From: Pseudoxanthomonas indica
GTDB lineage: Bacteria > Pseudomonadota > Gammaproteobacteria > Xanthomonadales > Xanthomonadaceae
NCBI RefSeq assembly: GCF_900167565.1
Contig: NZ_FUZV01000001.1
Location: 1,054,001-1,118,000 of the forward strand
Length of the DNA stretch: 64,000 bases
Reading direction: 5' to 3'
Shown piece by piece: positions 1 through 64,000 of the stretch (positions are counted from its first letter, which is position 1; each line of letters starts with the position of its first letter). The position numbers and the translations under genes are program-made. The notes below the pieces were generated by a model. The model was not told the DNA's origin. It did no database searches and worked only from the letters and a program-made list of their open reading frames with translations.

Positions 1-2613
1 CTGCAGCACGCTGATCGGATCGATGTAGGGATTGCGCAGGCGAATCGACAGCGCCAGCCGCTGATCGTGCTGCAGCAGCCAGCTATCGCCCGTCAGCTTC
101 AGCACCCACTGCAGGGTCAGCGCATGTTCGTGCTGGATGCGCGGGAAGAAGTCGCCATGCAGATCGCCGGACATGCGCGAGAACATCTCGGCGATGCTCA
201 GGTCGCCCTTGGCCAGCACCATCGAGATGTCATCCAGGAAGGTGCGGAAGAACGGCCAGTCGCGCGCCATTTCCTGCAAGGCTTCCACGCCATGCGCTTG
301 CGCGGCGGCTTGCAGGCCGCTGCCCACGCCGTACCAACCGGGAATCACCGCGCGCGCCTGGCTCCAGGCGAACACCCAGGGAATCGCGCGCAGGTTGCCC
401 AGCGCCGCATCCTGGCCGAGTCGACGCGACGGCCGCGAGCCGAGGGTCATACGTTCGATTACGTCAATCGGGGTGGCGCTGCGGAAGTAGTCCATGAAAC
501 GCGGCGCGCCGACAAAGTCGCGATAGGCCTGGCTGCTCTGGGTGGCCACGCTGTCCATGATCGTGCGCCAACCGGGCTCGCGCGGTTCCGGTGGACGCGG
601 TCGCAGCGACGACTGCAGCACCGCGCCAGTGGCCTGCTCCAGCGAACGCAGCGCCAGCGCGCGAATACCGTACTTGCGGTGGATCACCTCGCCCTGCTCG
701 GTGACGCGCAGGCGGCCATCGACGCTGCCGCGCGGAGAGGCATCGACCGCGCGCGTGGTCTTGCCGCCACCGCGGCTGATCGATCCACCGCGGCCGTGGA
801 AGAAAGTCAGCTTGATGCCCAACTCGTTGGCGGTCTGCAGCAGTTCCACCTGGCCGCGTTGCAGGCCCCAGCGTGAGGCGGCGATGCCGCCATCCTTGCC
901 GCTGTCCGAGTAACCCAGCATCACCATCTGCACATTGCCGCGCGCAGCCAGATGCTGGCGGTAGACCGGATCGGCGAGCAGATCGCGCAGGGTTTCCGGG
1001 CCGTGGCGCAGGTCGTCCACGGTTTCGAACAGCGGCGCGATATCCAGCGGCACCGCACCGTCGTCATCGACCAGCCCACCACGTCGCGCCAGCGCCAGCA
1101 CGGTCAGCACGTCGGCGCGGTTGTGCGCCATGCTGATGATGTAGGCGCCAAGAGCTTCGGCGCCGTGGCGGCGGCGCGCATCGCCGAGTGCGGCGAAGAC
1201 CGCGTCCAGGCGCGCATTGCCTTCGTCCTGCACGGCCGGCAGCGCTTGTTCGCCGCTGGCATAGGGCCCCAGCAGGGCGCCGCGATCGGCGGCATCGCGG
1301 TTTTCCCAATCGTCATCGCCGAGCGCGGTGGCCACGGCGCGCGCATGCACGCTGGATTCCTGGCGTACATCCAGGCGAGCCAGGTGGAAACCGAAGCTGC
1401 GCACGCGCCAGGCCAGGCGGCGCACCGCGAACCAGCCGGCGTGGATGCCGCGATTGAGCTCCAGGCTGTGCAGGATCAACTGCACGTCGGCGGCGAATTC
1501 ATCCGGGCCGGCATAGCCTTCCGGGCGATCTTCCAGCGTGGCCTGCAGGCGCGCGCGCATCAGATCATTGAGCAGGCGATACGGCATGTCGCCGTGGCGC
1601 GGACGCGAGACGCCGGCAGCCTTGGGCAGCAGCGCGCGGTACTCTTCCACGCGTGCCAGCACCTCCGGCGACACCGCCACCAGCGAGGTTGACTGGCTCA
1701 ACAGGGTGGTGAGCTGACGCAGCTCCTTGAGATAGCGGCGCAGGATCGAAGCGCGTTGGGCGTTCAGGGTGGCGGTGATCGTGCCGCCGTCGACGTTGGG
1801 ATTGCCATCCATGTCGCCGCCCACCCAGGTGCCGAAGCGCAACAGGCGCGGCAGCTGGCCGGTCAGCGCCGGCTGTGCGCCGTAGACCTCGGTCAGCGCG
1901 TTCTCCAGGGTTTCGTAGAGCACCGGCATGACCCGGTACAGCACTTCGATCAGATAGAAGCCCACATGCTCGCGCTCGTCTTCCACGCCCGGCCGCACCG
2001 GCGAGGAATCGGCGGTCTGCCAGGCCGAGGTCAGCGCCATGCGGAAGCGCGCGGTGTCGGTGGCCTGCTCGCCGGGCGTGCGTTGGCCATCCAGTCCGTT
2101 GACCAGGCTGGCCACCATCAGTTGTTCTTTTTCCAGCAGCGCGCGCCGCACCGCTTCGGTGGGATGGGCGGTGAACACCGGTTCGATGTCGATGCGCGGC
2201 AGCCAGTCGGCCAGTTCGTCGATGGTGACGCCCTGCTGCTTCAACTGCTGCAAGGCGTGCTGCAGGCCTTCCGGTTGCGGCTTGGCGCTTTGCAGGCGCT
2301 GGTAATCACGGCGGCGGCGGATGCGGTGCACGCGCTCGGCGATGTTGACCACCTGGAAGTAGGTGCTGAAGGCGCGGATCAACTGCTCGGCGTCGGCCGG
2401 CTGCATGCCATCCAACAGGCCGGCCAGCGACTGCGGCGGCGCGTCGCTCTGGCGGCGGGCGATGGCGGTGGTGCGCACGCGCTCCACCTCGGCCAGGAAG
2501 TGCGGCGAGACCTGCTCGGCCAACATGTCACCGACCAGCGCGCCAAGGCGGCGGACGTCTTCACGCAGGGGGACATCGGGGGCGGCGAATTCGAGACTGC
2601 TTGGGCTGTTCAT
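1..2613 (-). CDS. ppc: Phosphoenolpyruvate carboxylase, C-terminus cut by window edge
   Basis: Adds bicarbonate to phosphoenolpyruvate to form oxaloacetate, refilling the TCA cycle in the cytoplasm. The reading frame starts at an ATG (2613 on the minus strand) and stays open to base 1, giving 871 residues; the family is usually about 900, so only the last few dozen residues are missing. Visible PEPC signatures are TAHPTEA with the catalytic His at about residue 150, [10 protein letters not shown] with the Lys near 573, and [13 protein letters not shown] near 605-617. It is transcribed away from ahcY, sharing a 280-bp divergent intergenic region. The assignment is firm. Confidence 0.97.
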
Positions 2614-2767
2614 GCTTGGGACGCGAGGCTTCCAGTCAATCCAGGGGGACGGTCGGGCAGGCGCCGCGCGGGGCGGGCCGGACGGCCGGGTCTGCTGCAA
2701 GGCAGCAAAACCCAAGCCTACCCCATCCCCGCCGGGCTTGGCTTATCTTTTCATCCGGAACAAGCGA

Positions 2768-2773
2768 TATAAT
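2768..2773 (+). promoter_or_regulatory. -10 box of the ahcY promoter
   Basis: A perfect TATAAT lies 7 bases before the first paired base of the SAH riboswitch, so transcription would begin at about 2780, right at the aptamer. No good -35 hexamer is visible at the usual distance; TTATCT at 2743-2748 is the nearest weak candidate, with a 19-base spacer. Confidence 0.7.
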
Positions 2774-2780
2774 GCCGCCT

Positions 2781-2850
2781 CGCCAAGGGGCGCTGCGACC
2801 GTGGATAGGCACGGCCAGGCTTGGCGGAACTTTTCTGTAACGGCGCCCGG
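2781..2850 (+). promoter_or_regulatory. SAH riboswitch
   Basis: The leader of ahcY matches the S-adenosylhomocysteine riboswitch. P1 forms between CGCCAAG (2781-2787) and CTTGGCG (2820-2826). A short P2 hairpin pairs CCGTG (2799-2803) with CACGG (2810-2814). GGGCGC (2788-2793) pairs with GCGCCC (2843-2848), giving the closing pseudoknot. The conserved core strings GCGCTGCGACC and GCCAGGC are present. SAH riboswitches are known to switch on ahcY when SAH builds up, which fits the gene 44 bases downstream. The call rests on consensus and pairing by eye, not on a covariance-model score. Confidence 0.9.
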
Positions 2851-2893
2851 TCAAGAATGCGAGCCCCGCTCGCCACTTTCCGGAGCCGAAACA

Positions 2894-4327
2894 ATGAACG
2901 CAGTACGCCAGTTCTCCACCGAGGGCGATTACAAGGTCGCCGACATCTCCCTGGCCGATTGGGGCCGCAAGGAGATCGACATCGCCGAGCATGAAATGCC
3001 GGGCCTGATGTCCATCCGCCGCAAGCACGCCACCGCCAAGCCGCTCAAGGGCGTGCGCGTGACCGGTTCGCTGCACATGACCATCCAGACCGCCGTGCTG
3101 ATCGAAACCCTGGTGGACCTGGGCGCCGACGTGCGCTGGGCTTCGTGCAACATCTTCTCCACCCAGGATCACGCCGCTGCAGCCATCGCCGCCACCGGCA
3201 CCCCGGTGTTCGCCTGGAAGGGCGAGTCGCTGGAAGAGTATTGGGACTGCACCCTGGACGCGCTGAGCTTTGCCGGCGGCAAGCAAGGCCCGGAACTGGT
3301 CGTCGATGACGGCGGCGACGTCACCCTGCTGATCCACAAGGGCTACGAGCTGGAAAACGGCTCTGACTGGGTCAACACCCCGTCCTCGAACCACGAAGAA
3401 CAGGTGATCAAGAACCTGCTCAAGCGCGTGCACAAGGAACGTCCGGGTTACTGGGCCGAAGTGGTCAAGAACTGGAAGGGCGTCTCCGAAGAGACCACCA
3501 CCGGCGTGCACCGCCTGTATCAGCTGGCCGAAGCCGGCACCCTGCTGATCCCGGCCATCAACGTCAACGACTCGGTCACCAAGTCCAAGTTCGACAACCT
3601 GTACGGCTGCCGCGAATCGCTGGCCGATGGCCTGAAGCGCGCGATGGACGTGATGCTGGCCGGCAAGGTCGCGGTGGTCTGCGGTTACGGCGACGTCGGC
3701 AAGGGCTCGGCACATTCGCTGCGTGCCTACGGCGCGCGCGTGATCGTCACCGAGATCGATCCGATCTGCGCGCTGCAGGCGGCGATGGAAGGCTTCGAGG
3801 TCAACACGATCGAAGACACCCTGGGCCAGGCGGACATCTACGTCACCACCACCGGCAACAAGGACATCATCACCATCGATCACATGAAGGCGATGAAGGA
3901 CCAGGCCATCGTCTGCAACATCGGCCACTTCGACAACGAAATCCAGGTCGATGCGCTGGTGAACTTCCCGGGCGTGCAGCACGTCAACATCAAGCCGCAG
4001 GTGGACAAGTACATCTTCCCGGGCGGCAATGCGCTGTTCCTGCTGGCCGAAGGCCGCCTGGTCAACCTGGGTTGCGCCACCGGCCATCCGAGCTTCGTGA
4101 TGTCCAACTCGTTCGCCAACCAGACCCTGGCTCAGATTGATCTGTGGGCCAACAAGGACGTGTACGAGAAGACCGTGTACCGCCTGCCCAAGCAACTGGA
4201 CGAAGAAGTGGCTCGCCTGCACCTGGAGAAGATCGGCGTCAAGCTGACCAAGCTGACCCAGGATCAGGCCGACTACCTCGGCGTGGCCGTGGAAGGTCCG
4301 TACAAGCCGGATCACTACCGCTATTGA
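2894..4327 (+). CDS. ahcY: Adenosylhomocysteinase (SAH hydrolase)
   Basis: Cleaves S-adenosylhomocysteine to adenosine and homocysteine, removing the product that inhibits SAM-dependent methyltransferases. The protein is 477 residues, the usual bacterial length. Hallmarks include the NAD-binding loop [18 protein letters not shown], the substrate-site stretch [13 protein letters not shown] and the conserved C-terminus ending [12 protein letters not shown] 2894 is chosen because the family start MNAVRQF follows a CGGAG ribosome site. The same frame stays open further upstream, but that part runs through the riboswitch. It is followed by a hairpin, a REP pair and metF, so SAH removal and methyl-folate supply sit side by side. 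Confidence 0.98.
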
Positions 4328-4336
4328 TCGATGCAA

Positions 4337-4366
4337 CGGCCGGTGTGCAGCGATGCACACCGGCCG
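4337..4366 (+). terminator. Strong hairpin after ahcY
   Basis: A perfect 13-bp stem (CGGCCGGTGTGCA at 4337-4349 with TGCACACCGGCCG at 4354-4366) closes on a GCGA loop of the GNRA type, 10 bases after the ahcY stop. There is no clean T run behind it, so it may be an mRNA-stabilising or attenuating hairpin and not a full terminator. Confidence 0.55.
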
Positions 4367-4438
4367 GTTCGGCGTGCAGCGTGCGTTTGATTTGTACGCA
4401 GGTAGCGAACGACAGGCGGCAAATGGGGACATCGTGCC

Positions 4439-4506
4439 GTAGGAGGGCCTTCAGGCCAGCCCCGATCACTCGCCGCTGCTGCTGTCGGGGCTGAAGCCCC
4501 TCCTAC
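4439..4506. repeat. GTAG-headed REP pair (REPIN-like)
   Basis: Two REP units face each other. The left arm begins GTAGGAGGGCCTTCAGGCC (4439 on) and ends AGCCCCGA; the right arm is TCGGGGCTGAAGCCCC then TCCTAC (4485-4506). Between them is a loop of about 19 bases. Both outer ends carry GTAG, as in Stenotrophomonas and Xanthomonas REP elements moved by RAYT-type transposases. Decayed single copies occur at 16137, 19616 and 62263. This copy separates ahcY from metF and could affect read-through or RNA stability. Confidence 0.75.
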
Positions 4507-4525
4507 AGTTCATCCGGATGGATTC

Positions 4526-5377
4526 ATGACTGACGTATCGGCTGCGACTTCAATTCCCCTGTCCTTCGAGTTCTATCCGCCCAAAACGGATGAGCAGCGC
4601 CAGCAGCTGGATCGCACGGCGGAGAAGCTGAAGGCGTACTCGCCCGAATACGTGTCCTGCACCTTCGGCGCCGGCGGCTCGACCTTGAGCTACACCTCCG
4701 AAACGGTCCGCCACCTCAACCAGCAGCACGGCTTTTCCGCTGCGCCGCATCTGTCCTGCGTGGGTGGCAGCCGCGAGGAAATCCGCGAGCTGCTCAAGCT
4801 GTATCGCGCCATTGGCTGCAAGCGCATCGTCGCCCTGCGCGGTGACCTGCCTTCGGGCATGGGCCACCCCGGCGACCTGCGTTACGCCTCGGAACTGATC
4901 GCCTTCATCCGCCAGGAACACGGCGACACCTTCCACATCGAAGTGGGCTGCTATCCGGAATCGCATCCGCAGTCGGAAGACGCGATGTCGGATCTGAAGT
5001 ATTTCAAGGCCAAGGTGGATGCCGGCGCTGACGGCGCAATTTCCCAGTACTTCTACAACGCCGACGCGTATTTCCATTTCGTCGACGGCGCGCGCAAGCT
5101 CGGCGTGGAAATTCCGATCGTGCCGGGCATCATGCCCATCTCCAACTTCTCCCAGCTCAAGCGCTTCTCCGAAGCCTGCGGCGCGGAGATTCCGCGCTGG
5201 ATCAACAAGCGCATGCAGGCCTATGGTGACGACGCGGAAAGCATCCGCGAATTCGGCGCCGACGTGGTCGCCAAGCTGTGCGAGCAGCTGATTGCCGGCG
5301 GCGCACCTGCCCTGCACTTCTACACCTTGAACCTGGCCAAGCCGACCCAGACCATCCTGGCGCGACTTGGCGTGTAA
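4526..5377 (+). CDS. metF: 5,10-Methylenetetrahydrofolate reductase
   Basis: Reduces 5,10-methylene-THF to 5-methyl-THF, the methyl donor for methionine synthase. The protein has 283 residues, normal for bacterial MetF. Family signatures are SFEFYPPKTDE at the N-terminus, VSCTFGAGGS, ALRGDLP and the IPIVPGIMPI strand. FAD binding is expected from the family. It follows ahcY on the same strand with 198 bases between, occupied by a hairpin and a REP pair, so co-transcription from the riboswitch-controlled promoter is possible but attenuated. ATG 4526 is the only sensible start, since an ATG just upstream runs into a stop at once. Confidence 0.97.
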   Translation: MTDVSAATSIPLSFEFYPPKTDEQRQQLDRTAEKLKAYSPEYVSCTFGAGGSTLSYTSETVRHLNQQHGFSAAPHLSCVGGSREEIRELLKLYRAIGCKRIVALRGDLPSGMGHPGDLRYASELIAFIRQEHGDTFHIEVGCYPESHPQSEDAMSDLKYFKAKVDAGADGAISQYFYNADAYFHFVDGARKLGVEIPIVPGIMPISNFSQLKRFSEACGAEIPRWINKRMQAYGDDAESIREFGADVVAKLCEQLIAGGAPALHFYTLNLAKPTQTILARLGV

Positions 5378-5466
5378 GCCGGCGCCGGGGCGATGCAGCT
5401 TGATGGCTCGCCCAGTTCGCATCCAACTTCATGGCAAGCGACACAGCCCGGCGGTAGGCTGTGCGG

Positions 5467-6051
5467 ATGCTTCGTTGCCTGCTGTTCCTGACCCTGCTGC
5501 TGTCCGCCGTCGTGGCGGCGCCGGCAGCGCGCGCGCAGGACGCGGTGCATCGCTGCACCGCCATGGACGGTGAGACCGTCTATACCGACAAGAAGTGCGA
5601 GGACGTGGGCGCCATGGATCGCCTGCCGCGTATCACCCCCGAGGGCAGCACGAGCTCCACGGGCCTGTATCGCGGCACCTGTTCGCGCACCCTCAGTGAC
5701 CTGGTCTATCAAATCACCGCCGCGGTGGACGCCCATGACGTCAACCGCCTGGCCGGCGTCTACGATTGGAGCGGCGTCTCCGACGCCGGCGCCAATCGCG
5801 TGCTCGACCAGTTGGAGGCCGTGGTCAACCGGCCCCTGGTCGACATCGCGCCAGTGCGCCCCGCACAGCCGGTGACCGATCCGCTGGGTGGCAACGTAGT
5901 GGACGCCAACAGTGACGGCTACTACCCGCAGACCAACTCGCAGCGACCCATTGGCCTGCGACTGGAGCAGACGCTGAAGAACAGCGCCACCCCATCGCGT
6001 ACGGTGTTTGGCTTGCGCCGGTCGTACAAGTGTTTCTGGATCACGCTGTAG
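5467..6051 (+). CDS. Secreted small protein of unknown function (DUF4124-like N-terminus)
   Basis: A 194-residue protein with a clear signal peptide (hydrophobic LFLTLLLSAVVAA, cleavage likely after AARA near residue 21). The first mature stretch, HRCTAMDGETVYTDKKC, resembles the short DUF4124 module seen in many exported proteobacterial proteins. The middle region has no motif I recognise; the C-terminus is rich in Arg and aromatic residues. ATG 5467 is chosen because CGGTAGG at 5452-5458 gives good spacing; a GTG at 5461 would be too close to it. It follows metF by 89 bases and converges with a histidine kinase gene. The function is unknown. Confidence 0.75.
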   Translation: MLRCLLFLTLLLSAVVAAPAARAQDAVHRCTAMDGETVYTDKKCEDVGAMDRLPRITPEGSTSSTGLYRGTCSRTLSDLVYQITAAVDAHDVNRLAGVYDWSGVSDAGANRVLDQLEAVVNRPLVDIAPVRPAQPVTDPLGGNVVDANSDGYYPQTNSQRPIGLRLEQTLKNSATPSRTVFGLRRSYKCFWITL

Positions 6052-6091
6052 CCGAGGCCACAGCGAATCGGCCCACCCATCGCGGGCGTGC

Positions 6092-7423
6092 TTATTGCTT
6101 GGAGAACGACAGCGTGGCGACCACGCCGCGCTCCTCACCCGGTCGCACACCCACTTGCCATCCGTACAAGTCGCACAGACGGCTGACGATCGACAAGCCG
6201 ATGCCGCCACCTTGCGAGTGACCGGCGTGAGTGCCCCGATAGCCACGTTCGAACAATCGCGTGGCGTCCTGCTGGCTCAAGCCGGGGCCGGAGTCGATGA
6301 CTTCCACCGCATCATTCAACAGGCGCACGACCACTTCGCCTTCCTGGGTGTATTTGACGGCGTTGCCAATCAGATTGCCCAGCGCCACCGACAGCGCGGA
6401 TTCCGGTGCATCCACCTTGACCCCGCATTCGCCTTCGATACGCAGCGTCAGCGGCTTGCCGCCCAGCTGCGCACGGTGGGCGTCGAGCAACTGTTCGCAG
6501 ACGCGTGCCACATCCGAGTTGCCATGCCCCCGCTCGCTGCGCGACAGCAGCAGCAGGGCGCTGATCAGATCGGTGCATTGTTGCTCCGCACGCTGGATGC
6601 GCAGGATGCGGGTGCGGGTCTTCTCGTCCAGGCCCTGCCGCGACAGCAACAGTTCGACCGAGCCGCGGATGATCGCCAATGGCGTACGCAGTTCGTGGCT
6701 GACGTCGGCATTGAATTCGCGGTCACGCTGCACCACTTCGGTCAGGCGTTCGGAATAGTCATCCAGCGCCTTGGCCAGTTCGCCCACCTCGTCTTCCGGG
6801 AAATGCGCCGCCAGCGGCTGCGGGTCGCTGCTTCCGCGATACGCACGCAGGCGCTGGGCGAGGTTGGACACCGGACTCATCACCCGCGACGCCGACCACC
6901 AGCCGATGATCAGCGACAGCACCGCAAACAAGACCACGGCAAAGTACAGCCAACGCTTGAGCTGGATTTCGCCGCGGCGGGTCTGCGTCATGTCGTAGGC
7001 AAGGAAGAACCACTCATCCGGTTCCTTGCGTACCGCCAGCTTGTAGGCGTACGCATTGCCGTCCTCGTCGGTACCGGTGACGTTGTGGTTGCCGTTGGGC
7101 AGGTCAATCCAGTCGGGAAACTCACCGCGCAGGCGTTCGCTGTCCGGCGCGAACACGTAGGCGCGCATCTGCTGGACGCGGATCTGCGGGTTCTTGCTGG
7201 GGTTGAGATAGAACTGGCGACGGTATTCATCGATGTTCTGATTCATCACGTCTTCCACCAGCTGCGTTTCCACGCGCTGGCGGGCCATGTCGGTCAGATA
7301 GGCAAACAACCCGGTCAGGCCGGTGCCCAGCAGGAAGAACGACAGGATGATGCGGGTGCGCAGCCGATGGCGGTACTTGGCCGCGCGCACCGCGGCCGGA
7401 CGCTTGGGCTCAGCTGTTGGCAT
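6092..7423 (-). CDS. Two-component sensor histidine kinase
   Basis: A 443-residue membrane kinase. Transmembrane segments lie at about residues 24-44 and 157-176 with a periplasmic sensor of some 110 residues between them. A HAMP-like linker follows, then the H box DVSHELRTPLA with the phospho-accepting His243. The ATPase core has an N box (NLIGNAVKY), a G1 box (DSGPGL) and a G2 box (GGGIGLSIV). It is the partner of the OmpR-type regulator encoded immediately upstream, with which it overlaps by 14 bases, so the two are translated together. Xanthomonads have several similar pairs, among them PhoPQ, ColRS and RaxHR; the sequence alone does not let me choose, so no symbol is given. Confidence 0.93.
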   Translation of the reverse strand: MPTAEPKRPAAVRAAKYRHRLRTRIILSFFLLGTGLTGLFAYLTDMARQRVETQLVEDVMNQNIDEYRRQFYLNPSKNPQIRVQQMRAYVFAPDSERLRGEFPDWIDLPNGNHNVTGTDEDGNAYAYKLAVRKEPDEWFFLAYDMTQTRRGEIQLKRWLYFAVVLFAVLSLIIGWWSASRVMSPVSNLAQRLRAYRGSSDPQPLAAHFPEDEVGELAKALDDYSERLTEVVQRDREFNADVSHELRTPLAIIRGSVELLLSRQGLDEKTRTRILRIQRAEQQCTDLISALLLLSRSERGHGNSDVARVCEQLLDAHRAQLGGKPLTLRIEGECGVKVDAPESALSVALGNLIGNAVKYTQEGEVVVRLLNDAVEVIDSGPGLSQQDATRLFERGYRGTHAGHSQGGGIGLSIVSRLCDLYGWQVGVRPGEERGVVATLSFSKQ

Positions 7424-8093
7424 CGGGCGCGGCGATCCGGTAGCCGATGCCGTGGCGGGTCTGGATCAACGGCACGTCGAAGGGCTTGTCCACCACCGCG
7501 CGCAGGCCGTGGATATGCACGCGCAGCGAATCCGAATCAGGCAGTTCCTCGCCCCAGACGCGCGTTTCCAATTCCTGGCGGGTGACCACGGCCGGCGAGG
7601 CTTCCATCAATGCCTGCAGGATCTTAAGCGCGGTCGGGTTGAGCTGCAGCAGCTTGGCCTGGCGGCGCACTTCCAGGGTATCCAGGTTGTATTCCAGATC
7701 GCCCACTTCCAGCACGCGCGTCTGCACGCCCTTGCCGCGGCGCGAGAGCGCATTCAGGCGCACCTCCACTTCCTGCAGGGCGAAGGGTTTGATGAGGTAG
7801 TCGTCGGCGCCGGAGTCGAAGCCGGCCAGCTTGTTGTCCAGCGAATCACGGGCGGTGAGCATCAGCACCGGGGTCTGCTTGCGCGCTTCGTTGCGCAGCT
7901 TGCGGCAGACTTCCAGCCCGTCCATGCCGGGCAGGTTGAGGTCGAGCACGATGGCGTCGAACTCGTGCACCACCGCCAGGTGCAGGCCGGTGACGCCGTC
8001 GGCCGCAAAATCGACGGTATGGCCTCGTTCTTCGAGGTAGTCGCCAAGATTGGCGGCGATATCGCTGTTGTCTTCAATGACCAGAATGCGCAT
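7410..8093 (-). CDS. OmpR/PhoB-family response regulator
   Basis: A 227-residue DNA-binding regulator. The receiver domain fills residues 1-120, with the phospho-acceptor Asp51 in IVLDLNLPGMDG, the acidic pair E7/D8 and the conserved Lys in YLIKPF. A winged-helix output domain follows from about residue 128 to the end, with the typical RVHIHGLRAVVDKPF and HGIGYRI stretches. It is the first gene of a two-gene operon with the kinase. The 317-base gap upstream holds a terminator for the preceding gene, a palindrome and spaced TTAA repeats, which are candidates for control of this operon. Confidence 0.95.
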   Translation of the reverse strand: MRILVIEDNSDIAANLGDYLEERGHTVDFAADGVTGLHLAVVHEFDAIVLDLNLPGMDGLEVCRKLRNEARKQTPVLMLTARDSLDNKLAGFDSGADDYLIKPFALQEVEVRLNALSRRGKGVQTRVLEVGDLEYNLDTLEVRRQAKLLQLNPTALKILQALMEASPAVVTRQELETRVWGEELPDSDSLRVHIHGLRAVVDKPFDVPLIQTRHGIGYRIAAPDANS

Positions 8094-8210
8094 GACGATT
8101 CCTAAAGTGGGGTCTGTACGACCGCCGTCCCCCTGGCAGGGTTCCGGGCTCTGCCAATGAATTTAACAAATTCCCCCGCCCTGCCCCTCACTTGTCCTGC
8201 ACGAACGCAA

Positions 8211-8249
8211 GACAAGAAAAAGCCCAGGCGGGCGGGCGCCAGCCTGGGC
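8211..8249 (-). terminator. Intrinsic terminator downstream of rimK
   Basis: Read on the minus strand, the stem GCCCAGGC (8249-8242) pairs with GCCTGGGC (8229-8222) across a 12-base loop and is followed directly by TTTTTCTTGTC. This is a standard Rho-independent terminator that would stop leftward transcription from rimK before the response-regulator gene. Confidence 0.75.
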
Positions 8250-8262
8250 CAAGTTGTGCCCC

Positions 8263-8275
8263 GATTACCGTAATC
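8263..8275. promoter_or_regulatory. Perfect short palindrome, possible operator
   Basis: GATTACCGTAATC is a perfect odd-length inverted repeat (GATTAC, central C, GTAATC) in the gap upstream of the two-component operon. Its position and symmetry suit a dimeric regulator. No known consensus is claimed. Confidence 0.35.
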
Positions 8276-8347
8276 CTGTGCTTTCCAGAAGATGCCTAAT
8301 CCAGGAGGGCGCAGAGCTAGCGGTCCCGCCAAGGCTACGCGCGATTC

Positions 8348-8377
8348 GATTAAACGACCGTTAAAGCCCGCGTTAAT
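8348..8377. promoter_or_regulatory. Three helically phased TTAA repeats
   Basis: TTAA occurs at 8350, 8361 and 8373, so starts are 11 and 12 bases apart, with partly conserved flanks (GATTAA, CGTTAA, CGTTAA). Direct repeats at about one helical turn are typical of OmpR/PhoB-family binding sites. An autoregulatory site for the adjacent regulator is therefore an inference. Confidence 0.35.
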
Positions 8378-8410
8378 TCCATGTGAAATCCGGACCGTTC
8401 CGTCACGGAT

Positions 8411-9295
8411 TCAGCCTGAACAGGCAGCCGCCTCGGCGATGTGTTCAACCACCGCCCCGGCCACGTCCACGCCGCCTACCCCTTCGATACCTTCCAGGCC
8501 GGGGGTCGAGTTGACCTCCAGCACCAGCGGCCCGCGCTGGGAGCGGATCAGGTCTACGCCGGCGACGCCCAGGCCCAGCACCTGCGCCGCCCTTACCGCC
8601 ACGGCACGCTCCTCCTCGGTGGATTCCACCGGCTCGGCAGTGCCGCCGCGATGAAGGTTGGAGCGGAAGTCGCCCTCCGGTGCCTGGCGGCGCATCGAGG
8701 CGATGACCTTGCCGCCCACGACGAAGCAGCGCAGGTCGGCGCCCTGGGCTTCGGCAATGAATTCCTGCACCACGAAGTTGGCGTACAGACCGCGCAGGGC
8801 CTCGATGACGCTGCGCGAGGCCGACGGCTTCTCGGTCAGCATCACCCCGGCGCCCTGCGCGCCCTCGTTGAGCTTGATGACGTGCGGCGGCGGTCCCAGC
8901 ATCGACAGCAGATCGACGGTGTCGTCCGGGTTGTCGCCGAACACCGTGATCGGCAAGTCGATGCCCTGCGCCGCCAGCAATTGGTGCGCGCGCAGCTTGT
9001 CGCGCGCGCGCAGGATGGCGTCGGACGGATTGGGGGTGTAGGTGCCCATCATCTCGAACTGCCGCAGGACTGCAGTGCCGTAGCGGGTGACCGAGGAGCC
9101 GATGCGCGGAATCACCGCGTCGTAGCCCTTGATGGGCTTGCCCATGTAATGCATCTGGAAGCTGCCGGACGCAATGCGCATGTAGCAGCGCAGCGGATCC
9201 AGCACGCGCGCGCTATGCCCGTGTTCGCGCGCCGCCTCGACCAGCCTGCGGGTGGAGTACAGCTTGCTGTTGCGGGAGAGGATGGCGAGTTTCAT
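8411..9295 (-). CDS. rimK: RimK-type alpha-L-glutamate ligase
   Basis: ATP-grasp ligase that in E. coli adds glutamate residues to the C-terminus of ribosomal protein S6. The protein is 294 residues. It begins [18 protein letters not shown], the usual RimK start, and shows the ATP-grasp features [34 protein letters not shown] and the metal-binding [14 protein letters not shown] near the C-terminus. ATG 9295 is chosen; the frame extends 42 codons further upstream but that part looks unlike the family. The gene stands alone with an intrinsic terminator about 160 bases after its stop codon. The true target in this organism is inferred from the family. Confidence 0.93.
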
Positions 9296-9430
9296 GGCGC
9301 ATTCTGGCGGCGGTCTTGTTGCCAAAGGATGGCACGCTCCCAGTCGCCTGGCGATGACGAATCGCGACATTCCAAAGGGCGACTCACAGATGGCGCCCGA
9401 CTCCCTCGGGACACCGTTCAAAGGCTAGGA

Positions 9431-10063
9431 TTGGCCGTCACTCATCGTATTCGGTTCCAAGTGGACGGAAACAGGGCCAGGAAGGCAACCGTTGTATTTC
9501 AGGATCGGATCGACGCCGCACTTGGGGAACGAAAGAACGACCATCTCGCCGACTCTTTTCTTCCGGTCGAAGTACGGATTGATGGAGCACGGTGCGTGGT
9601 GAATGTACGCGTCTACTACTCCAATCACTGCTGGACCAGGACGCGCAAGGACGAGCCGGAAGATACGGTTCTCTTCTACGAGCACCATTCCGATTGGGTT
9701 GACGAGCGCGTCTTCTGCGAGACCCGCTGGAAGTTTTCGTTGCAGCTTCCCGAGATAGTGGCTTCCCTCCCGCACTCACTGTGCTTGCGGGGCAGGTCAA
9801 AGCAAATCTTCTATCGAGTGAAGGCCGATGAAAGCAAGGATGGCTACGCAGGCTGGTATGTGTGCGCCCGATTGCGTGCGATCCAGAAGAAGCAGGAAAT
9901 TACGCTGAGCATTCGCAGCGTCCACTACAGAACCAATCGTCCCGAAGACACCCGCGGAGGTCCCCAGCGGTTCTGGGCCCTGTTCTGGGATTTCTACAAG
10001 GATCTGCGCAGCAATCACGATTGGGTGGCCGCGGGCGAGGCAAAAATAAACCCCCCGGAGTAA
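9431..10063 (+). CDS. Hypothetical protein, probable TTG start
   Basis: I do not recognise this 210-residue protein. The frame has good protein-like composition: many aromatic and charged residues (VYYSNHCWTR, YEHHSDWVDER, FWALFWDFYKDL), no signal peptide and no membrane segment, so it is probably cytoplasmic. TTG 9431 is chosen because AAGG at 9421-9424 is well placed; no in-frame ATG precedes the conserved-looking part. The coding region is lower in GC and less biased at third positions than its neighbours, which hints at recent arrival or weak expression. It lies between rimK and the 3' end of tRNA-Gly, a common place for small inserted genes. Its stop codon sits inside a hairpin loop. Confidence 0.6.
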   Translation: MAVTHRIRFQVDGNRARKATVVFQDRIDAALGERKNDHLADSFLPVEVRIDGARCVVNVRVYYSNHCWTRTRKDEPEDTVLFYEHHSDWVDERVFCETRWKFSLQLPEIVASLPHSLCLRGRSKQIFYRVKADESKDGYAGWYVCARLRAIQKKQEITLSIRSVHYRTNRPEDTRGGPQRFWALFWDFYKDLRSNHDWVAAGEAKINPPE

Positions 10064-10073
10064 CCGGGGGGTT
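10049..10073 (-). terminator. Hairpin terminator for tRNA-Gly, overlapping the stop of the hypothetical gene
   Basis: A perfect 10-bp stem (AACCCCCCGG at 10049-10058 with CCGGGGGGTT at 10064-10073) has a 5-base loop containing the TAA of the plus-strand gene. On the minus strand it is followed by TTTATTTTTGC, so it should end leftward transcription coming from the tRNA. In the plus direction it has no T run. Confidence 0.6.
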
Positions 10074-10274
10074 CAGGAAGAAATGCCGGGCCTCTTGGAT
10101 ATCCCTGCACTTTGGCGGGGACCAGACGGTTCATAACCACTGGTGGCATGGGCGCTACCCTGTCGGGACACCGGCTATCGCGCTCCACATGGTCATGCTA
10201 ACAAGGTGCCAGCCCCGGCGGCAACGCGGCTTGGGAAGTGCGTTCACCGCAGCGCGCGGCTCATGCCACAAAGG

Positions 10275-10348
10275 TGGAGCGGGTGATGGGAATCGAACCC
10301 ACGCTAGCAGCTTGGGAAGCTGCAGTTCTACCATTGAACTACACCCGC
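10275..10348 (-). tRNA. tRNA-Gly, anticodon CCC
   Basis: The minus strand gives a full 74-base cloverleaf. The acceptor GCGGGTG pairs with CACCCGC followed by T and an encoded CCA. The anticodon arm is GCAGC-TTCCCAA-GCTGC, with CCC at positions 34-36, and the T arm contains GGTTCGATTCC. It reads GGG glycine codons. It stands alone behind its own promoter-like sequence. Confidence 0.97.
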
Positions 10349-10357
10349 GACGGGCAG

Positions 10358-10392
10358 AGTCTATGCCCTGCCTCATGGCCAATGCAATGCAA
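10358..10392 (-). promoter_or_regulatory. Promoter of tRNA-Gly
   Basis: On the minus strand TTGCAT (10387-10382) is followed after 18 bases by TAGACT (10363-10358), which lies 9 bases before the tRNA 5' end. A second overlapping TTGCAT (10392-10387) is one repeat further out. Transcription would start at or just before the mature end. Confidence 0.5.
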
Positions 10393-10427
10393 CTCGCCTC
10401 GCGTGTCCATGGCCAGTGGAAAGCAAG

Positions 10428-10457
10428 AAAAAACGGCGCCTTGTGGCGCCGTTTTCC
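10428..10457. terminator. Terminator after the GDSL autotransporter gene
   Basis: AACGGCGCC (10432-10440) pairs with GGCGCCGTT (10445-10453) across a 4-base loop. The minus strand continues TTTTTTCTTGC after the stem, 20-odd bases past the esterase stop. A-rich and T-rich flanks on both sides make it potentially bidirectional. Confidence 0.85.
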
Positions 10458-10475
10458 GTGCATCCCTGCCAGCGA

Positions 10476-12293
10476 TCAGAACGTGCCGCTGAGCGTGGCG
10501 AAGAACGTGGCGTTGTTGCCATCCTTCTGCCCGACCGTGGCGCTGGCGCCGATGTCGGCATGCAGGCCGAACACCTCGGTGCGTGCACCGACCAGGAAGG
10601 TGCCGTAGTTGCGATCGAAGTTCAGGCCCGGCACCGCATAGGGCATCACGCCCGGCATCGACTGCAGGCTGGCGAACAGCTGTTCCGGCGTCTTCTCGAA
10701 CTCGTGGTCGTAGGTCAGCTGCGCATAGGGACGCAGGTGCTCGGTGGCCTGGATGCTGGCCTTCCAGCCCACGCTGCCGACCAGCGAATCGAAGTCCTGA
10801 TCCTGGTAGGTCAACGCCGTGGAGCTGGCATTGCTTTCGCTGTAGCCGTCCAGCTTGATCTGCTGGCTCAGGATGCTGGCCACCGGGCCATGGCGGACGA
10901 TGCCCTGTTCGAAGTCGTAGCCTGCGCTCAGGCCCACCGACAGGTTGCTGCCGTCCGGCGAGCCACTGTGGGTGCGGCTGGTCGGACCCAGGTTGATCTT
11001 GCGATCCACGTCATAGCTCAACCAGGTGTAGCTGATCTGGCCATTGACCCACAGCTGGTCCTGGTACCAGCCAGCAAAGCCACCCAGGGTGGTGTCCTGC
11101 TGCTTGAACTCGCCCAGGCTGTTGCCGTAGTCCTGCTTGCCACTGCCGTAGCCGGCGAAACCGCCGAACACGAAGTCGCCGCGGGCCCAGTCGATGCCGA
11201 ACGTGCCTGCGGGGGTGATGCCGTCGAAGTCGCCTTCGTCATAACGCATCTGATCGCCGCGCAGGTCGCCCCACCAGCGCACGCCATCGGCTTCCGGCTT
11301 GCCATCGACGTGATTGCTCACGCGGTCGGCGCGCGAACGGCCGGTGACCGAAGCCGTGTAGGTCAGCACACCGATCTGGCGCGGACCTTCCAGCACCGAG
11401 ATCGCGTAGGCGCCCAGCATCTGGTGCGCCGCCAGCGACGGGTGCACGCCATCGGCGAAGGCATAGGTGCCGGCCGCACCGGGCGTCACGTAGTTCGACG
11501 GCAGGCAGGTGAGCGAGCTGGTTGCGCCGCAGGCCGGCGTGGTGACGTTGGCGAAACCGTACTGCGCCGGCGAGGAAGTGATCTCGCGCAGGAAGTTGAA
11601 GGTATCCAGCGGAATCACCCGTAGGCCCTGCGACTGCAAGCCGTTGTACAACGCGGCGTTGTACATCGAGGCCAGCTGGGTGGCGCCGGGATTGCCCAGG
11701 AACGCGGGCGTGCGACCCAGGTCCGGGATGTTCGGCACCAGGATGTACTGCGCGCCGCTCTGCTTGAGCGTGGCGACGATGCCCACTTCCGAGGTCACCG
11801 CGGCGCCGATGATCGCCGGCGCCTGGCCGGGGTTGGCGACTGCGCCGAACAGGTTGTTGGCGCCGCCCCAGACCGTGTACAGCGCGTTGGGATCGGCGCG
11901 TCCGCCGTTGGTGGCCAGGTAGCTGCCGAGCTGGGTGGTCATGCCCGGCACCTGCACGGTGATCGGGCCGACATTGGTGGTGGTGTCGGTGCCGGTGGTG
12001 GCACCGCCCCAGGCGTAATTGGTACCGCCCTGGTTGGCGCTGACCGCGCCGGTGCCATACCACTGCGCGACGAACTCGGACCAGACAAAGCCGGGGTTGG
12101 TGGTGAAACGGCCGGCCACGGCCGCAGCGGGGTTGAGCTGCACCAAGGTCGGGCGGAACGAGCCCGAGTCGGTCAGGCTGTCGCCGAAGAACACGGTCTG
12201 CGAGTACGGACTGGTCTGGGCGAAGGCCGGCGCTGCCGCCAGAGCCAGGGCCAAGGCCAGGGCGCGGCGCACGGGCCGTTGGGTCAATTTCAT
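10476..12293 (-). CDS. GDSL esterase/lipase autotransporter (EstA type)
   Basis: A 605-residue surface esterase of the type V secretion kind. A signal peptide ends at AFA near residue 25. The passenger is a GDSL hydrolase: GDSL with the nucleophile Ser39, the GGTNYAWGG and GGANN oxyanion-hole blocks (Asn near 147), and Asp281/His284 in ADGVHPS. From about residue 330 to the end is an autotransporter beta-barrel with alternating aromatic strands and a terminal Phe. The family hydrolyses short- and medium-chain esters while anchored in the outer membrane; in Pseudomonas, EstA affects motility and biofilm. It is a single-gene unit with its own terminator. Substrate is not predictable here. Confidence 0.93.
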   Translation of the reverse strand: MKLTQRPVRRALALALALAAAPAFAQTSPYSQTVFFGDSLTDSGSFRPTLVQLNPAAAVAGRFTTNPGFVWSEFVAQWYGTGAVSANQGGTNYAWGGATTGTDTTTNVGPITVQVPGMTTQLGSYLATNGGRADPNALYTVWGGANNLFGAVANPGQAPAIIGAAVTSEVGIVATLKQSGAQYILVPNIPDLGRTPAFLGNPGATQLASMYNAALYNGLQSQGLRVIPLDTFNFLREITSSPAQYGFANVTTPACGATSSLTCLPSNYVTPGAAGTYAFADGVHPSLAAHQMLGAYAISVLEGPRQIGVLTYTASVTGRSRADRVSNHVDGKPEADGVRWWGDLRGDQMRYDEGDFDGITPAGTFGIDWARGDFVFGGFAGYGSGKQDYGNSLGEFKQQDTTLGGFAGWYQDQLWVNGQISYTWLSYDVDRKINLGPTSRTHSGSPDGSNLSVGLSAGYDFEQGIVRHGPVASILSQQIKLDGYSESNASSTALTYQDQDFDSLVGSVGWKASIQATEHLRPYAQLTYDHEFEKTPEQLFASLQSMPGVMPYAVPGLNFDRNYGTFLVGARTEVFGLHADIGASATVGQKDGNNATFFATLSGTF

Positions 12294-12453
12294 GGATGTC
12301 TCTCCGAGGCTGATGTTCTAGTTATGGTCATGGCCGCCGTCGCTCTCCCGTACGGCTGCGCATGGCCCTATCGTTTCACCATGGCCCGGGCCATTCACGC
12401 TGCGTCGCGTCATGACGGGTGCGCAGGCCGCGCTCAGCGGCGACAATGGCGGC

Positions 12454-12654
12454 ATGGACATCCTGCTCAATGGCGAAGCCCGCCAGACGCCTCCCCTCCA
12501 GACCGTGGCCGACCTGTTGCAGAGCGAGGGCCTGGCCGAACGCCGGGTCGCCGTGGAAGTGAACGGCGAGATCATTCCGCGCGGGCTGCACGCCACGCAC
12601 GCACTGCAGGCCGGCGATCGCATCGAGATCGTCCACGCCCTGGGCGGCGGCTGA
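12454..12654 (+). CDS. thiS: Sulfur carrier protein ThiS
   Basis: A 66-residue ubiquitin-fold sulfur carrier for the thiazole part of thiamine. It starts [12 protein letters not shown], and the last three residues are glycine; the C-terminal Gly is adenylated and turned into a thiocarboxylate that donates sulfur to ThiG. The frame stays open 14 codons upstream, but the family start is at ATG 12454. It is followed after 46 bases by thiG and then by trmB. No TPP riboswitch signature is visible in the 160 bases upstream. Confidence 0.93.
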
Positions 12655-12700
12655 GGCGGCAAACACCCCGGCCGCCGACAACATCGGCGATAATCCCGGA

Positions 12701-13495
12701 ATGCCTCACGACGCCCACACCGACCCGCTGGTGATAGCGGGAAAAAGCTACCGATCCCGCCTTCTCACCGGCACCGGCAAGTTCAAGGATTTCGAAGAGA
12801 CCCGCCTGGCCACTGACGCCGCGGGCGCTGAAATCGTCACTGTCGCCATCCGCCGCACCAACCTGGGCCAGTCGCCCAACGAGCCCAACCTGCTCGATGT
12901 GCTGCCGCCGGACCGTTACACCATCCTGCCCAACACCGCCGGCTGCTACACCGCCGAAGACGCCGTGCGCACCTGCCGCCTGGCGCGCGAGCTGCTCGAT
13001 GGCCATACCCTGGTCAAGCTGGAAGTGCTGGGCGATCAGAAGACCCTGTATCCGGACGTGGTGCAGACCCTGACCGCCGCCGAGCAACTGGTGGCCGACG
13101 GCTTCCAGGTGATGGTCTACACCAGCGATGACCCCATCCTGGCGCGCCGTCTGGAAGAAATCGGCTGCGTGGCGGTGATGCCACTGGCCGCGCCGATTGG
13201 CTCGGGCTTGGGCATCCAGAACAAGTACAACCTGCTGGAAATCATCGAGAGCGCCAAGGTGCCGGTGCTGGTCGATGCCGGCGTGGGCACCGCCTCGGAC
13301 GCCGCGATCGCCATGGAGCTGGGCTGCGACGGCGTGCTGATGAACACCGCCATCGCCGGTGCACGCAGTCCGATCCTGATGGCCAGCGCCATGCGCAAGG
13401 CGGTGGAAGCCGGGCGTGAAGCGTTCCTGGCCGGGCGCATCCCGCGCAAGCGCAATGCCTCCGCCTCCAGCCCCATCGACGGTCTGATTGGTTGA
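12701..13495 (+). CDS. thiG: Thiazole synthase
   Basis: Forms the thiazole phosphate moiety of thiamine from deoxyxylulose 5-phosphate, an imine and ThiS-bound sulfur. The protein has 264 residues, normal for the family. The Schiff-base lysine is Lys106 in LVKLEVLGD. Phosphate-binding loops typical of the TIM barrel are seen as [11 protein letters not shown] and [12 protein letters not shown]. It lies directly after thiS and 4 bases before trmB, whose ribosome site overlaps the thiG stop codon. Confidence 0.97.
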
Positions 13496-13499
13496 GGCA

Positions 13500-14234
13500 A
13501 TGACCGATCCGTTTTCCAGCGCCGGCGCCAAGACCCCACCCAAGCCGTTCACGGTGACCGAAGGCCGGCGCGAAGTGCGCAGCTTCGTGCTGCGCCAGGG
13601 CCGCTTCACCGAGGCACAGCAACGCGCCTTTGATGATCAGTGGCCGCGATTCGGGCTCAACTATCACGGCCAGGTGCGCGATTTCGACGCCGACTTCGGC
13701 CGCACAGCGCCGCGCGTGCTGGAAATCGGCTTCGGCAACGGCGAGGCCCTGCGCTTTGCCGTGGGCCACGATCCGGAACGCGACTACATCGGTATCGAGG
13801 TGCATGCACCTGGCGTGGGCCGGCTGCTGAATGCGCTCGCGCAGGATGATCGCGACAACGTGCGCCTGTACCACCACGACGCGGTGGAAGTGCTGCGCAA
13901 CGAAATTGCCGATGGCGCGCTCGATGAGGTGCGCATCTACTTTCCGGATCCCTGGCACAAGAAGCGCCACAACAAGCGCCGGCTGATCCAGCCCGAGTTC
14001 GCCCAGCTGCTGGTGAGCAAACTGCGCAGCGGTGGCCGCTTGCATGCGGCCACCGACTGGCAGGACTATGCCGAGCAGATGTGGGACGTGCTGGACGCCA
14101 CACCCGGTCTGAGCAATCGCGCCGGTCCGCGCGGCCAGGTGTCGCGCCCGTCGTGGCGGCCGCAGACGCATTTCGAGACCCGCGGCCAGAAGCTCGGCCA
14201 TGGCGTCTGGGATCTGCTGTACGACCGCGCATGA
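13500..14234 (+). CDS. trmB: tRNA (guanine-N7)-methyltransferase
   Basis: Methylates G46 of tRNAs at N7 using SAM. The 244-residue protein shows the SAM-binding [13 protein letters not shown], the conserved [15 protein letters not shown] catalytic and tRNA-binding segment, and a C-terminal [17 protein letters not shown] block. ATG 13500 is chosen because TGAGG, part of the thiG stop region, serves as its ribosome site. The thiG-trmB pairing suggests one transcript, although the functions are unrelated. Confidence 0.96.
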
Positions 14235-14273
14235 CCCTGCATCGCCGCACGCCGCCAGGAACCTGATCGCGAC

Positions 14274-16133
14274 ATGGAAAACGCGCTGACGCTGACCAAC
14301 GATATGAAGCTCGTGCTCGGGCTGGTCGGCTTCACGATGGCGATGTTCCTGTTCCAGCGCATCCGCGCCGATCTGGTAGCGCTGGTGGTGTTGGTGGTGC
14401 TGGGCGTCACTGGCCTGATTGCCCCGGAGGAGATCTTCGGCGGCTTCTCCGGCAACGCGGTGATGAGCATCATCGCCACCATGATCCTGGGCGCCGGCCT
14501 GGACCGTACCGGCGCATTGAACCGGCTCGCTACCTGGTTGCTGCGGCGCGGCCATGGCGTCGAACAACGCCTGCTGTTGATGACCACGGCCATTGCCGGG
14601 CTCAACTCGTCCTTCATGCAGAACCCCTCGGTCATGGCCCTGTTCATGCCGGTGGCCTCACGCCTGTCCTCGCGCACCAGTCTCTCGCTGCAGCGCCTGC
14701 TGCTGCCGATTGCCGCGGCCATCGTGATGGGCGGCGCGCTGACCATGGTCGGTAATTCACCGCTGATCCTGCTCAACGATCTGCTGGTCTCGGCCAACAA
14801 CAACCTGCCCTCGGGCATGGCTACGCTGGAGCCGCTGCGCATGTTTGCGCCGCTGCCAATTGGCGTGGCGCTGCTGATCGCCTCGCTGCTGTACTTCCGT
14901 TACTACGGCGACAAGAAGCTCAAGGAAGAGACCGAAACCAACGTCACCCCCGCGCGCACCGAGAGCTACTTCGCCAACACCTACGGCATCGAAGGCGATG
15001 TGTTCGAATTGATCGTCACCGCCGAGAGCCCGCTGGTGGGCATGTCGCTGGGCGAAGCCGAAGCCATGCACGACGCGCCGCTGATGCTCGCCCTGCAGAC
15101 CGGTAACGACACCCGTCTGGCGCCGCCGGCCGACATGCGCATCTGGGTGGGCAGCGTGCTGGGCGTGATGGGTCCGCGCCAGCAGGTGGCCGACTTTGGC
15201 CAAAACCATTTCCTGCGCCTGTCCTCGCGCCTGCGCCACTTTGGCGATCTGTTCAATCCCAGCCGCGCCGGCATTTCCGAGGCGGTGATTCCACCTACCT
15301 CCAAATTGATCGGCAAGACCGCCGCCGAGCTGCGTCTGCGCAAGCAATCCGGCATCAGCCTGCTGGCGATCAACCGCGACAAGAAAGTACTGCGCGAAGA
15401 CGTGCGCAAGATCCCGTTGCGTGCCGGCGACATGCTGGTGTTCCACAGTATCTGGCAGGACCTGCATCTGGCCGCGGAAAGCCGCGACTTCGTGGTGGTC
15501 ACCGACTATCCCAAGGGCGAGCAGCGGCCGCACAAGTTCAAGATCGCCATGACGATCTTCGCGCTGACCATCATCATCGCCCTGACCTCCAAGCTGCCGG
15601 TGTCGCTGACCCTGATGACTGGCGTGGCCGGCATGTTGCTGACCGGCGTGCTGCGCATGGACGAGGCCTACGCGGCGATCAACTGGAAGACCGTGTTCCT
15701 GATGGCCGGGCTGATTCCGCTGGGCTGGGCAATGGACAGCAGCGGTGCGGCGGCGTGGGTGGCCGGACATACGGTGGAACGCCTGCCCGAAGGCATGCCG
15801 GTGTGGCTGATCGAAATCGCCGTGGCCTTGCTGACCACCTTGTTCTCGCTGGTGATCAGCCATGTCGGCGCGACCATCGTGATGGTGCCGATGGCGATCA
15901 ACCTGGCCTTGGCGGCGGGCGGCAATCCCACCGCGTTCGCGCTGATCGTGGCCTTGTCGGCCTCCAACAACCTGATGACCGCGTCCAATCCAGTCATCTC
16001 GATGGTCACCGGCCCGGCCAACTACACCTCGCGGCAGATGTGGCGCGTGGGTGGGCCGTTGTCGCTGATCTATACGGTGGTGGTGGTGCTGGCCGTCAAC
16101 GCCTTGTTCTGGTGGAACGGTCGCGCGGCGTGA
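14274..16133 (+). CDS. SLC13-family permease with two RCK-C (TrkA-C) domains
   Basis: A 619-residue inner-membrane transporter. An N-terminal membrane half (about residues 10-210) and a C-terminal membrane half (about 425-612) flank a soluble region of about 215 residues. That soluble region contains two TrkA-C-like modules, seen as ESPLVGMSLGEAEAM and PPTSKLIGKTAAELRLRK followed by LRAGDMLVFHS. Each membrane half carries a Ser/Asn-Pro re-entrant motif of the ion-transporter superfamily (SSFMQNPSVMA and ASNNLMTASNPV). The family moves sulfate, dicarboxylates or other anions with sodium or protons; substrate is not clear here. It starts 39 bases after trmB. Confidence 0.88.
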   Translation: MENALTLTNDMKLVLGLVGFTMAMFLFQRIRADLVALVVLVVLGVTGLIAPEEIFGGFSGNAVMSIIATMILGAGLDRTGALNRLATWLLRRGHGVEQRLLLMTTAIAGLNSSFMQNPSVMALFMPVASRLSSRTSLSLQRLLLPIAAAIVMGGALTMVGNSPLILLNDLLVSANNNLPSGMATLEPLRMFAPLPIGVALLIASLLYFRYYGDKKLKEETETNVTPARTESYFANTYGIEGDVFELIVTAESPLVGMSLGEAEAMHDAPLMLALQTGNDTRLAPPADMRIWVGSVLGVMGPRQQVADFGQNHFLRLSSRLRHFGDLFNPSRAGISEAVIPPTSKLIGKTAAELRLRKQSGISLLAINRDKKVLREDVRKIPLRAGDMLVFHSIWQDLHLAAESRDFVVVTDYPKGEQRPHKFKIAMTIFALTIIIALTSKLPVSLTLMTGVAGMLLTGVLRMDEAYAAINWKTVFLMAGLIPLGWAMDSSGAAAWVAGHTVERLPEGMPVWLIEIAVALLTTLFSLVISHVGATIVMVPMAINLALAAGGNPTAFALIVALSASNNLMTASNPVISMVTGPANYTSRQMWRVGGPLSLIYTVVVVLAVNALFWWNGRAA

Positions 16134-16136
16134 GAT

Positions 16137-16156
16137 GTAGGAGGGGCTTCAATCAG
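16137..16156 (+). repeat. Decayed single REP unit
   Basis: GTAGGAGGGGCTTCA begins just after the stop of the SLC13 permease. It matches the head and first arm of the REP at 4439, but the matching second arm is missing, so this looks like a remnant. Confidence 0.55.
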
Positions 16157-16476
16157 CCAACGTTGACCTTGCCGTCTACGACGCTGACTGCCACCGCACG
16201 CAGCGAGTCGCCGCGGCATGGACCGGCGACGCAATCACCGCGCTGCAATTCGAATGACGCGCCATGCGCGGCGCAGACCAGATGACCTTCGCGACTCTTG
16301 AGGAACTTGCCCGGCGCCCAATCCAGGCGTCGGCCCGCGTGCGGACAGATGTTGAGCCAGGCGCGCACGCTGCCACCTTCGCGGAACAGAATCACCGATT
16401 CGCTGTCGCCATCGATTTCGGCCTCGACTTCGGCGAACCCACCGTCTTCTATGTTGTCAAGCGTAATCGTCGTCAT
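16153..16476 (-). CDS. Rieske [2Fe-2S] ferredoxin-like protein
   Basis: A 107-residue soluble Rieske domain. The two cluster-binding boxes are CPHAGRRL (Cys44, His46) and CAAHGASF (Cys68, His71). The size and lack of a signal peptide suggest a cytoplasmic electron carrier or the small subunit of a reductase, of the kind related to NirD and dioxygenase ferredoxins. ATG 16476 is chosen because MTTITLDNIEDG begins the domain; an eight-residue longer start exists. No oxygenase or nitrite reductase gene is nearby, so its partner is unknown. It converges with the permease gene. Confidence 0.85.
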   Translation of the reverse strand: MTTITLDNIEDGGFAEVEAEIDGDSESVILFREGGSVRAWLNICPHAGRRLDWAPGKFLKSREGHLVCAAHGASFELQRGDCVAGPCRGDSLRAVAVSVVDGKVNVG

Positions 16477-16579
16477 GGGCCTGATTAACGAACTTCTCAC
16501 ACGGTCATGTTTCTGTCACCGGATACTTGTCGCCACCGGCCCCCGCCGCATTGTGTCACGACCCAAAGGTTCGCCCCTC

Positions 16580-16855
16580 ATGTTCGCTCGCAGCTTCCAG
16601 TTCAACACCTTCCGTAACGCCTTCTCGCCGCGCAAGCCGCGCCACCCGCTGCTGCGCGTGGCCATGGGCGTGCTGGGCGTGGCCGTGCTGTGCGTGCTGG
16701 TGTTCGTGAGCGTGTTCCTGGGCGCGGCAATGATCGCGGCGGGCCTGCTGTTCAAGCTGTTCAAGCAGCGTGGCAAGCCGCTGGCGCGTGATGCGCGCGT
16801 GGTCGATGGCGAATTCCGCGTGGTCCGCAAGCCGGCCATTCCACTGTCGCGTTAA
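16580..16855 (+). CDS. Small single-pass membrane protein, unknown function
   Basis: A 91-residue protein with a basic N-terminus (FSPRKPRHPLLR), one long hydrophobic segment at about residues 28-56 (VLGVAVLCVLVFVSVFLGAA) and a basic C-terminal tail. The composition suits an inner-membrane protein with both basic ends near the cytoplasmic face. It sits divergently from the Rieske gene and 53 bases before the FAH-family gene, with which it may be co-transcribed. I do not recognise a family; it is probably real because the charge pattern around the hydrophobic segment is protein-like. Confidence 0.6.
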   Translation: MFARSFQFNTFRNAFSPRKPRHPLLRVAMGVLGVAVLCVLVFVSVFLGAAMIAAGLLFKLFKQRGKPLARDARVVDGEFRVVRKPAIPLSR

Positions 16856-16908
16856 ACTCGCGGGCCATTCACGCCGCTCCGCCCTGCCGGAGCCCAGCCA
16901 GGCCCGCC

Positions 16909-17613
16909 ATGACCGATTTGTTTGCTGCTCCCCAGACGCCGCGCGTAGCCGTGCGTGGCGGCGCGACGTTTCCCGTGCGCCGGATTTTCTGCGTCGGCCG
17001 CAACTTTGCTGATCACGCTCGCGAAATGGGCGCCGTCGTGCCCGCCTCGCCGGCCGAGCGCGGCCAGCCGGTGTTCTTCCACAAGCCCGCCGATGCGCTG
17101 GTGACCGGCAATCGCGATGTGCCCTACCCGCCTGGCACCCGCGATCTGCACCACGAGGTGGAACTGGTGGCGGCCATTGGCCGCGATGCGCCGGACGGCA
17201 CGCTGGATCGCGAGACGGCCGCCGCGCTGGTGGTGGCCTATGGCGTGGGCCTGGACCTGACCCGTCGCGATCTGCAGGCCGCCGCCAAGGCCAAGGGCCT
17301 GCCCTGGGATACCGGCAAGGGCTTTGATCATTCCGCGCCAATCAGTGAGCTGATCCCGGTCGCGCAGGTGGCCGATCTGGACGCGCTCACGCTCACGCTG
17401 CACGTCAACGGCGAGCAACGCCAGCGCGGTGCTCTCTCGGATTTGATCTGGGACGTACCCGACATCCTGATCGAGCTGTCCCGGTTGTACGCGCTCAAGG
17501 CCGGCGATCTGGTGTACATGGGCACGCCGGCCGGGGTGGCCGCGCTGCAGGTGGGCGACCGCTTCGAAGCCGATCTGGGTGGCATGGTGCAGCTCAGCGG
17601 CGCGATCGTCTGA
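16909..17613 (+). CDS. Fumarylacetoacetate hydrolase-family protein
   Basis: A 234-residue enzyme of the FAH superfamily, which cleaves C-C bonds in beta-diketo acids or decarboxylates oxaloacetate. Family features are IFCVGRNFADHAREMG, FFHKPADALV, the metal-binding acidic residues in DLHHEVELVAAIG, GVGLDLTRRDLQ, KGFDHSAPI and the C-terminal MGTPAGVAAL. The length and motifs are closest to the acylpyruvate hydrolase or oxaloacetate decarboxylase group. Bacterial members near unrelated genes often act in metabolite repair; the true substrate cannot be read from the sequence. Confidence 0.9.
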   Translation: MTDLFAAPQTPRVAVRGGATFPVRRIFCVGRNFADHAREMGAVVPASPAERGQPVFFHKPADALVTGNRDVPYPPGTRDLHHEVELVAAIGRDAPDGTLDRETAAALVVAYGVGLDLTRRDLQAAAKAKGLPWDTGKGFDHSAPISELIPVAQVADLDALTLTLHVNGEQRQRGALSDLIWDVPDILIELSRLYALKAGDLVYMGTPAGVAALQVGDRFEADLGGMVQLSGAIV

Positions 17614-17706
17614 TTCACAACACCAGGATCGCGTAGCGGTCCTGCACGCTGGCCGCGTTATAGTCCGTCACGCAGGCGCGGCCGCGCCGACCAAGAGGAA
17701 TCCCGC

Positions 17707-18111
17707 ATGGGCATGATCAGCGAGTTCAAGGAATTCATTGCACGCGGCAATGTCATCGACCTGGCCGTCGGTGTGGTGATTGGCGCTGCTTTCGGCAAGA
17801 TCGTCACCGCCCTGGTCGACAAGATCATCATGCCGCCGATTGGCCTGCTGGTGGGCGGCGTGGATTTCGCCAAGTGGGGCTGGACCCTGCGCGAAGCCAC
17901 GGTGGATGCGACGGGCAAGGAAGTGCCGGCCGTGATCATCGGCTTCGGCGAATTCTTCAACACGCTGATCCAGTTCGTCATCGTCGCCTTCGCGATCTTC
18001 CTGCTGGTCAAGGCGGTCAACCGTCTTTACAAGAAGCAGGCGCCGCCGCCGGCCGCCACCCCGGAAGACGTGCTGCTGCTGCGCGAGATCCGCGATGCCT
18101 TGAACAAATAA
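17707..18111 (+). CDS. mscL: Large-conductance mechanosensitive channel
   Basis: Opens at high membrane tension to release solutes during hypo-osmotic shock. The 134-residue protein begins with the amphipathic helix [33 protein letters not shown], cut here as one continuous family signature; TM1 is at about residues 15-42 and TM2 at about 77-100. A cytoplasmic tail ends [11 protein letters not shown], as usual. An AGAGGAA ribosome site precedes ATG 17707. It forms its own unit, followed by a terminator hairpin. Confidence 0.97.
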
Positions 18112-18144
18112 GCACGCTCACTACGACTTTTTTCACGGTTCGGG

Positions 18145-18180
18145 AAAGCCGCGTACTGCTACAGTCGCGGCTTTCTTGTT
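18145..18180 (+). terminator. Terminator after mscL
   Basis: AAAGCCGCG (18145-18153) pairs with CGCGGCTTT (18166-18174) across a 12-base loop, followed by the T-rich CTTGTTTC. It lies 34 bases after the mscL stop. Confidence 0.65.
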
Positions 18181-18196
18181 TCAGGGGGACTGAGCA

Positions 18197-19603
18197 ATGC
18201 GTCTTGCACCGCTGTTGATCGCACTGAGCCTGGCCTTGCCGGCCGCCGCCGCTGAAAAGCCCACCGCCATCCCGCCCAGCTCGCTCGCCGTGGCCGCGCA
18301 GCTGCGCGAACAGGCACTCAAGGACGACACCGGCTGGAAGGTGGTCGAGTCGCTCACCACGGAAGTGGGCCCGCGCCTGGCCGGCAGCGAAGCCGATGCA
18401 CGCGCCGCGGCCTGGGCCGTGGCCAAGTTCAAGGCGCTGGGATTCGACAAGGTCTGGACCGAGCCGGTGACCTTTCCCAAGTGGGAACGGCGCAGCGAAC
18501 ATGCCGCCGTAATCGGCGCGCATCCGCAGCCCTTGACGATCACCGCGCTCGGCGGCAGCCCCGGTGGCACCGTGCAGGCCGAGGTCGTGCGCTTTGCCGA
18601 TCTCGCTGCACTGGAAGCCGCGCCGGCGGATTCGCTCAAGGGCAAAATTGCGTTCGTCGATTACCAGATGAAGGCCGACCGCGCCGGCAGTGACTATCGC
18701 AACGGCGGTGCCATCCGCTCACGCGGCCCCTCGGCGGCGATCCGCAAGGGCGCCATCGGTTATCTGATGCGCTCGGCGGGCACCGATCAACATCGCGTCC
18801 CGCATACCGGCATCACCCGTTTCGATGAAGGCCTGACGCCGGTGCCGTCGGCGGCGCTGGCCACGCCCGATGCCGATCAGCTCAGCCGTCTGCTCTCACG
18901 CGGCCCAATCACCGTCAAGCTGGCGCTGGATTGCGGTTGGGATGGCAGCTACACCTCGCAGAATGTCATCGGCGAGATCACCGGCCGCAGCCTGCCGCAG
19001 GAAGTGGTGGTGATTGGCGGCCATCTGGATTCCTGGGACCTGGGCACCGGCGCCATCGATGACGCCGCCGGCGTGGGCATCACCATGGCCGCGGGCCACT
19101 TGATTGGCCAGCTCAAGCAGGCGCCCAAGCGCACCATCCGCGTCATTGCCTTCGCCAACGAGGAGCAGGGCCTGTACGGCGGCCGTGCCTATGCCGACCA
19201 GCATCGGGCCGACGTGCGCAAACATCAGATTGGCGCCGAGAGCGATTTTGGTGCGGGCCGCATCTACGCGTTCAACACCAGCGCGCCGGAGTCTGCACGC
19301 GCCGCGACCCAACAAATTGCCGAGGCACTGGCGCCGCTGGGCATCGAGTATCAACCCACAAAGGGTGGCCCGGGTCCGGACATCAGCCCCTTCGCCGCTC
19401 ATGGCCTAGCCTGGGCCTGGTTGGCGCAGGACGGAACGGATTACTTCAACCTGCACCACACCGCCGACGACACGCTGGACAAGATCGATCCGCAGGCGCT
19501 GGCTCAGAATGTCGCCGCGTACACCGTGTTTGCTTACCTCGCCGCAGATGCCGACGGTGGCTTCGGCAGCGAAGCCAAAGAGGTCACGCCACCCAACGAA
19601 TGA
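18197..19603 (+). CDS. Secreted M28-family zinc aminopeptidase
   Basis: A 468-residue exported metallopeptidase. A signal peptide (LLIALSLALPAAAA) ends near residue 19. A protease-associated-like insert lies at about residues 120-240 before the M28 catalytic core. Zinc and catalytic residues are visible as His276 in GGHLDSWD, Asp288 in GAIDDAAG, the Glu322/Glu323 pair in ANEEQGLYGG and a C-terminal HHTADDTLDKID. Family members are periplasmic or secreted aminopeptidases that remove N-terminal residues from peptides. It is a single-gene unit between two terminators. Confidence 0.93.
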   Translation: MRLAPLLIALSLALPAAAAEKPTAIPPSSLAVAAQLREQALKDDTGWKVVESLTTEVGPRLAGSEADARAAAWAVAKFKALGFDKVWTEPVTFPKWERRSEHAAVIGAHPQPLTITALGGSPGGTVQAEVVRFADLAALEAAPADSLKGKIAFVDYQMKADRAGSDYRNGGAIRSRGPSAAIRKGAIGYLMRSAGTDQHRVPHTGITRFDEGLTPVPSAALATPDADQLSRLLSRGPITVKLALDCGWDGSYTSQNVIGEITGRSLPQEVVVIGGHLDSWDLGTGAIDDAAGVGITMAAGHLIGQLKQAPKRTIRVIAFANEEQGLYGGRAYADQHRADVRKHQIGAESDFGAGRIYAFNTSAPESARAATQQIAEALAPLGIEYQPTKGGPGPDISPFAAHGLAWAWLAQDGTDYFNLHHTADDTLDKIDPQALAQNVAAYTVFAYLAADADGGFGSEAKEVTPPNE

Positions 19604-19615
19604 GGTCATCCCACG

Positions 19616-19660
19616 GTAGGAGGGGCTGATCAGACATTCGTCTGTTGAAAGCCAGCCCCG
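19616..19660. repeat. Decayed REP pair
   Basis: GTAGGAGGGGCT (19616-19627) and AGCCCCG (19654-19660) are the outer arms of a REP like the one at 4439, but the middle has diverged. It touches the terminator that follows. Confidence 0.5.
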
Positions 19661-19691
19661 AAAAAAAGGCCCGCGCTAGCGGGCCTTTTTT
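19661..19691. terminator. Bidirectional terminator
   Basis: GGCCCGC (19668-19674) pairs with GCGGGCC (19679-19685) across GCTA, flanked by A7 on the left and T6 on the right. It serves both the M28 peptidase gene from the left and the TrmH-family gene from the right. Confidence 0.93.
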
Positions 19692-19724
19692 CTGGGGAGG
19701 TCCCCGAGCCATATCGGGAAAGAT

Positions 19725-20687
19725 TCAATCCCGCTGCTGCCGCCACAGCGCCAGCATCACCGCGGTGGCGGCGGCCACGTTGAGGCTTTCCACCGCGCCG
19801 GTGCCCGGAATCGACACCCGCGCATCACAGGCGGCGGCGAGCTTGAGATCCATGCCCTCGCCTTCCGCGCCCATCACGTACACCAGGCGCTCCGGCAGGC
19901 CGGTGTCGAACAGATCCATGCCGTCACGCACCATCGTGGCGGCCAGGGCAAAGCCTGCCTCGTGCAGATCATCGATGGCCTCGGCCGGCGCGCCCATGCG
20001 CACCAGCGGCACGCGTTCGGCGCCGCCTTCGGCCACGCGCGCCGCAGCGCCGGACACGGCCAGATGCGAGTTGTTCGGCAACAGGATGGCCGACACGCCA
20101 AAGTGCGCCGCCGAGCGCAGGATGGCACCGAAGTTGTGCGGATTGCCTACCCCATCCAGCCACAATGCCAACGCCGGGCCCGGCGGCAATTCGCGCAACC
20201 AGTCGCGCAGGGCGGCCGGCTCGGACTTCAGCACTTCGGCCACGATGCCTTCGTGGTGCTGGCTGCCGGCCAGCTTGTCCAGATCCTGCTCGGCGACCAC
20301 GCGATAGCCCACGCGCTGCTTCACGCACCAGGCCAGCAAAGCCTTGAAGCGCGGGATGCGGGTTTCGTCCAGGTAGACCTTGCGGATGGCCTCCGGCCGC
20401 TGCTCGAAGACCGCCTGCACGGCGTTGATGCCGTACAGCCGCACCTCGCTGCGGTTGGCGCCCGCGTGCGGCGCGGCCGGCTCGGAGGCGGCCTCGCGGA
20501 ACTCGTCGCCTGCCCATTCGCGTGAGGGTGCGCGCGCCGCTCGGGGCGGCGCGGCACGCTGCCCGCCGCGTGCGGCGGCGGGTGCACGCGGCTCGCGATG
20601 TTCGCGCGGGTCGCGAGGATCACGCGGCCCTTTCGGGCCACCGGGACCACGCGAGGGCGGACGGGTGTTGTCCCAGGGATTGCTCAT
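19725..20687 (-). CDS. TrmH/SpoU-family RNA 2'-O-methyltransferase (YfiF-like)
   Basis: A 320-residue SAM-dependent RNA ribose methyltransferase. The first 75 residues are disordered, rich in Arg, Pro and Ala, with a PRDPREHREPRAP run. A substrate-binding domain follows (LYGINAVQAVFEQRPE). The knotted SPOUT domain then shows all three motifs: NPHNFGAILRSA, VMGAEGEGM and IPGTGAVESLNVAAATAV. The basic tail plus domain order resembles E. coli YfiF more than RlmB, so the target, rRNA or tRNA, is left open. Its ATG is one base after the stop of the upstream AGCS symporter gene, so translation is probably coupled. Confidence 0.88.
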   Translation of the reverse strand: MSNPWDNTRPPSRGPGGPKGPRDPRDPREHREPRAPAAARGGQRAAPPRAARAPSREWAGDEFREAASEPAAPHAGANRSEVRLYGINAVQAVFEQRPEAIRKVYLDETRIPRFKALLAWCVKQRVGYRVVAEQDLDKLAGSQHHEGIVAEVLKSEPAALRDWLRELPPGPALALWLDGVGNPHNFGAILRSAAHFGVSAILLPNNSHLAVSGAAARVAEGGAERVPLVRMGAPAEAIDDLHEAGFALAATMVRDGMDLFDTGLPERLVYVMGAEGEGMDLKLAAACDARVSIPGTGAVESLNVAAATAVMLALWRQQRD

Positions 20688-20688
20688 G

Positions 20689-22185
20689 TCAGGCCTGCGG
20701 CTTGTTCCAGAAATCGGCGTTGCGGATGCCCAGCGCTTGCGGATCGAAGGTGGGGTCCAGGCCCTGCTTCTTCTGCCGCTCGTAATCGCGCAGGGCCAGC
20801 ATGGCCGGCTTGTGCAGGATCAGGATGGCGATGATGTTGAGCCAGGCCATCAAGCCTACGCCGATGTCGCCCAGCCCCCAAGCCACGCCGGCATTGTGGA
20901 AGGCGCCGAAAATCACCATCGAGATGATGCCCAGCCGCAGCAGCAGCACGGTCAGCGGACGACGGCGGTTGCCGTTGACATAGCTGAGGTTGGTCTCGGC
21001 CATGTAGTAGTAGGCCATGATGGTGGTGAAGGCGAAGAAGAACAGCGCCACCGCGACAAAGCCGGCGCCCCAGCCGGGCAGCACCGATTCCACCGACGCC
21101 TGGGCAAAGCCCGGGCCTTCGGCCACGCCGGCCAGGCCGGAGAACAGGTGCGGTCCACCGTCCGGCGAGTACACGTTGTACTTGCCGGTGGCCAGGATCA
21201 GGAAGGCGGTCGCCGTGCACACCATCATGGTGTCGAAGTAAATCGCAAAGGCCTGCACATAGCCCTGCTTGGCCGGATGCGAGACTTCCGCGGCAGCGGC
21301 GGCGTGCGGACCGGTACCCTGGCCTGCCTCGTTGGCGTAGATACCGCGCTTGACGCCCCACTCCACCGCCAGGCCCAGCATGGCGCCGAAGGCGGCGTGC
21401 GTACCGAAGGCGCTGTCGAAGATGATGCGGAACATGTCCGGCACGCGCTCGGCGTTGAGCAGCATCACGAACACCGCCATGCCGATGTAGCCCAGCGCCA
21501 TGAAGGGCACCACGACTTCGGCGAAGTTGGCGATGCGCTTGACTCCGCCAAAGATGATCACCGCCAGCAGCAGGGCCACCGCAACGCCCACGCCGAGCTT
21601 GAACAGATCACGCGCCGGCATGCCCCACCAGGTGGCGTCCAGGCTGCCGAACAGGCTGCCGTTGTGGAAGACATTGGCCGCGCTGTCGGCAATGGCGTTC
21701 GCCTGCACGCCGGGCATCAGGAAACCGGCGGCGGCAATGGTGACGATGGCGAAGGCCAGCGCATACCACTTCAGCCCCATGGCCTTTTCAATGTAGTAGG
21801 CCGGACCACCGCGATAGCGGCCTTCCTCGTCCTTGACCTTGTAGATCTGCGCCAGCGTCGACTCGACATAGGAGGTGGAGGCGCCGAGGAAGCCCATCAC
21901 CCACATCCAGAAGATCGCACCGGGGCCGCCGAAGGCGATGGCCGTGGCCACGCCCGCGATGTTGCCGATGCCGATGCGGCCCGCCATGGACATGGCCAAG
22001 GCCTGGAACGAGGACACGCCGGCGTCGGATTTCTGTCCGCCCACGGTCAGGCGAATCATTTCCACGAAGCCGCGCACCTGCATGAAACGCGTGCGCACGG
22101 TGAAGAACAGGCCGGCCGCCAGGCACATGAAGATCAGTGCCTTGCTCCAGATGACGCCGTTGATGGCGATGATGATGGATTCCAC
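20689..22185 (-). CDS. AGCS-family sodium:alanine/glycine symporter
   Basis: A 498-residue inner-membrane carrier with about ten membrane segments. It has the AGCS signature GRIGIGNIAGVATAIAFGGPGA near residue 70, followed by an FWMWVMGFLGAS segment and the GQGTGPHAAAAAEVSHPAKQG loop. The family couples sodium entry to uptake of alanine or glycine. The start is GTG at 22185; no ATG fits better. It is the first gene of a two-gene unit with the TrmH-family methyltransferase. Confidence 0.93.
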   Translation of the reverse strand: MESIIIAINGVIWSKALIFMCLAAGLFFTVRTRFMQVRGFVEMIRLTVGGQKSDAGVSSFQALAMSMAGRIGIGNIAGVATAIAFGGPGAIFWMWVMGFLGASTSYVESTLAQIYKVKDEEGRYRGGPAYYIEKAMGLKWYALAFAIVTIAAAGFLMPGVQANAIADSAANVFHNGSLFGSLDATWWGMPARDLFKLGVGVAVALLLAVIIFGGVKRIANFAEVVVPFMALGYIGMAVFVMLLNAERVPDMFRIIFDSAFGTHAAFGAMLGLAVEWGVKRGIYANEAGQGTGPHAAAAAEVSHPAKQGYVQAFAIYFDTMMVCTATAFLILATGKYNVYSPDGGPHLFSGLAGVAEGPGFAQASVESVLPGWGAGFVAVALFFFAFTTIMAYYYMAETNLSYVNGNRRRPLTVLLLRLGIISMVIFGAFHNAGVAWGLGDIGVGLMAWLNIIAILILHKPAMLALRDYERQKKQGLDPTFDPQALGIRNADFWNKPQA

Positions 22186-22294
22186 GCGATAACCCCGGAC
22201 GGAGGAAGGAAAGGTCCCCCGTCGACAGGGGCCAGGGCGATTCTGGCCGAATTACCGCGCGATTACGAGGCGAATGCCTCGTTGGTGCATCAAA

Positions 22295-22837
22295 TCAGGC
22301 TTGTTCCGCGCGGACCCGCGCGTACATCCGCACATCGTGCGGGCGACCGTGCTTGAGGAAAGATTGGCGCAGGATGCCTTCCTGGGCAAAGCCGGCCTTT
22401 TCCAGCACGCGCGCCGAGGCCGCGTTCTGGGTCAGCACCACCGCCTGTACGCGATGGATGTCATGGTGCTGCATCAGCCAGGGCACGAAGTCGGCCACGA
22501 CCCGGCTCATCAGGCCACGCCCCCACAGGCGGCGACCCAACCAGTAGCCCAGTTCGGCGCTGCCCTGGTGATCACCGCCCAGCAGGCGCGCGCCGATGCC
22601 GCCACAGGCACGGCCATCCACATCGATCGCAAACACCGGCTCGTCCAGGTTGACCACTTCCCCGGCCAGGAACCGCCAGGCGTCTTCGCGCCGATACGGA
22701 TGCGGAAAGCGATCGCTCAACGGCGCCGCCACTTCCGCATCGTTGGCATGTCGAATCAACCAGCGCGCATCTTCCGCCTTCCAGCGCCGCAACACGAACC
22801 CATCGCCACGCAGGCGCACTTCCTTACCTTCAACCAT
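22295..22837 (-). CDS. GNAT-family N-acetyltransferase (RimJ/RimL type)
   Basis: A 180-residue acetyl-CoA-dependent acetyltransferase. The N-terminal VRLRGDGFVLRRWKAEDA and the acetyl-CoA-binding region GYWLGRRLWGRGLMSRVV fit the RimJ/RimL subgroup, as does VLTQNAASARVLEKAGF near the C-terminus. Its start overlaps the end of the RND pump gene by 8 bases, so it is co-translated with the efflux system. The substrate could be a ribosomal protein, a drug or another amine; the context suggests resistance, but this is inference. Confidence 0.88.
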   Translation of the reverse strand: MVEGKEVRLRGDGFVLRRWKAEDARWLIRHANDAEVAAPLSDRFPHPYRREDAWRFLAGEVVNLDEPVFAIDVDGRACGGIGARLLGGDHQGSAELGYWLGRRLWGRGLMSRVVADFVPWLMQHHDIHRVQAVVLTQNAASARVLEKAGFAQEGILRQSFLKHGRPHDVRMYARVRAEQA

Positions 22838-25800
22838 GTCCACCCACCGACGGTGTCTCGTCTTCCAGTCGTTGCAATTCGTGCGCCACGGCTTCGGGCG
22901 ATTTCGTGTACGGCGCGAGCAGTGCGTAGAACGCCGGCACCACATACAACGACAACAGCGTCGAGAACGACACGCCAAAAATCACCACCACGCCAATCGT
23001 GGCGCGGCTGGCCGAACCCGGACCACCCGCCACCACCAGCGGCACCGCGCCCATCACGGTCGCCACCGAAGTCATCAGGATCGGACGCAGGCGCACCTTG
23101 GAAGCTTCGGCGATTGCCTTGGCCACACTCATGCCTTCATCCCGCAACTGGTTGGCGAATTCCACGATCAAGATGCCGTTCTTGGCCGCCAGGCCGATCA
23201 ACATCACGATACCGATCTGACTGAACAGATTGAGTGTGCCACCCGTCACCCATAGACCGATCAACGCACCCAGCACCGCCAGCGGCACGGTCAGCATGAT
23301 CACCAGCGGATGGATGAAACTCTCGAACTGCGCGGCCAGCACCAGGTACACGATCAGCAAGGCCATGCCGAAGGTCAGCAGCACGGCGCCGCCGGCCTTC
23401 AGGTATTCGCGCGACTCGCCCTTCCAGTCCACCTGTGCATAGTCGGGCAGTTCTTCCTGCGACACCTGCTGCGCCCAGTCCATGGCCTCGCCCAGGGTGT
23501 AGCCCGGCGCCAGCGACGCACTCAGGGTGATCGCACGCAGGCGGTTGAAGCGGTTGAACGAACCGGGTTCGGCCACTTCCGACAAGGTCACCAGGTTCGA
23601 CAACGGGATCAGTTCACCGGCGCCGCCACGCACATAGGTGTTGGTCAGGTCCGCAGGCGTGGCGCGGCGTTCGCGGTCGGCCTGCATCAGCACGTCGTAC
23701 TCTTCGCCGTTCTCGACAAAGGTGGTGACCTGGCGCGAACCCATCATGGTTTCCAGGGTGCGGCCAATCTCCTGCACCGACACGCCCAGATCCGCGGCGC
23801 GGCTGCGGTCGATGTTGACCCGCATCTGCGGACGGGTTTCCTTGTAGTCCGAGTCCACGCCGTACAGGCCGGGATTCTGCTCCATCCGCTCCATCATGCG
23901 ATCGCGCCACTGCGACAGCTCGTTGTAGTCCGGGCCGCCCAGCACCATGCGGAACGGCTGGCCGCCACCGCGGACCAGGCCGGTGCGCTGCGAAGGCTGC
24001 GCGCGGATGCCGGGCATTTCTTCCAGCTGCTTGCGCACCGACTCCAGCACCTGGGTGGTGCTGACATCGCGCTTGTGCCAGTCCTGCAGGAACACGATCA
24101 CCTGGCCGGTATGCATTTCCTCGCTGGCGCCGAAACCGCCGGGCACGCGCGCGTTGGCGCGCTGGATCGGCTTGTCGTCGCCCACCTGGGTGGCAAACAG
24201 TTTTTCCACCTGCTGGATCTGTTTCACCGTGTAATCGAAGCCTGCGCCTTCCGGTCCCTGGATCGAGACGAAGAAGGAGCCGCGATCCTCCAGCGGCGCC
24301 AGTTCGCGTGGCACGCGCGAGGCCAGCAGGGCCGCCACACCCAGGCAGATCGCCAGCGTGGCGATCACCAGCACCGCGATGCGCTTGCCGGGCAGGGCCA
24401 CCAGCCGGGCCACCTGCTGCCCGTAGCCGTCGCTGATGCGATTCAACTGCCGGTTGATGAAGGCGTTGAAGCCCTTGGGCGCGGTGTGCGGACGCACCAG
24501 CTTGGACGACATCATCGGCGTCAGCGTCAACGCCACGAAGGCCGAGATGGCCACGGCAGCGGCCAGCGCTACCGACAGCTCGCGGAACAGGCGTCCGGTG
24601 TTGCCTTCCATGAAGCCCACCGGCAGGAACACCGCCACCAGCACGGCCGTGGTGGCGATGACGGCGAACGCCACCTGCGAGGTGCCTCGGCGCGCCGCCA
24701 CCAACGGCGGTTCGCCCAGATCGGCACGGCGCTGGATGTTTTCCAGCACCACGATCGCATCGTCCACCACCAGGCCGATACACAGCACCAGCGCCAGCAG
24801 GGTGAGCAGGTTGATCGAGAAGCCGAACGCGTACAACGCGATGAATGAGGTGATCAGGCACACCGGCACCGTCACCGCCGGAATCAACGCCGCGCGCAGG
24901 CTGCCCAGGAACAACCAGATCACCAGGAACACCAGCACCATGGCTTCAATCAGGGTGGCGTAGACGCGCTCCACCGACGCCTCGATGAAGATGGTGCTGT
25001 CATAGGCGACGAAAATCCTGGTGCCTTCCGGCAGCGTCGGCGCGATGCGTTCGGCCGCTGCCCGCGCCGCACGCGCCACATCCAGCGCATTGGCGGTGGA
25101 AGTCTTGACGATGCCCAGGCCCACATTGGGTACGCCGTTGCTGCGGAAGTAGGCACGGCGTTCGGCCGTTCCCAGTTCCACCTTGGCGATGTCGCCCACC
25201 CGCACTACGTAGCCATCAGCACCCTTGGACAGCGGCATCTGCGCAAACTGCTCCGCGCTCAGGTAGCCACGCTCGACGCGCAGGGTGAAGTCGCGGGTCT
25301 GCGATTCGATGCGGCCCGCGGGCAGCTCGATGTTCTCGCGGCGCAGGGCATTCTCGACATCGCTGGCGGTGATGCCGCGCGCCGCCATGGCGGCGCGGTC
25401 CAGCCAGATGCGCATGGCGTAACGCTGCGCACCGCTGATGCGCACCTGCGCCACGCCGTCCAGCGCGGACAGCTGATCGACGATGTAACGATCGGCGTAG
25501 TCAGTCAGCTGCAGGGTATCCATCTTGGTGGAACTCATGTTCAACCAGAGGATCACGTCCGCGTCGGCTTCCACCTTCTGCACTTCCGGTGGGTCGGCCT
25601 CTTCGGGCATGCGATCCATGACCCGGCTGACCTTGTCGCGCACGTCGTTGGCCGCGGCTTCGATATCACGGCTGAGGGTGAACTCGATGGTCACCTGCGA
25701 GCGACCATTGGAACTGCGGGACTCGATGGTCTCGATGCCTTCGATGCCGGCCAGCGCGTCTTCCAGAATCTGGGTGACGCGGGTTTCCACCACGGCGGCC

Positions 25801-25964
25801 GACGCGCCCGGATAGGTCACCTCCACCGATACCACCGGCGGATCGATGTTGGGCAGCTCGCGCAGGGTCAAACGCAGGAACGACATCACGCCCAGCACGA
25901 TCAGCAACAGGCTCATCACCACGGCCAGCACCGGCCGCTTGATCGACAGGTCCGAAATTTTCAT
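22830..25964 (-). CDS. RND efflux pump, HAE-1 family inner-membrane subunit
   Basis: A 1044-residue proton-driven multidrug transporter. The first segment is MKISDLSIKRPVLAVVMSLLL in family form, and two large periplasmic loops separate the two six-helix halves. The proton-relay Asp pair is in LVVDDAIVVLENI in TM4. The second half has FSQIGIVMLIGLAAKNGILIVEFAN in TM10. It follows its membrane-fusion protein gene by 3 bases and overlaps the GNAT gene. No outer-membrane factor is encoded here, so a TolC-like protein from elsewhere must complete the pump. Confidence 0.95.
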   Translation of the reverse strand: MKISDLSIKRPVLAVVMSLLLIVLGVMSFLRLTLRELPNIDPPVVSVEVTYPGASAAVVETRVTQILEDALAGIEGIETIESRSSNGRSQVTIEFTLSRDIEAAANDVRDKVSRVMDRMPEEADPPEVQKVEADADVILWLNMSSTKMDTLQLTDYADRYIVDQLSALDGVAQVRISGAQRYAMRIWLDRAAMAARGITASDVENALRRENIELPAGRIESQTRDFTLRVERGYLSAEQFAQMPLSKGADGYVVRVGDIAKVELGTAERRAYFRSNGVPNVGLGIVKTSTANALDVARAARAAAERIAPTLPEGTRIFVAYDSTIFIEASVERVYATLIEAMVLVFLVIWLFLGSLRAALIPAVTVPVCLITSFIALYAFGFSINLLTLLALVLCIGLVVDDAIVVLENIQRRADLGEPPLVAARRGTSQVAFAVIATTAVLVAVFLPVGFMEGNTGRLFRELSVALAAAVAISAFVALTLTPMMSSKLVRPHTAPKGFNAFINRQLNRISDGYGQQVARLVALPGKRIAVLVIATLAICLGVAALLASRVPRELAPLEDRGSFFVSIQGPEGAGFDYTVKQIQQVEKLFATQVGDDKPIQRANARVPGGFGASEEMHTGQVIVFLQDWHKRDVSTTQVLESVRKQLEEMPGIRAQPSQRTGLVRGGGQPFRMVLGGPDYNELSQWRDRMMERMEQNPGLYGVDSDYKETRPQMRVNIDRSRAADLGVSVQEIGRTLETMMGSRQVTTFVENGEEYDVLMQADRERRATPADLTNTYVRGGAGELIPLSNLVTLSEVAEPGSFNRFNRLRAITLSASLAPGYTLGEAMDWAQQVSQEELPDYAQVDWKGESREYLKAGGAVLLTFGMALLIVYLVLAAQFESFIHPLVIMLTVPLAVLGALIGLWVTGGTLNLFSQIGIVMLIGLAAKNGILIVEFANQLRDEGMSVAKAIAEASKVRLRPILMTSVATVMGAVPLVVAGGPGSASRATIGVVVIFGVSFSTLLSLYVVPAFYALLAPYTKSPEAVAHELQRLEDETPSVGGHG

Positions 25965-25967
25965 CGG

Positions 25968-27065
25968 TCAGCCTTGCTTGCCGGCAGGTGCGGCGGCGGG
26001 CTTGGCGGTACCGTCTTCGCGGCCTTCCGTGATGGGCGCGCCGGGACGCAGCTTGCCGGTGCCGTCGATGACGATGCGGTCGCCTGCCTTCACCCCTTCG
26101 AGGATTTCCACCACGCCTTCGCGGCGTACGCCCGTGGAAACCTTGGCCTGCTCAACGGTGTTGTCAGGCTTGACCCGGTAGACGAACGAATCGCGCCCCA
26201 CCTGGACCACGGCAATTTCCGGAATGACCAGCGCCTGCCGCGAAGGCCGGAACAGATTGACGTCCAGCAACAGGCCGGGACGCAGCGCGCGATCCGGATT
26301 GTCGAAGGTGGCGCGCACGGTCACCGCACGCGTGGCCGGGTCGACGCGGGCATCGATGGTTTCCACCTTGCCCTCGAACTTGCGGCCGGGATAGGCCGCG
26401 GTCACCGCCGACACGGCATCGCCAGGGTGGATGGTGGCCAGGGCCGCTTCCGGCACCTGGAAGTCCACGTACATCCGCGAGATGTCGTCGAGGGTGGCGA
26501 TTACCGTGGTCGGGGTGATCAGCGAACCCGGGCTGACCTGGCGGATGCCCAGCACGCCGGCAAACGGCGCGCGCACGCTGCGATCACCGATGTCGGCCTT
26601 CATCTGCGCCACCCGCGCGGCGGCGGCGTCGCGCAGGGCCAACTGGGTGTCCAGGGTCGAACGCGCCACCAGTTGTTGCTGGGCCAGTTCCTGCTGCCGG
26701 TTGTACAGGCGCTGGGCTTCTGCGTACGTGGCCTCGGCCTGCACCAGCGATGCCTGCGCGGCGTCACCGCGCAAGGTCACCAGGGTCTGCCCGGCACGCA
26801 CGTCCTGCCCGCTTTCGAAATGCACGTCCTGGACAATCTCGCTGACCTTGGCGGTCAGGGTGACGGATTCGTTGGCCTTGGCGGTGCCCAGCGCTTCCAG
26901 GCTGTCGTTCCATGACGAGGGCTGGACCGTCTGCGTGGTCACCAGCACCGGTCGATCCCCGCCCTGTCCGCCACCGCCAGCCTGCGCGTTCTTGTCGCCA
27001 CACGCCGACAGCAACAACAACGCAGCCGCAACGGTGATCGCGCGCCAACCGCTTCCACTCAGCAT
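25968..27065 (-). CDS. RND efflux membrane-fusion lipoprotein
   Basis: A 365-residue periplasmic adaptor. The lipobox LLSAC puts the lipidated Cys at residue 22. The domain order is the usual one: a half lipoyl domain, an alpha hairpin at about residues 100-165 (VQAEATYAEAQRLYNRQQEL and its return helix), the second half lipoyl domain (RAPFAGVLGIRQVSPGSLI), then beta-barrel domains. It is the first gene of the pump operon. The 115 bases upstream hold a 12-base palindrome and an inverted repeat that may bind a regulator, but no regulator gene is adjacent. Confidence 0.93.
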   Translation of the reverse strand: MLSGSGWRAITVAAALLLLSACGDKNAQAGGGGQGGDRPVLVTTQTVQPSSWNDSLEALGTAKANESVTLTAKVSEIVQDVHFESGQDVRAGQTLVTLRGDAAQASLVQAEATYAEAQRLYNRQQELAQQQLVARSTLDTQLALRDAAAARVAQMKADIGDRSVRAPFAGVLGIRQVSPGSLITPTTVIATLDDISRMYVDFQVPEAALATIHPGDAVSAVTAAYPGRKFEGKVETIDARVDPATRAVTVRATFDNPDRALRPGLLLDVNLFRPSRQALVIPEIAVVQVGRDSFVYRVKPDNTVEQAKVSTGVRREGVVEILEGVKAGDRIVIDGTGKLRPGAPITEGREDGTAKPAAAPAGKQG

Positions 27066-27130
27066 GTAAAAGTCCGTAATGATCGTTATCCCGCGAAGTG
27101 TACCTTCACGTCATGAACGATTTGGGGCAT

Positions 27131-27166
27131 CAACGCGTTGACAAGGGCATGACTGATGACCCTTGC
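27131..27166. promoter_or_regulatory. Adjacent palindrome and inverted repeat upstream of the efflux operon
   Basis: TCAACGCGTTGA (27131-27142) is a perfect 12-base palindrome. It touches CAAGGG (27143-27148), which is repeated inverted as CCCTTG (27161-27166). The pair sits between the cysNC stop and the efflux operon start. It could be an operator for the pump or a weak hairpin after cysNC; there is no T run. Confidence 0.35.
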
Positions 27167-27180
27167 CAGTGACCGAAACG

Positions 27181-29055
27181 CTACGCCAATCCCAGTTTCT
27201 CGAGTACCCGCCGGGCCAGCCGTTCCGGGCTTTCACTGCCGGCATCCAGCCGCAGGTCCGGATGTTCCGGTGCTTCGTAGGGCGAGTCAATGCCGGTGAA
27301 GTTGGGAATCTGGCCGGCGCGCGCCTTGCGGTAGAGCCCCTTGACGTCGCGCTGCTCGGCCAGGTCCAGCGGCACGTCGACGAAGATCTCGAGGAATTCG
27401 CCTTCGCCGAAGCGCTCGCGCGCCATCTGCCGCTCGGCGCGGAACGGCGAGATGAAGCTGACCAGCACGATCAGCCCGGCCTCGGTCATCAGCTTGGCTA
27501 CCTCGGCCACCCGGCGGATGTTCTCCACCCGGTCTTCCGGGGTAAAGCCGAGGTCGCGGTTGAGGCCGTGGCGGACGTTGTCGCCATCGAGCAGGAAGCT
27601 GTGGAAGCCCAGCGAGTGCAGGCGCTTGTCGACCAGGTTGGCGATGGTCGACTTGCCGGCGCCGGACAGGCCGGTGAACCACAGCACCCGCGGCGACTGC
27701 CCCTTGATGCGCGCACGCGCCGCTTTGTCCACGTCAAGGTGCTGCCAGTGCACGTTGCCCGCTCGGCGCAGGGCGAAGTCCAGCGTGCCGGCGGCGACCG
27801 TGCGATTGCTCTGCCGGTCGATCAGGATGAAGCCACCCAGGGTGCGGTTGCGCGCGTAGGGCGCAAACACCACCGGTTCTTCCAGGCTGAGGTTGCAGTA
27901 GCCGACTTCATTCAACTCCAGCCGCTTGGCCGCCAGGTGCTCCTGGTTGTTGATGTCGACGCGATGCTTGATCTCGCTGACGGTGGCCGACACGGTGCGC
28001 GTGCCGATCTTCAGCCAATAGGGCCTGCCTGGCAGCAAGGCCGCATCGTCCATCCACAGCACATGCGCGGCGAATTGATCGGCCACCTCCGGCGGGTCAT
28101 CGGCGGCGGCGATCACATCGCCCCGGCTGATGTCGATTTCGTCGGCCAGGGTCAGCGTAATCGCCTGGCCCGTCCCGGCCTGCGCCACTGCGCCGTCCGG
28201 TCCCAGCACCTGGGTCACGGTGGATCGGCGACCCGAGGGCAGCGCGACCACGGCATCGCCGGCCTGCACCTGGCCGGCCGCAATGGTGCCGGCAAAGCCG
28301 CGGAAATTCTGGTTCGGTCGATTGATCCACTGCACCGGCAAACGCAGGCCAGCGGTTTGTTCGCCCGCATCCAGCGAGACGCTGTCCAGATGCTCGAGCA
28401 GACTCGGGCCGGTGTACCACGGCGTGCGCGCCGAACGCGTGATCAGATTGTCGCCTTCCAGCGCCGACAGCGGCACTGCCAGCACCTGGGCAATACCCAG
28501 CTGCCCGGCCAATGTCTGGTAGGCCTGCGCAATCTCATCGAACACCGCCTGGTCGAATCCGACCAGGTCCATCTTGTTGACCGCCAGCACCACCTTCCGG
28601 ATGCCCAGCAGCGAAACGATGTAGCTGTGCCGCCGCGTCTGCGTCAGCAAGCCCTTGCGCGCGTCCACCAGCACGATCGCCAGATCCGCGGTGGAGGCGC
28701 CAGTGGCCATGTTGCGCGTGTACTGCTCATGGCCCGGGCAATCGGCCACGATGTACTTGCGCTTGTCGGTATCGAAGAATCGGTACGCCACATCGATGGT
28801 GATGCCCTGCTCGCGTTCGGCGGCCAGCCCGTCGAGCAGCAACGCGTAGTCGATTTCGCCACCGCGCGTGCCGTGTCGCTGGCTGTCCTTTTCCAGCGCG
28901 GCCAGCTGATCGTCGAACAGGCGCTTGCTGTCGTGCAGCAGCCGTCCGATCAGGGTGCTCTTGCCATCGTCGACGCTGCCGCAGGTGATGAAGCGCAGCA
29001 GCGGCTTGGTTTCGTGCTGCTTGAGGTAAGCGGCGATGTCGGTGGTCCGGGTCAT
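27181..29055 (-). CDS. cysNC: Fused sulfate adenylyltransferase GTPase subunit and APS kinase
   Basis: A 624-residue bifunctional enzyme. The N-terminal EF-Tu-like GTPase (CysN, about residues 18-430) has the P-loop [22 protein letters not shown] and NKMDLV, and drives APS synthesis with CysD. The C-terminal APS kinase (CysC, about 445-624) has its own P-loop GLSGAGKST and [15 protein letters not shown], and phosphorylates APS to PAPS. PAPS is then the substrate of CysH, encoded 5 kb away. The start shares one base with the cysD stop (TGATG), so translation is coupled. The fusion is common in xanthomonads and pseudomonads. Confidence 0.97.
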
Positions 29056-29969
29056 CAGAAATACCCCTCGAGCTTCTTCTTTTCCATCGAAGCGGAAGGA
29101 TCCTGATCAATCACCCGGCCTTGCCGCTCGGACGATGTCGCCACCAGCATCTCGGCGATGATCGCTTCCAGGGTTTCGGCTTCCGACTCGATCGCGCCCG
29201 TCAGCGGGTAGCAACCCAGCGTGCGGAAGCGCACCTTCTTCAGCTGCGGCGTCTCGCCGGCTGCCAGTGGCAGCCGCTCGTCATCGACCAGAATCAACGC
29301 GCCATCGCGTTCGACCACCGGCCGCTCGGCGGCGAAGTACAACGGCACCACCGGAATCGATTCGCGGTAGATGTACAGCCAGATATCCAGCTCGGTCCAG
29401 TTCGACAGCGGAAACACCCGCACGCTCTCGCCCTTGTGGATGCGCGCGTTGTACAGGTCCCACAGTTCCGGCCGCTGGTTCTTGGGGTCCCAGCGGTGCT
29501 TGTCATTGCGGAACGAGAACACGCGCTCCTTGGCGCGCGACTTTTCCTCGTCGCGGCGGGCGCCGCCGATGGCCGCATCGAAACCGAACTGATCCAGCGC
29601 CTGTTTCAGGCCCTGGGTCTTCATGATGTCGGTGTGCACGGTGGCGCCGTGGCTGATCGGCCCGACGTCCTGGGCAATGCCGTCGGGATTGATGTGCACG
29701 CGCAGGTCCACGCCGGTCTCGGCCGCACGCCGATCACGGAAGGCGATCATCTCGCGGAACTTCCAGCGCGTATCCACATGCAGCAGCGGAATCGGCGGGC
29801 GCCCCGGCGCAAACGCCTTGAGCAGCAGGTGCAGCAGCACCGAGCTGTCCTTGCCCACGGAATACAGCAGCACCGGGTTGCCGAACTCGGCGGCAACCTC
29901 GCGCAGGATGTGGATGCTTTCGGCTTCCAGGCGGTCCAGGTGGGACAGTCGTGCGTCTGCGCTCATCAA
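29055..29969 (-). CDS. cysD: Sulfate adenylyltransferase small subunit
   Basis: Forms APS from sulfate and ATP together with the CysN domain. The 304-residue protein belongs to the PP-loop ATP pyrophosphatase group; the loop is [13 protein letters not shown] near residue 41. Other signatures are [31 protein letters not shown] and the C-terminal [14 protein letters not shown]. It is the first gene of the cysD-cysNC operon, transcribed away from cysJ across a 189-base region. Confidence 0.97.
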
Positions 29970-30072
29970 TTCAGCGGTTGGAGTGAAGGAACAAACCGGC
30001 GCAAAGCGTACCAGCTGACGCCGCTACCCCCGCCTGGGGGCCGGCCAGCATCCTCCTGCCGGCCCGGGCGCT

Positions 30073-30102
30073 GGAAATAAGCCCAGGCGATAAGGCCATA
30101 AC
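30073..30102. promoter_or_regulatory. ATAAGCC/ATAAGG repeats between cysD and cysJ, possible CysB site
   Basis: ATAAGCC (30077-30083) and GATAAGGCCATAACC (30089-30103) are two related A/T-rich motifs about 14 bases apart in the divergent cys promoter region. ATAAGCC recurs in the cysG 5' region at 38658. CysB sites are loosely defined A/T-rich half-sites, so this is a candidate only. Confidence 0.3.
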
Positions 30103-30158
30103 CAGACGTCCTTTCAGACTGGCACAACGAGTTTCTAACATCGACTTCCACCCCGCGC

Positions 30159-32009
30159 ATGGCGATTGCCGCAATGACTGCTTCCCCCAACGCACTGGCG
30201 CCCAGCCCCTTGGCCGAGGAGCGTCGCGTGCTGTTGGCCCGGCTGGTCGACGGCTTGGATGCGCCCACCCTGTGGTGGTTGTCGGGATACACGGCCGGCC
30301 TGGCCCAGGGCCAGCACGGCCCGCAGCTGGCGGTCCTGCCTGGCGGCGTGGCCAGCGCCAGCCAGCGCCTGACCGTGGTCTACGGCAGCCAGACCGGCAA
30401 CGCCCGTCGCGCCGCCGAGCAGGTGGCGCAGGAAGCCGAAGCCGCCGGCCTGCAGGTGCGGCTGCTGCGCGCCGACGCCTATGCCACCCGCGAACTGGCC
30501 AACGAGCGCCTGCTCTATGTGGTCATCAGCACCCAGGGCGAAGGCGATCCGCCGGATGATGCGATCGGCCTGGTCGAGTTCATCAGCGGCAAACGCGCGC
30601 CCAAGCTGCCCGAGCTCAAGTACGCCGTGCTCGGCCTGGGCGATTCCAGCTACGCCGATTTCTGCGGCATCGCGCGCCGGCTCGATGCGCGCCTGGCCGA
30701 ACTAGGTGGACAGCGCCTGTTCGACGCGGGCCTGGCGGATCTCGATATCGACACCGTGGCGCTGCCGTGGCGCGCGCAGGCGTTGCAGCATGCGCGCGAT
30801 GCCCTGAAAACCACGGCGGCTCCGCTCGCCACCGTCACCCCGCTGCGCCCCGCGCACGCGGCTGCCTGGACGCCCGACAAGCCGTTCGCCGCCGAGCTGC
30901 TGGCCAACCAGACGATCAGCGGCCGCGAATTCAAGGGTCCGCGCCATGGCCTGCACGGCGAGCGCGGCAAGGATGTGCGCCATATCGAGTTGTCGCTGGC
31001 CGGCAGCGGCCTGCTTTACGAACCCGGCGATGCGCTCGGTATCCGCCATCGCAACCCCGACGTGCTGGTCAACGCTGTTCTCGATGCATTGCGCCTGGAC
31101 GGCGACGCCGTGGTCGAGCATGAGCAGCGATCGCTGTCGCTGCACGAATGGCTGGCGTCACGCCGCGAGTTGACCCGGCTTTCGCGCCCGTTCCTGGCCG
31201 AGCATGCCGCAGCGGCACGCGCCGATGACCTCAACGCATTGCTGGCCCCGGGCCAGCAAGCCGGCCTGGCGCAGTTGCTGCAGAGCCATCATCTGGTGGA
31301 TGTGCTGCGTCGCTGGCCCACGTCATGGGACGCGCACGAACTGGTGGTTGCGCTGCGTCCGCTGGCGCCGCGCCTGTACTCGATTGCCTCCAGCCGCAAG
31401 CGGGTCGGTGAGGAAGCGCATCTGACCGTCGACGTGCTCGCCTACCAGGCGTTCGGCCAGCCACATCTGGGCGCGGCCAGCGGATTCCTGGCGGAACTGC
31501 ACGAGGGTGGCCAGGCGCCGATTTACGTCGAAGCCAACGAGCGCTTCCGCGTGCCGGCCGATGGCAACCGCGACCTGCTGATGATTGGCCCGGGCACTGG
31601 CGTGGCGCCGTTCCGCGGCTTCGTGCAGGAACGTGCCGAAACCGGTGCGGCCGGCCGCAACTGGTTGTTCTTTGGCGCCCAGCATTTCAACAGCGACTTC
31701 CTCTACCAGAGCGAATGGCAGGACGCGCTGCGCAAGCGCGAGCTGCATCGCCTGTCGCTGGCGTTCTCGCGCGACCAGGCTGAAAAAGTTTACGTGCAGC
31801 ACCGCCTGCGCGCCCATGCCCGCGAGGTGTACGACTGGCTGGAGAACGGCGCGCACCTGTATGTCTGCGGCGCGATCGCCATGGGCAAGGACGTGCACGC
31901 GACCCTGCTCGAGGTCATCGCTTCGCAGCGCGCCACCGATGCCGAAGGCGCGGCCGAGTACCTGTCGCGGCTGCAGGCGGAGGGGCGCTATGCACGCGAT
32001 GTGTACTGA
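30159..32009 (+). CDS. cysJ: Sulfite reductase (NADPH) flavoprotein subunit
   Basis: Passes electrons from NADPH through FAD and FMN to CysI for reduction of sulfite to sulfide. The 616-residue protein has a flavodoxin-like FMN domain at about residues 68-210 (VVYGSQTGNARRAAEQ, STQGEGDPPDDA, LGLGDSSYADFCG). An FAD domain follows (RLYSIASSRK), then an NADPH domain (MIGPGTGVAPFRGFVQER) and the C-terminal aromatic residue in DVY. The start is uncertain: ATG 30174 gives MTASPNALA and is equally plausible, and neither has a clear ribosome site. It leads the cysJ-cysI-cysH operon. Confidence 0.95.
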   Translation: MAIAAMTASPNALAPSPLAEERRVLLARLVDGLDAPTLWWLSGYTAGLAQGQHGPQLAVLPGGVASASQRLTVVYGSQTGNARRAAEQVAQEAEAAGLQVRLLRADAYATRELANERLLYVVISTQGEGDPPDDAIGLVEFISGKRAPKLPELKYAVLGLGDSSYADFCGIARRLDARLAELGGQRLFDAGLADLDIDTVALPWRAQALQHARDALKTTAAPLATVTPLRPAHAAAWTPDKPFAAELLANQTISGREFKGPRHGLHGERGKDVRHIELSLAGSGLLYEPGDALGIRHRNPDVLVNAVLDALRLDGDAVVEHEQRSLSLHEWLASRRELTRLSRPFLAEHAAAARADDLNALLAPGQQAGLAQLLQSHHLVDVLRRWPTSWDAHELVVALRPLAPRLYSIASSRKRVGEEAHLTVDVLAYQAFGQPHLGAASGFLAELHEGGQAPIYVEANERFRVPADGNRDLLMIGPGTGVAPFRGFVQERAETGAAGRNWLFFGAQHFNSDFLYQSEWQDALRKRELHRLSLAFSRDQAEKVYVQHRLRAHAREVYDWLENGAHLYVCGAIAMGKDVHATLLEVIASQRATDAEGAAEYLSRLQAEGRYARDVY

Positions 32010-32075
32010 CTCCCCACTCCAGGCAACCCACCAACTCCAACGCATAGCCAACACGTAGCCAATCCTCGCCAGCCC

Positions 32076-33779
32076 ATGTCCAGCCACTCCGTCGAAGACA
32101 TCAAATCCGAAAGCCGTCGCCTGCGGGGCAGCCTGCTGGACAGCCTGGCCGATCCGGTGACCGGTGCGCTGCGCGAGTCGGACCAGACCCTGATCAAGTA
32201 CCACGGCAGCTACCAGCAGGACGACCGCGACCTGCGTGACGAGCGCCGCCGGCAAAAGCTGGAGCCGGCCTTCCAGTTCATGATCCGCACGCGTACGCCC
32301 GGCGGCGTGGTCAGCCCGGAGCAATGGCTCAAGCTCGATGCCATCGCCACCCGCTACGCCAATCATTCGCTGCGCATCACCACCCGCCAGGCCTTCCAGT
32401 TCCATGGCGTGATCAAGCGCGAACTCAAGCCGACCATGCAGGCGATCAATGCCGCGCTGATCGACACCCTGGCCGCGTGCGGCGACGTCAATCGCAACGT
32501 GCTGGTCGCGGCCAACCCGCTGCTGTCGCGCGCGCATGCGCAGGTGCAGGACTGGGCCGCGCGGCTGTCCGAACACCTGCTGCCCAACACCCGCGCGTAC
32601 TACGAGATCTGGCTGGACGAGGAGCGCGTGGCCGGCAGCGGCGAGGAAGAAGAGCCGATCTACGGCGCCACCTACCTGCCGCGCAAGTTCAAGATCGGCT
32701 TTGCGGTGCCGCCGATCAACGACGTCGATGTGTTCGCCAACGATCTGGGCTTCATCGCCATTCTCGAGGACGGCCAACTGGTCGGCTTCAACCTGGTGAT
32801 TGGCGGCGGCATGGGCGCCACCCATGGCGATGCCGAAACCTATCCCCGCGTCGGCAACGTGGTCGGCTTCCTGACGCCGGAGCGGCTGCTGGACGTTGCC
32901 ACCGCCGTGGTCACCACCCAGCGCGACCTGGGCAATCGCGAGCTGCGCAAGCGCGCACGCTTCAAGTACACGATTGACGATCACGGGCTGGACAAGGTCG
33001 TCGCCGAGATTGAACGCCGCTCCGGCTTCACCTTGCAGGCGGCGCGCGATTTCCGCTTCGACCACAACGGCGATCGCCTGGGTTGGGTGGAAGGCGAAGA
33101 CGGCCGCTGGCACCTGACCCTGCACTTCTTCTCCGGCCGCATTGCCGACACGCTTCAGCACAGCCACCTGACCGGCCTGCGCGAGATTGCGCGCGTGCAC
33201 CGCGGCGAATTCCGCATGACCGCCAACCAGAACCTGGTGGTGGCCGGCGTACCCGGCGGCGAGCGCGAACGCATCGAGGCGCTGGTGCGCACCCATGGCC
33301 TGGACGATGGCCACCGCCTCGGCACCGCGCTCGCACGCGCGGCCGTGGCCTGCGTGGCATTGCCCACCTGCGGCCTGGCCATGGCCGAGGCCGAACGTTA
33401 CCTGCCCGCTTTCAGCGCGCGCCTGCAACCGCTGCTCGACCGGCATGGCTTGAGTGAAGCGCCGATCCTGTTGCGGATATCGGGTTGCCCCAATGGCTGC
33501 TCGCGTCCGTACCTGGCCGAGATCGCGCTGGTCGGCAAAGCGCCGGGGCGCTACAACCTGATGCTGGGCGGTGACCATCGCGGCCAACGCCTGAACACCC
33601 TGTACCGCGAAAACATCAGCGAGGAAGACATCCTCGCCGCGCTCGACCCCTTGCTCGCGCGCTACGCCAAGGAACGCGAAGCCGGCGAAGGCTTTGGCGA
33701 CTTCCTCCATCGCAGCGGCGTGATCGCCCTGCCGCCCTACCCCACCCACCGCCAGATTGCCTTGGAACTGCACGCATGA
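32076..33779 (+). CDS. cysI: Sulfite reductase hemoprotein subunit
   Basis: Reduces sulfite to sulfide by six electrons using a siroheme coupled to a [4Fe-4S] cluster. The 567-residue protein carries the four cluster Cys in the two expected pairs: Cys426 and Cys432 in [13 protein letters not shown], and Cys471 and Cys475 in [10 protein letters not shown]. The siroheme-contacting [13 protein letters not shown] and the [15 protein letters not shown] stretch are also present. It begins 66 bases after cysJ, and its stop overlaps the cysH start by 4 bases. Siroheme is supplied by CysG, encoded 5 kb downstream. Confidence 0.97.
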
Positions 33780-34498
33780 GCGCGCCGCAACCCGTAGACC
33801 TCCCCGCCCAGGGAGAAGACATCGCCAGCACCAACGCCGCGCTGGAAGCGCGCAGCGCCGAAGAGCGCGTGGCCTGGGCGCTCGCCAACGGACCGGCGCA
33901 ACCGGCGATGTCCTCCAGCTTTGGCGCGCAGGCGGCGGTGCTGCTGCACATGCTCAGCCGGCAGCGGCCGGACGTGCCGGTCATCCTCGTCGATACCGGT
34001 TACCTGTTCCCCGAGACCTACCGCTTTGCCGACGAACTGGTCGACCGCCTCAAGCTCAACCTGCACGTATACCGCCCGTTGGTCAGCCGCGCCTGGATGG
34101 AAGCGCGCCACGGTCGCTTGTGGGAACAGGGCCTGGTCGGCATCGAGCAGTACAACAACCTGCGCAAGGTCGAGCCGATGCGGCGCGCCCTGACCGACCT
34201 GGATGTAGGCACCTGGTTCACCGGCCTGCGTCGCAGCCAGGCCGCCAGCCGCGCCAATGCGCCGATCATCGAATGGCGCGGCACCCGTCTGAAGATCAAC
34301 CCGATAGCCGACTGGACCGATCGCGATGTCTGGCAGTACCTGAAACAGCATGACCTGCCGTACCACCCGCTATGGGAGGAAGGCTATGTCTCGATCGGCG
34401 ACTTCCACACCACCAAGCGCTGGGAGCCGGGCATGCGCGAGGAAGATACGCGCTTCTTTGGCTTGAAGCGGGAGTGTGGGTTGCATCTGGATATCTGA
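33776..34498 (+). CDS. cysH: Phosphoadenylyl-sulfate (PAPS) reductase
   Basis: Reduces PAPS to sulfite with thioredoxin. The 240-residue protein shows the PP-loop-type [43 protein letters not shown] and the C-terminal catalytic ECGLH with Cys234. The paired CC...CxxC cysteines that hold the iron-sulfur cluster in APS reductases are absent, so this is a PAPS-type enzyme. That agrees with the APS kinase domain in CysNC. It is the last gene of cysJIH, sharing ATGA with cysI. Confidence 0.96.
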
Positions 34499-34674
34499 AA
34501 CTCCCGCCACCGACCGTGATGGCGGGTCCAGTGAGCAGCCACCGCTGACCGGCGAACAAATCCGGTCGTCGACCTGCCGGTTTCATCGCCCGATTCCCGG
34601 TTTCATCGCACCAGGCAGGACGCCCCGGCAAGGGACCGCTATGCTCCGCGGCAATCCAAGACCCGGAATGCCCC

Positions 34675-35937
34675 GTGTTCGCCAGCATCTACTTCGTACT
34701 CCGCATGTTCGCCGCCTGGGCCGTGGTCGCCGTCGTCGCGGGGCTGCTCTGGGGCGGCTTCTTCAACATCTTCGGCAATGACAGCGGCCCTGGGCCGGTG
34801 TTCGCCTGCCTGGTGCTGTTGACCGGCGTGGCGGTGTTCATCACCTCGGTCTCGCACATCCGGCGGGTCAGCCTGATCGCCGATCGCATCGACGCCACCA
34901 CCCTGTCCAACCGCCACCGCCGCCAGATTGAAGTACCGCTGAGCGCCGATGAGGCCTTCGTGCTGGTCGAAGCTGCCGTGCGCGAGCTGCCGCGGGTACA
35001 GAGCGTGGAGAGTGCGAAGGACAGCCTGCAGGTGCGCGCCAAGCAGCTGCGGCTGGTGCCTTACAGCGACGAGAAGCCGGTGCGCTACAACCTGTCCAGC
35101 TGGCTGGGCTTCAAGCGCAACCAGGTAACGGCCACGGTGACGCCGGGCACGGGCACCTGCAGCGTGTCGCTGCTGTGCGAACCCGAAGCCGGGGCCTGGG
35201 CGGATTTGCTGAAGGTCGACGACGGCACCAATCTGGAGAACGCCGAAGCCCTGCTGCGCGCCCTGGCGCGGCGGGTGGGCGAAGGCCGCCGCCAGGAACA
35301 GGTAGTCAACACGCGCACGGTCACCGAGAAGGAACTGACCGTGGCCAAGCTGCACATGCTGCAGGCGCAGGTGGAGCCGCACTTCCTCTACAACACCCTG
35401 GCCAGCGCGCAGGTGCTGACCCGCACCGATCCGCCGCGTGCGGATCTGATGCTGGGCCATTTGATCCAGTACCTGCGCCGCTCGCTGCCCAACGTCGACG
35501 ATCAGATGTCGACCCTGGGCGAAGAGATGGAACGTGCCGAGGCTTACCTGGAAATCCTCAAGATCCGCATGGGCCAGCGCCTGCAGACGCATATCGATGT
35601 GCCGGAAGCGCTGCGCGGTGTGCGCATGCCGTCGATGATGCTGCAGACGCTGGTGGAGAACGCCATCAAGCACGGGCTGGAAGCCAAGCCCGGCGGCGGC
35701 ACCATCTGGGTGCTGGCGCGCGAGCAGGAAGGCCAGGTCGCGCTCACGGTCGCCGATGATGGCATGGGTTTTGGTTCGCAGAGCAGCGGCACCGGCATCG
35801 GCCTGAAGAATCTGCGCGAGCGCCTGCGCCTGACTTACGGCAATGCGTCGTCGTTCGCCATCGTCTCCAACTTCCCCAACGGCGTGGCAGCGACGTTGAC
35901 CTTGCCGCTGGGCGCCACGGGAGAGGATCGTGGTTAA
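34675..35937 (+). CDS. LytS/YehU-type sensor histidine kinase
   Basis: A 420-residue membrane kinase starting at GTG. Two membrane helices (about residues 8-30 and 41-61) are followed by an unusual soluble region at about 85-205 that I cannot name (VPLSADEAFVLVEAAVRELP onward). The His-kinase core then has the phospho-acceptor His236 in QVEPHFLYNTLAS, the N box VENAIKHGLE and G boxes ADDGMGFG and GIGLKNLRERL. Its end overlaps the start of a LytTR regulator by 8 bases. Family pairs sense membrane or nutrient cues. It sits just after cysH but is probably a separate unit. Confidence 0.92.
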   Translation: MFASIYFVLRMFAAWAVVAVVAGLLWGGFFNIFGNDSGPGPVFACLVLLTGVAVFITSVSHIRRVSLIADRIDATTLSNRHRRQIEVPLSADEAFVLVEAAVRELPRVQSVESAKDSLQVRAKQLRLVPYSDEKPVRYNLSSWLGFKRNQVTATVTPGTGTCSVSLLCEPEAGAWADLLKVDDGTNLENAEALLRALARRVGEGRRQEQVVNTRTVTEKELTVAKLHMLQAQVEPHFLYNTLASAQVLTRTDPPRADLMLGHLIQYLRRSLPNVDDQMSTLGEEMERAEAYLEILKIRMGQRLQTHIDVPEALRGVRMPSMMLQTLVENAIKHGLEAKPGGGTIWVLAREQEGQVALTVADDGMGFGSQSSGTGIGLKNLRERLRLTYGNASSFAIVSNFPNGVAATLTLPLGATGEDRG

Positions 35938-36694
35938 GGCCGTCATCGCCGAAGACGAGGAACTGCTGCGCACCGCGCTGGCCTCGCTGCTGCGCGACGT
36001 CTGGCCTGGCCTGGAGCTGGTGGGCGAATGCGAGGACGGCGCCAGCGCGCTGGAAACCATCGCCGAGCAGCAGCCGGACGTGGCCTTCCTGGATATCCGC
36101 ATGCCCGGCTTGACCGGCCTGGAAGTGGCGCAGGCGCTGGCCGAAGTCAGCCCGCACACGCAGGTGGTGTTTGTCACCGCCTACAACCAGTACGCCATCG
36201 ATGCGTTCGAACAAGGCGCCATCGATTACCTGCTCAAGCCGATCACCCGCGAGCGCCTGCTGACCACGGTGCAGCGATTGCAACAGCGCGGCAATGGCCA
36301 TCCGGATGCGGCCACGTTGGCGGCGCTGCTGCGCCGGCTGGGCGCGCAGGCGCAGACGCCGACGCGGCCACCGCTGGTCTGGATCACCGCCAGCACCGGC
36401 AAGGACACCAAGCTGATCCTGGTCGATGATGTGGCCTACTTCCGCGCCGACAACAAGTACACCGTGGTGATGACCGCCGAAGGCGAAGCGCTGTTGCGCA
36501 CGCCGTTGCGCGAGCTGCTGGAAGCGCTGGATCCGCAGGGCTTCAAGCAGATCCACCGCTCCACCATCGTCAACCTCAAGGCCATCGCGTCGGTCACCCG
36601 CGATGACACCGGCCGCGGCATCGTCAAGCTCAAGCAGCGTCCGGAAACATTGATCGTCAGCCAACCCTTCATGTCGCTGTTCCGCGGCATGTGA
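35930..36694 (+). CDS. LytTR-family response regulator
   Basis: A 254-residue regulator. The receiver domain (residues 1-120) has the acidic pair E8/D9, phospho-acceptor Asp55 in VAFLDIRMPGLTG and Lys in YLLKPI. After a linker, a LytTR DNA-binding domain begins near residue 150, with DVAYFRADNKYTVV, LRELLEALDP and IHRSTIVNLKAI. It starts at GTG inside the end of its kinase gene. It resembles AlgR-like and YpdB-like regulators, but no symbol can be assigned safely. Confidence 0.94.
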   Translation: MVKAVIAEDEELLRTALASLLRDVWPGLELVGECEDGASALETIAEQQPDVAFLDIRMPGLTGLEVAQALAEVSPHTQVVFVTAYNQYAIDAFEQGAIDYLLKPITRERLLTTVQRLQQRGNGHPDAATLAALLRRLGAQAQTPTRPPLVWITASTGKDTKLILVDDVAYFRADNKYTVVMTAEGEALLRTPLRELLEALDPQGFKQIHRSTIVNLKAIASVTRDDTGRGIVKLKQRPETLIVSQPFMSLFRGM

Positions 36695-36714
36695 GCACTC
36701 TTGCGAGGATTGTC

Positions 36715-37098
36715 ATGCAACCCTTCGATGCCGCACTCAGTTGGCTGTTCTCCGCCTGGCAGGCTGTGTTGAGCTGGCTGCTGATCCTGTTGTCCGTCGC
36801 CAACCCCGCGCCGACGGTCACCTCCACCGTTCGCGACAACGACAACGGCGTGGACCGCCTGTACAGCCAGTCGCGCGCGCAGAATGGCCACGGACGCTTT
36901 GAATGCCTGGCCAGCCAAAGCGGCCAATGCCATTACCTGATCCTGGATCGCGATTGTCAGCCGGGCCAGGCGTGCCTGGCCGCGAAGCCGCAGGTATTCA
37001 GTGTCGCCGTGGGCCGGAGTGTCGAACGCAACGGCCTACCTACGCGCCCGCATATCTGCGTGGATGCGCAGTCGCCGCGCGAGTGCGCGCTGCCTTGA
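36715..37098 (+). CDS. Small exported or anchored protein, unknown function
   Basis: A 127-residue protein with a hydrophobic N-terminal segment (about residues 9-30, WLFSAWQAVLSWLLILLSVA), either a signal anchor or an uncleaved signal. The rest would lie in the periplasm and contains five Cys residues, spaced so that disulfides are likely. ATG 36715 is chosen since GAGG at 36705-36708 is well placed; a GTG at 36691 would overlap the regulator stop. It follows the LytTR regulator by 20 bases and may belong to the same transcript. I do not recognise a family. Confidence 0.65.
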   Translation: MQPFDAALSWLFSAWQAVLSWLLILLSVANPAPTVTSTVRDNDNGVDRLYSQSRAQNGHGRFECLASQSGQCHYLILDRDCQPGQACLAAKPQVFSVAVGRSVERNGLPTRPHICVDAQSPRECALP

Positions 37099-37123
37099 GG
37101 CGACGGTTTCGCCGTAGCCGTGG

Positions 37124-37462
37124 TCAGGTATGCGCGTGCTCGAACTTCTTGTAGCCGCAGCCAATGCACTTGCGGTACACCGCGCCATGCCGGTTGATGC
37201 GTGGTCGCGTCCATAGCCCACCGCAGCCGCAACGCTGCTCGCGCCCCAGCGCCCAGCGATAGAGTCGCCAGCTGGAATGCAGCGCCCAGGCCGTGCCCAG
37301 CAGGATCGCCAGCAGGAAACTGATCGAGGCGGTGCGTCCACTGGTCAGGCCTGCCCAACCGGTATGGGTGCGGGTGATGGTTTCGGCGATGACCAGGCCA
37401 CCACCGACGATCAGCACCGCCGGCGCGTACAGATGCAGCACCATCCTTGTCATCAACTTCAT
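37124..37462 (-). CDS. Small membrane protein with C-terminal zinc-ribbon-like cysteines
   Basis: A 112-residue protein with two membrane segments (about residues 10-30 and 42-63) and a short soluble tail. The tail carries two Cys pairs, CGCGG and CIGCG, spaced about 20 residues apart, which looks like a zinc ribbon. ATG 37462 is chosen because GGTCAGG is well placed before it; a GTG seven codons upstream is the alternative. It converges with the preceding gene. No known function is evident. Confidence 0.6.
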   Translation of the reverse strand: MKLMTRMVLHLYAPAVLIVGGGLVIAETITRTHTGWAGLTSGRTASISFLLAILLGTAWALHSSWRLYRWALGREQRCGCGGLWTRPRINRHGAVYRKCIGCGYKKFEHAHT

Positions 37463-37520
37463 CGACCTGACCCCCAGCCGCACCTGTTGCCTGGCGCAAT
37501 TGTAAGACCGGCGACAGCCC

Positions 37521-38504
37521 TCAGGTGGTGATGGATTGGGTCAGTGTTTCCCACGTGGGCGGCGCCGGCCAGTCGGCCACCTGGTTGCCATCCAGCACGC
37601 GTCGCAGGTCGCGGCGATCAATCTGCGGTGCCAGGGCGGTCACCAGCTCCAGGGCGTAGTCGCGCAGGACGCGCTCGCGCGGCAGCACGGCCCAGGCGAT
37701 GCAGTCTTTCACTTCCTTGGGCGCGGGCCAGCTGCGCAGGTCGGTGTCGGCGCCGTTGACCGCCATCTCCGCCAGCAGGCCAACCCCCAGGCCGGCGCGC
37801 ACGTAGGTCTTGATCAAGTCGGCGTCCAGCGCGGTGACCGCAATGGTCGGTTCCAGGCCGGCGCTGGCAAAGGCGCGCTGCAGCGAGGAACCCGGGCGGG
37901 TGGAGGAGTCGTAACTGATCAGCGGCAGGTCCACCAGGTCGCGGATGGCCGGCGCGGGGCCGTCGTGATCCAGCGCGTGGCCACGCGGCACCAGCACCAG
38001 CCGGCGCCAGCGATACAACGGCACGGCGATGCCGCCCTGCGGTTCGTCGCCCGCGGTGCTGATCACCGCGATGTCGGCATCGCCCTGGTTCAGTAGATCC
38101 AGTGCAGTGCTTTCGGCGGCGTGTTGCAGGTGCACGCTGACCTGCGGATAGGCGCGCTTGATTTGCGCCACCGCCGGCGGCAGCACGAAGCGGGCCTGGG
38201 TATGGGTGGTGGCCAGGATCAACTGGCCCTGGCTTTCGCGACGCTGGTTGGCCGCGTAGGTGCGGATGTTGTTGGCCTCGGCCAGCACGGCGCGGGCACG
38301 GTCGATCACTTCGCCGCCGGCCGGGGTCACCGCTTCCAGGCTGCGCCCCTTGCGCACGAAAAGCAGGAAACCCAACTCGTCTTCCAGTTGCTTGAGTTGC
38401 TTGGACAGGCCGGGCTGGGTGGCATGCACGCGCGCCGCCGCCAGCGTGATGTTGAGATCAGCGTCGGCGATGGCCACCAGGTAGCGCAGTTGCGTAAGGG
38501 TCAT
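37521..38504 (-). CDS. cysB: CysB-type LysR-family regulator of sulfur assimilation
   Basis: A 327-residue transcription regulator. The helix-turn-helix is at about residues 19-40 (LAAARVHATQPGLSKQLKQLE) and the effector domain extends from about 90 onward. CysB family signs are the MTLTQLRYLVAIADADLNIT start, THTQARFVLPP with the Thr pocket that binds N-acetylserine or sulfate, and YDSSTRPGSSLQRAF. In enterobacteria CysB activates cys genes under sulfur limitation; the same role is inferred here from its place between cysJIH and cysG. It is divergent from cysG with a 99-base gap. Confidence 0.94.
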   Translation of the reverse strand: MTLTQLRYLVAIADADLNITLAAARVHATQPGLSKQLKQLEDELGFLLFVRKGRSLEAVTPAGGEVIDRARAVLAEANNIRTYAANQRRESQGQLILATTHTQARFVLPPAVAQIKRAYPQVSVHLQHAAESTALDLLNQGDADIAVISTAGDEPQGGIAVPLYRWRRLVLVPRGHALDHDGPAPAIRDLVDLPLISYDSSTRPGSSLQRAFASAGLEPTIAVTALDADLIKTYVRAGLGVGLLAEMAVNGADTDLRSWPAPKEVKDCIAWAVLPRERVLRDYALELVTALAPQIDRRDLRRVLDGNQVADWPAPPTWETLTQSITT

Positions 38505-38590
38505 CGAAGGGGCCCGTGGGGAGTCGCGCTGTTCAGGCGGCGGGAGTTCCGACTGTAGAGGAATTGATCCGAACGTAACGCCGCAGCCTT

Positions 38591-38626
38591 ATAACTGCAA
38601 GACATGAGCCATATGGCGCAAGTTAT
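38591..38626. promoter_or_regulatory. Palindrome nest at the 5' end of cysG, possible CysB operator
   Basis: ATAACT (38591-38596) and AGTTAT (38621-38626) form an inverted repeat around a perfect 10-base palindrome GCCATATGGC (38608-38617). The nest covers the first two in-frame ATG codons of cysG. Such symmetry at the cysB-cysG divergent region would suit a LysR-type operator and raises doubt about the upstream start codon. Confidence 0.35.
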
Positions 38627-40133
38627 TTCCTTGTCCTCATGCCGGGCGGATAGGGTCATAAGCCATCTCCAGCAGCCCGCCGCCGTGGCCAGCGCCCTGT
38701 TCCCGTTGTTTGCCGACCTGCATGACCGTCCGGTATTGGTGGTCGGCGGCGGCGCCGTGGCCGAGCGCAAGTTGGCCGCCTTGCTGGAAGCCGGCGCGCT
38801 GCCGCGCATCCAGGCGCTGGCCTTGTCGCCAGCCATCCAGGCCTGGCTGGATGAGGGACGGGTGACGTGGATCGGTCCACGCTTCCATCCGCGTGCGCTG
38901 GAGGATGTCTGGCTGGTGGTGGCCGCCACCGACGACCCGCAGGTCAACCAGGAGGTGGCGGCGGCGGCGCAGCAGCGCCGGGTGTTCGCCAATATCGTCG
39001 ACCATGCCGAATTGTCGAGCGTGCACGTGCCGGCGCGGGTGCAGCGGGGTGACTTGCAGATCGCGATCTCCAGCGGCGGCGGCGCACCGATGGTCGCGCG
39101 TCATTTGCGTCGGCAACTGGAGACCTTCTTCGATGATTCGTGGGGCGCCTTGACGGCGCTGTTCGCGCGTCATCGCCAGGCGATTCGTGCGCGTTATCCG
39201 GACACGGCGCAGCGGCGGCGTTTTTTCGAGCAGGTGCTGCAGGGTGACCTGCCGCGCCTGCTGCGCCAACGCCAGCAGGCGCGCGCGGAACAGTGGTTGG
39301 AGCAGGCGCTGCGTGACTCGCCTGCGCGCAGCGTCGGTTCGGTGGTGCTGGTCGGCGCCGGTCCGGGTGATCCGGGTTTGCTGACCCTGCATGCCTTGCG
39401 CGCGATCAATGAAGCGGACGTGATCCTGCATGACCGCCTGGTCAGCGACGAGGTGCTGCAACTCGCGCGCCGTGATGCGCAGCGCATCGAGGTCGGCAAG
39501 TCCGCCGGGCACCACAGTGTGCGCCAGGAGGCCATCCACGAGCTGATGCTGGAACACGCGCGCGCAGGCCGGCGCGTGGTGCGCCTGAAAGGCGGCGATC
39601 CGTTTGTCTTCGGTCGTGGCGGTGAAGAGCTGCAGGTGCTGCGCGCGCACGGCATCGACTTTGAAGTCATCCCCGGCATCACCGCCGCGGTGGCCTGCGC
39701 CGCCTATGCCGGAATTCCGCTTACGCACCGCGACCATGCGCAATCGCTGCGGCTGGTCACTGCGCATTGCAAGGATTCGCTGGACACGCTGGACTGGCCC
39801 GCGCTGGCACAGTCGCGCCAGACCCTGGCTTTCTACATGGGCGTGGCCGGGTTGGACACCATCCAGGCCCGCATGGTCGCCGAAGGCTGTCCGCCTTCCA
39901 CGCCGTTTGCGTTGATAGAGAATGGATCGCGCGCCAACCAGCGGGTGCTGGCCGGTCGCCTGGAGCAGTTGGCGGTGGCCGCGCGTGAACATGGGATTTG
40001 CTCACCTGCTTTGCTGATCATCGGCGAGGTGGCCGGGTTGGCCGTGGACCTGCACTGGTTCGGCGCGCCTCCACTGTCCGCGGACCAGGCGCGTGCCCTG
40101 CCGGTCCACACCTCCTTGCCGCACGCTGCATAA
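38604..40133 (+). CDS. cysG: Multifunctional siroheme synthase
   Basis: Converts uroporphyrinogen III to siroheme for CysI. The 509-residue protein joins a precorrin-2 dehydrogenase/ferrochelatase half (about 35-240; [22 protein letters not shown] and [11 protein letters not shown]) to a SAM-dependent uroporphyrinogen methyltransferase half (about 245-490). The latter has [33 protein letters not shown] and [10 protein letters not shown]. The first 27 residues have no match in the family, which normally begins near LFPLFADL; a GTG at 38685 would remove them. The upstream ATG is kept as the default. Confidence 0.93.
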
Positions 40134-40158
40134 CGACATCCACCTGGAGATTTCCCGC

Positions 40159-41115
40159 ATGGCCATTTACGACAGCATCCTCGACACCATTGGCCGCACC
40201 CCGGTCGTCAGGCTCAATCGCGTTGCGCCGAAGCATGTGCAGCTTTATGCCAAGGTGGAATCGTTCAATCCGGGCGGCTCGGTCAAGGATCGCCTGGCGT
40301 TGGCCATCATCCTGGATGCAGAGAACAAGGGACTGCTGAAGCCGGGCGACACAATCATCGAAGCCACCTCCGGCAACACCGGCGTGGCGCTGGCGATGGT
40401 GGCGGCCGCGCGCGGTTACAAGTTCGTGGCGGTGATGGTGGAGACGTTCTCCATCGAGCGCCGCAAGTTGATGCGCGCCTACGGGGCCAAGGTGATCCTG
40501 ACGCCGGCGGCCGAGCGTGGCAGCGGAATGGTGCGACGTGCCGAGGAGTTGGCCAAGCAACATGGCTGGTTCCTGGCGCGACAGTTCGCCAATCCAGCCA
40601 ACCCGGCTTATCACCGGCAGACTACGGCCGCGGAAATCCTGCGCGATTTTGCCGGGCTGCGGCTGGATCACTTCGTTACCGGTTGGGGCACGGGCGGTAC
40701 GTTGACGGGTGTTGGCGAGGTGTTGCGGGTGGCGCGTCCGGAAGTACGCATCACCGCCAGTGAGCCGGCCGGTGCATCGTTGTTGCTGGGCAAGGAATGG
40801 GCGCCGCACAAGATTCAGGGCTGGACGCCGGATTTCGTTCCGGAAGTTCTGAACCGCGAAGTGGCCGATGAGGTGCTGCCGGTGGATGACGTGACCGCCA
40901 TTGCCGTGTCGCGTCGCCTGGCAGCGGAGGAAGGCATCTTCGTGGGCATTTCCGCAGGTGCCACGGTGGCCGCTGCTTTGCAGGTGGCGGAGAAGGCCAG
41001 CGAAGGCAGCGTCATCCTGGCGGTGCTGCCGGATACCGGTGAGCGTTACTTCTCCACGCCATTGTTCGAGGGCGTGAATGAGGGTTCTGATGACGAGTGG
41101 CTGACGTCGTTGTAA
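40159..41115 (+). CDS. cysK: Cysteine synthase (O-acetylserine sulfhydrylase)
   Basis: Makes cysteine from O-acetylserine and sulfide, the last step of sulfate assimilation. The 318-residue PLP enzyme has Lys43 in NPGGSVKDR as the cofactor lysine, the substrate loop TSGNTG, the GTGGTLTG phosphate-binding loop and FVGISAGA. ATG 40159 is chosen for the family start MAIYDSILDTIGRTP. It lies 25 bases after cysG and ends at a strong terminator, followed by the repeat island. Confidence 0.96.
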   Translation: MAIYDSILDTIGRTPVVRLNRVAPKHVQLYAKVESFNPGGSVKDRLALAIILDAENKGLLKPGDTIIEATSGNTGVALAMVAAARGYKFVAVMVETFSIERRKLMRAYGAKVILTPAAERGSGMVRRAEELAKQHGWFLARQFANPANPAYHRQTTAAEILRDFAGLRLDHFVTGWGTGGTLTGVGEVLRVARPEVRITASEPAGASLLLGKEWAPHKIQGWTPDFVPEVLNREVADEVLPVDDVTAIAVSRRLAAEEGIFVGISAGATVAAALQVAEKASEGSVILAVLPDTGERYFSTPLFEGVNEGSDDEWLTSL

Positions 41116-41137
41116 GCGACTCGATGTGGGTGAAGGG

Positions 41138-41170
41138 AAAGCCAGCGGAATACATTCGCTGGCTTTTTTC
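41138..41170 (+). terminator. Terminator after cysK
   Basis: AAAGCCAGCG (41138-41147) pairs with CGCTGGCTTT (41157-41166) and is followed by more T, 22 bases past the stop codon. AAT and ATT inside the loop can extend the stem. Confidence 0.92.
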
Positions 41171-41290
41171 TTGGCTGCGATGTCCGGTTGCGGATCTTCG
41201 TTCCTGCCTCGCCTCGCCTTCACGGTTCGGTGGCGCCGCTAGGCATGCTTGCCTTCTGAGCTCGCTCGCTGGCTGCTTCTTGCTTGCCGC

Positions 41291-41380
41291 TTTCCGCTTT
41301 CCGCTTTCCGCTTGCTGTTTGCTGTTTGCTGTTTGCTGTTTGCTGTTTGCAGTTTGCAGTTTGCTGTTTGCTGTTTGCTG
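41291..41380. repeat. 7-bp tandem repeat array (TTTGCTG/TTTCCGC)
   Basis: About 13 units of 7 bp: three TTTCCGC, one shortened unit, four TTTGCTG, two TTTGCAG and three TTTGCTG. Neighbouring units are identical within blocks, pointing to recent slippage. The period is not a multiple of three, so it is not a coding repeat. Confidence 0.9.
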
Positions 41381-41410
41381 CCCGTGGGTGATGGCCGATG
41401 GTCTCCGTGG

Positions 41411-41617
41411 GTTTGCTTGGAGCGGTGCGCTCGCGGGTCCCGGGGCGTCGCGCCCGCCGCGCTGCGCGCCGCGGGTCCGTGCCGCCGGAGCTAAGTTTCG
41501 GATGGCACATCCTGTGCCAGCCGAAACCGTCGCGCATCCGTGCGCGACGCCCTGCGGGTTTACGCTCCGCCAGCACCGCTCCGAGCGGGACCCGCAAGCG
41601 CACCGCTCCAAGCAAAC
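41411..41617 (+). repeat. 207-bp nested palindromic element, copy 1
   Basis: The element has 31-base inverted ends matching at 30 of 31 positions (GTTTGCTTGGAG... at 41411 and its complement ending at 41617). Inside are a 15-base-arm hairpin (41495-41509 with 41513-41527, one mismatch), a 9-base-arm hairpin (41528-41536 with 41541-41549, TCCG loop) and a 6-bp hairpin near 41576-41588. Bases 41471-41569 are identical to copy 2 in inverted orientation. No flanking target duplication is obvious. It may be a miniature mobile element, a REPIN-like structure or a structured RNA. Confidence 0.85.
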
Positions 41618-41743
41618 TGGAAACTTTGTCGGCATGCACAGAAACTGCAGGTCCTTGGCCGCCCAGCCTTCCAGCCTTGTGGCTTGCTGGTCTCCTGACC
41701 TTCTGCCTTGCTGCCACGCCGATCTATCGGTCTCCTGCACTAC

Positions 41744-41904
41744 TAGACCCGCTAGCCCCGATAGCCCCGATAGCCCTGATAGACCTGCTAGCCCCGATAG
41801 CCCCCGATAGCCCTGATAGCCTTCCTAGCCCTGATAGCCCTGATAGCCCTGCTGACCCTGATATCCCTGCTAAACCTGCTGGGCCCGATGGCCCGATGGC
41901 CCGA
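41744..41904. repeat. 9-bp tandem repeat array (GATAGCCCT type)
   Basis: About 18 imperfect units with consensus TAGCCCTGA or TAGCCCCGA, ending in two 8-base units TGGCCCGA. The period keeps one reading frame: the plus strand meets TAG and TGA at once, while one minus-strand frame is open and reads as Gly-Leu-Ser and Gly-Ala-Ile repeats. Confidence 0.85.
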
Positions 41905-41905
41905 T

Positions 41906-41946
41906 TGTTGGTGGTTGGTGGTTGGTGGTTGGTGGTCGGTGGTCCG
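41906..41946. repeat. 7-bp tandem repeat array (TTGGTGG)
   Basis: Four perfect TTGGTGG units are followed by two degenerate ones (TCGGTGG, TCCGTTG). It directly abuts the 9-bp array. The strand is purine/pyrimidine skewed and rich in G and T. Confidence 0.85.
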
Positions 41947-41999
41947 TTGTTCTGCTGGACTGCTGGTCTGATGTCGGCAATCACGCGGTTGTCAAGGAA

Positions 42000-42206
42000 G
42001 GTTGCTTGGAGTGGTGCGCGCTTGGGTGCCGCTCGGAGCGGTGTCGCCGGAGCGTAAACCCGCAGGGCGTCGCGCACGGATGCGCGACGGTTTCGGCTGG
42101 CACAGGATGTGCCATCCGAAACTTAGCTCCGGCGGCACGGACCCGCAGCGCGCAGCGCGGAGGGCGCGAAGTCCCGGCACCCAAGCGCGCGCCACTCCAA
42201 GCAGCC
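42000..42206 (-). repeat. 207-bp nested palindromic element, copy 2 (inverted)
   Basis: Same length and hairpin order as copy 1, but on the other strand. The 31-base ends match each other at 29 of 31 positions, and both mismatches would be G-U pairs in RNA. The 99-base core (42048-42146) is identical to copy 1. The arms differ from copy 1 at several positions where both sides changed together, so pairing is kept. Confidence 0.85.
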
Positions 42207-42268
42207 GGCACGCGCACTATCCGATCACGGGCCTCGCGCGCACGAACACGGACCGAACCAGCGCCCCG

Positions 42269-42655
42269 TCAAGCTTCGTAGAGCTCCAAAGGAAGGTCAT
42301 CGGGATCCGCGAAAAAGGTAAAGCGCTTGCCCGTGTATTCGTCGATGCGGATTGGCTCGCAAGCGACCCCATTGTGTTCCAGATGCGCGACGGCCAGGTC
42401 GACATCGTCAACGCGGAAGGCAAGATGCCGAAGCCCTGCTGCTTCCGGTCTGGATACACGCGATGGCGGCGAGGGAAAGGAGAACAATTCGATCTGCGTG
42501 GTGTCATCCACGCGCAAGTCGAGCTTCCAGGAATCGCGCGCTTCGCGATATACCTCGGCGATCACTTGCAGGCCCAGGACTTCCACATAGAAGCGTTTCG
42601 AGCGCGCGTAGTCGGACGCGATGATGGCGACGTGGTGCAGGCCGGATATTTTCAT
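42269..42655 (-). CDS. VOC (glyoxalase I-like) family protein, YaeR/GloA2 type
   Basis: A 128-residue vicinal-oxygen-chelate protein with two beta-alpha-beta-beta-beta modules. It closely follows E. coli YaeR (GloA2): GLHHVAIIASDY at the N-terminus, EVYREARDSWKLDL, IELFSFPSPP, SRPEAAGLRHLAF and KRFTFFADPDDLPLELYE. Metal ligands are expected at the early His, the central Glu/His and the final Glu, as in the family. The E. coli enzyme is linked to detoxification of dicarbonyls or bacillithiol-type conjugates only loosely, so the substrate is left open. ATG 42655 is the family start. Confidence 0.9.
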   Translation of the reverse strand: MKISGLHHVAIIASDYARSKRFYVEVLGLQVIAEVYREARDSWKLDLRVDDTTQIELFSFPSPPSRVSRPEAAGLRHLAFRVDDVDLAVAHLEHNGVACEPIRIDEYTGKRFTFFADPDDLPLELYEA

Positions 42656-42787
42656 GCCGTCAGCCTGCGCCACAGGGAGCGGGGAATCAACTCGCGGCCG
42701 CGAACTGGCGAACCGCGGTCGACACGCGGGTGTATGGCGCAACTATCCCTGATGCGCCGCAAGCGATGCGATCGCGCGCAGTGATGT

Positions 42788-44335
42788 TCAGTGCGCTGCA
42801 GCGGCGTCCGCGCCCGGGTTTCCACCGGCAGGCGCCTTGCCGCTCTGCATGAAGAACACCAGCGGCATCGAGAGCAGGGTCAACACCATCATCAGCTTGA
42901 AATCATTGAGGTAGCCGATGGCGGCCGACTGCTTCATGACCTCGGCATTGAGCAGGGCCGCGCCGGTGGTGGTGGCCGGATTCCAGGCCGCTGGCAGCGC
43001 TGCCAGTTCCGCGCCGAAGGCGGGAATGCGCGAACCGATTTCGGCGTGATTGATCTGCATCGCACGCGACAGCAACGTCATCACCACCGAGATACCCACC
43101 GAGGAACCAATGTTGCGGACCAGGCTGAAAAGGCCGGCGGCTTCGGTGCGCTGGTGCGGTTCCAGGGTGGCGTAGGCGACGGTGGAAATCGGCACGAAGA
43201 CCAGCCCCAGGCCCATGCCCTGGATGACGCCCAGCCAGATGATCGAGCTCATCGAAGCAGTAGGTCCGAACAGGGTCATGCCATGCAGCGAGATCACCAT
43301 CAGACCCATGCCGACCAGGATCGGAATGCGCGCGTCCACCCGGCCCAGCATGCGACCGACCAGCATCATGGTGAACATGGTGCCGATACCGCGCGGAGCC
43401 AGCACCAGACCAATGGTGAGCACGGGGTAGTTCATCAGCGTGCTCAGGTACGGCGGCAGCAGCGCCAGCGTGGCGAACAGCACGATGCCGACAATGAAGA
43501 TCAGCGCACAGCCGACGGCGAAGTTGCCGTTCTTCAACAGGCTCAAATCCAGCAGCGCATGTTCGCGCTTGTTCCACCACCACAGGCCGTATCCCCACAG
43601 CGCGAGCAGCGCGAGCGCGGCTTCGATCTGCACTTCCAGGCTGCCGAACCAGTCTTCGCCCTGGCCGCGGTCGAGGAACAGCTGCAACGCGCCGATGCCC
43701 AAGGCAAGCAGGCCCAGGCCGATGCCGTCGAGCGGGCGTTCGTGCGGCGCATCTTTCTTGACGCTGGCCATGATGCCAATCAGCGCCAGGATGCCGATCG
43801 GCAGGTTGATCAGGAACACCCAGTGCCAGCTGTAGTTCTGGGTTAGGAACCCGCCCAGCGGCGGGCCCAGGATCGGGCCGATCATGATGCCCATGCCCCA
43901 CATGGCCATCGCCGCGCCATGTTTCTCCTTGGGGAAGGAATCCAGCAGCAGCGATTGCGAGATCGGCACCAACGAGGCACCGAACACGCCTTGCAGCACG
44001 CGGTAGAACACCATTTCGCCGATGCCGCTGGCGATGCCGCACAGCAGCGAGGCGACAGTGAAGCCGGCGACGGCGATGATCAGCAGGCGGCGCCGGCCCA
44101 ATCGGCCGGCCAGCCAGCCGGTCACGGGCGTGAGGATCGCGGCAGCGACGATGTAGCTGGTCAGCACCCACGACACCTGGTCCTGGGTGGCCGACAGCGA
44201 ACCCTGCATGTCGGGCAAGGCGACGTTGGCGATGGTGGTGTCCAGCGCCTGCATCAGCGTGGCCAGCATCACCGAGATCACCAGCAAGGTGCGGTTGCCA
44301 CCATTCTCGTTGGAATTTTCAAGTCGGCTGATCAT
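42788..44335 (-). CDS. emrB: EmrB-type multidrug efflux MFS transporter (DHA2, 14 TM)
   Basis: A 515-residue drug:proton antiporter of the inner membrane with about 14 helices. DHA2 signs are LDTTIANVALP in TM1, the WVLTSYIVAAAILTPVTGWLA stretch with the TM2-TM3 loop GRLGRRR, and GPPLGGFLTQNYSWHWVFLINLPIG (motif C and beyond). It pairs with the EmrA adaptor, encoded upstream with a 143-base gap, and a MarR-family gene heads the unit. A TolC-like outer-membrane channel must come from elsewhere. Confidence 0.94.
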   Translation of the reverse strand: MISRLENSNENGGNRTLLVISVMLATLMQALDTTIANVALPDMQGSLSATQDQVSWVLTSYIVAAAILTPVTGWLAGRLGRRRLLIIAVAGFTVASLLCGIASGIGEMVFYRVLQGVFGASLVPISQSLLLDSFPKEKHGAAMAMWGMGIMIGPILGPPLGGFLTQNYSWHWVFLINLPIGILALIGIMASVKKDAPHERPLDGIGLGLLALGIGALQLFLDRGQGEDWFGSLEVQIEAALALLALWGYGLWWWNKREHALLDLSLLKNGNFAVGCALIFIVGIVLFATLALLPPYLSTLMNYPVLTIGLVLAPRGIGTMFTMMLVGRMLGRVDARIPILVGMGLMVISLHGMTLFGPTASMSSIIWLGVIQGMGLGLVFVPISTVAYATLEPHQRTEAAGLFSLVRNIGSSVGISVVMTLLSRAMQINHAEIGSRIPAFGAELAALPAAWNPATTTGAALLNAEVMKQSAAIGYLNDFKLMMVLTLLSMPLVFFMQSGKAPAGGNPGADAAAAH

Positions 44336-44478
44336 GGAGTGGGCCGTTACGGGCGACAGCCGCGCATAGGCGCGGCCTGGCCAGGTTTGAACGGGGTCAC
44401 CCCGAGCGCCGCGGCATCACCGCGACTCCACCACAGCGCCACAGGCTTGCCTGACGACGCTCGGAATGACGTAACGAA

Positions 44479-45573
44479 TCAGCGTGCAGCCGTGGACTTG
44501 CCCGCGGTCGCGCCGCCGTCGACCAGGTCGACCTTGACGTCGGCGCTCATGCCGGCGCGCAGCTGCGGTGCATCGGCGCGGTTGGCGTCGTCGATTTCCA
44601 GACGTACCGGAATGCGCTGCACGATCTTGACCCAGTTGCCGGTGGCGTTCTGCGGCGGCAGCACGCTGAACTCCGCGCCGGAAGCCGGTGCAATGGAAGC
44701 CACGTGGGCGTGCCACTTCACCCCGGGATAGGTGTCCACTTCCACCAGCGCCTTCTGGCCCACGCGCATCTTGGTCAGTTCGGTTTCCTTGAAGTTGGCT
44801 TCCACCCAGATCGGCGCGGTCGCCACCAGCGGCATGGCCGCCTGACCCACGTTGATGTACTCGCCGGCCTGCAGGTCATGCATGCCGATGATGCCGTCCA
44901 CCGGTGCGCGAACTTCGGTATGCGCCAGATCCAGCTTGGCCTTGGCCAGCAGGGCGAGCGCGCCGCGGTAGCCCGGCAGATCCTGCAACGGCGTGCCGGC
45001 GTTGCCGCTCAGGATCGCGCTGGCTTCGGATTCGGAGGCAATGGCATCGGCCAGATCGGTCTTGGCCTCGGCCACTGCATGGCGCGCGTCGTCGAGCATC
45101 TTGCGGGAAACCAGTTCCTGGGTCGCCAGTTGTTGCATGCGCACCAGATCGCGCTGCGCCCAGGCCAACGTTTCGCGCTTGGCCGAGACCGACGTGCCGG
45201 CGCCGGTCACCTTGGCGCGGTTGGCAAAGGTACTGTTGGCGACATAAGCCACGGCCGCTTCGTTCTGCGCGATGGCCAGTTCCAGCGGCTCGGCGTCGAT
45301 GCGGAACAACAGGTCACCCTTCTTGACGGCCTGGTTCTGGCCGACGGCCACTTCCACTACCCGGCCGCCCACCTGCGGTGCAATCAGGATGCGGTCGGCC
45401 TTGATGTACGCGTTGTCGGTGCTCACTTCGCGGCTGGAAACCACATATTCCCAGGCGAAGAAGCCGAGCACGGCCAGCGGTGCGGCAATCCACAGCCACA
45501 CCGGCACGCGCCGGCGCTTGGGTGCAGTCGAGGTGCCCGCCTGTTCGGCGGCGGCATTGATTTTGGTGGTCAT
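44479..45573 (-). CDS. emrA: EmrA-type membrane-fusion adaptor (HlyD family)
   Basis: A 364-residue periplasmic adaptor anchored by one helix at about residues 26-46 (VWLWIAAPLAVLGFFAWEYV). Features are the STDNAYIKADRILIAPQVGGRV lipoyl start, a coiled-coil hairpin at about 98-205, and the second lipoyl half VRAPVDGIIGMHDLQAGEYI. A beta-barrel then reaches LPPQNATGNWVKIVQRIPVRL, a hallmark of EmrA. It lies between marR and emrB in one operon. Confidence 0.94.
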   Translation of the reverse strand: MTTKINAAAEQAGTSTAPKRRRVPVWLWIAAPLAVLGFFAWEYVVSSREVSTDNAYIKADRILIAPQVGGRVVEVAVGQNQAVKKGDLLFRIDAEPLELAIAQNEAAVAYVANSTFANRAKVTGAGTSVSAKRETLAWAQRDLVRMQQLATQELVSRKMLDDARHAVAEAKTDLADAIASESEASAILSGNAGTPLQDLPGYRGALALLAKAKLDLAHTEVRAPVDGIIGMHDLQAGEYINVGQAAMPLVATAPIWVEANFKETELTKMRVGQKALVEVDTYPGVKWHAHVASIAPASGAEFSVLPPQNATGNWVKIVQRIPVRLEIDDANRADAPQLRAGMSADVKVDLVDGGATAGKSTAAR

Positions 45574-45581
45574 GGTGGTGG

Positions 45582-46058
45582 TCAGCTTTTACGGAGGGAG
45601 GACTCGCCGCGGCTGGCGCGATCGAGTTGGGAAAGGGTTTCGCGGATTTGCGACAGCACCTGCAGCGTGGTTTGCAGTTCGACCGTATCTACTTCGGCCA
45701 GGCTGTCTTCGCGCAGGCTGATGGCGACCTGTTCGATTTCGCCCATGATTTCGTTCGATTGCGGCGACAGATGCAGGCGCCAGCAGCGGCGGTCATCGGG
45801 ATCGTTGCGACGTTCGACAAAGCCGGCCTTCTGCAGGCGGTCCACCACCCGGCCGACGGCGATGGGCTCCATGTCCATGACATCGGCCAAGGCGGCCTGG
45901 GTCATGCCCTCTTCCTGGTGGATGCGCTTGAGTGCACGCCATTGCACCCGGGTCAGGCCCAGATGGGCGGCACGCCGATCAAACACCCGCCCATACAGGC
46001 GGCTGAGGTCGGCGATCAGATAGCCGATGGTGGCAGGGCTGCAGGCTTCGGTATTCAT
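45582..46058 (-). CDS. MarR-family transcriptional repressor
   Basis: A 158-residue winged-helix regulator. The recognition region is MTQAALADVMDMEPIAVGRVVDRL at about residues 52-75, followed by the wing RRNDPDDRRCWRLHL. It is the first gene of the marR-emrA-emrB operon, with 8 bases to emrA. By analogy with EmrR/MprA it would repress its own operon and release on binding a drug or phenolic compound. A palindromic operator candidate lies 4 bases before its start codon. Confidence 0.93.
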   Translation of the reverse strand: MNTEACSPATIGYLIADLSRLYGRVFDRRAAHLGLTRVQWRALKRIHQEEGMTQAALADVMDMEPIAVGRVVDRLQKAGFVERRNDPDDRRCWRLHLSPQSNEIMGEIEQVAISLREDSLAEVDTVELQTTLQVLSQIRETLSQLDRASRGESSLRKS

Positions 46059-46061
46059 GGG

Positions 46062-46109
46062 TGCCTATGATATAGCTGCTTAGGCAATAATATAGATGTA
46101 AGCATATGC
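46062..46109 (-). promoter_or_regulatory. Candidate MarR operator of the emr operon
   Basis: TGCCTA (46062-46067) and TAGGCA (46081-46086) form an inverted repeat with 13 bases between, inside a stretch unusually rich in A and T. A second perfect palindrome, GCATATGC (46102-46109), lies 16 bases further upstream. Both sit just before the marR start, the place for autorepression. Confidence 0.5.
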
Positions 46110-46205
46110 CTGTTCAGCTGCTGTGACAAGACTCACGTTGCCGACCCTTCCCTCGCTTGCGGGGAAGGCTGGGGTGGGGGCGCCTTTCGCGCAGCGCAGC
46201 GGCCC

Positions 46206-46238
46206 AAAAAAAACGCCGGCACTGGGCCGGCGTTTTCC
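46206..46238. terminator. Terminator after fba, bidirectional
   Basis: AAAACGCCGGC (46210-46220) pairs with GCCGGCGTTTT (46226-46236) across a 5-base loop. Read from fba on the minus strand the stem is followed by a run of eight T, 26 bases after the stop codon. Confidence 0.93.
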
Positions 46239-46261
46239 TGGAGGTTGCGGGTGAAGGCGGC

Positions 46262-47266
46262 TCAGCCTTCCCACTTGCCCTGTGCGGCCAGGCCGTTGTC
46301 CTTGGCGCGGGCGTAGACGGTGCCCTGCGCCTTGCTGAAGTTGCCCTTCAGGTCTTCGGACCACAGCTTGAGCGCGGCCGACTGCATGGCGCGGCCATAC
46401 GAGAACGACAGCGGCCACGGCAGCGCGCCTAGCTGGTTCATGGCGTTGAGATGCGCGGTGGCGTCTTCATCGCTCTGGCCACCGGACAGGAACACGATGC
46501 CCGGCAGGATCGCCGGCACCGTGCTCTTCAGGCACATCACAGTGGACTCGGCGACTTCATCCACGTCGGCCTGGTCCGGGCAATCCTTGCCGGGGACGAT
46601 CATCGAGGCCTTCAGGATCGTGCCTTCCAGCAGCACGTTGTGCTCGTACAGCGCGGCGAACAGCGAACGCAGCACGGCTTCGGTGACTTCGTAGCAGGTC
46701 TGGATGTCGTGTTCGCCATCCATCAACACTTCCGGCTCGACCATCGGCACCAGGCCGGCTTCCTGGCACAGCGCGGCGTAGCGGGCCAGCGCATGCGCAT
46801 TGGCTTCAATCGCGGTGCCGGTGGGAATGTCGTCGCCGATGTTGATGACCGCGCGCCACTTGGCGAAGCGTGCGCCCAGAGCGTAGTACTCCTTCAGGCG
46901 ATCACGCAGGCCGTCCAGGCCTTCGGTCACCACCTCGCCCGGGCAGCCGGCCAGGGCATGCGTGCCCTTGTCGACCTTGATGCCGGGGATGATGCCGTTC
47001 TTGGCCATGTACTTGGCGAACGGCGTGCCGTCCTTGGTCGACTGGCGCAGCGTTTCGTCATACAGGATCGCGCCGGAGATGTAGTCGCTCAGCTTGGGCG
47101 TGGTGAGCAGCAGCTCGCGGTAGGCGCGGCGATTCTCTTCGGTGTTCTCGATACCCACGCCGGCAAAACGCTTGGCGATGGTGCTGGTGGATTCGTCGAT
47201 CGCGATGATGCCCTTACCCGCGGCCACCATGGCCTGGGCGGTTTCGGCAAGCTGTTCGATGCTCAT
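46262..47266 (-). CDS. fba: Class I fructose-bisphosphate aldolase
   Basis: Splits fructose 1,6-bisphosphate into two triose phosphates, and works in reverse in gluconeogenesis. The 334-residue enzyme is the class I (Schiff-base) type, with Lys219 in LLEGTILKASM as the imine lysine and GKGIIAIDEST near the N-terminus. No class II metal motif is present. ATG 47266 is chosen for MSIEQLAETAQ and a preceding AGGA; the frame is open much further but overlaps pyk. It lies 46 bases after pyk in the same direction and ends at a strong terminator. Confidence 0.96.
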   Translation of the reverse strand: MSIEQLAETAQAMVAAGKGIIAIDESTSTIAKRFAGVGIENTEENRRAYRELLLTTPKLSDYISGAILYDETLRQSTKDGTPFAKYMAKNGIIPGIKVDKGTHALAGCPGEVVTEGLDGLRDRLKEYYALGARFAKWRAVINIGDDIPTGTAIEANAHALARYAALCQEAGLVPMVEPEVLMDGEHDIQTCYEVTEAVLRSLFAALYEHNVLLEGTILKASMIVPGKDCPDQADVDEVAESTVMCLKSTVPAILPGIVFLSGGQSDEDATAHLNAMNQLGALPWPLSFSYGRAMQSAALKLWSEDLKGNFSKAQGTVYARAKDNGLAAQGKWEG

Positions 47267-47312
47267 GTGGGTCCTGGAAGCGCGGCGGGAAAGATACCAA
47301 TTATAGCCCAGT

Positions 47313-48779
47313 TCAAAGCTCGCCCAGGCCCTCGACCTGGCCCTGCTGGCCAATCTGCAGCAGGCGCAGGGTGTTGGTGGCGCCATGCTTTTCCATGTGA
47401 TCGCCGCTGGTGAAGATGATCCGGTCACCCTCCACCAGCAGTTGTCGGTCGGCCAGGCAGCGGGTGGCTTCGCGGGCGGCTTCGCGCGGGGCCAGGCCGC
47501 GGCTGTCGAAGGCGATCGGGAACACATCGCGCATCATCGCCATCTTGCGGCGCGCACCGTCGTGGCGGGAGAACGCATACACCGGCGCGCGGGCGCGGAA
47601 GCGCGACAGGTAGCGGGCGGTGCCGCCGGATTCGGTCATGGCGACAATCGCGCGCACGCCGATGTGTTCGGTCAGGAACATGGCGGCCATCGCGATCGCC
47701 TGGTCCGCACGCGCCAGATCACGCGGCGCCTTCTCGAAGTCGGTGTCGGTCTCGAACTGCTTCTCCGCGCCAAGGCAGATGCGCGCCATCGCTTCGACCG
47801 CACGCACCGGGTAACTGCCGGCGGCGGTTTCGGCCGAGAGCATCACCGCGTCGGTGCCGTCGATCACGGCGTTTGCCACGTCCAGTACTTCGGCGCGGGT
47901 GGGAATCGGGCTGTCGACCATCGACTGCAGCATCTGCGTGGCGGTGATCACCACGCGGCCACGCGCCAGCGACTCGCGGATGATCTTCTTCTGCAGGCCG
48001 GGCAGTTCGGCGTCGCCGATTTCCACGCCCAGGTCGCCACGCGCCACCATCACCACGTCGCTGGCATCAACGATTTCGGTGAGGTTCTCGATCGCCTCGG
48101 TGCGCTCGATCTTGGACACCAGCGCGGCATCGCAGCCGTGTTCGCGGGCGATGCGGCGCGCTTCGTTCATGTCTTCGGCGTTGCGGCAGAACGAAACGGC
48201 GATGAAGTCCACGCCAATCTCGGCGACGATGCCGATCAGTTCCTTGTCGCGCTCGGTCAGCGCGCCCAGCGACAGGCCACCGCCCTGCTTGTTCAGGCCC
48301 TTGCGATCAGACAGCACGCCATCGTTGAGCACGGTGTTGACGATGCGCTCGCCTTCCACCGACACCACCTGCAGCTGCATCAGGCCGTCATCGAGCAGCA
48401 GCACATCGCCCGGCTTCACATCGCCGGGCAGGCCCAGATAGCTCACGCCCACCTGGTTGACGTCGCCGGGAGGCGCATCGGCGCTGGCGACCAGATCAAA
48501 ACGCGCGCCGGCCTTGAGCACGACCTTGCCTTCGGCAAAACGCTCGATGCGGATCTTCGGGCCAGGCAAGTCGGCCAGGATGCCGACCTCGGCGCCGGCA
48601 CGCTGCGCTGCCGCGCGCACGGCGGCGGCACGCTTGGCCTGGCCGGAGGGATCGCCATGCGAGAAGTTCAGGCGCACCACATTGACGCCGGCGCGGAACA
48701 GTTCGTCGAGCACGCCCGGCGGGTCGGTAGCGGGGCCGAGGGTGGCGAGGATTTTGGTGCGGCGCTGGCGAGTAGTCAT
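47313..48779 (-). CDS. pyk: Pyruvate kinase
   Basis: Transfers phosphate from phosphoenolpyruvate to ADP. The 488-residue enzyme has RRTKILATLGPATD, VRLNFSHGD, the catalytic Lys in ALVSKIERTEAI, the ARGDLGVEI and TATQMLQSM signature blocks, and a C-terminal allosteric domain from about 350. ATG 48779 is the family start. It sits upstream of fba and downstream of the pgk-HAD unit, with 280 bases of gene-free DNA between. That gap shows an A/T-rich patch near 48950-48970 but no clear promoter that I can name. Confidence 0.97.
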   Translation of the reverse strand: MTTRQRRTKILATLGPATDPPGVLDELFRAGVNVVRLNFSHGDPSGQAKRAAAVRAAAQRAGAEVGILADLPGPKIRIERFAEGKVVLKAGARFDLVASADAPPGDVNQVGVSYLGLPGDVKPGDVLLLDDGLMQLQVVSVEGERIVNTVLNDGVLSDRKGLNKQGGGLSLGALTERDKELIGIVAEIGVDFIAVSFCRNAEDMNEARRIAREHGCDAALVSKIERTEAIENLTEIVDASDVVMVARGDLGVEIGDAELPGLQKKIIRESLARGRVVITATQMLQSMVDSPIPTRAEVLDVANAVIDGTDAVMLSAETAAGSYPVRAVEAMARICLGAEKQFETDTDFEKAPRDLARADQAIAMAAMFLTEHIGVRAIVAMTESGGTARYLSRFRARAPVYAFSRHDGARRKMAMMRDVFPIAFDSRGLAPREAAREATRCLADRQLLVEGDRIIFTSGDHMEKHGATNTLRLLQIGQQGQVEGLGEL

Positions 48780-49059
48780 AAGGCGGGTTTCCTGTGATCG
48801 CGCAAACGCTACCACACCCGTACCACTGTGCGATGTCCGCGACCAAGCCGTGCAAGCGCGGGCGAGTACGGCCTCCATCCAATCTCTCCGCGCGTTTGCG
48901 GAAAGCCTTGTTTTCTAGTGCTTTCACGCACCCACAACGAAATCCGACATTGGTATTTTTTTGGTCTAGTGACCGGCAAGAATTGCTGCGCACGCACAGA
49001 CCACTGCAATGCCACCGCGCAAGAAACGTGGCGCCTCGTTCGCCGTCGACCCGCCCGGC

Positions 49060-49704
49060 TCAGGCCTGCAGCAGCAAGGCCAGGTCGGCCGGCGTGGCGG
49101 CCAGGCGGCGTGCGCCGGCGGTGCGCAATTCGACTTCGCCGCCAAATCCCCACAGCACGCCGACACTGCGCATGCCGTGGTGCTCGGCGCCTTCGATATC
49201 CATGCGACGGTCGCCAATCATCCAGCAGTCGGCGGCATTGACGTCAAGCCTGCGCAGGGCTTCGTCGATCAGTTCGGGCTTGTGGCTGCGGCTGCCATCG
49301 GCGGTGGCGCCGATCACGTCTTCGAAGCAATGACCGAACGGCAGGTGCGAGACGATACGGCGCGCGTGTGGCTCGTTCTTGGCGGTGACCACGGCCAGCC
49401 GGTGGCCGGCGGCATGCAGGGTCTCCACCACCTCGCCAATGCCCTCGTATTGGGTGTGCTCGGTCCAGCCATGTTCGTCGAAGCGGACCAGGTAGTGGGC
49501 CACGGCCTGTTCCACCCGCTCGGGATCCACCAGCAACGGGGTAAAACTGTTGCGCAGCGACGGACCGATCCAGCCACGCAGTTCCGCTTCTTCCGGCACC
49601 GGATGTTCCAGTTGCTCCAGTGCATAGGCCACACAGCGGGTGATGCCGACGGCCGAATCAATCAGCGTGCCATCAAGATCGAAGAACAGAATGGAACGAC
49701 TCAC
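49060..49704 (-). CDS. HAD-superfamily phosphatase (phosphoglycolate phosphatase-like)
   Basis: A 214-residue hydrolase of HAD subfamily IA. The nucleophile and acid are Asp9 and Asp11 in [11 protein letters not shown], motif II is VVTAKNE, and motif III/IV is the Lys in SHKPELI followed by [12 protein letters not shown]. The cap domain fills about residues 15-80. The family removes phosphate from phosphoglycolate, sugar phosphates or similar; coupling to pgk (ATGA overlap) suggests repair or salvage of a glycolytic side product, which is an inference. Confidence 0.88.
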
Positions 49705-50876
49705 GAACCGCGCGCCTCCAGCGCCGCGACGGCCGGCAAGGTCTTGCCCTCCAGGAATTCCAGGAACGCGCCGCCGCCAGTGGAGATGTAGCTGACCTGC
49801 CCGGCGATGTCGTACTTGTCCACCGCCGCCAGCGTGTCGCCGCCACCGGCAATGGAGAACGCCTTGGAATCGGCAATCGCGCGCGCCAGCGTTTCGGTGC
49901 CGCCGCCAAAGGCGTCGAACTCGAACACACCCACCGGGCCGTTCCAGACCACAGTGCCGGCGTCGGCAATCAGCAGCGCGTAGCGCGCCGCGGTCTGCGG
50001 GCCGATGTCCAGGATCATGTCGTCATCACCCACCGCGTCGACCGCTTTCACGGTGGCCGGCGCATCGGCGGCGAAGGTCGGCGCCACCACCACGTCCACC
50101 GGCACCGGGATATCGGCGCCTCGCGCCTTGGCATCGGCCATGATCTGCCTGGCGGTATCCAGCAAATCGGCTTCGTACAACGACTTGCCGACCTTGTGTC
50201 CGGACGCGGCGATGAAGGTGTTGGCGATGCCGCCGCCGACGATCAGCTGATCAACCTTGCCGACCAGGTTGGACAGCAGTTCCAGCTTGGTCGAGACCTT
50301 GCTGCCCGCCACGATCGCCAGCAGCGGACGCGCCGGTTCCTTCAAGGCCTTGGCCAGGGCATCCAGCTCGGCCATTAACAGCGGGCCACCGGCAGCGACC
50401 TTCGCCTGGCGAATCACCCCGTGGGTGGAGGCCTGCGCGCGATGCGCGGTGCCGAAGGCGTCCATCACGAACACATCGCACAACGCGGCGTATTTCTTCG
50501 ACAGGGCTTCGTCATCCTTGCCCTCGCCCACGTTCATGCGGCAATTCTCGAGCAGCACGACCTGGCCGGGCGCAACCTCGACGCCGTCCACCCAGTCCTT
50601 GACCAGCTTCACTTCCTGGCCGAGCAGCTCGGTCAGGCGTGCGGCCACCGGCGCCAGCGAATCGGCTTCGCTCCACACGCCTTCCTTGGGCCGGCCCAGG
50701 TGCGAGGTGACCAGCACCGCCGCGCCCTTCTCCAGCGCCAGCTTGAGGGTGGGCACCGAGGCGGTGATGCGTTGTTCGGAAGTGATGCGGCCATCTTCAA
50801 TCGGTACGTTCAAGTCCTGGCGGATCAGCACACGCTTGCCGGCAAGGTCGAGATCGGACATGCGGACGATGGACAT
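49701..50876 (-). CDS. pgk: Phosphoglycerate kinase
   Basis: Interconverts 1,3-bisphosphoglycerate plus ADP and 3-phosphoglycerate plus ATP. The 391-residue protein has [17 protein letters not shown] at the N-terminus, [10 protein letters not shown], the hinge region VGGGIANTF, and the nucleotide loop [12 protein letters not shown] near the C-terminus. AAGGAATG gives a good ribosome site before ATG 50876. It overlaps the HAD phosphatase by 4 bases. Together with gapA, pyk, fba and tkt nearby it makes up the lower glycolytic block. Confidence 0.97.
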
Positions 50877-50972
50877 GGGGCATTCCTTCGGAACTGGGGA
50901 AGACCCCTATTGTCCCGGCTGCGCGCGGGCGCGGCAAATCCGCGTGCGCGCGCAGTAGCGCACCGCGCCGAC

Positions 50973-52364
50973 TCAGTCGCGCGCTGGCTTGTTGCGCATC
51001 AGGCTCAGGGCCAGGCCGGTCACCAGCAGCGCGCCCACGACCAGCAGCGACCACAGCAACCAGGCTTTCCAGTCGCGCGGCTTGGCCGCCGGCGTCAGCG
51101 CGGCGTCACCGGCCAGTGCCTGCGGCACGCCCAGGGTGGCGACGGAAGGCTGCCAATCGGCGCCACGTTGTTGGCGGATGGCCGCCAACGTCGGCTGCAC
51201 CGACGCCGCCGCGCGGCTGGCGCGCGCACTGCCGGCCACGAGCACGAACGGTGGCTGGCCCTGCGAGACAAACACCAGCGACTCGGCCTGCCAGCCCAGC
51301 CGCAGCGTCGGCAAGGCCGCATCCACGCCATCGACCGGCGTCAGTCGCCAATGCCGATCCCGATGCAGGCCCGCCAGTTCCTGCGGCGGCGAGGCGCTGT
51401 CGCTGCCGGCGCTGGCGACGCGGAACGCCACCCACGGGCCGGCCACGAGTTGCCAGGGCGCATCGGCACGGTCGCGCGATTCCAGTCGCCATTGCTGGGT
51501 GTTGTTGCCGGGCAGTTCGACATCGGCGCGGGCAATCGGATAACGGCCGGGCAACTCGAATTCGTAGTGCATCTGCCCGTTGGCATCGGGACTGCGTCTG
51601 GCCGACAAGCTCTGCCATTGCCAGGCGGTGGCGACACCGGGCGTGGAAGTTTCGGCCTGCACCGCCAGCAGGCGGAAGTCTGCCGGCAGCGGCGCCGGCA
51701 CCAGCAGACGCCAATAGCGGGCGCGCTGCGGCGCAAATTCGATGCGATTGCGCAGTACCCGCGCGCCGTTGTTGCGCAGATCCAGCAGGCGCGCTACGCC
51801 GCCGTCGGCCGCTCGCCACTGGCGCAGATCGTCGGAGGCTTCCAGGCGTACTTCGCGTTCCAGCGGCGAATCCACCTGCCACTGCAGTTGCAAGGCCTGC
51901 AGCGGCTGGGTGAGCGCGCTCGCATCGATCAGGTATCCCGCGGCCGGCGCGTTGGCCTGCACCTCGGCAGCCGACCATTGCACACGGCGCAGGCTGCCAT
52001 CGGCGGCAATCTCGCTGATCGACGCCACGTCGCGTGCCTGCGGCGAGGAAGGCAGCGGGAACCACGGCAAGCCATGCTGCTGCGCGGGTCCGATGCCGGG
52101 CGAGGCCGGCGCGGACAACATCGACGGTACCGGCTTGCCGTTGGCATCCAGCACATCCAGATCGGCCAGATTCGGCGTGCGCGTCTGCTCGTACACGCTG
52201 CCATCCAGGGTGACCCGATACGCACCTTCCTGCGCGGCAGGCAACTGCAGCGGCCACTGACGCGCGTAGTCATCGCGCGCGGCCGCGCTTGCCAGCAGCG
52301 GCAGGCACAGCGCCACTGCAGCCAACACCTTCTTGCCCACTTTGTTCATGCCTGCCTGCTTCAT
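50973..52364 (-). CDS. DUF3999 domain protein, exported and membrane anchored
   Basis: A 463-residue protein with a signal peptide (VLAAVALCLPLLASAAA) and one C-terminal membrane helix (LLWSLLVVGALLVTGLALSL) before a short basic tail. The large periplasmic part is rich in beta strands and aromatic residues (RYWRLLVPAPL, WRLESRDRADAPWQLVAG), like carbohydrate-binding or assembly modules. It matches the DUF3999 family, of unknown function, which is regularly found beside DUF2339 proteins. Here it overlaps the DUF2339 gene by 4 bases, so the pair is translated together and probably forms a complex. Confidence 0.85.
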   Translation of the reverse strand: MKQAGMNKVGKKVLAAVALCLPLLASAAARDDYARQWPLQLPAAQEGAYRVTLDGSVYEQTRTPNLADLDVLDANGKPVPSMLSAPASPGIGPAQQHGLPWFPLPSSPQARDVASISEIAADGSLRRVQWSAAEVQANAPAAGYLIDASALTQPLQALQLQWQVDSPLEREVRLEASDDLRQWRAADGGVARLLDLRNNGARVLRNRIEFAPQRARYWRLLVPAPLPADFRLLAVQAETSTPGVATAWQWQSLSARRSPDANGQMHYEFELPGRYPIARADVELPGNNTQQWRLESRDRADAPWQLVAGPWVAFRVASAGSDSASPPQELAGLHRDRHWRLTPVDGVDAALPTLRLGWQAESLVFVSQGQPPFVLVAGSARASRAAASVQPTLAAIRQQRGADWQPSVATLGVPQALAGDAALTPAAKPRDWKAWLLWSLLVVGALLVTGLALSLMRNKPARD

Positions 52365-55147
52365 GCCTGTGCATCCTCCTGGGCCATGCGCGGCGGCACC
52401 GGCGCCAGATAGCCCACCACCGTGCACAGCACGCCGTAGGCGATGAAGGAAGCGATGCCAAGCGCATCGCCGAGGTTGCCGCGATCAATCAGCAGCAGTT
52501 TCACCAACACGACGCCCATCAGCACCGCACCAGCCAGCCACAACGAGCGTTGCCCACGACGCGAGCCCAGCACCCAGCCAATCACGCCCAACACGCTCCA
52601 GGTGAGCGTCAGGCTGGTCTGCGCCAGGCTGGTGCCAATCAGCGATCCGTCCCAACCCATCCCGCCCCAATGATGGACGGCGCGCAGTACCACCACGCTG
52701 ACCCAGGAGAAACCGGCGATGGCCAGCAGCGAAGTCCGCTGCGACACCATCCACTCCGGCGCCGAGTCCGACCACAGCCAGTACGCCAGCAAAGCGATGA
52801 TGCCCAACTGCGCGAGCTCCAGCGGATTGACCACCGGCACCCACGGCAGCGGCGCGCTGCTGCCGGCCAGCAACAGCATGTACACGCCCGCGCAGGTGAG
52901 CACGGCAAACTGCACGCACTGCAAGGCGCTGCGATAGCCATCGAAACGCTCACCCAACGGCGCAGCCAGCCACGGCCAGCGGAACAGGCCAAGCGCAGTG
53001 ACGATCAACCACGGCAGCAACATCGCCAGCACGCGCCAGCCTTCGGCCAGGTGTTGCTCGCGGCTGACCCAATCCAGCAACAACGACAGCGCCAGCGGCC
53101 AGACCAGCAGCCAGACGAACTGCGCCCACCCGGCCAGGGCATGCTCGCTGCGGCGCAGGCAGATCAGGCTGCGCACGCCCAGCACCGCGTAGACCAGCCA
53201 TGCCAGCGCGCCGTAACCGGCGAACGGTTGCGCGTGTTCCTGCGCCTGCACGATGGACAGCGGCGCCGCCGCAATCAGCGCCGCCAAGGTGGTCATGGCC
53301 AGAGCGGTGGACGGATGACGGCGATGAACCTCGGCGGCCAGCCAGCCGGTCACCGCGGCGAAGGCCAGCAAGGCGTCGGCGCGATGCGTGTAGGTGATGA
53401 AGGCGCCGATTTCATGCACGCCCGCCCCCAGCCACCAGCCCAGGCCCCACAGGTAGAACGGTAATGCCAGCGCATGACCCTGGCGGGAGAAATTCCAGGC
53501 GCTGGACAGGCCGGCCAGAGCGATGATCAACGCGGCCATGAACACCGGATTGGCCACTGGCGTGCCGCCGCTGTGCAGGTCGCCGAACAGGAAGGCCAAC
53601 GCCGCCAGCAGTTGCAGCAGGCTGCCGGTGAACAGAGGCAATCTGCGTTCCTGGCGCAGGCCCAGCCAAATCAGCGCGGCGCCTTCCAGCGCAAACACGC
53701 TGGCGGTGGCGCGCGCGGACAAGGCCAGCGGTACCGACAGCGTGGCAAAGCCCACGCCCAGCACCGCGTAGGCCGGCACCAATGCCTCGTACCCGCCACG
53801 GCGGCGCAGCAGCACGGCCAGCACCACATACAGCGCGGCCAGGCCCAGTGCGTTGTAGGCCAGCGGCATGCGCGCGCCCTCCAGCAGCGCGGCCTGCAGG
53901 GCGAATGCAATCAACGGGGTGCCGAACAGCAGGCACGCGTCGACCAGGCCACGCCGTCCTTCCGGCAAGCGCCGCGCATACAACAACGGAATCAGCAGGT
54001 AGAAACCGAAGAACAGCAGCAGGAACGGTTCGGTGCTGGCGTACTTGGCCGGGTCGTAACTGAGCACGCCCCACAGCGTGCCGATGCCGAAGGTGAAGAC
54101 GAAACCAAGCAGATTGAGCACGCGCCACGGCTTGAACCACGCCACCGCCAGGATGGCCGCGTTCAACACCGCGTAGTACGAGAACAGCGCGACATGATTG
54201 CCGCTGCCGGTCGACAGCCAGATCGGGGCCAGGAAGCCGGCCAGGATCGCGAATACCGCCAGCGATTTGGAGTTCTGCAACACCGCCAGCGCACCCGCGC
54301 CGAAAATCAGCACCACGCTGAGCGCAAATGCCGGCATGGCTTCCAGCAAGTCATAGCGCTTGAAGGCGGCGAACACCGTCAGCAACAGGATGCCGATGGC
54401 GCCGCCCTGCACGGTCAGGGCAAAACTGGGGTGGCTCTCGCGCTTGCGCCAGGCAAACACCAGCGCACCCAGGGCGCAGGCAGCGACGGCGGCCAGGCGC
54501 GCTTCGATCGGTGCGTTCAAATAGCCTTGGTCAGCGGCGTACTTCAGCAGCGCGGCGACACCGGCCAGCAACACCAGCATGCCGATCTTGACCGGCACGT
54601 TGCCTACGGTGAACCAGTGTTTGATCGCGCGCAGGCCCAGAGTAATTGGATCCGGGCGCGACGGCGCGCTGCGCAGCGGCGGACGCGGCACGCGCGGAAT
54701 CTCGACCTCTGGCGTCGACGGCTGCTCGATCGGGCGTTCCAGCGGCGGCGGGGTCGCGCCAGCCGGCGGCACCGGCAAAGGTGGCGGCAGCGTCGACTCG
54801 TGCAATGCCGGCTCGGCATCCATCGGCGGCGGCGCGGTGCGCGACGGCGATGCGGAGGTGCTGGAGGGTGTGCTGCGCTGCAGGATTTCGCCCAGGGTCG
54901 GCGAATCGTCGACCGGTTCGGCGGGATAGTCTTCGGCCGTGGCGACGCCATGGGGAGTGAATGCGGCTTGGGCCGCTGCAGTGGCGGTGGACAGCGGCGC
55001 GGCATGACGCGCTTGCGCCAGTTGCTCCTCCAGCCGGGACACGCGCTGCTTCAAGCCGCTGATCGAGACCAGCGCGATGATGAGCAACACCGGTACCGCC
55101 AGCACCGCCAGGCCGAACAAGACCAGCACACCTGCCAAGTCATCCAT
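52361..55147 (-). CDS. DUF2339 polytopic membrane protein
   Basis: A 928-residue inner-membrane protein. After one N-terminal helix comes a short coiled coil (LKQRVSRLEEQLAQARH), then a Pro-rich linker at about residues 80-160. About 25 closely spaced membrane helices fill residues 180-910. This is the DUF2339 family layout; its function is unknown. It is followed by the DUF3999 gene with an ATGA overlap. The pair lies inside a glycolytic neighbourhood without obvious metabolic link; envelope or polysaccharide work is a guess only. Confidence 0.88.
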   Translation of the reverse strand: MDDLAGVLVLFGLAVLAVPVLLIIALVSISGLKQRVSRLEEQLAQARHAAPLSTATAAAQAAFTPHGVATAEDYPAEPVDDSPTLGEILQRSTPSSTSASPSRTAPPPMDAEPALHESTLPPPLPVPPAGATPPPLERPIEQPSTPEVEIPRVPRPPLRSAPSRPDPITLGLRAIKHWFTVGNVPVKIGMLVLLAGVAALLKYAADQGYLNAPIEARLAAVAACALGALVFAWRKRESHPSFALTVQGGAIGILLLTVFAAFKRYDLLEAMPAFALSVVLIFGAGALAVLQNSKSLAVFAILAGFLAPIWLSTGSGNHVALFSYYAVLNAAILAVAWFKPWRVLNLLGFVFTFGIGTLWGVLSYDPAKYASTEPFLLLFFGFYLLIPLLYARRLPEGRRGLVDACLLFGTPLIAFALQAALLEGARMPLAYNALGLAALYVVLAVLLRRRGGYEALVPAYAVLGVGFATLSVPLALSARATASVFALEGAALIWLGLRQERRLPLFTGSLLQLLAALAFLFGDLHSGGTPVANPVFMAALIIALAGLSSAWNFSRQGHALALPFYLWGLGWWLGAGVHEIGAFITYTHRADALLAFAAVTGWLAAEVHRRHPSTALAMTTLAALIAAAPLSIVQAQEHAQPFAGYGALAWLVYAVLGVRSLICLRRSEHALAGWAQFVWLLVWPLALSLLLDWVSREQHLAEGWRVLAMLLPWLIVTALGLFRWPWLAAPLGERFDGYRSALQCVQFAVLTCAGVYMLLLAGSSAPLPWVPVVNPLELAQLGIIALLAYWLWSDSAPEWMVSQRTSLLAIAGFSWVSVVVLRAVHHWGGMGWDGSLIGTSLAQTSLTLTWSVLGVIGWVLGSRRGQRSLWLAGAVLMGVVLVKLLLIDRGNLGDALGIASFIAYGVLCTVVGYLAPVPPRMAQEDAQA

Positions 55148-55248
55148 TCCCTGTCCTCATAGTGGACCGCCCCGTCATTCCCCAGGCCCATGGCGGCGTG
55201 GGCATCGTAACGGATTCCACCGCTGGCCCGCCTGCCGGACCCGCGCGC

Positions 55249-55276
55249 AAAAGCAAAGGGCGCCCGAAGGCGCCCC
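55249..55276 (-). terminator. Terminator after gapA
   Basis: On the minus strand GGGCGCC and GGCGCCC (55275-55269 and 55264-55258) close a TTCG loop, a very stable tetraloop, followed by TTTGCTTTTGC. It lies 27 bases past the gapA stop. Confidence 0.88.
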
Positions 55277-55302
55277 CGCTCGATGCATTGCGTTGGTCGG
55301 GC

Positions 55303-56310
<1,008 letters not shown>

Positions 56311-56408
56311 TCAGACTCCTGCGGCCGCGCCCGGCGCGGCGGGGGTTGACGGGAATCGCATTCTATCAGGACCGCGCGGGCAAGCCGTCGGGATGGTGCG
56401 TGCCGCGA

Positions 56409-56422
56409 TTGATTGTGATCAA
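56409..56422 (+). promoter_or_regulatory. FNR/Anr box upstream of ompW
   Basis: TTGATTGTGATCAA is a perfect match to TTGAT-N4-ATCAA, the binding site of FNR-type oxygen-sensing regulators (also called Anr or Clp-like). It lies 64 bases before the ompW ATG and about 100 bases from the gapA start, so it could act on either gene. In E. coli ompW responds to FNR, which supports ompW as the target. Confidence 0.75.
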
Positions 56423-56486
56423 GGCGTTAGTGAATTCAGAGGCGGACACTGCGCCCCACATCAACCCACAAGACCAAAGAGACACC

Positions 56487-57107
56487 ATGAAAAAGCCCGT
56501 GATTGCCCTGCTAGCCGTCGCCCTGGCCGGCGCCGCCCTGCCCGCCTTCGCCCAGTCCAAGGGCGACTGGACGCTGGGCGTCGGCGTGCACCAGGTCAAC
56601 CCGAAGTCGGACAACGGCAAGCTCGCCGGCGGCACCCTGCCGCTGGAAATCGACAGCGACGTCAAGCCGACCATCACCGCCGAGTATTTCCTGGCCGACA
56701 ACCTGGGTCTGGAAGTGCTGGCCGCGCTGCCGTTCAAGCACGACATCGCCATCAAGGGCGTCGGCACCGTCGGCAGCACCAAGCACCTGCCGCCGACCTT
56801 CACCCTGCAGTACCACTTCAACAGCAAGGGCAAGGTCTCGCCATTCCTCGGCGCCGGCATCAACTACACCACCTTCTTCAGCGAAGACACCCAGGGCATC
56901 CTGGAAGGCACCAAGCTCAAGCTCGGTGATTCCTGGGGCCTGGCCGCGCACGCCGGCCTGGATTTCGCCGTCAGCAAGAACGGCGCGCTGCGCGTTGACG
57001 TGCGCTACATGGACATCGACAGCAAGGTCGAAGTGAACGGCGCCAAGTTGGGCACCGCCAACATCGACCCGCTGGTGTACGGCGCGGCCTACGTGATCAA
57101 GTTCTAA
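56487..57107 (+). CDS. ompW: OmpW-family outer-membrane protein
   Basis: A 206-residue eight-stranded beta-barrel. The signal peptide MKKPVIALLAVALAGAALPA is cut after AFA near residue 22. Mature features typical of OmpW are WTLGVGVHQVNPKSDNG, LEVLAALPFKHDI, FTLQYHFN, VSPFLGAGINYTTFF and the terminal YVIKF ending in Phe. OmpW forms a hydrophobic channel linked to stress and low oxygen. A perfect FNR box upstream fits that. It ends at an intrinsic terminator. Confidence 0.95.
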   Translation: MKKPVIALLAVALAGAALPAFAQSKGDWTLGVGVHQVNPKSDNGKLAGGTLPLEIDSDVKPTITAEYFLADNLGLEVLAALPFKHDIAIKGVGTVGSTKHLPPTFTLQYHFNSKGKVSPFLGAGINYTTFFSEDTQGILEGTKLKLGDSWGLAAHAGLDFAVSKNGALRVDVRYMDIDSKVEVNGAKLGTANIDPLVYGAAYVIKF

Positions 57108-57120
57108 GACTTCCTGCTCC

Positions 57121-57162
57121 GGGCCCTGTCGCCTCAAACCCCGGCAGGGCCCGGCCTTTTTT
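57121..57162 (+). terminator. Terminator after ompW
   Basis: GGGCCCTG (57121-57128) pairs with CAGGGCCC (57145-57152) and is followed by GGCC and six T (57157-57162), 13 bases after the ompW stop. Confidence 0.85.
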
Positions 57163-57232
57163 GCAGGCGCGATGTCGTTGCCGCAAGCCAATGTTCTCTC
57201 CGGGTTGGGCCATGTCGGGTAAAGTTGCCGGC

Positions 57233-58042
57233 ATGGCCCGATTCTTTTTTGCGTCCCTCTTTTTTGTCACCGCACTTGCCTCCTCGCCTTCGGCCTTTGC
57301 CTGGGGTCCGGTCGGTCATCGCATGGTCGCCGAGCTGGCGGCCAATGATCTGAGCCCCGCCGTACGCAAGCAGGTGGATGCCCTGTTGCAAGGCGAACCG
57401 GATCCCACCCTGGCCGGCATCGCCAACTGGGCCGACAACCTGCGCGAAAACGATCCCGACCTGGGCAGGCGCAGTGCACGCTGGCACTTCGTCAACCTGG
57501 CCGATCACGACTGCGCCTACGACCCGCCGCGCGATTGTCCGGATGGTAATTGCGTGATCGAGGCAATCCGCACGCAGACGGACATCCTGGCCAACACGAC
57601 GCTGCCGCGCGAGCAACGCCTGCAGGCGTTGAAGTTCGTCGTCCACTTGGTCGGCGACGCGCATCAGCCCATGCATGCGGGGTTTGCCCGCGACAAGGGC
57701 GGCAATGATTTCCAGACCAGCTACCAGGGCAAGGGTGGCAACCTGCACAAGGTCTGGGACAGCGGACTGCTGGCTTCCGCCGGCCTGGATGACGTCGCGC
57801 TGCTGCGCCAGGTCACTGCCCTGCCGGCGCCGACTGCCGACCGCGTACCCGCGCTGCCGCCGGCCACCGCCGACTGGGCGCGGCAATCCTGCAAGATCGT
57901 GCTGCGCCCCGGCGTGTACCCGCCGCGTGCCACACTGGAAACCGGTTACTACGACACGTATCGTCCGCTGGCCGAGCAGCAGATCCGCCTGGCCGGCGTG
58001 CGCCTGGCGCACCTGTTGAACGCCGCGCTGGCGCCGCACTGA
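57233..58042 (+). CDS. Secreted S1/P1-type nuclease
   Basis: A 269-residue exported zinc nuclease acting on single-stranded DNA and RNA with 3'-nucleotidase activity in the family. The signal peptide ends at SAFA, leaving Trp as the first mature residue, which is essential because the N-terminal Trp binds zinc. Further ligands are the His in WGPVGHRMV, and those in ARWHFVNLADHDC, VVHLVGDAHQPMH and GGNLHKVWD. ATG 57233 is chosen so that this signal peptide begins MARFFFASLFF. Role: phosphate or nucleotide scavenging is likely. Confidence 0.93.
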   Translation: MARFFFASLFFVTALASSPSAFAWGPVGHRMVAELAANDLSPAVRKQVDALLQGEPDPTLAGIANWADNLRENDPDLGRRSARWHFVNLADHDCAYDPPRDCPDGNCVIEAIRTQTDILANTTLPREQRLQALKFVVHLVGDAHQPMHAGFARDKGGNDFQTSYQGKGGNLHKVWDSGLLASAGLDDVALLRQVTALPAPTADRVPALPPATADWARQSCKIVLRPGVYPPRATLETGYYDTYRPLAEQQIRLAGVRLAHLLNAALAPH

Positions 58043-58105
58043 GTTGACCCGCTTGCTCCGATACTGACGCAACCCGCTCATTCCCCCCGACGCTGGAGTT
58101 CTGTC

Positions 58106-58897
58106 ATGCACCAGGTTCGTCTGCTGCGCAAGTTCACTGCTCTGATGATGGGCGGACTGTTCGCCCTCGCCGCCCTGCCCGCCTTGGCCCAGGACAAGGC
58201 GCCGCTGACCGTGTTTGCCGCCGCCAGCCTGAAAGAGTCGATGGACGAAGCGGCCGCCGGTTACGAAAAGAAGACCGGCATCCCCGTGCGTGTGTCCTAC
58301 GCCGCCAGTTCGGCGCTGGCCCGCCAGATCGAACAGGGCGCGCCGGCCGATGTGTTCTTCTCGGCGGATCTGGAATGGATGGATTACCTGCAGGAACGCA
58401 ACAAGCTGGACGCGGCGCAGCGGCGCAACCTGCTGGGCAACCATCTGGTCCTGGTCGCCCCCAAGGCCAGCACCGCGAAAGTGGATCTGAAGCGCGCCGG
58501 CTCCATTGCCGCCGCGCTGGGCGAGAGCGGACGCCTGGCGATGGGCCAGACCGCCAGCGTGCCGGCCGGCAAGTATGGCAAGGCTTCGTTGCAGGCGCTG
58601 GGCCAGTGGGACAGCGTGCAATCGCGCGTGGCCGAGTCCGAAAGCGTGCGCGCCGCCTTGATGCTGGTGTCGCGCGGCGAAGCGCCGCTGGGGATCGTCT
58701 ATGCCTCCGATGCGAAGGCCGAAGCCAACGTGCGCGTGGTCGCCACCTTCCCCGATGGCAGCCATCCGGCCATCGTCTATCCGGTCGCGGCGCTGCGCGG
58801 TGAGCGCAATGCGCAGGCGCGGGCGTTCGTGGAGTGGCTGGGCTCGAAGGACGCCGACGCCATCTTCAAGAAGCGCGGCTTCGAACTGCTGCCTTGA
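58106..58897 (+). CDS. modA: Molybdate ABC transporter substrate-binding protein
   Basis: Periplasmic molybdate receptor of 263 residues. A signal peptide ends after ALAQ near residue 29. Family features are [17 protein letters not shown] with the oxyanion-binding Ser, [24 protein letters not shown], and [11 protein letters not shown] with the second part of the anion pocket. It is the first gene of modABC; modB begins 18 bases after its stop. Confidence 0.96.
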
Positions 58898-58915
58898 TCG
58901 GTTGGTGACGTCGCC

Positions 58916-59608
58916 TTGACCTGGTTCACGCCCGAGGAAGTCACCGCCATCGTGCTCAGCGTCAAGGTGGCGCTGACGGCGGCATTGGCCAGCCTGCCGT
59001 TCGGCATCGCGGTGGCGTGGCTGCTGGCGCGGCGACGCTTTCCCGGCAAGGCGCTGCTGGATGCGGTGGTGCATCTGCCGCTGGTGTTGCCGCCGGTGGT
59101 GATGGGCTACGCCCTGCTGATGACGCTGGGCACGCAGGGCGCGGTGGGCGGATTTTTGCAGCAGCATTTCGGCATCGTCTTCGCGTTCCGCTGGACCGGC
59201 GCTGCGCTGGCCTGCGCGGTCATGGGATTTCCCTTGATGGTGCGCGCGATCCGGTTGTCGCTGGAAAACACCGACCGCCGGCTGGAACAGGCCGCTTCGA
59301 CCTTGGGCGCCGGCCCCTGGCGGGTGTTCTTCACCATCACTTTGCCGCTGGCCTGGCCCGGCCTGGTGGCGGGCGCCGTGCTGGCCTTCGCCAAGGCACT
59401 GGGTGAATTTGGCGCCACCATCACCTTTGTCTCCAACATTCCGGGTGAAACCCAGACCTTGTCTTCGGCCATCTACGGGCTGATGCAGGTGCCCGGTGCG
59501 GAGTCCGGCATCTGGCGACTGGCGGCGGTGGCGGTGGCAATTTCGCTGGGCGCGCTGCTGTTCTCCGAGTGGCTGGTGCGGCGTGCGCACGGACGGGAGG
59601 AGATCTGA
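58916..59608 (+). CDS. modB: Molybdate ABC transporter permease
   Basis: A 230-residue inner-membrane permease with about five helices. The EAA loop that contacts ModC is RRLEQAASTLGAGPWRVFFTITLP in family form near residue 120. The start is TTG 58916: no ATG or in-frame GTG gives a sensible N-terminus. Its stop shares a base with the modC start (TGATG), so the two are translationally coupled. Confidence 0.94.
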   Translation: MTWFTPEEVTAIVLSVKVALTAALASLPFGIAVAWLLARRRFPGKALLDAVVHLPLVLPPVVMGYALLMTLGTQGAVGGFLQQHFGIVFAFRWTGAALACAVMGFPLMVRAIRLSLENTDRRLEQAASTLGAGPWRVFFTITLPLAWPGLVAGAVLAFAKALGEFGATITFVSNIPGETQTLSSAIYGLMQVPGAESGIWRLAAVAVAISLGALLFSEWLVRRAHGREEI

Positions 59609-60222
59609 TGCTGCGCATGCAGGTCGAACTCCGCCGCGGACATTTCCACAAGCAGGTGGCGATCCACTCCGATGCGCGCGTGCTCGCATTGACCGGGCCT
59701 TCGGGCGCCGGCAAGACCACCGTGCTCAACGCCATCGCCGGGTTGGTCACGCCGCTGTCCGGGCGCATCGAAATCGACGGCAGCGTCTTGTTCGACAGCA
59801 GCGCGCGCGTGGATGTACCGACTCACCGTCGCCGCATCGGCTATGTATTCCAGGACGCGCGTTTGTTCCCGCATCTGGATGTGCGCCGCAACCTGCGCTA
59901 CGGCCGGCATGGGCGCGATACGCAGCGGTTTGGCTTCGATGCGGTGGTGGAGTTGCTGGGGATCGGGCCGCTGCTGGGCCGGCCCACGCGCAATCTGTCC
60001 GGCGGCGAGGCACAGCGCGTGGCGATTGGCCGTGCCTTGCTCTCGCAGCCGGCCGTGCTGCTGTTCGATGAGCCTCTGTCTTCGCTGGACCAGGCCCGCC
60101 GCGAAGAACTGATCCCCTATCTGCAACGCGTGCGCGATGAGATCCGGCTGCCGATTGTCTATGTCAGCCACCATGCCGAAGAAGTCCAACGCCTGGCCGA
60201 CGCCATCCACGTAATGGATTGA
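59608..60222 (+). CDS. modC: Molybdate ABC transporter ATPase, short form
   Basis: A 204-residue ATPase powering ModAB. Walker A is GPSGAGKTT, the signature is LSGGEAQRVAIGRAL, Walker B and D-loop are LLFDEPLSSLD, and the switch His lies in VYVSHHAEE. The E. coli protein is about 350 residues because of an extra C-terminal molybdate-binding (MOP/TOBE) domain; here the protein stops at the end of the ATPase domain (ADAIHVMD). The missing domain means that cytoplasmic molybdate feedback through ModC is not expected. Confidence 0.93.
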   Translation: MLRMQVELRRGHFHKQVAIHSDARVLALTGPSGAGKTTVLNAIAGLVTPLSGRIEIDGSVLFDSSARVDVPTHRRRIGYVFQDARLFPHLDVRRNLRYGRHGRDTQRFGFDAVVELLGIGPLLGRPTRNLSGGEAQRVAIGRALLSQPAVLLFDEPLSSLDQARREELIPYLQRVRDEIRLPIVYVSHHAEEVQRLADAIHVMD

Positions 60223-60271
60223 GCCCGGCCACCTCCACGTTGTTTCACCTAGACGGAACTATGCTGACGCC

Positions 60272-62218
60272 ATGACCGTACACCTGGACAACCTGGAAGA
60301 CACCGTCGACTTCATCCTGCAACGCATCCCGCAGGTGATCCACATGGGCGCGCCGCTGGGCATCGGCAAGCCACATCGGCTGCTCAATGCGCTGTATGAG
60401 CGGATTGAACCGGATCGCTCGCGGCAATGGCACCTGTACACGGCGTTGTCGCTGGATCCGCCCGCACCGGGAAGCGGCCTGCAGGCGCGCTTTGTCGGCG
60501 AATTCGTCGATCGCCATTTCGGCGCCGATTTCCCGCGCCTGCATTACGTACAGGCGATGAAGCGGGATGCCCTGCCCGCGCATATCCAGGTCGAGGAGTT
60601 CTACCTGCAGTCCGGCGCGTTGATGCATTCGAGCCAGACCCAGCGCCGTTACGCCAGCCTCAACTACACCCATGTGGCGCGCGCGCTGGCCGAGCGCGGC
60701 GTCAACATCATCATCCAGAAGGTGGCGCGCGAGCCCGGCGGCGGACGCCGGCTGTCGCTGTCCTGCAACAACGATCTGACCCAGGACTCGGTGGAGGCGA
60801 TCGTCGCGCGCGGCCTGCCGCCGCCGCTGCTGGTGGCGGAGATCGATCCCGAACTTCCGTGGCTGGGCGGTACCGCGGCGGTGGATGAAGACTACTTCGA
60901 TGCGGTGCTGACGCTGCCGGGGCCGTATCCAAAATTGTTCGGCCTGCCACGGCAGCCGGTGTCCGACGCCGAATTCGCCATCGGCCTGTATGCCAGCACG
61001 CTGGTGCGCGATGGCGGCACCTTGCAGATCGGCATTGGCGCGCTGGCCGATGCGCTCTGCCATGCGCTGGTGCTGCGCCACACCGACAACGCACGCTATC
61101 GCGAGGTGCTGGCGGCGCTGGACCCGGCGCTGGAACGCCATCCCAGCGTGCTGGAAAGCGGCAGTCTGGAGCCTTTCGCCATTGGCTTGTACGGCTGCAG
61201 CGAGATGATCAACGAAGGCTTCAAGAAGCTGGTGGAAACCGGCGTGATCCGGCGCAAGGTGGTGGATGACGAAGCGCTGATGCAGCGCATCGAGCAGGGC
61301 ACGGCCAACCTGGGCGATCAGGCGCGGCTGCAGCGCGACGGCGAATACCTGCATGGCGCCTTTTACCTGGGCTCGCCGGCGTTCTACCAGTGGCTGCACG
61401 AACTGCCCGAAGACGAGCGCCGCGCCATCGGCATGCGCCGCATCTCCACGATCAATCAGTTGTACGGCGGCCACGAAGCCCTGGAACGCCTGCAACGTCG
61501 CGACGCACGTTTCTTCAACACCTGCATGATGGCCACCGCGCTGGGTGCGGCGGTGTCCGATGGTCTGGAAGACGGTCGTGTCGTTTCCGGTGTGGGTGGT
61601 CAGTACAACTTCGTGTCGATGTCGCATGCGCTGGATGACGCACGCTCGGTATTGCTATTCCGCGCCCTGCGCGAGCATGCCGGCGAGGAATCCTCGACCG
61701 TGCGCTGGAACTACGGCCACACCACCATCCCGCGCCACCTGCGCGATATCTACATCAACGAATACGGGATTGCCGATCTGCACGCGCGTAACGACGAAGA
61801 CTGCGTGATCGCCATGGCCGGCATCACCGACGCGCGCTTCCAGGACGAGCTGCTGGAACAGGCGAAGAAGTCGCGCAAGCTGCGCACCGAATTCAGCGCA
61901 CCGGAAGCCTGGCGCGGCAACACGCCGGTGCATCTGTCTGCACGCCTGCGCCGCTTCCGCCAGGACGGCACCCTGCCCGACTACCCGCTGGGCAGCGACT
62001 TCACCGAGGTGGAGCAACGCGTGGTCAAGGCGCTGGCCTGGCTCAAATCCAACACCGCCACGACCACGCAGAAGATCGGCACGGTGTTGCGTGCGCTGGG
62101 CGCCAGCAGCGACGATCATGAAGCCTTGCAGCGCATGGGCCTGGACAAACCCGGCTCCTTGGCTGAGCGCCTGGACGCGAAGCTGTTGAAACTAGGACTG
62201 ACCGAAACCCGCCAGTAG
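60272..62218 (+). CDS. Acetyl-CoA hydrolase/transferase family protein
   Basis: A 648-residue CoA-transferase-fold enzyme, longer than the usual 500-residue succinyl-CoA:acetate CoA-transferase or acetyl-CoA hydrolase. The N-terminal domain has IHMGAPLGIGKPHRLLNAL, and the conserved GIGALADAL stretch lies near residue 250. The C-terminal domain includes VSGVGGQYNFVSMSHALDDA and YINEYGIADL. A tail of about 80 residues follows. The likely role is to move or release acetyl groups from CoA, but the exact substrates are not evident. It follows modC by 49 bases without functional connection. Confidence 0.88.
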   Translation: MTVHLDNLEDTVDFILQRIPQVIHMGAPLGIGKPHRLLNALYERIEPDRSRQWHLYTALSLDPPAPGSGLQARFVGEFVDRHFGADFPRLHYVQAMKRDALPAHIQVEEFYLQSGALMHSSQTQRRYASLNYTHVARALAERGVNIIIQKVAREPGGGRRLSLSCNNDLTQDSVEAIVARGLPPPLLVAEIDPELPWLGGTAAVDEDYFDAVLTLPGPYPKLFGLPRQPVSDAEFAIGLYASTLVRDGGTLQIGIGALADALCHALVLRHTDNARYREVLAALDPALERHPSVLESGSLEPFAIGLYGCSEMINEGFKKLVETGVIRRKVVDDEALMQRIEQGTANLGDQARLQRDGEYLHGAFYLGSPAFYQWLHELPEDERRAIGMRRISTINQLYGGHEALERLQRRDARFFNTCMMATALGAAVSDGLEDGRVVSGVGGQYNFVSMSHALDDARSVLLFRALREHAGEESSTVRWNYGHTTIPRHLRDIYINEYGIADLHARNDEDCVIAMAGITDARFQDELLEQAKKSRKLRTEFSAPEAWRGNTPVHLSARLRRFRQDGTLPDYPLGSDFTEVEQRVVKALAWLKSNTATTTQKIGTVLRALGASSDDHEALQRMGLDKPGSLAERLDAKLLKLGLTETRQ

Positions 62219-62262
62219 GCGCCGTACCAACGGCTTCAGTACCGGAAGAGGACCTTCCATTC

Positions 62263-62284
62263 GCAGGAGGGGCTTCAGCCCCGA
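62263..62284. repeat. Single REP-like hairpin
   Basis: GCAGGAGGGGCTTCAGCCCC followed by GA matches the REP arm at 4485-4506, with GCAG in place of GTAG. GGGGCTTCAGCCCC forms a compact 5-bp hairpin. It is one more member of the dispersed family. Confidence 0.55.
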
Positions 62285-62408
62285 AGCCACAGCCCCCACA
62301 GAGCGCGGCATTCCCCTACCCCGCACAGATCCTTACCCCGATACTCTTCGACCCCTCCAGAAGCTGCAATGGAGCATGCTCCAAGTCCATTGCAAACTCG
62401 GCACGAGC

Positions 62409-62440
62409 AAAAAAAAGGCCGGTCAGAGACCGGCCTTCTT
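62409..62440 (-). terminator. Terminator after tkt
   Basis: On the minus strand AAGGCCGGTC (62437-62428) pairs with GACCGGCCTT (62424-62415) across a 3-base loop and continues into a run of T8 in total, 25 bases after the tkt stop. Confidence 0.93.
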
Positions 62441-62461
62441 CATTGCTGCGTCGACGCCGAC

Positions 62462-64000
62462 TTACAGCGCCTTCGCCGCCTCGACCACCGCCTCGGCAGT
62501 GATGCCGAAGTGCTTGTACAGCGCGTCGGCCGGAGCCGAGGCGCCGAAGCCGGTCATGCCGATCACGGCACCGTCCAGGCCCACGTATTTGCGCCAGAAG
62601 TCGGTGATGCCGGCTTCCACCGCCACGCGCTTGCGCACGGCGTTGGGCAGCACCTGTTCGCGATACGCCGCGTCCTGGCGATCAAACACATCGGTCGAGG
62701 GCATCGACACCACGCGGGTCTTGATCCCGGCGGCGTCCAGCGTGGCCTTGGCCTGCACGGCCAGGCCCACTTCCGAACCGGTGCCGATCAGGATCACGTC
62801 GGGGGTGCCGTCGCTGTCGGCGAGTACGTAGCCGCCGCGGGCGATGTCGGCCACCTGCGCTTCGCTGCGCGCGTTGTGCGGCAGGTTCTGGCGCGAAAAC
62901 ACCAGGCAGCTCGGGCCGTCACGGCGCACGATCGCCTGCTTCCACGACACCGCCGATTCCACCGCGTCGCACGGACGCCACACATCGTTGTTGGGGATGT
63001 AGCGCAGCGAGGCCAGGTGTTCGACCGGCTGATGGGTCGGGCCGTCTTCGCCGAGGCCAATCGAGTCGTGCGTATACAAGTGGATGTTGTGCGCCGGAAT
63101 CAGCGCGCTCATGCGCACCGCGTTGCGGGCGTAGTCGCTGAAGACCAGGAAGGTGGCGTCAAACGGAATGAAGCCGCCATGCAGGGCCAGGCCGTTGCTG
63201 ATCGCTGTCATCGCGAACTCGCGCACACCGTAATAAACGTAGTTGGCGTTCGGGTCATCGGTGGCGACCGACTTGCTGGCCTTCCACAGGGTGAGGTTGG
63301 AATGCGCCAGGTCGGCCGAGCCGCCGACCATTTCCGGCAGCAGCGGCGCGAAGGCTTCAATCGACAGCTGCGAGGCCTTGCGCGAGGCGATCACCTGGCC
63401 TTCGGCCTGGGTCTTGGCGATGAAAGCATCGGCCGCGGCCTCGAAACCTTCCGGCAATTCGCCATGCGAACGGCGGCTCAACTCGGCGGCCTGTTCCGGA
63501 TACTGCGCGGCGTACTTGTCGAACAGCATGTTCCACTGCTCTTCGCGGACCAGGCCGGTGTTGCCGGCACGCCAGCCGGCGTAGATCTCTTCCGGCACTT
63601 CGAACGGGCCGTACGGCCATTCCAGCGCCTTGCGGGTGGCTTCCAGTTCTTCCTTGCCCAGCGGCGCGCCGTGCGAGGATTCCTTGCCGGCCTTGTTCGG
63701 CGAGCCGAAACCAATGGTGGTGCGGCAGCAGATCAGCACCGGCTTGTCTTCCGACTTCAGCGCGGTGTCAATGGCGGCCTTGATCTCGACCGGGTCATGG
63801 CCGTCGACATTGCGCACCACCTGCCAGCCATAGGCTTCGAAACGTGCCGGGGTGTCATCGGTGAACCAGCCATCGGTGTTGCCGTCGATGGAAATCTTGT
63901 TGTCGTCCCAGAACGCGACCAGCTTGTTCAATCCCCAGGTGCCGGCCAGCGAGGCGGCTTCGTGCGACACGCCTTCCATCAGGCAGCCATCACCCATCAA
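62462..64000 (-). CDS. tkt: Transketolase, N-terminus cut by window edge
   Basis: Moves two-carbon units between sugar phosphates in the pentose phosphate pathway with thiamine diphosphate. The 512 residues present run from the cofactor-binding [14 protein letters not shown] stretch to the C-terminus; about 155 N-terminal residues lie beyond base 64000. Visible signatures are [21 protein letters not shown], the catalytic Glu in [29 protein letters not shown] and the C-terminal domain beginning about [14 protein letters not shown]. It is followed by a strong terminator. Confidence 0.97.

Follow-up and report, generated by a model that had tools for sequence, protein, structure and literature searches.

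The described systems closest to the sequences analysed here are dispersed bacterial repeats and RNAs bound by the regulators CsrA and RsmA. As far as the accessible parts of the published accounts go, REPIN/BIME systems with RAYT comprise GTAG REPs of 20–40 bp, the SMAG repeats of Stenotrophomonas among them, and TIR families are longer, partly self-complementary repeats that occur as dimers in S. maltophilia and are located around TIRYT genes (PMC3733652). The R families of P. fluorescens, in the available portion of that report, are intergenic repeats with a bias towards tail-to-tail genes (PMC2718517). On the RNA side, the available part of a review on CsrA lists CAGGA(U/A/C)G as the motif that recurs in CsrB, ANGGAN as the hexaloop form of RsmE and RUACARGGAUGU as the SELEX sequence, and states that SELEX for CsrA favoured short stems (PMC7652899). 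RsmW is described in the accessible text as an sRNA that binds RsmA and is cut out of a 3' UTR, and RsmU of Xanthomonas likewise belongs to a 3' UTR (PMC4950607, PMC7694677).

The window, i.e., the whole stretch of 64,000 nucleotides that was analysed, belongs to Pseudoxanthomonas indica (host assembly of 3.96 Mb in 3 contigs) and carries two palindromic elements between convergent genes (Table 1), the nearest relatives of the cysK-type gene being found in Pseudoxanthomonas. A preliminary description of this locus had claimed two inverted copies of equal length, an identical inverted core with hairpins in it, and pairing arms that had changed jointly, and the recomputation bore all of this out. 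Both copies are exactly 207 bp long and differ at 22 of the 207 positions; the 99-base core identical in inverted orientation occupies 41471–41569 in copy 1; the arms pair at 30 of 31 positions in copy 1 and at 29 of 31 in copy 2, and the core hairpins of both copies are present in the predicted folds. At arm positions 2, 13, 21, 23, 24 and 29 the copies differ from each other with both arms altered. The other arm mismatches (position 22 in copy 1, positions 3 and 16 in copy 2) are without exception C.A when the element is read in its own orientation, and hence G.U on the opposite strand. Because of the folding z-scores of −10.7, −10.4 and −12.2, with no equally stable sequence among 200 shuffles, and of the copy-to-copy match at E = 8e-76, chance is excluded as the source of the fold and of the mutual likeness.

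Table 1. Features of the window around the two palindromic elements.
Feature	Position	Strand	Basis or remark
cysK-type PLP-dependent enzyme gene, directed at copy 1	40093..41115	+	PF00291, E 9e-72
Terminator-like hairpin and T run, between cysK-type gene and copy 1	41140..41169	+	by eye
Element copy 1 (207 bp)	41411..41617	+	R1 core match 41472-41585, 106.4 bits
Copy 1 left 31-base arm, outermost stem	41411..41441	+	pairs 30/31 with right arm
Copy 1 inner hairpin 1, GGA loop on - strand	41495..41527	-	predicted folds; helix 2 of A1
Copy 1 inner hairpin 2, GGA loop on - strand	41528..41549	-	predicted folds
Copy 1 right 31-base arm	41587..41617	+	recomputed pairing
Inter-copy spacer, 382 bp, short tandem repeats	41618..41999	.	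sequence
Element copy 2 (207 bp), inverted	42000..42206	-	R1 core match 42032-42145, 110.4 bits
Copy 2 right arm (element orientation)	42000..42030	-	recomputed pairing
Copy 2 inner hairpin 2, GGA loop on + strand	42068..42089	+	predicted folds
Copy 2 inner hairpin 1, GGA loop on + strand	42090..42122	+	predicted folds
Copy 2 left arm (element orientation)	42176..42206	-	29/31 paired
Glyoxalase-superfamily gene, convergent, directed at copy 2	42269..42742	-	PF00903, E 1e-26

Short tandem repeats lie around and between the copies (41280–41380, 41744–41903 and 41903–41945), and (AACAGC)n-like tracts are found at the 3' end of the element in many relatives. Elsewhere in the window Rfam identifies an SAH riboswitch and a tRNA, at 2779–2855 and 10278–10348, and at another locus of the host genome (L004, 2530–2602) there is a match to a SymR-like antitoxin RNA of 47.5 bits, below the gathering score of 61.

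The two copies almost certainly represent a structured repeat family that is not recognised by Rfam 15. At gathering score the Rfam scan of the window and two further loci gave no family at an element, in keeping with the earlier remark that no named family with this layout was known, and no earlier description of the hairpin-repeat family was found in the literature, our coverage of which mostly lacks subscription journals. The proposal of a structured palindromic family with co-varying arms and many copies in relatives is supported, and matches across the family, order and class samples exclude that the pair in the window stands alone. As a DNA query, copy 1 matched 35 of 61 genomes, the host included, seven of which (G033, G036, G042, G047, G048, G057 and G058) showed only short, GC-rich, chance-like matches; a typical relative used as the query matched 36 of the 38 genomes of the genus. 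From an alignment of 76 distinct cores taken from 41 fetched loci (A1) a covariance model of 115 positions (R1) was built. Of 149 genomes in the host-family sample it matched 82, representing 38 of 54 genera; the order sample gave 30 of 121 genomes, eight of them members of the host family, and the class sample 14 of 274, namely the host itself, one family member and 12 genomes from 12 other families.

R1 scored just the top candidates of each genome, so that its copy numbers are lower bounds. Matches, some of them partial, were obtained in 11 of 20 named genomes: Lysobacter sp. yr284 (at least 84), L. enzymogenes (at least 58), Luteimonas cucumeris (at least 54), Lysobacter sp. Root916 (at least 28), Pseudoxanthomonas sp. 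CF125 (at least 24), P. helianthi (at least 21), Pseudoxanthomonas sp. PXM03 (at least 9), Dokdonella fugitiva and Vulcaniibacterium thermophilum (at least 5 each), Xanthomonas euvesicatoria (at least 3) and X. arboricola (at least 1); the nine others, including two Stenotrophomonas and two Xanthomonas, gave no R1 match. The host genome has at least five elements, which are the pair in the window, a second inverted pair and a single element. A set of 80 cysK-flanking loci from named genomes gave a single R1 match, which belongs to Lysobacter sp. yr284. At 6 of 12 loci matched by R1 outside the order, a perfect hairpin of at least 9 pairs lies upstream, compared with 24 of 480 random stretches; this hairpin is absent from R1 and thus lends partial support to the matches beyond the order. 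A strict pattern of the 5' hairpin was found in 4 of the 274 genomes of the class sample and did not occur in the host genome.

In its own orientation, the typical element starts with a 5' hairpin of the form CTTTGC-loop-GCAAAG, often of 11–15 pairs, which is followed by a purine-rich stretch ending in CACACCCC, a short GC hairpin and a long outer stem, and then by two inner hairpins that have TCC loops and, after them, by CCCT(G)CGGG and GGGGCC. The core comprises about 115 bp (119 alignment columns), and with the 5' hairpin the element reaches about 200–250 bp. In a census of 175 distinct elements from 94 loci, from which L189, L193, L194 and L212 were excluded as lying inside larger loci, 167 elements had at least two TCC-loop hairpins and 122 had a 5' hairpin bearing AAAGAA. 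The copies in the window are without the 5' hairpin, and their outermost stem is lengthened to 31 bp. Because most of the fetched relatives carry a separate 5' hairpin instead, these arms are not the defining part of the element; they have the appearance of an outermost CCCC/GGGG stem that has been lengthened locally. A palindrome of the type CAGCC...GGCTG, often GACCAGCC...GGCTGTTG, is located within or beside the 5' hairpin at L164, L174, L175, L188, L196 and L203, and in Lysobacter sp. Root916 (L331) the two-hairpin core is duplicated in tandem with a spacing of about 99 bp.

The 108 clusters of elements consist of 63 inverted pairs (40 '+-' and 23 '-+'), 42 single elements and 3 other arrangements, many of the loci having been chosen for pairs. 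Where no pair-based choice was made, the paired fraction was 4/5 in the host genome, 10/10 in G013, 6/9 in PXM03 and 2/3 in X. euvesicatoria, and at the low end 2/24 in CF125 and 0/21 in P. helianthi; inverted pairs thus occur in many species and mostly single elements in some. The two arms of a pair have a median identity of 0.70 over the 63 pairs, of which 25 combine a type A with a type B arm, one is half typed and 37 are untypable by the tags used; no pair with two arms of the same type was found among the 63. One orthologous site shows both orders, A-B in 7 genomes and B-A in 4, together with one ambiguous, one single-arm and one empty case, which means that the unit flips in evolution. 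At L164, L167, L169 and L176 (near 8 kb) and at L347–L360 both subtypes are kept and their order flips, L169 being without one arm. Two pairs about 5 kb apart were rejected as separate cases, being the same orthologous region in four relatives. With gene orientation taken from a home-made gene finder, which left 29 of the 108 clusters without an orientation count (15 'edge' and 14 'far'), the 79 clusters with near neighbours on either side comprise 27 between convergent genes and 9 between divergent ones, the corresponding figures for 213 other gaps being 31 and 32. Single elements between co-directional genes run in the same direction as the genes in 14 of 18 cases, so that the GGA strand is antisense and the non-GGA strand sense.

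The pairing itself is very probably under selection. RNAalifold predicts 31 core pairs on A1, with double compensatory changes in 22 of them, and the covariation score of 0.385 (0.125 in shuffles) was equalled in none of 500 shuffles and fell to at most 0.103 when the partners were slid; the exception is the measure 'further pair types', which 43 of 500 shuffles reached. The order of the changes is informative as well. In 28 element pairs at least 95% identical, 37 one-sided changes of base pairs stand against 5 two-sided ones, and with falling identity the one-sided to two-sided counts become 66:24 (90–95%), 85:90 (85–90%), 103:157 (80–85%), 158:378 (70–80%) and 233:668 (60–70%), the two-sided to one-sided ratio of the core climbing from 0.14 to 2.87; sequence pairs are disjoint within bins and not between them, and related sequences are non-independent. 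The same ratios were 0.00, 0.25, 0.32, 0.68, 1.45 and 3.12 in a 250-nt set from the genus and 0.00, 0.63, 0.75, 1.83, 1.80 and 2.90 in the RNase P control, a set of 30 rows in which three are empty and one has 165 bases (contig ends) and of which 27 entered the change-order test. Changes begin one-sided and are compensated afterwards, in a course like that of RNase P. The preliminary description had left a fork between selection on pairing and correction of one arm by the other; at the level of the family the order of changes favours the former, and instant correction is dropped as the main cause, because close relatives show mainly one-sided differences and double changes become more frequent as divergence grows, while instant copying would give double changes from the outset.

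Which strand folds is less sharply defined. G-U pairs make up 1.4% or 3.0% of the standard pairs, depending on the strand, compared with 10.1% for RNase P from this bacterial order, and among the one-sided non-Watson-Crick states of the core in its own orientation, taken over the six bins, 72 of 682 are G.U, 250 A.C and 360 other, as opposed to 174 G.U of 220 in RNase P. In 50 near pairs the one-sided intermediates in element orientation comprised 46 A.C, 11 G.U and 37 others, a skew that taken alone would mark the GGA strand as the RNA. A call of the strand by the type of wobble was considered and abandoned, since transitions at unpaired sites are similarly skewed (49 at 990 purine sites and 22 at 1434 pyrimidine sites) and the skew is absent in inverted pairs (A.C to G.U 52 vs 54, and 24 vs 11 in single elements). 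Folded as RNA, the GGA strand has the advantage in stability in 118 of 168 distinct elements, with a mean difference of 1.5 kcal/mol; the corresponding control with RNase P gave 26 of 26 and 14 kcal/mol. In our reading, both strands are constrained, with a leaning to the GGA strand. A run-through transcript of an inverted pair contains both forms, which would produce such a two-strand constraint, and a role at the DNA level would yield the same.

The loops point to a possible ligand. The TCC/GGA loop of hairpin 1 is invariant in 76 of 76 cores, and 317 of the 338 GGA-loop hairpins with stems of at least 5 read CANGGANG (186) or CAGGANG (131), the background being 452 and 551, respectively, among all 13,496 GGA of the same loci, elements included. 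From these loop sequences we tentatively suggest that the GGA-form RNA of the elements may bind CsrA/RsmA, a reading that we favour at somewhat less than even chances. The element would then be an RNA that recruits or titrates CsrA/RsmA: on the GGA strand each inner hairpin would present CANGGANG or CAGGANG, loop forms bound by these proteins, and with two motif-bearing hairpins each element could accommodate a single CsrA dimer. Read-through into an inverted pair from either neighbouring gene would give a transcript with one GGA-form element, which may recruit the protein locally in 3' UTRs, or the many copies together may form a diffuse CsrA/RsmA sponge. A genome-wide, distributed titration of CsrA/RsmA by dozens of intergenic repeats, with the free level tied to read-through at 3' ends, is an unlikely extension of this scheme. 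The GGAU and AUCC loops of one transcript are complementary, so a pair could switch itself off by kissing.

In Rfam scans by E-value, scattered weak families appeared besides RsmW, and RsmW alone recurred at elements. It touches an element in five of the 15 loci scanned, always on the GGA strand and below threshold (27–33 bits, with a maximum of 33.1, vs the gathering score of 52). Membership in RsmW (RF02809) was rejected, the best score staying below the cut-off and the alignments not running hairpin to hairpin. None of the 61 genomes had an RsmW match over the cut-off; RsmW was also missing from 13 loci of the genus at E up to 1 and from the copies of the window, and the 4 weak matches in the 61 genomes at genome scale did not include an element. 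The likeness to RsmW may indicate a possible mode of action rather than membership. Further points in favour of CsrA/RsmA binding are the lean in RNA stability, the three arm mismatches of the window, which are all G.U on the GGA strand, and the excess of elements between convergent genes; against it stand the scarcity of G-U pairs, the antisense GGA strand at 14 of 18 single elements between co-directional genes, the terminator-like hairpin ahead of copy 1 and stems longer than those favoured by SELEX.

A serious rival to CsrA/RsmA binding is a role at the DNA level, because G-U pairs are rare and the wobble is nearly strand-symmetric; selection would then act on hairpins in single-stranded DNA or in cruciforms, which may serve, e.g., to bind proteins, as the substrate of a copying machinery or as nucleoid or supercoiling elements, and the folding of the RNA would be incidental. 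Nucleoid or supercoiling roles have been proposed for REP repeats. We consider this somewhat unlikely. Pairs that are nearly all Watson-Crick and a wobble that is symmetric in inverted pairs are what is expected if both strands must fold, and the intergenic position, the many copies, the frequent inverted dimers and the reversal of arm order between species at one orthologous site agree with it; the near-invariant asymmetric loops, in contrast, fit a known RNA-protein site, RNA stability favours one strand, and no partner protein was found at the 30 Y1 loci described below or among the 25 commonest domain families of the neighbours. Template-directed correction, in which strand switching at hairpins keeps the arms identical without selection, could account for six double changes against three mismatches in the window and for the scarcity of G.U intermediates. 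It appears very improbable in view of the one-sided excess at 95–100% identity (37 to 5), with double changes leading only at a distance, and of stems that vary around loops that stay fixed. About equally improbable is a 3'-end element that shields or terminates the transcripts of convergent genes without CsrA: it would explain the excess between such genes and would leave the fixed loops unexplained, and the terminator scan found no site at either copy, its one site lying upstream of copy 1 (1.7 in shuffles). The hairpin listed in Table 1 at that side has a 9-base loop, which is beyond the limits of the scan, and the scan result does not include it.

Element sites are gained and lost among relatives, and a mobile origin of the family is likely. 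None of the 15 further Pseudoxanthomonas loci in which a glyoxalase gene follows the cysK-type gene has an element in the gap between the two. A second site was filled in 13 of 30 loci; three had about 700 bp without an element, 11 gave no match for the second gene, and three had gaps of about 48, 22 and 5 bp without an element, the last being the host genome itself. There, a second palindrome, AGCCCCTCTCCC...GGGAGAGGGG, flanks many filled sites (L347–L360) and stands alone at the empty L352, which makes insertion and deletion look alike when the site is read for a target-site duplication. This patchy presence, together with 11 matching genomes among the 20 named ones, would suit a miniature mobile element of the MITE or foldback kind, with a transposase that acts in trans and reads the fold. 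Terminal inverted repeats, a criterion for MITEs, are present as the 31-bp arms in the window, and the ends of other copies differ. We hold this reading as a miniature mobile element to be improbable: the arms of a pair are mostly divergent; the plasmid search and the phage search, with one element query each, gave no match; and no transposase or mobile-element domain occurs among the 25 commonest of the 122 domain families in 80 neighbouring proteins, these being the part scanned of 119 candidate ORFs. The 'large REPIN-like' unit of the preliminary description holds for the inverted-dimer layout and fails for the linkage to a transposase. None of 30 Y1_Tnp (PF01797) loci, the best match per genome in 30 genomes drawn from 93 matches in 35 of 38 genomes, carried an element within 1.5 kb, so the link to RAYT/TIRYT was rejected, and genome G017 has 21 element matches and no Y1_Tnp match. 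Inverted short repeats, GTGGGAGCGACGTAAGTCGCGA or GTAGGAGCGACG..., were observed in the cysK-glyoxalase gap of relatives (L067, L069, L070, L072, L075–L080, L083 and others); they resemble SMAG-type REPINs.

The present data add a large structured repeat family that extends, within one bacterial class, over several orders and families and went unrecognised in the Rfam scans made here. Dispersed palindromic repeats, the role of which has long been open, become testable as binding sites of a global RNA regulator; if CsrA/RsmA binding is true, it would suggest why such repeats form inverted pairs at gene ends.

Compared with the published repeats, the core of about 115 bp is much longer than REPs of 20–40 bp, inverted dimers being common to both (PMC3733652, in its accessible part). 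GTAG is not in the core consensus and appears only in some variants of the 5' hairpin. As the same source describes them, TIR families resemble the elements by length, partial self-complementarity and dimers, a comparison made by description, and they surround TIRYT genes, unlike the elements, beside which no Y1-type gene was seen in 30 loci (PMC3733652). The R families and the RU/ERIC-type units are, in the available portions of the reports, likewise intergenic and 50–350 bp long, several of them with inverted repeats (PMC2718517, PMC2759123), and the copy numbers of R families vary sharply among three strains of one species (PMC2718517). By description, the hairpin repeats are set apart from the R families by their occurrence in several orders and by covariation. 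With the CsrB/RsmZ class, RsmW and RsmU, as far as the available text describes them, the elements share GGA in hairpin loops (PMC4950607, PMC7694677), on stems that are longer than those of SELEX-favoured CsrA ligands; these RNAs are the products of single genes, whereas the elements are members of a family of repeats that can reach dozens of copies.
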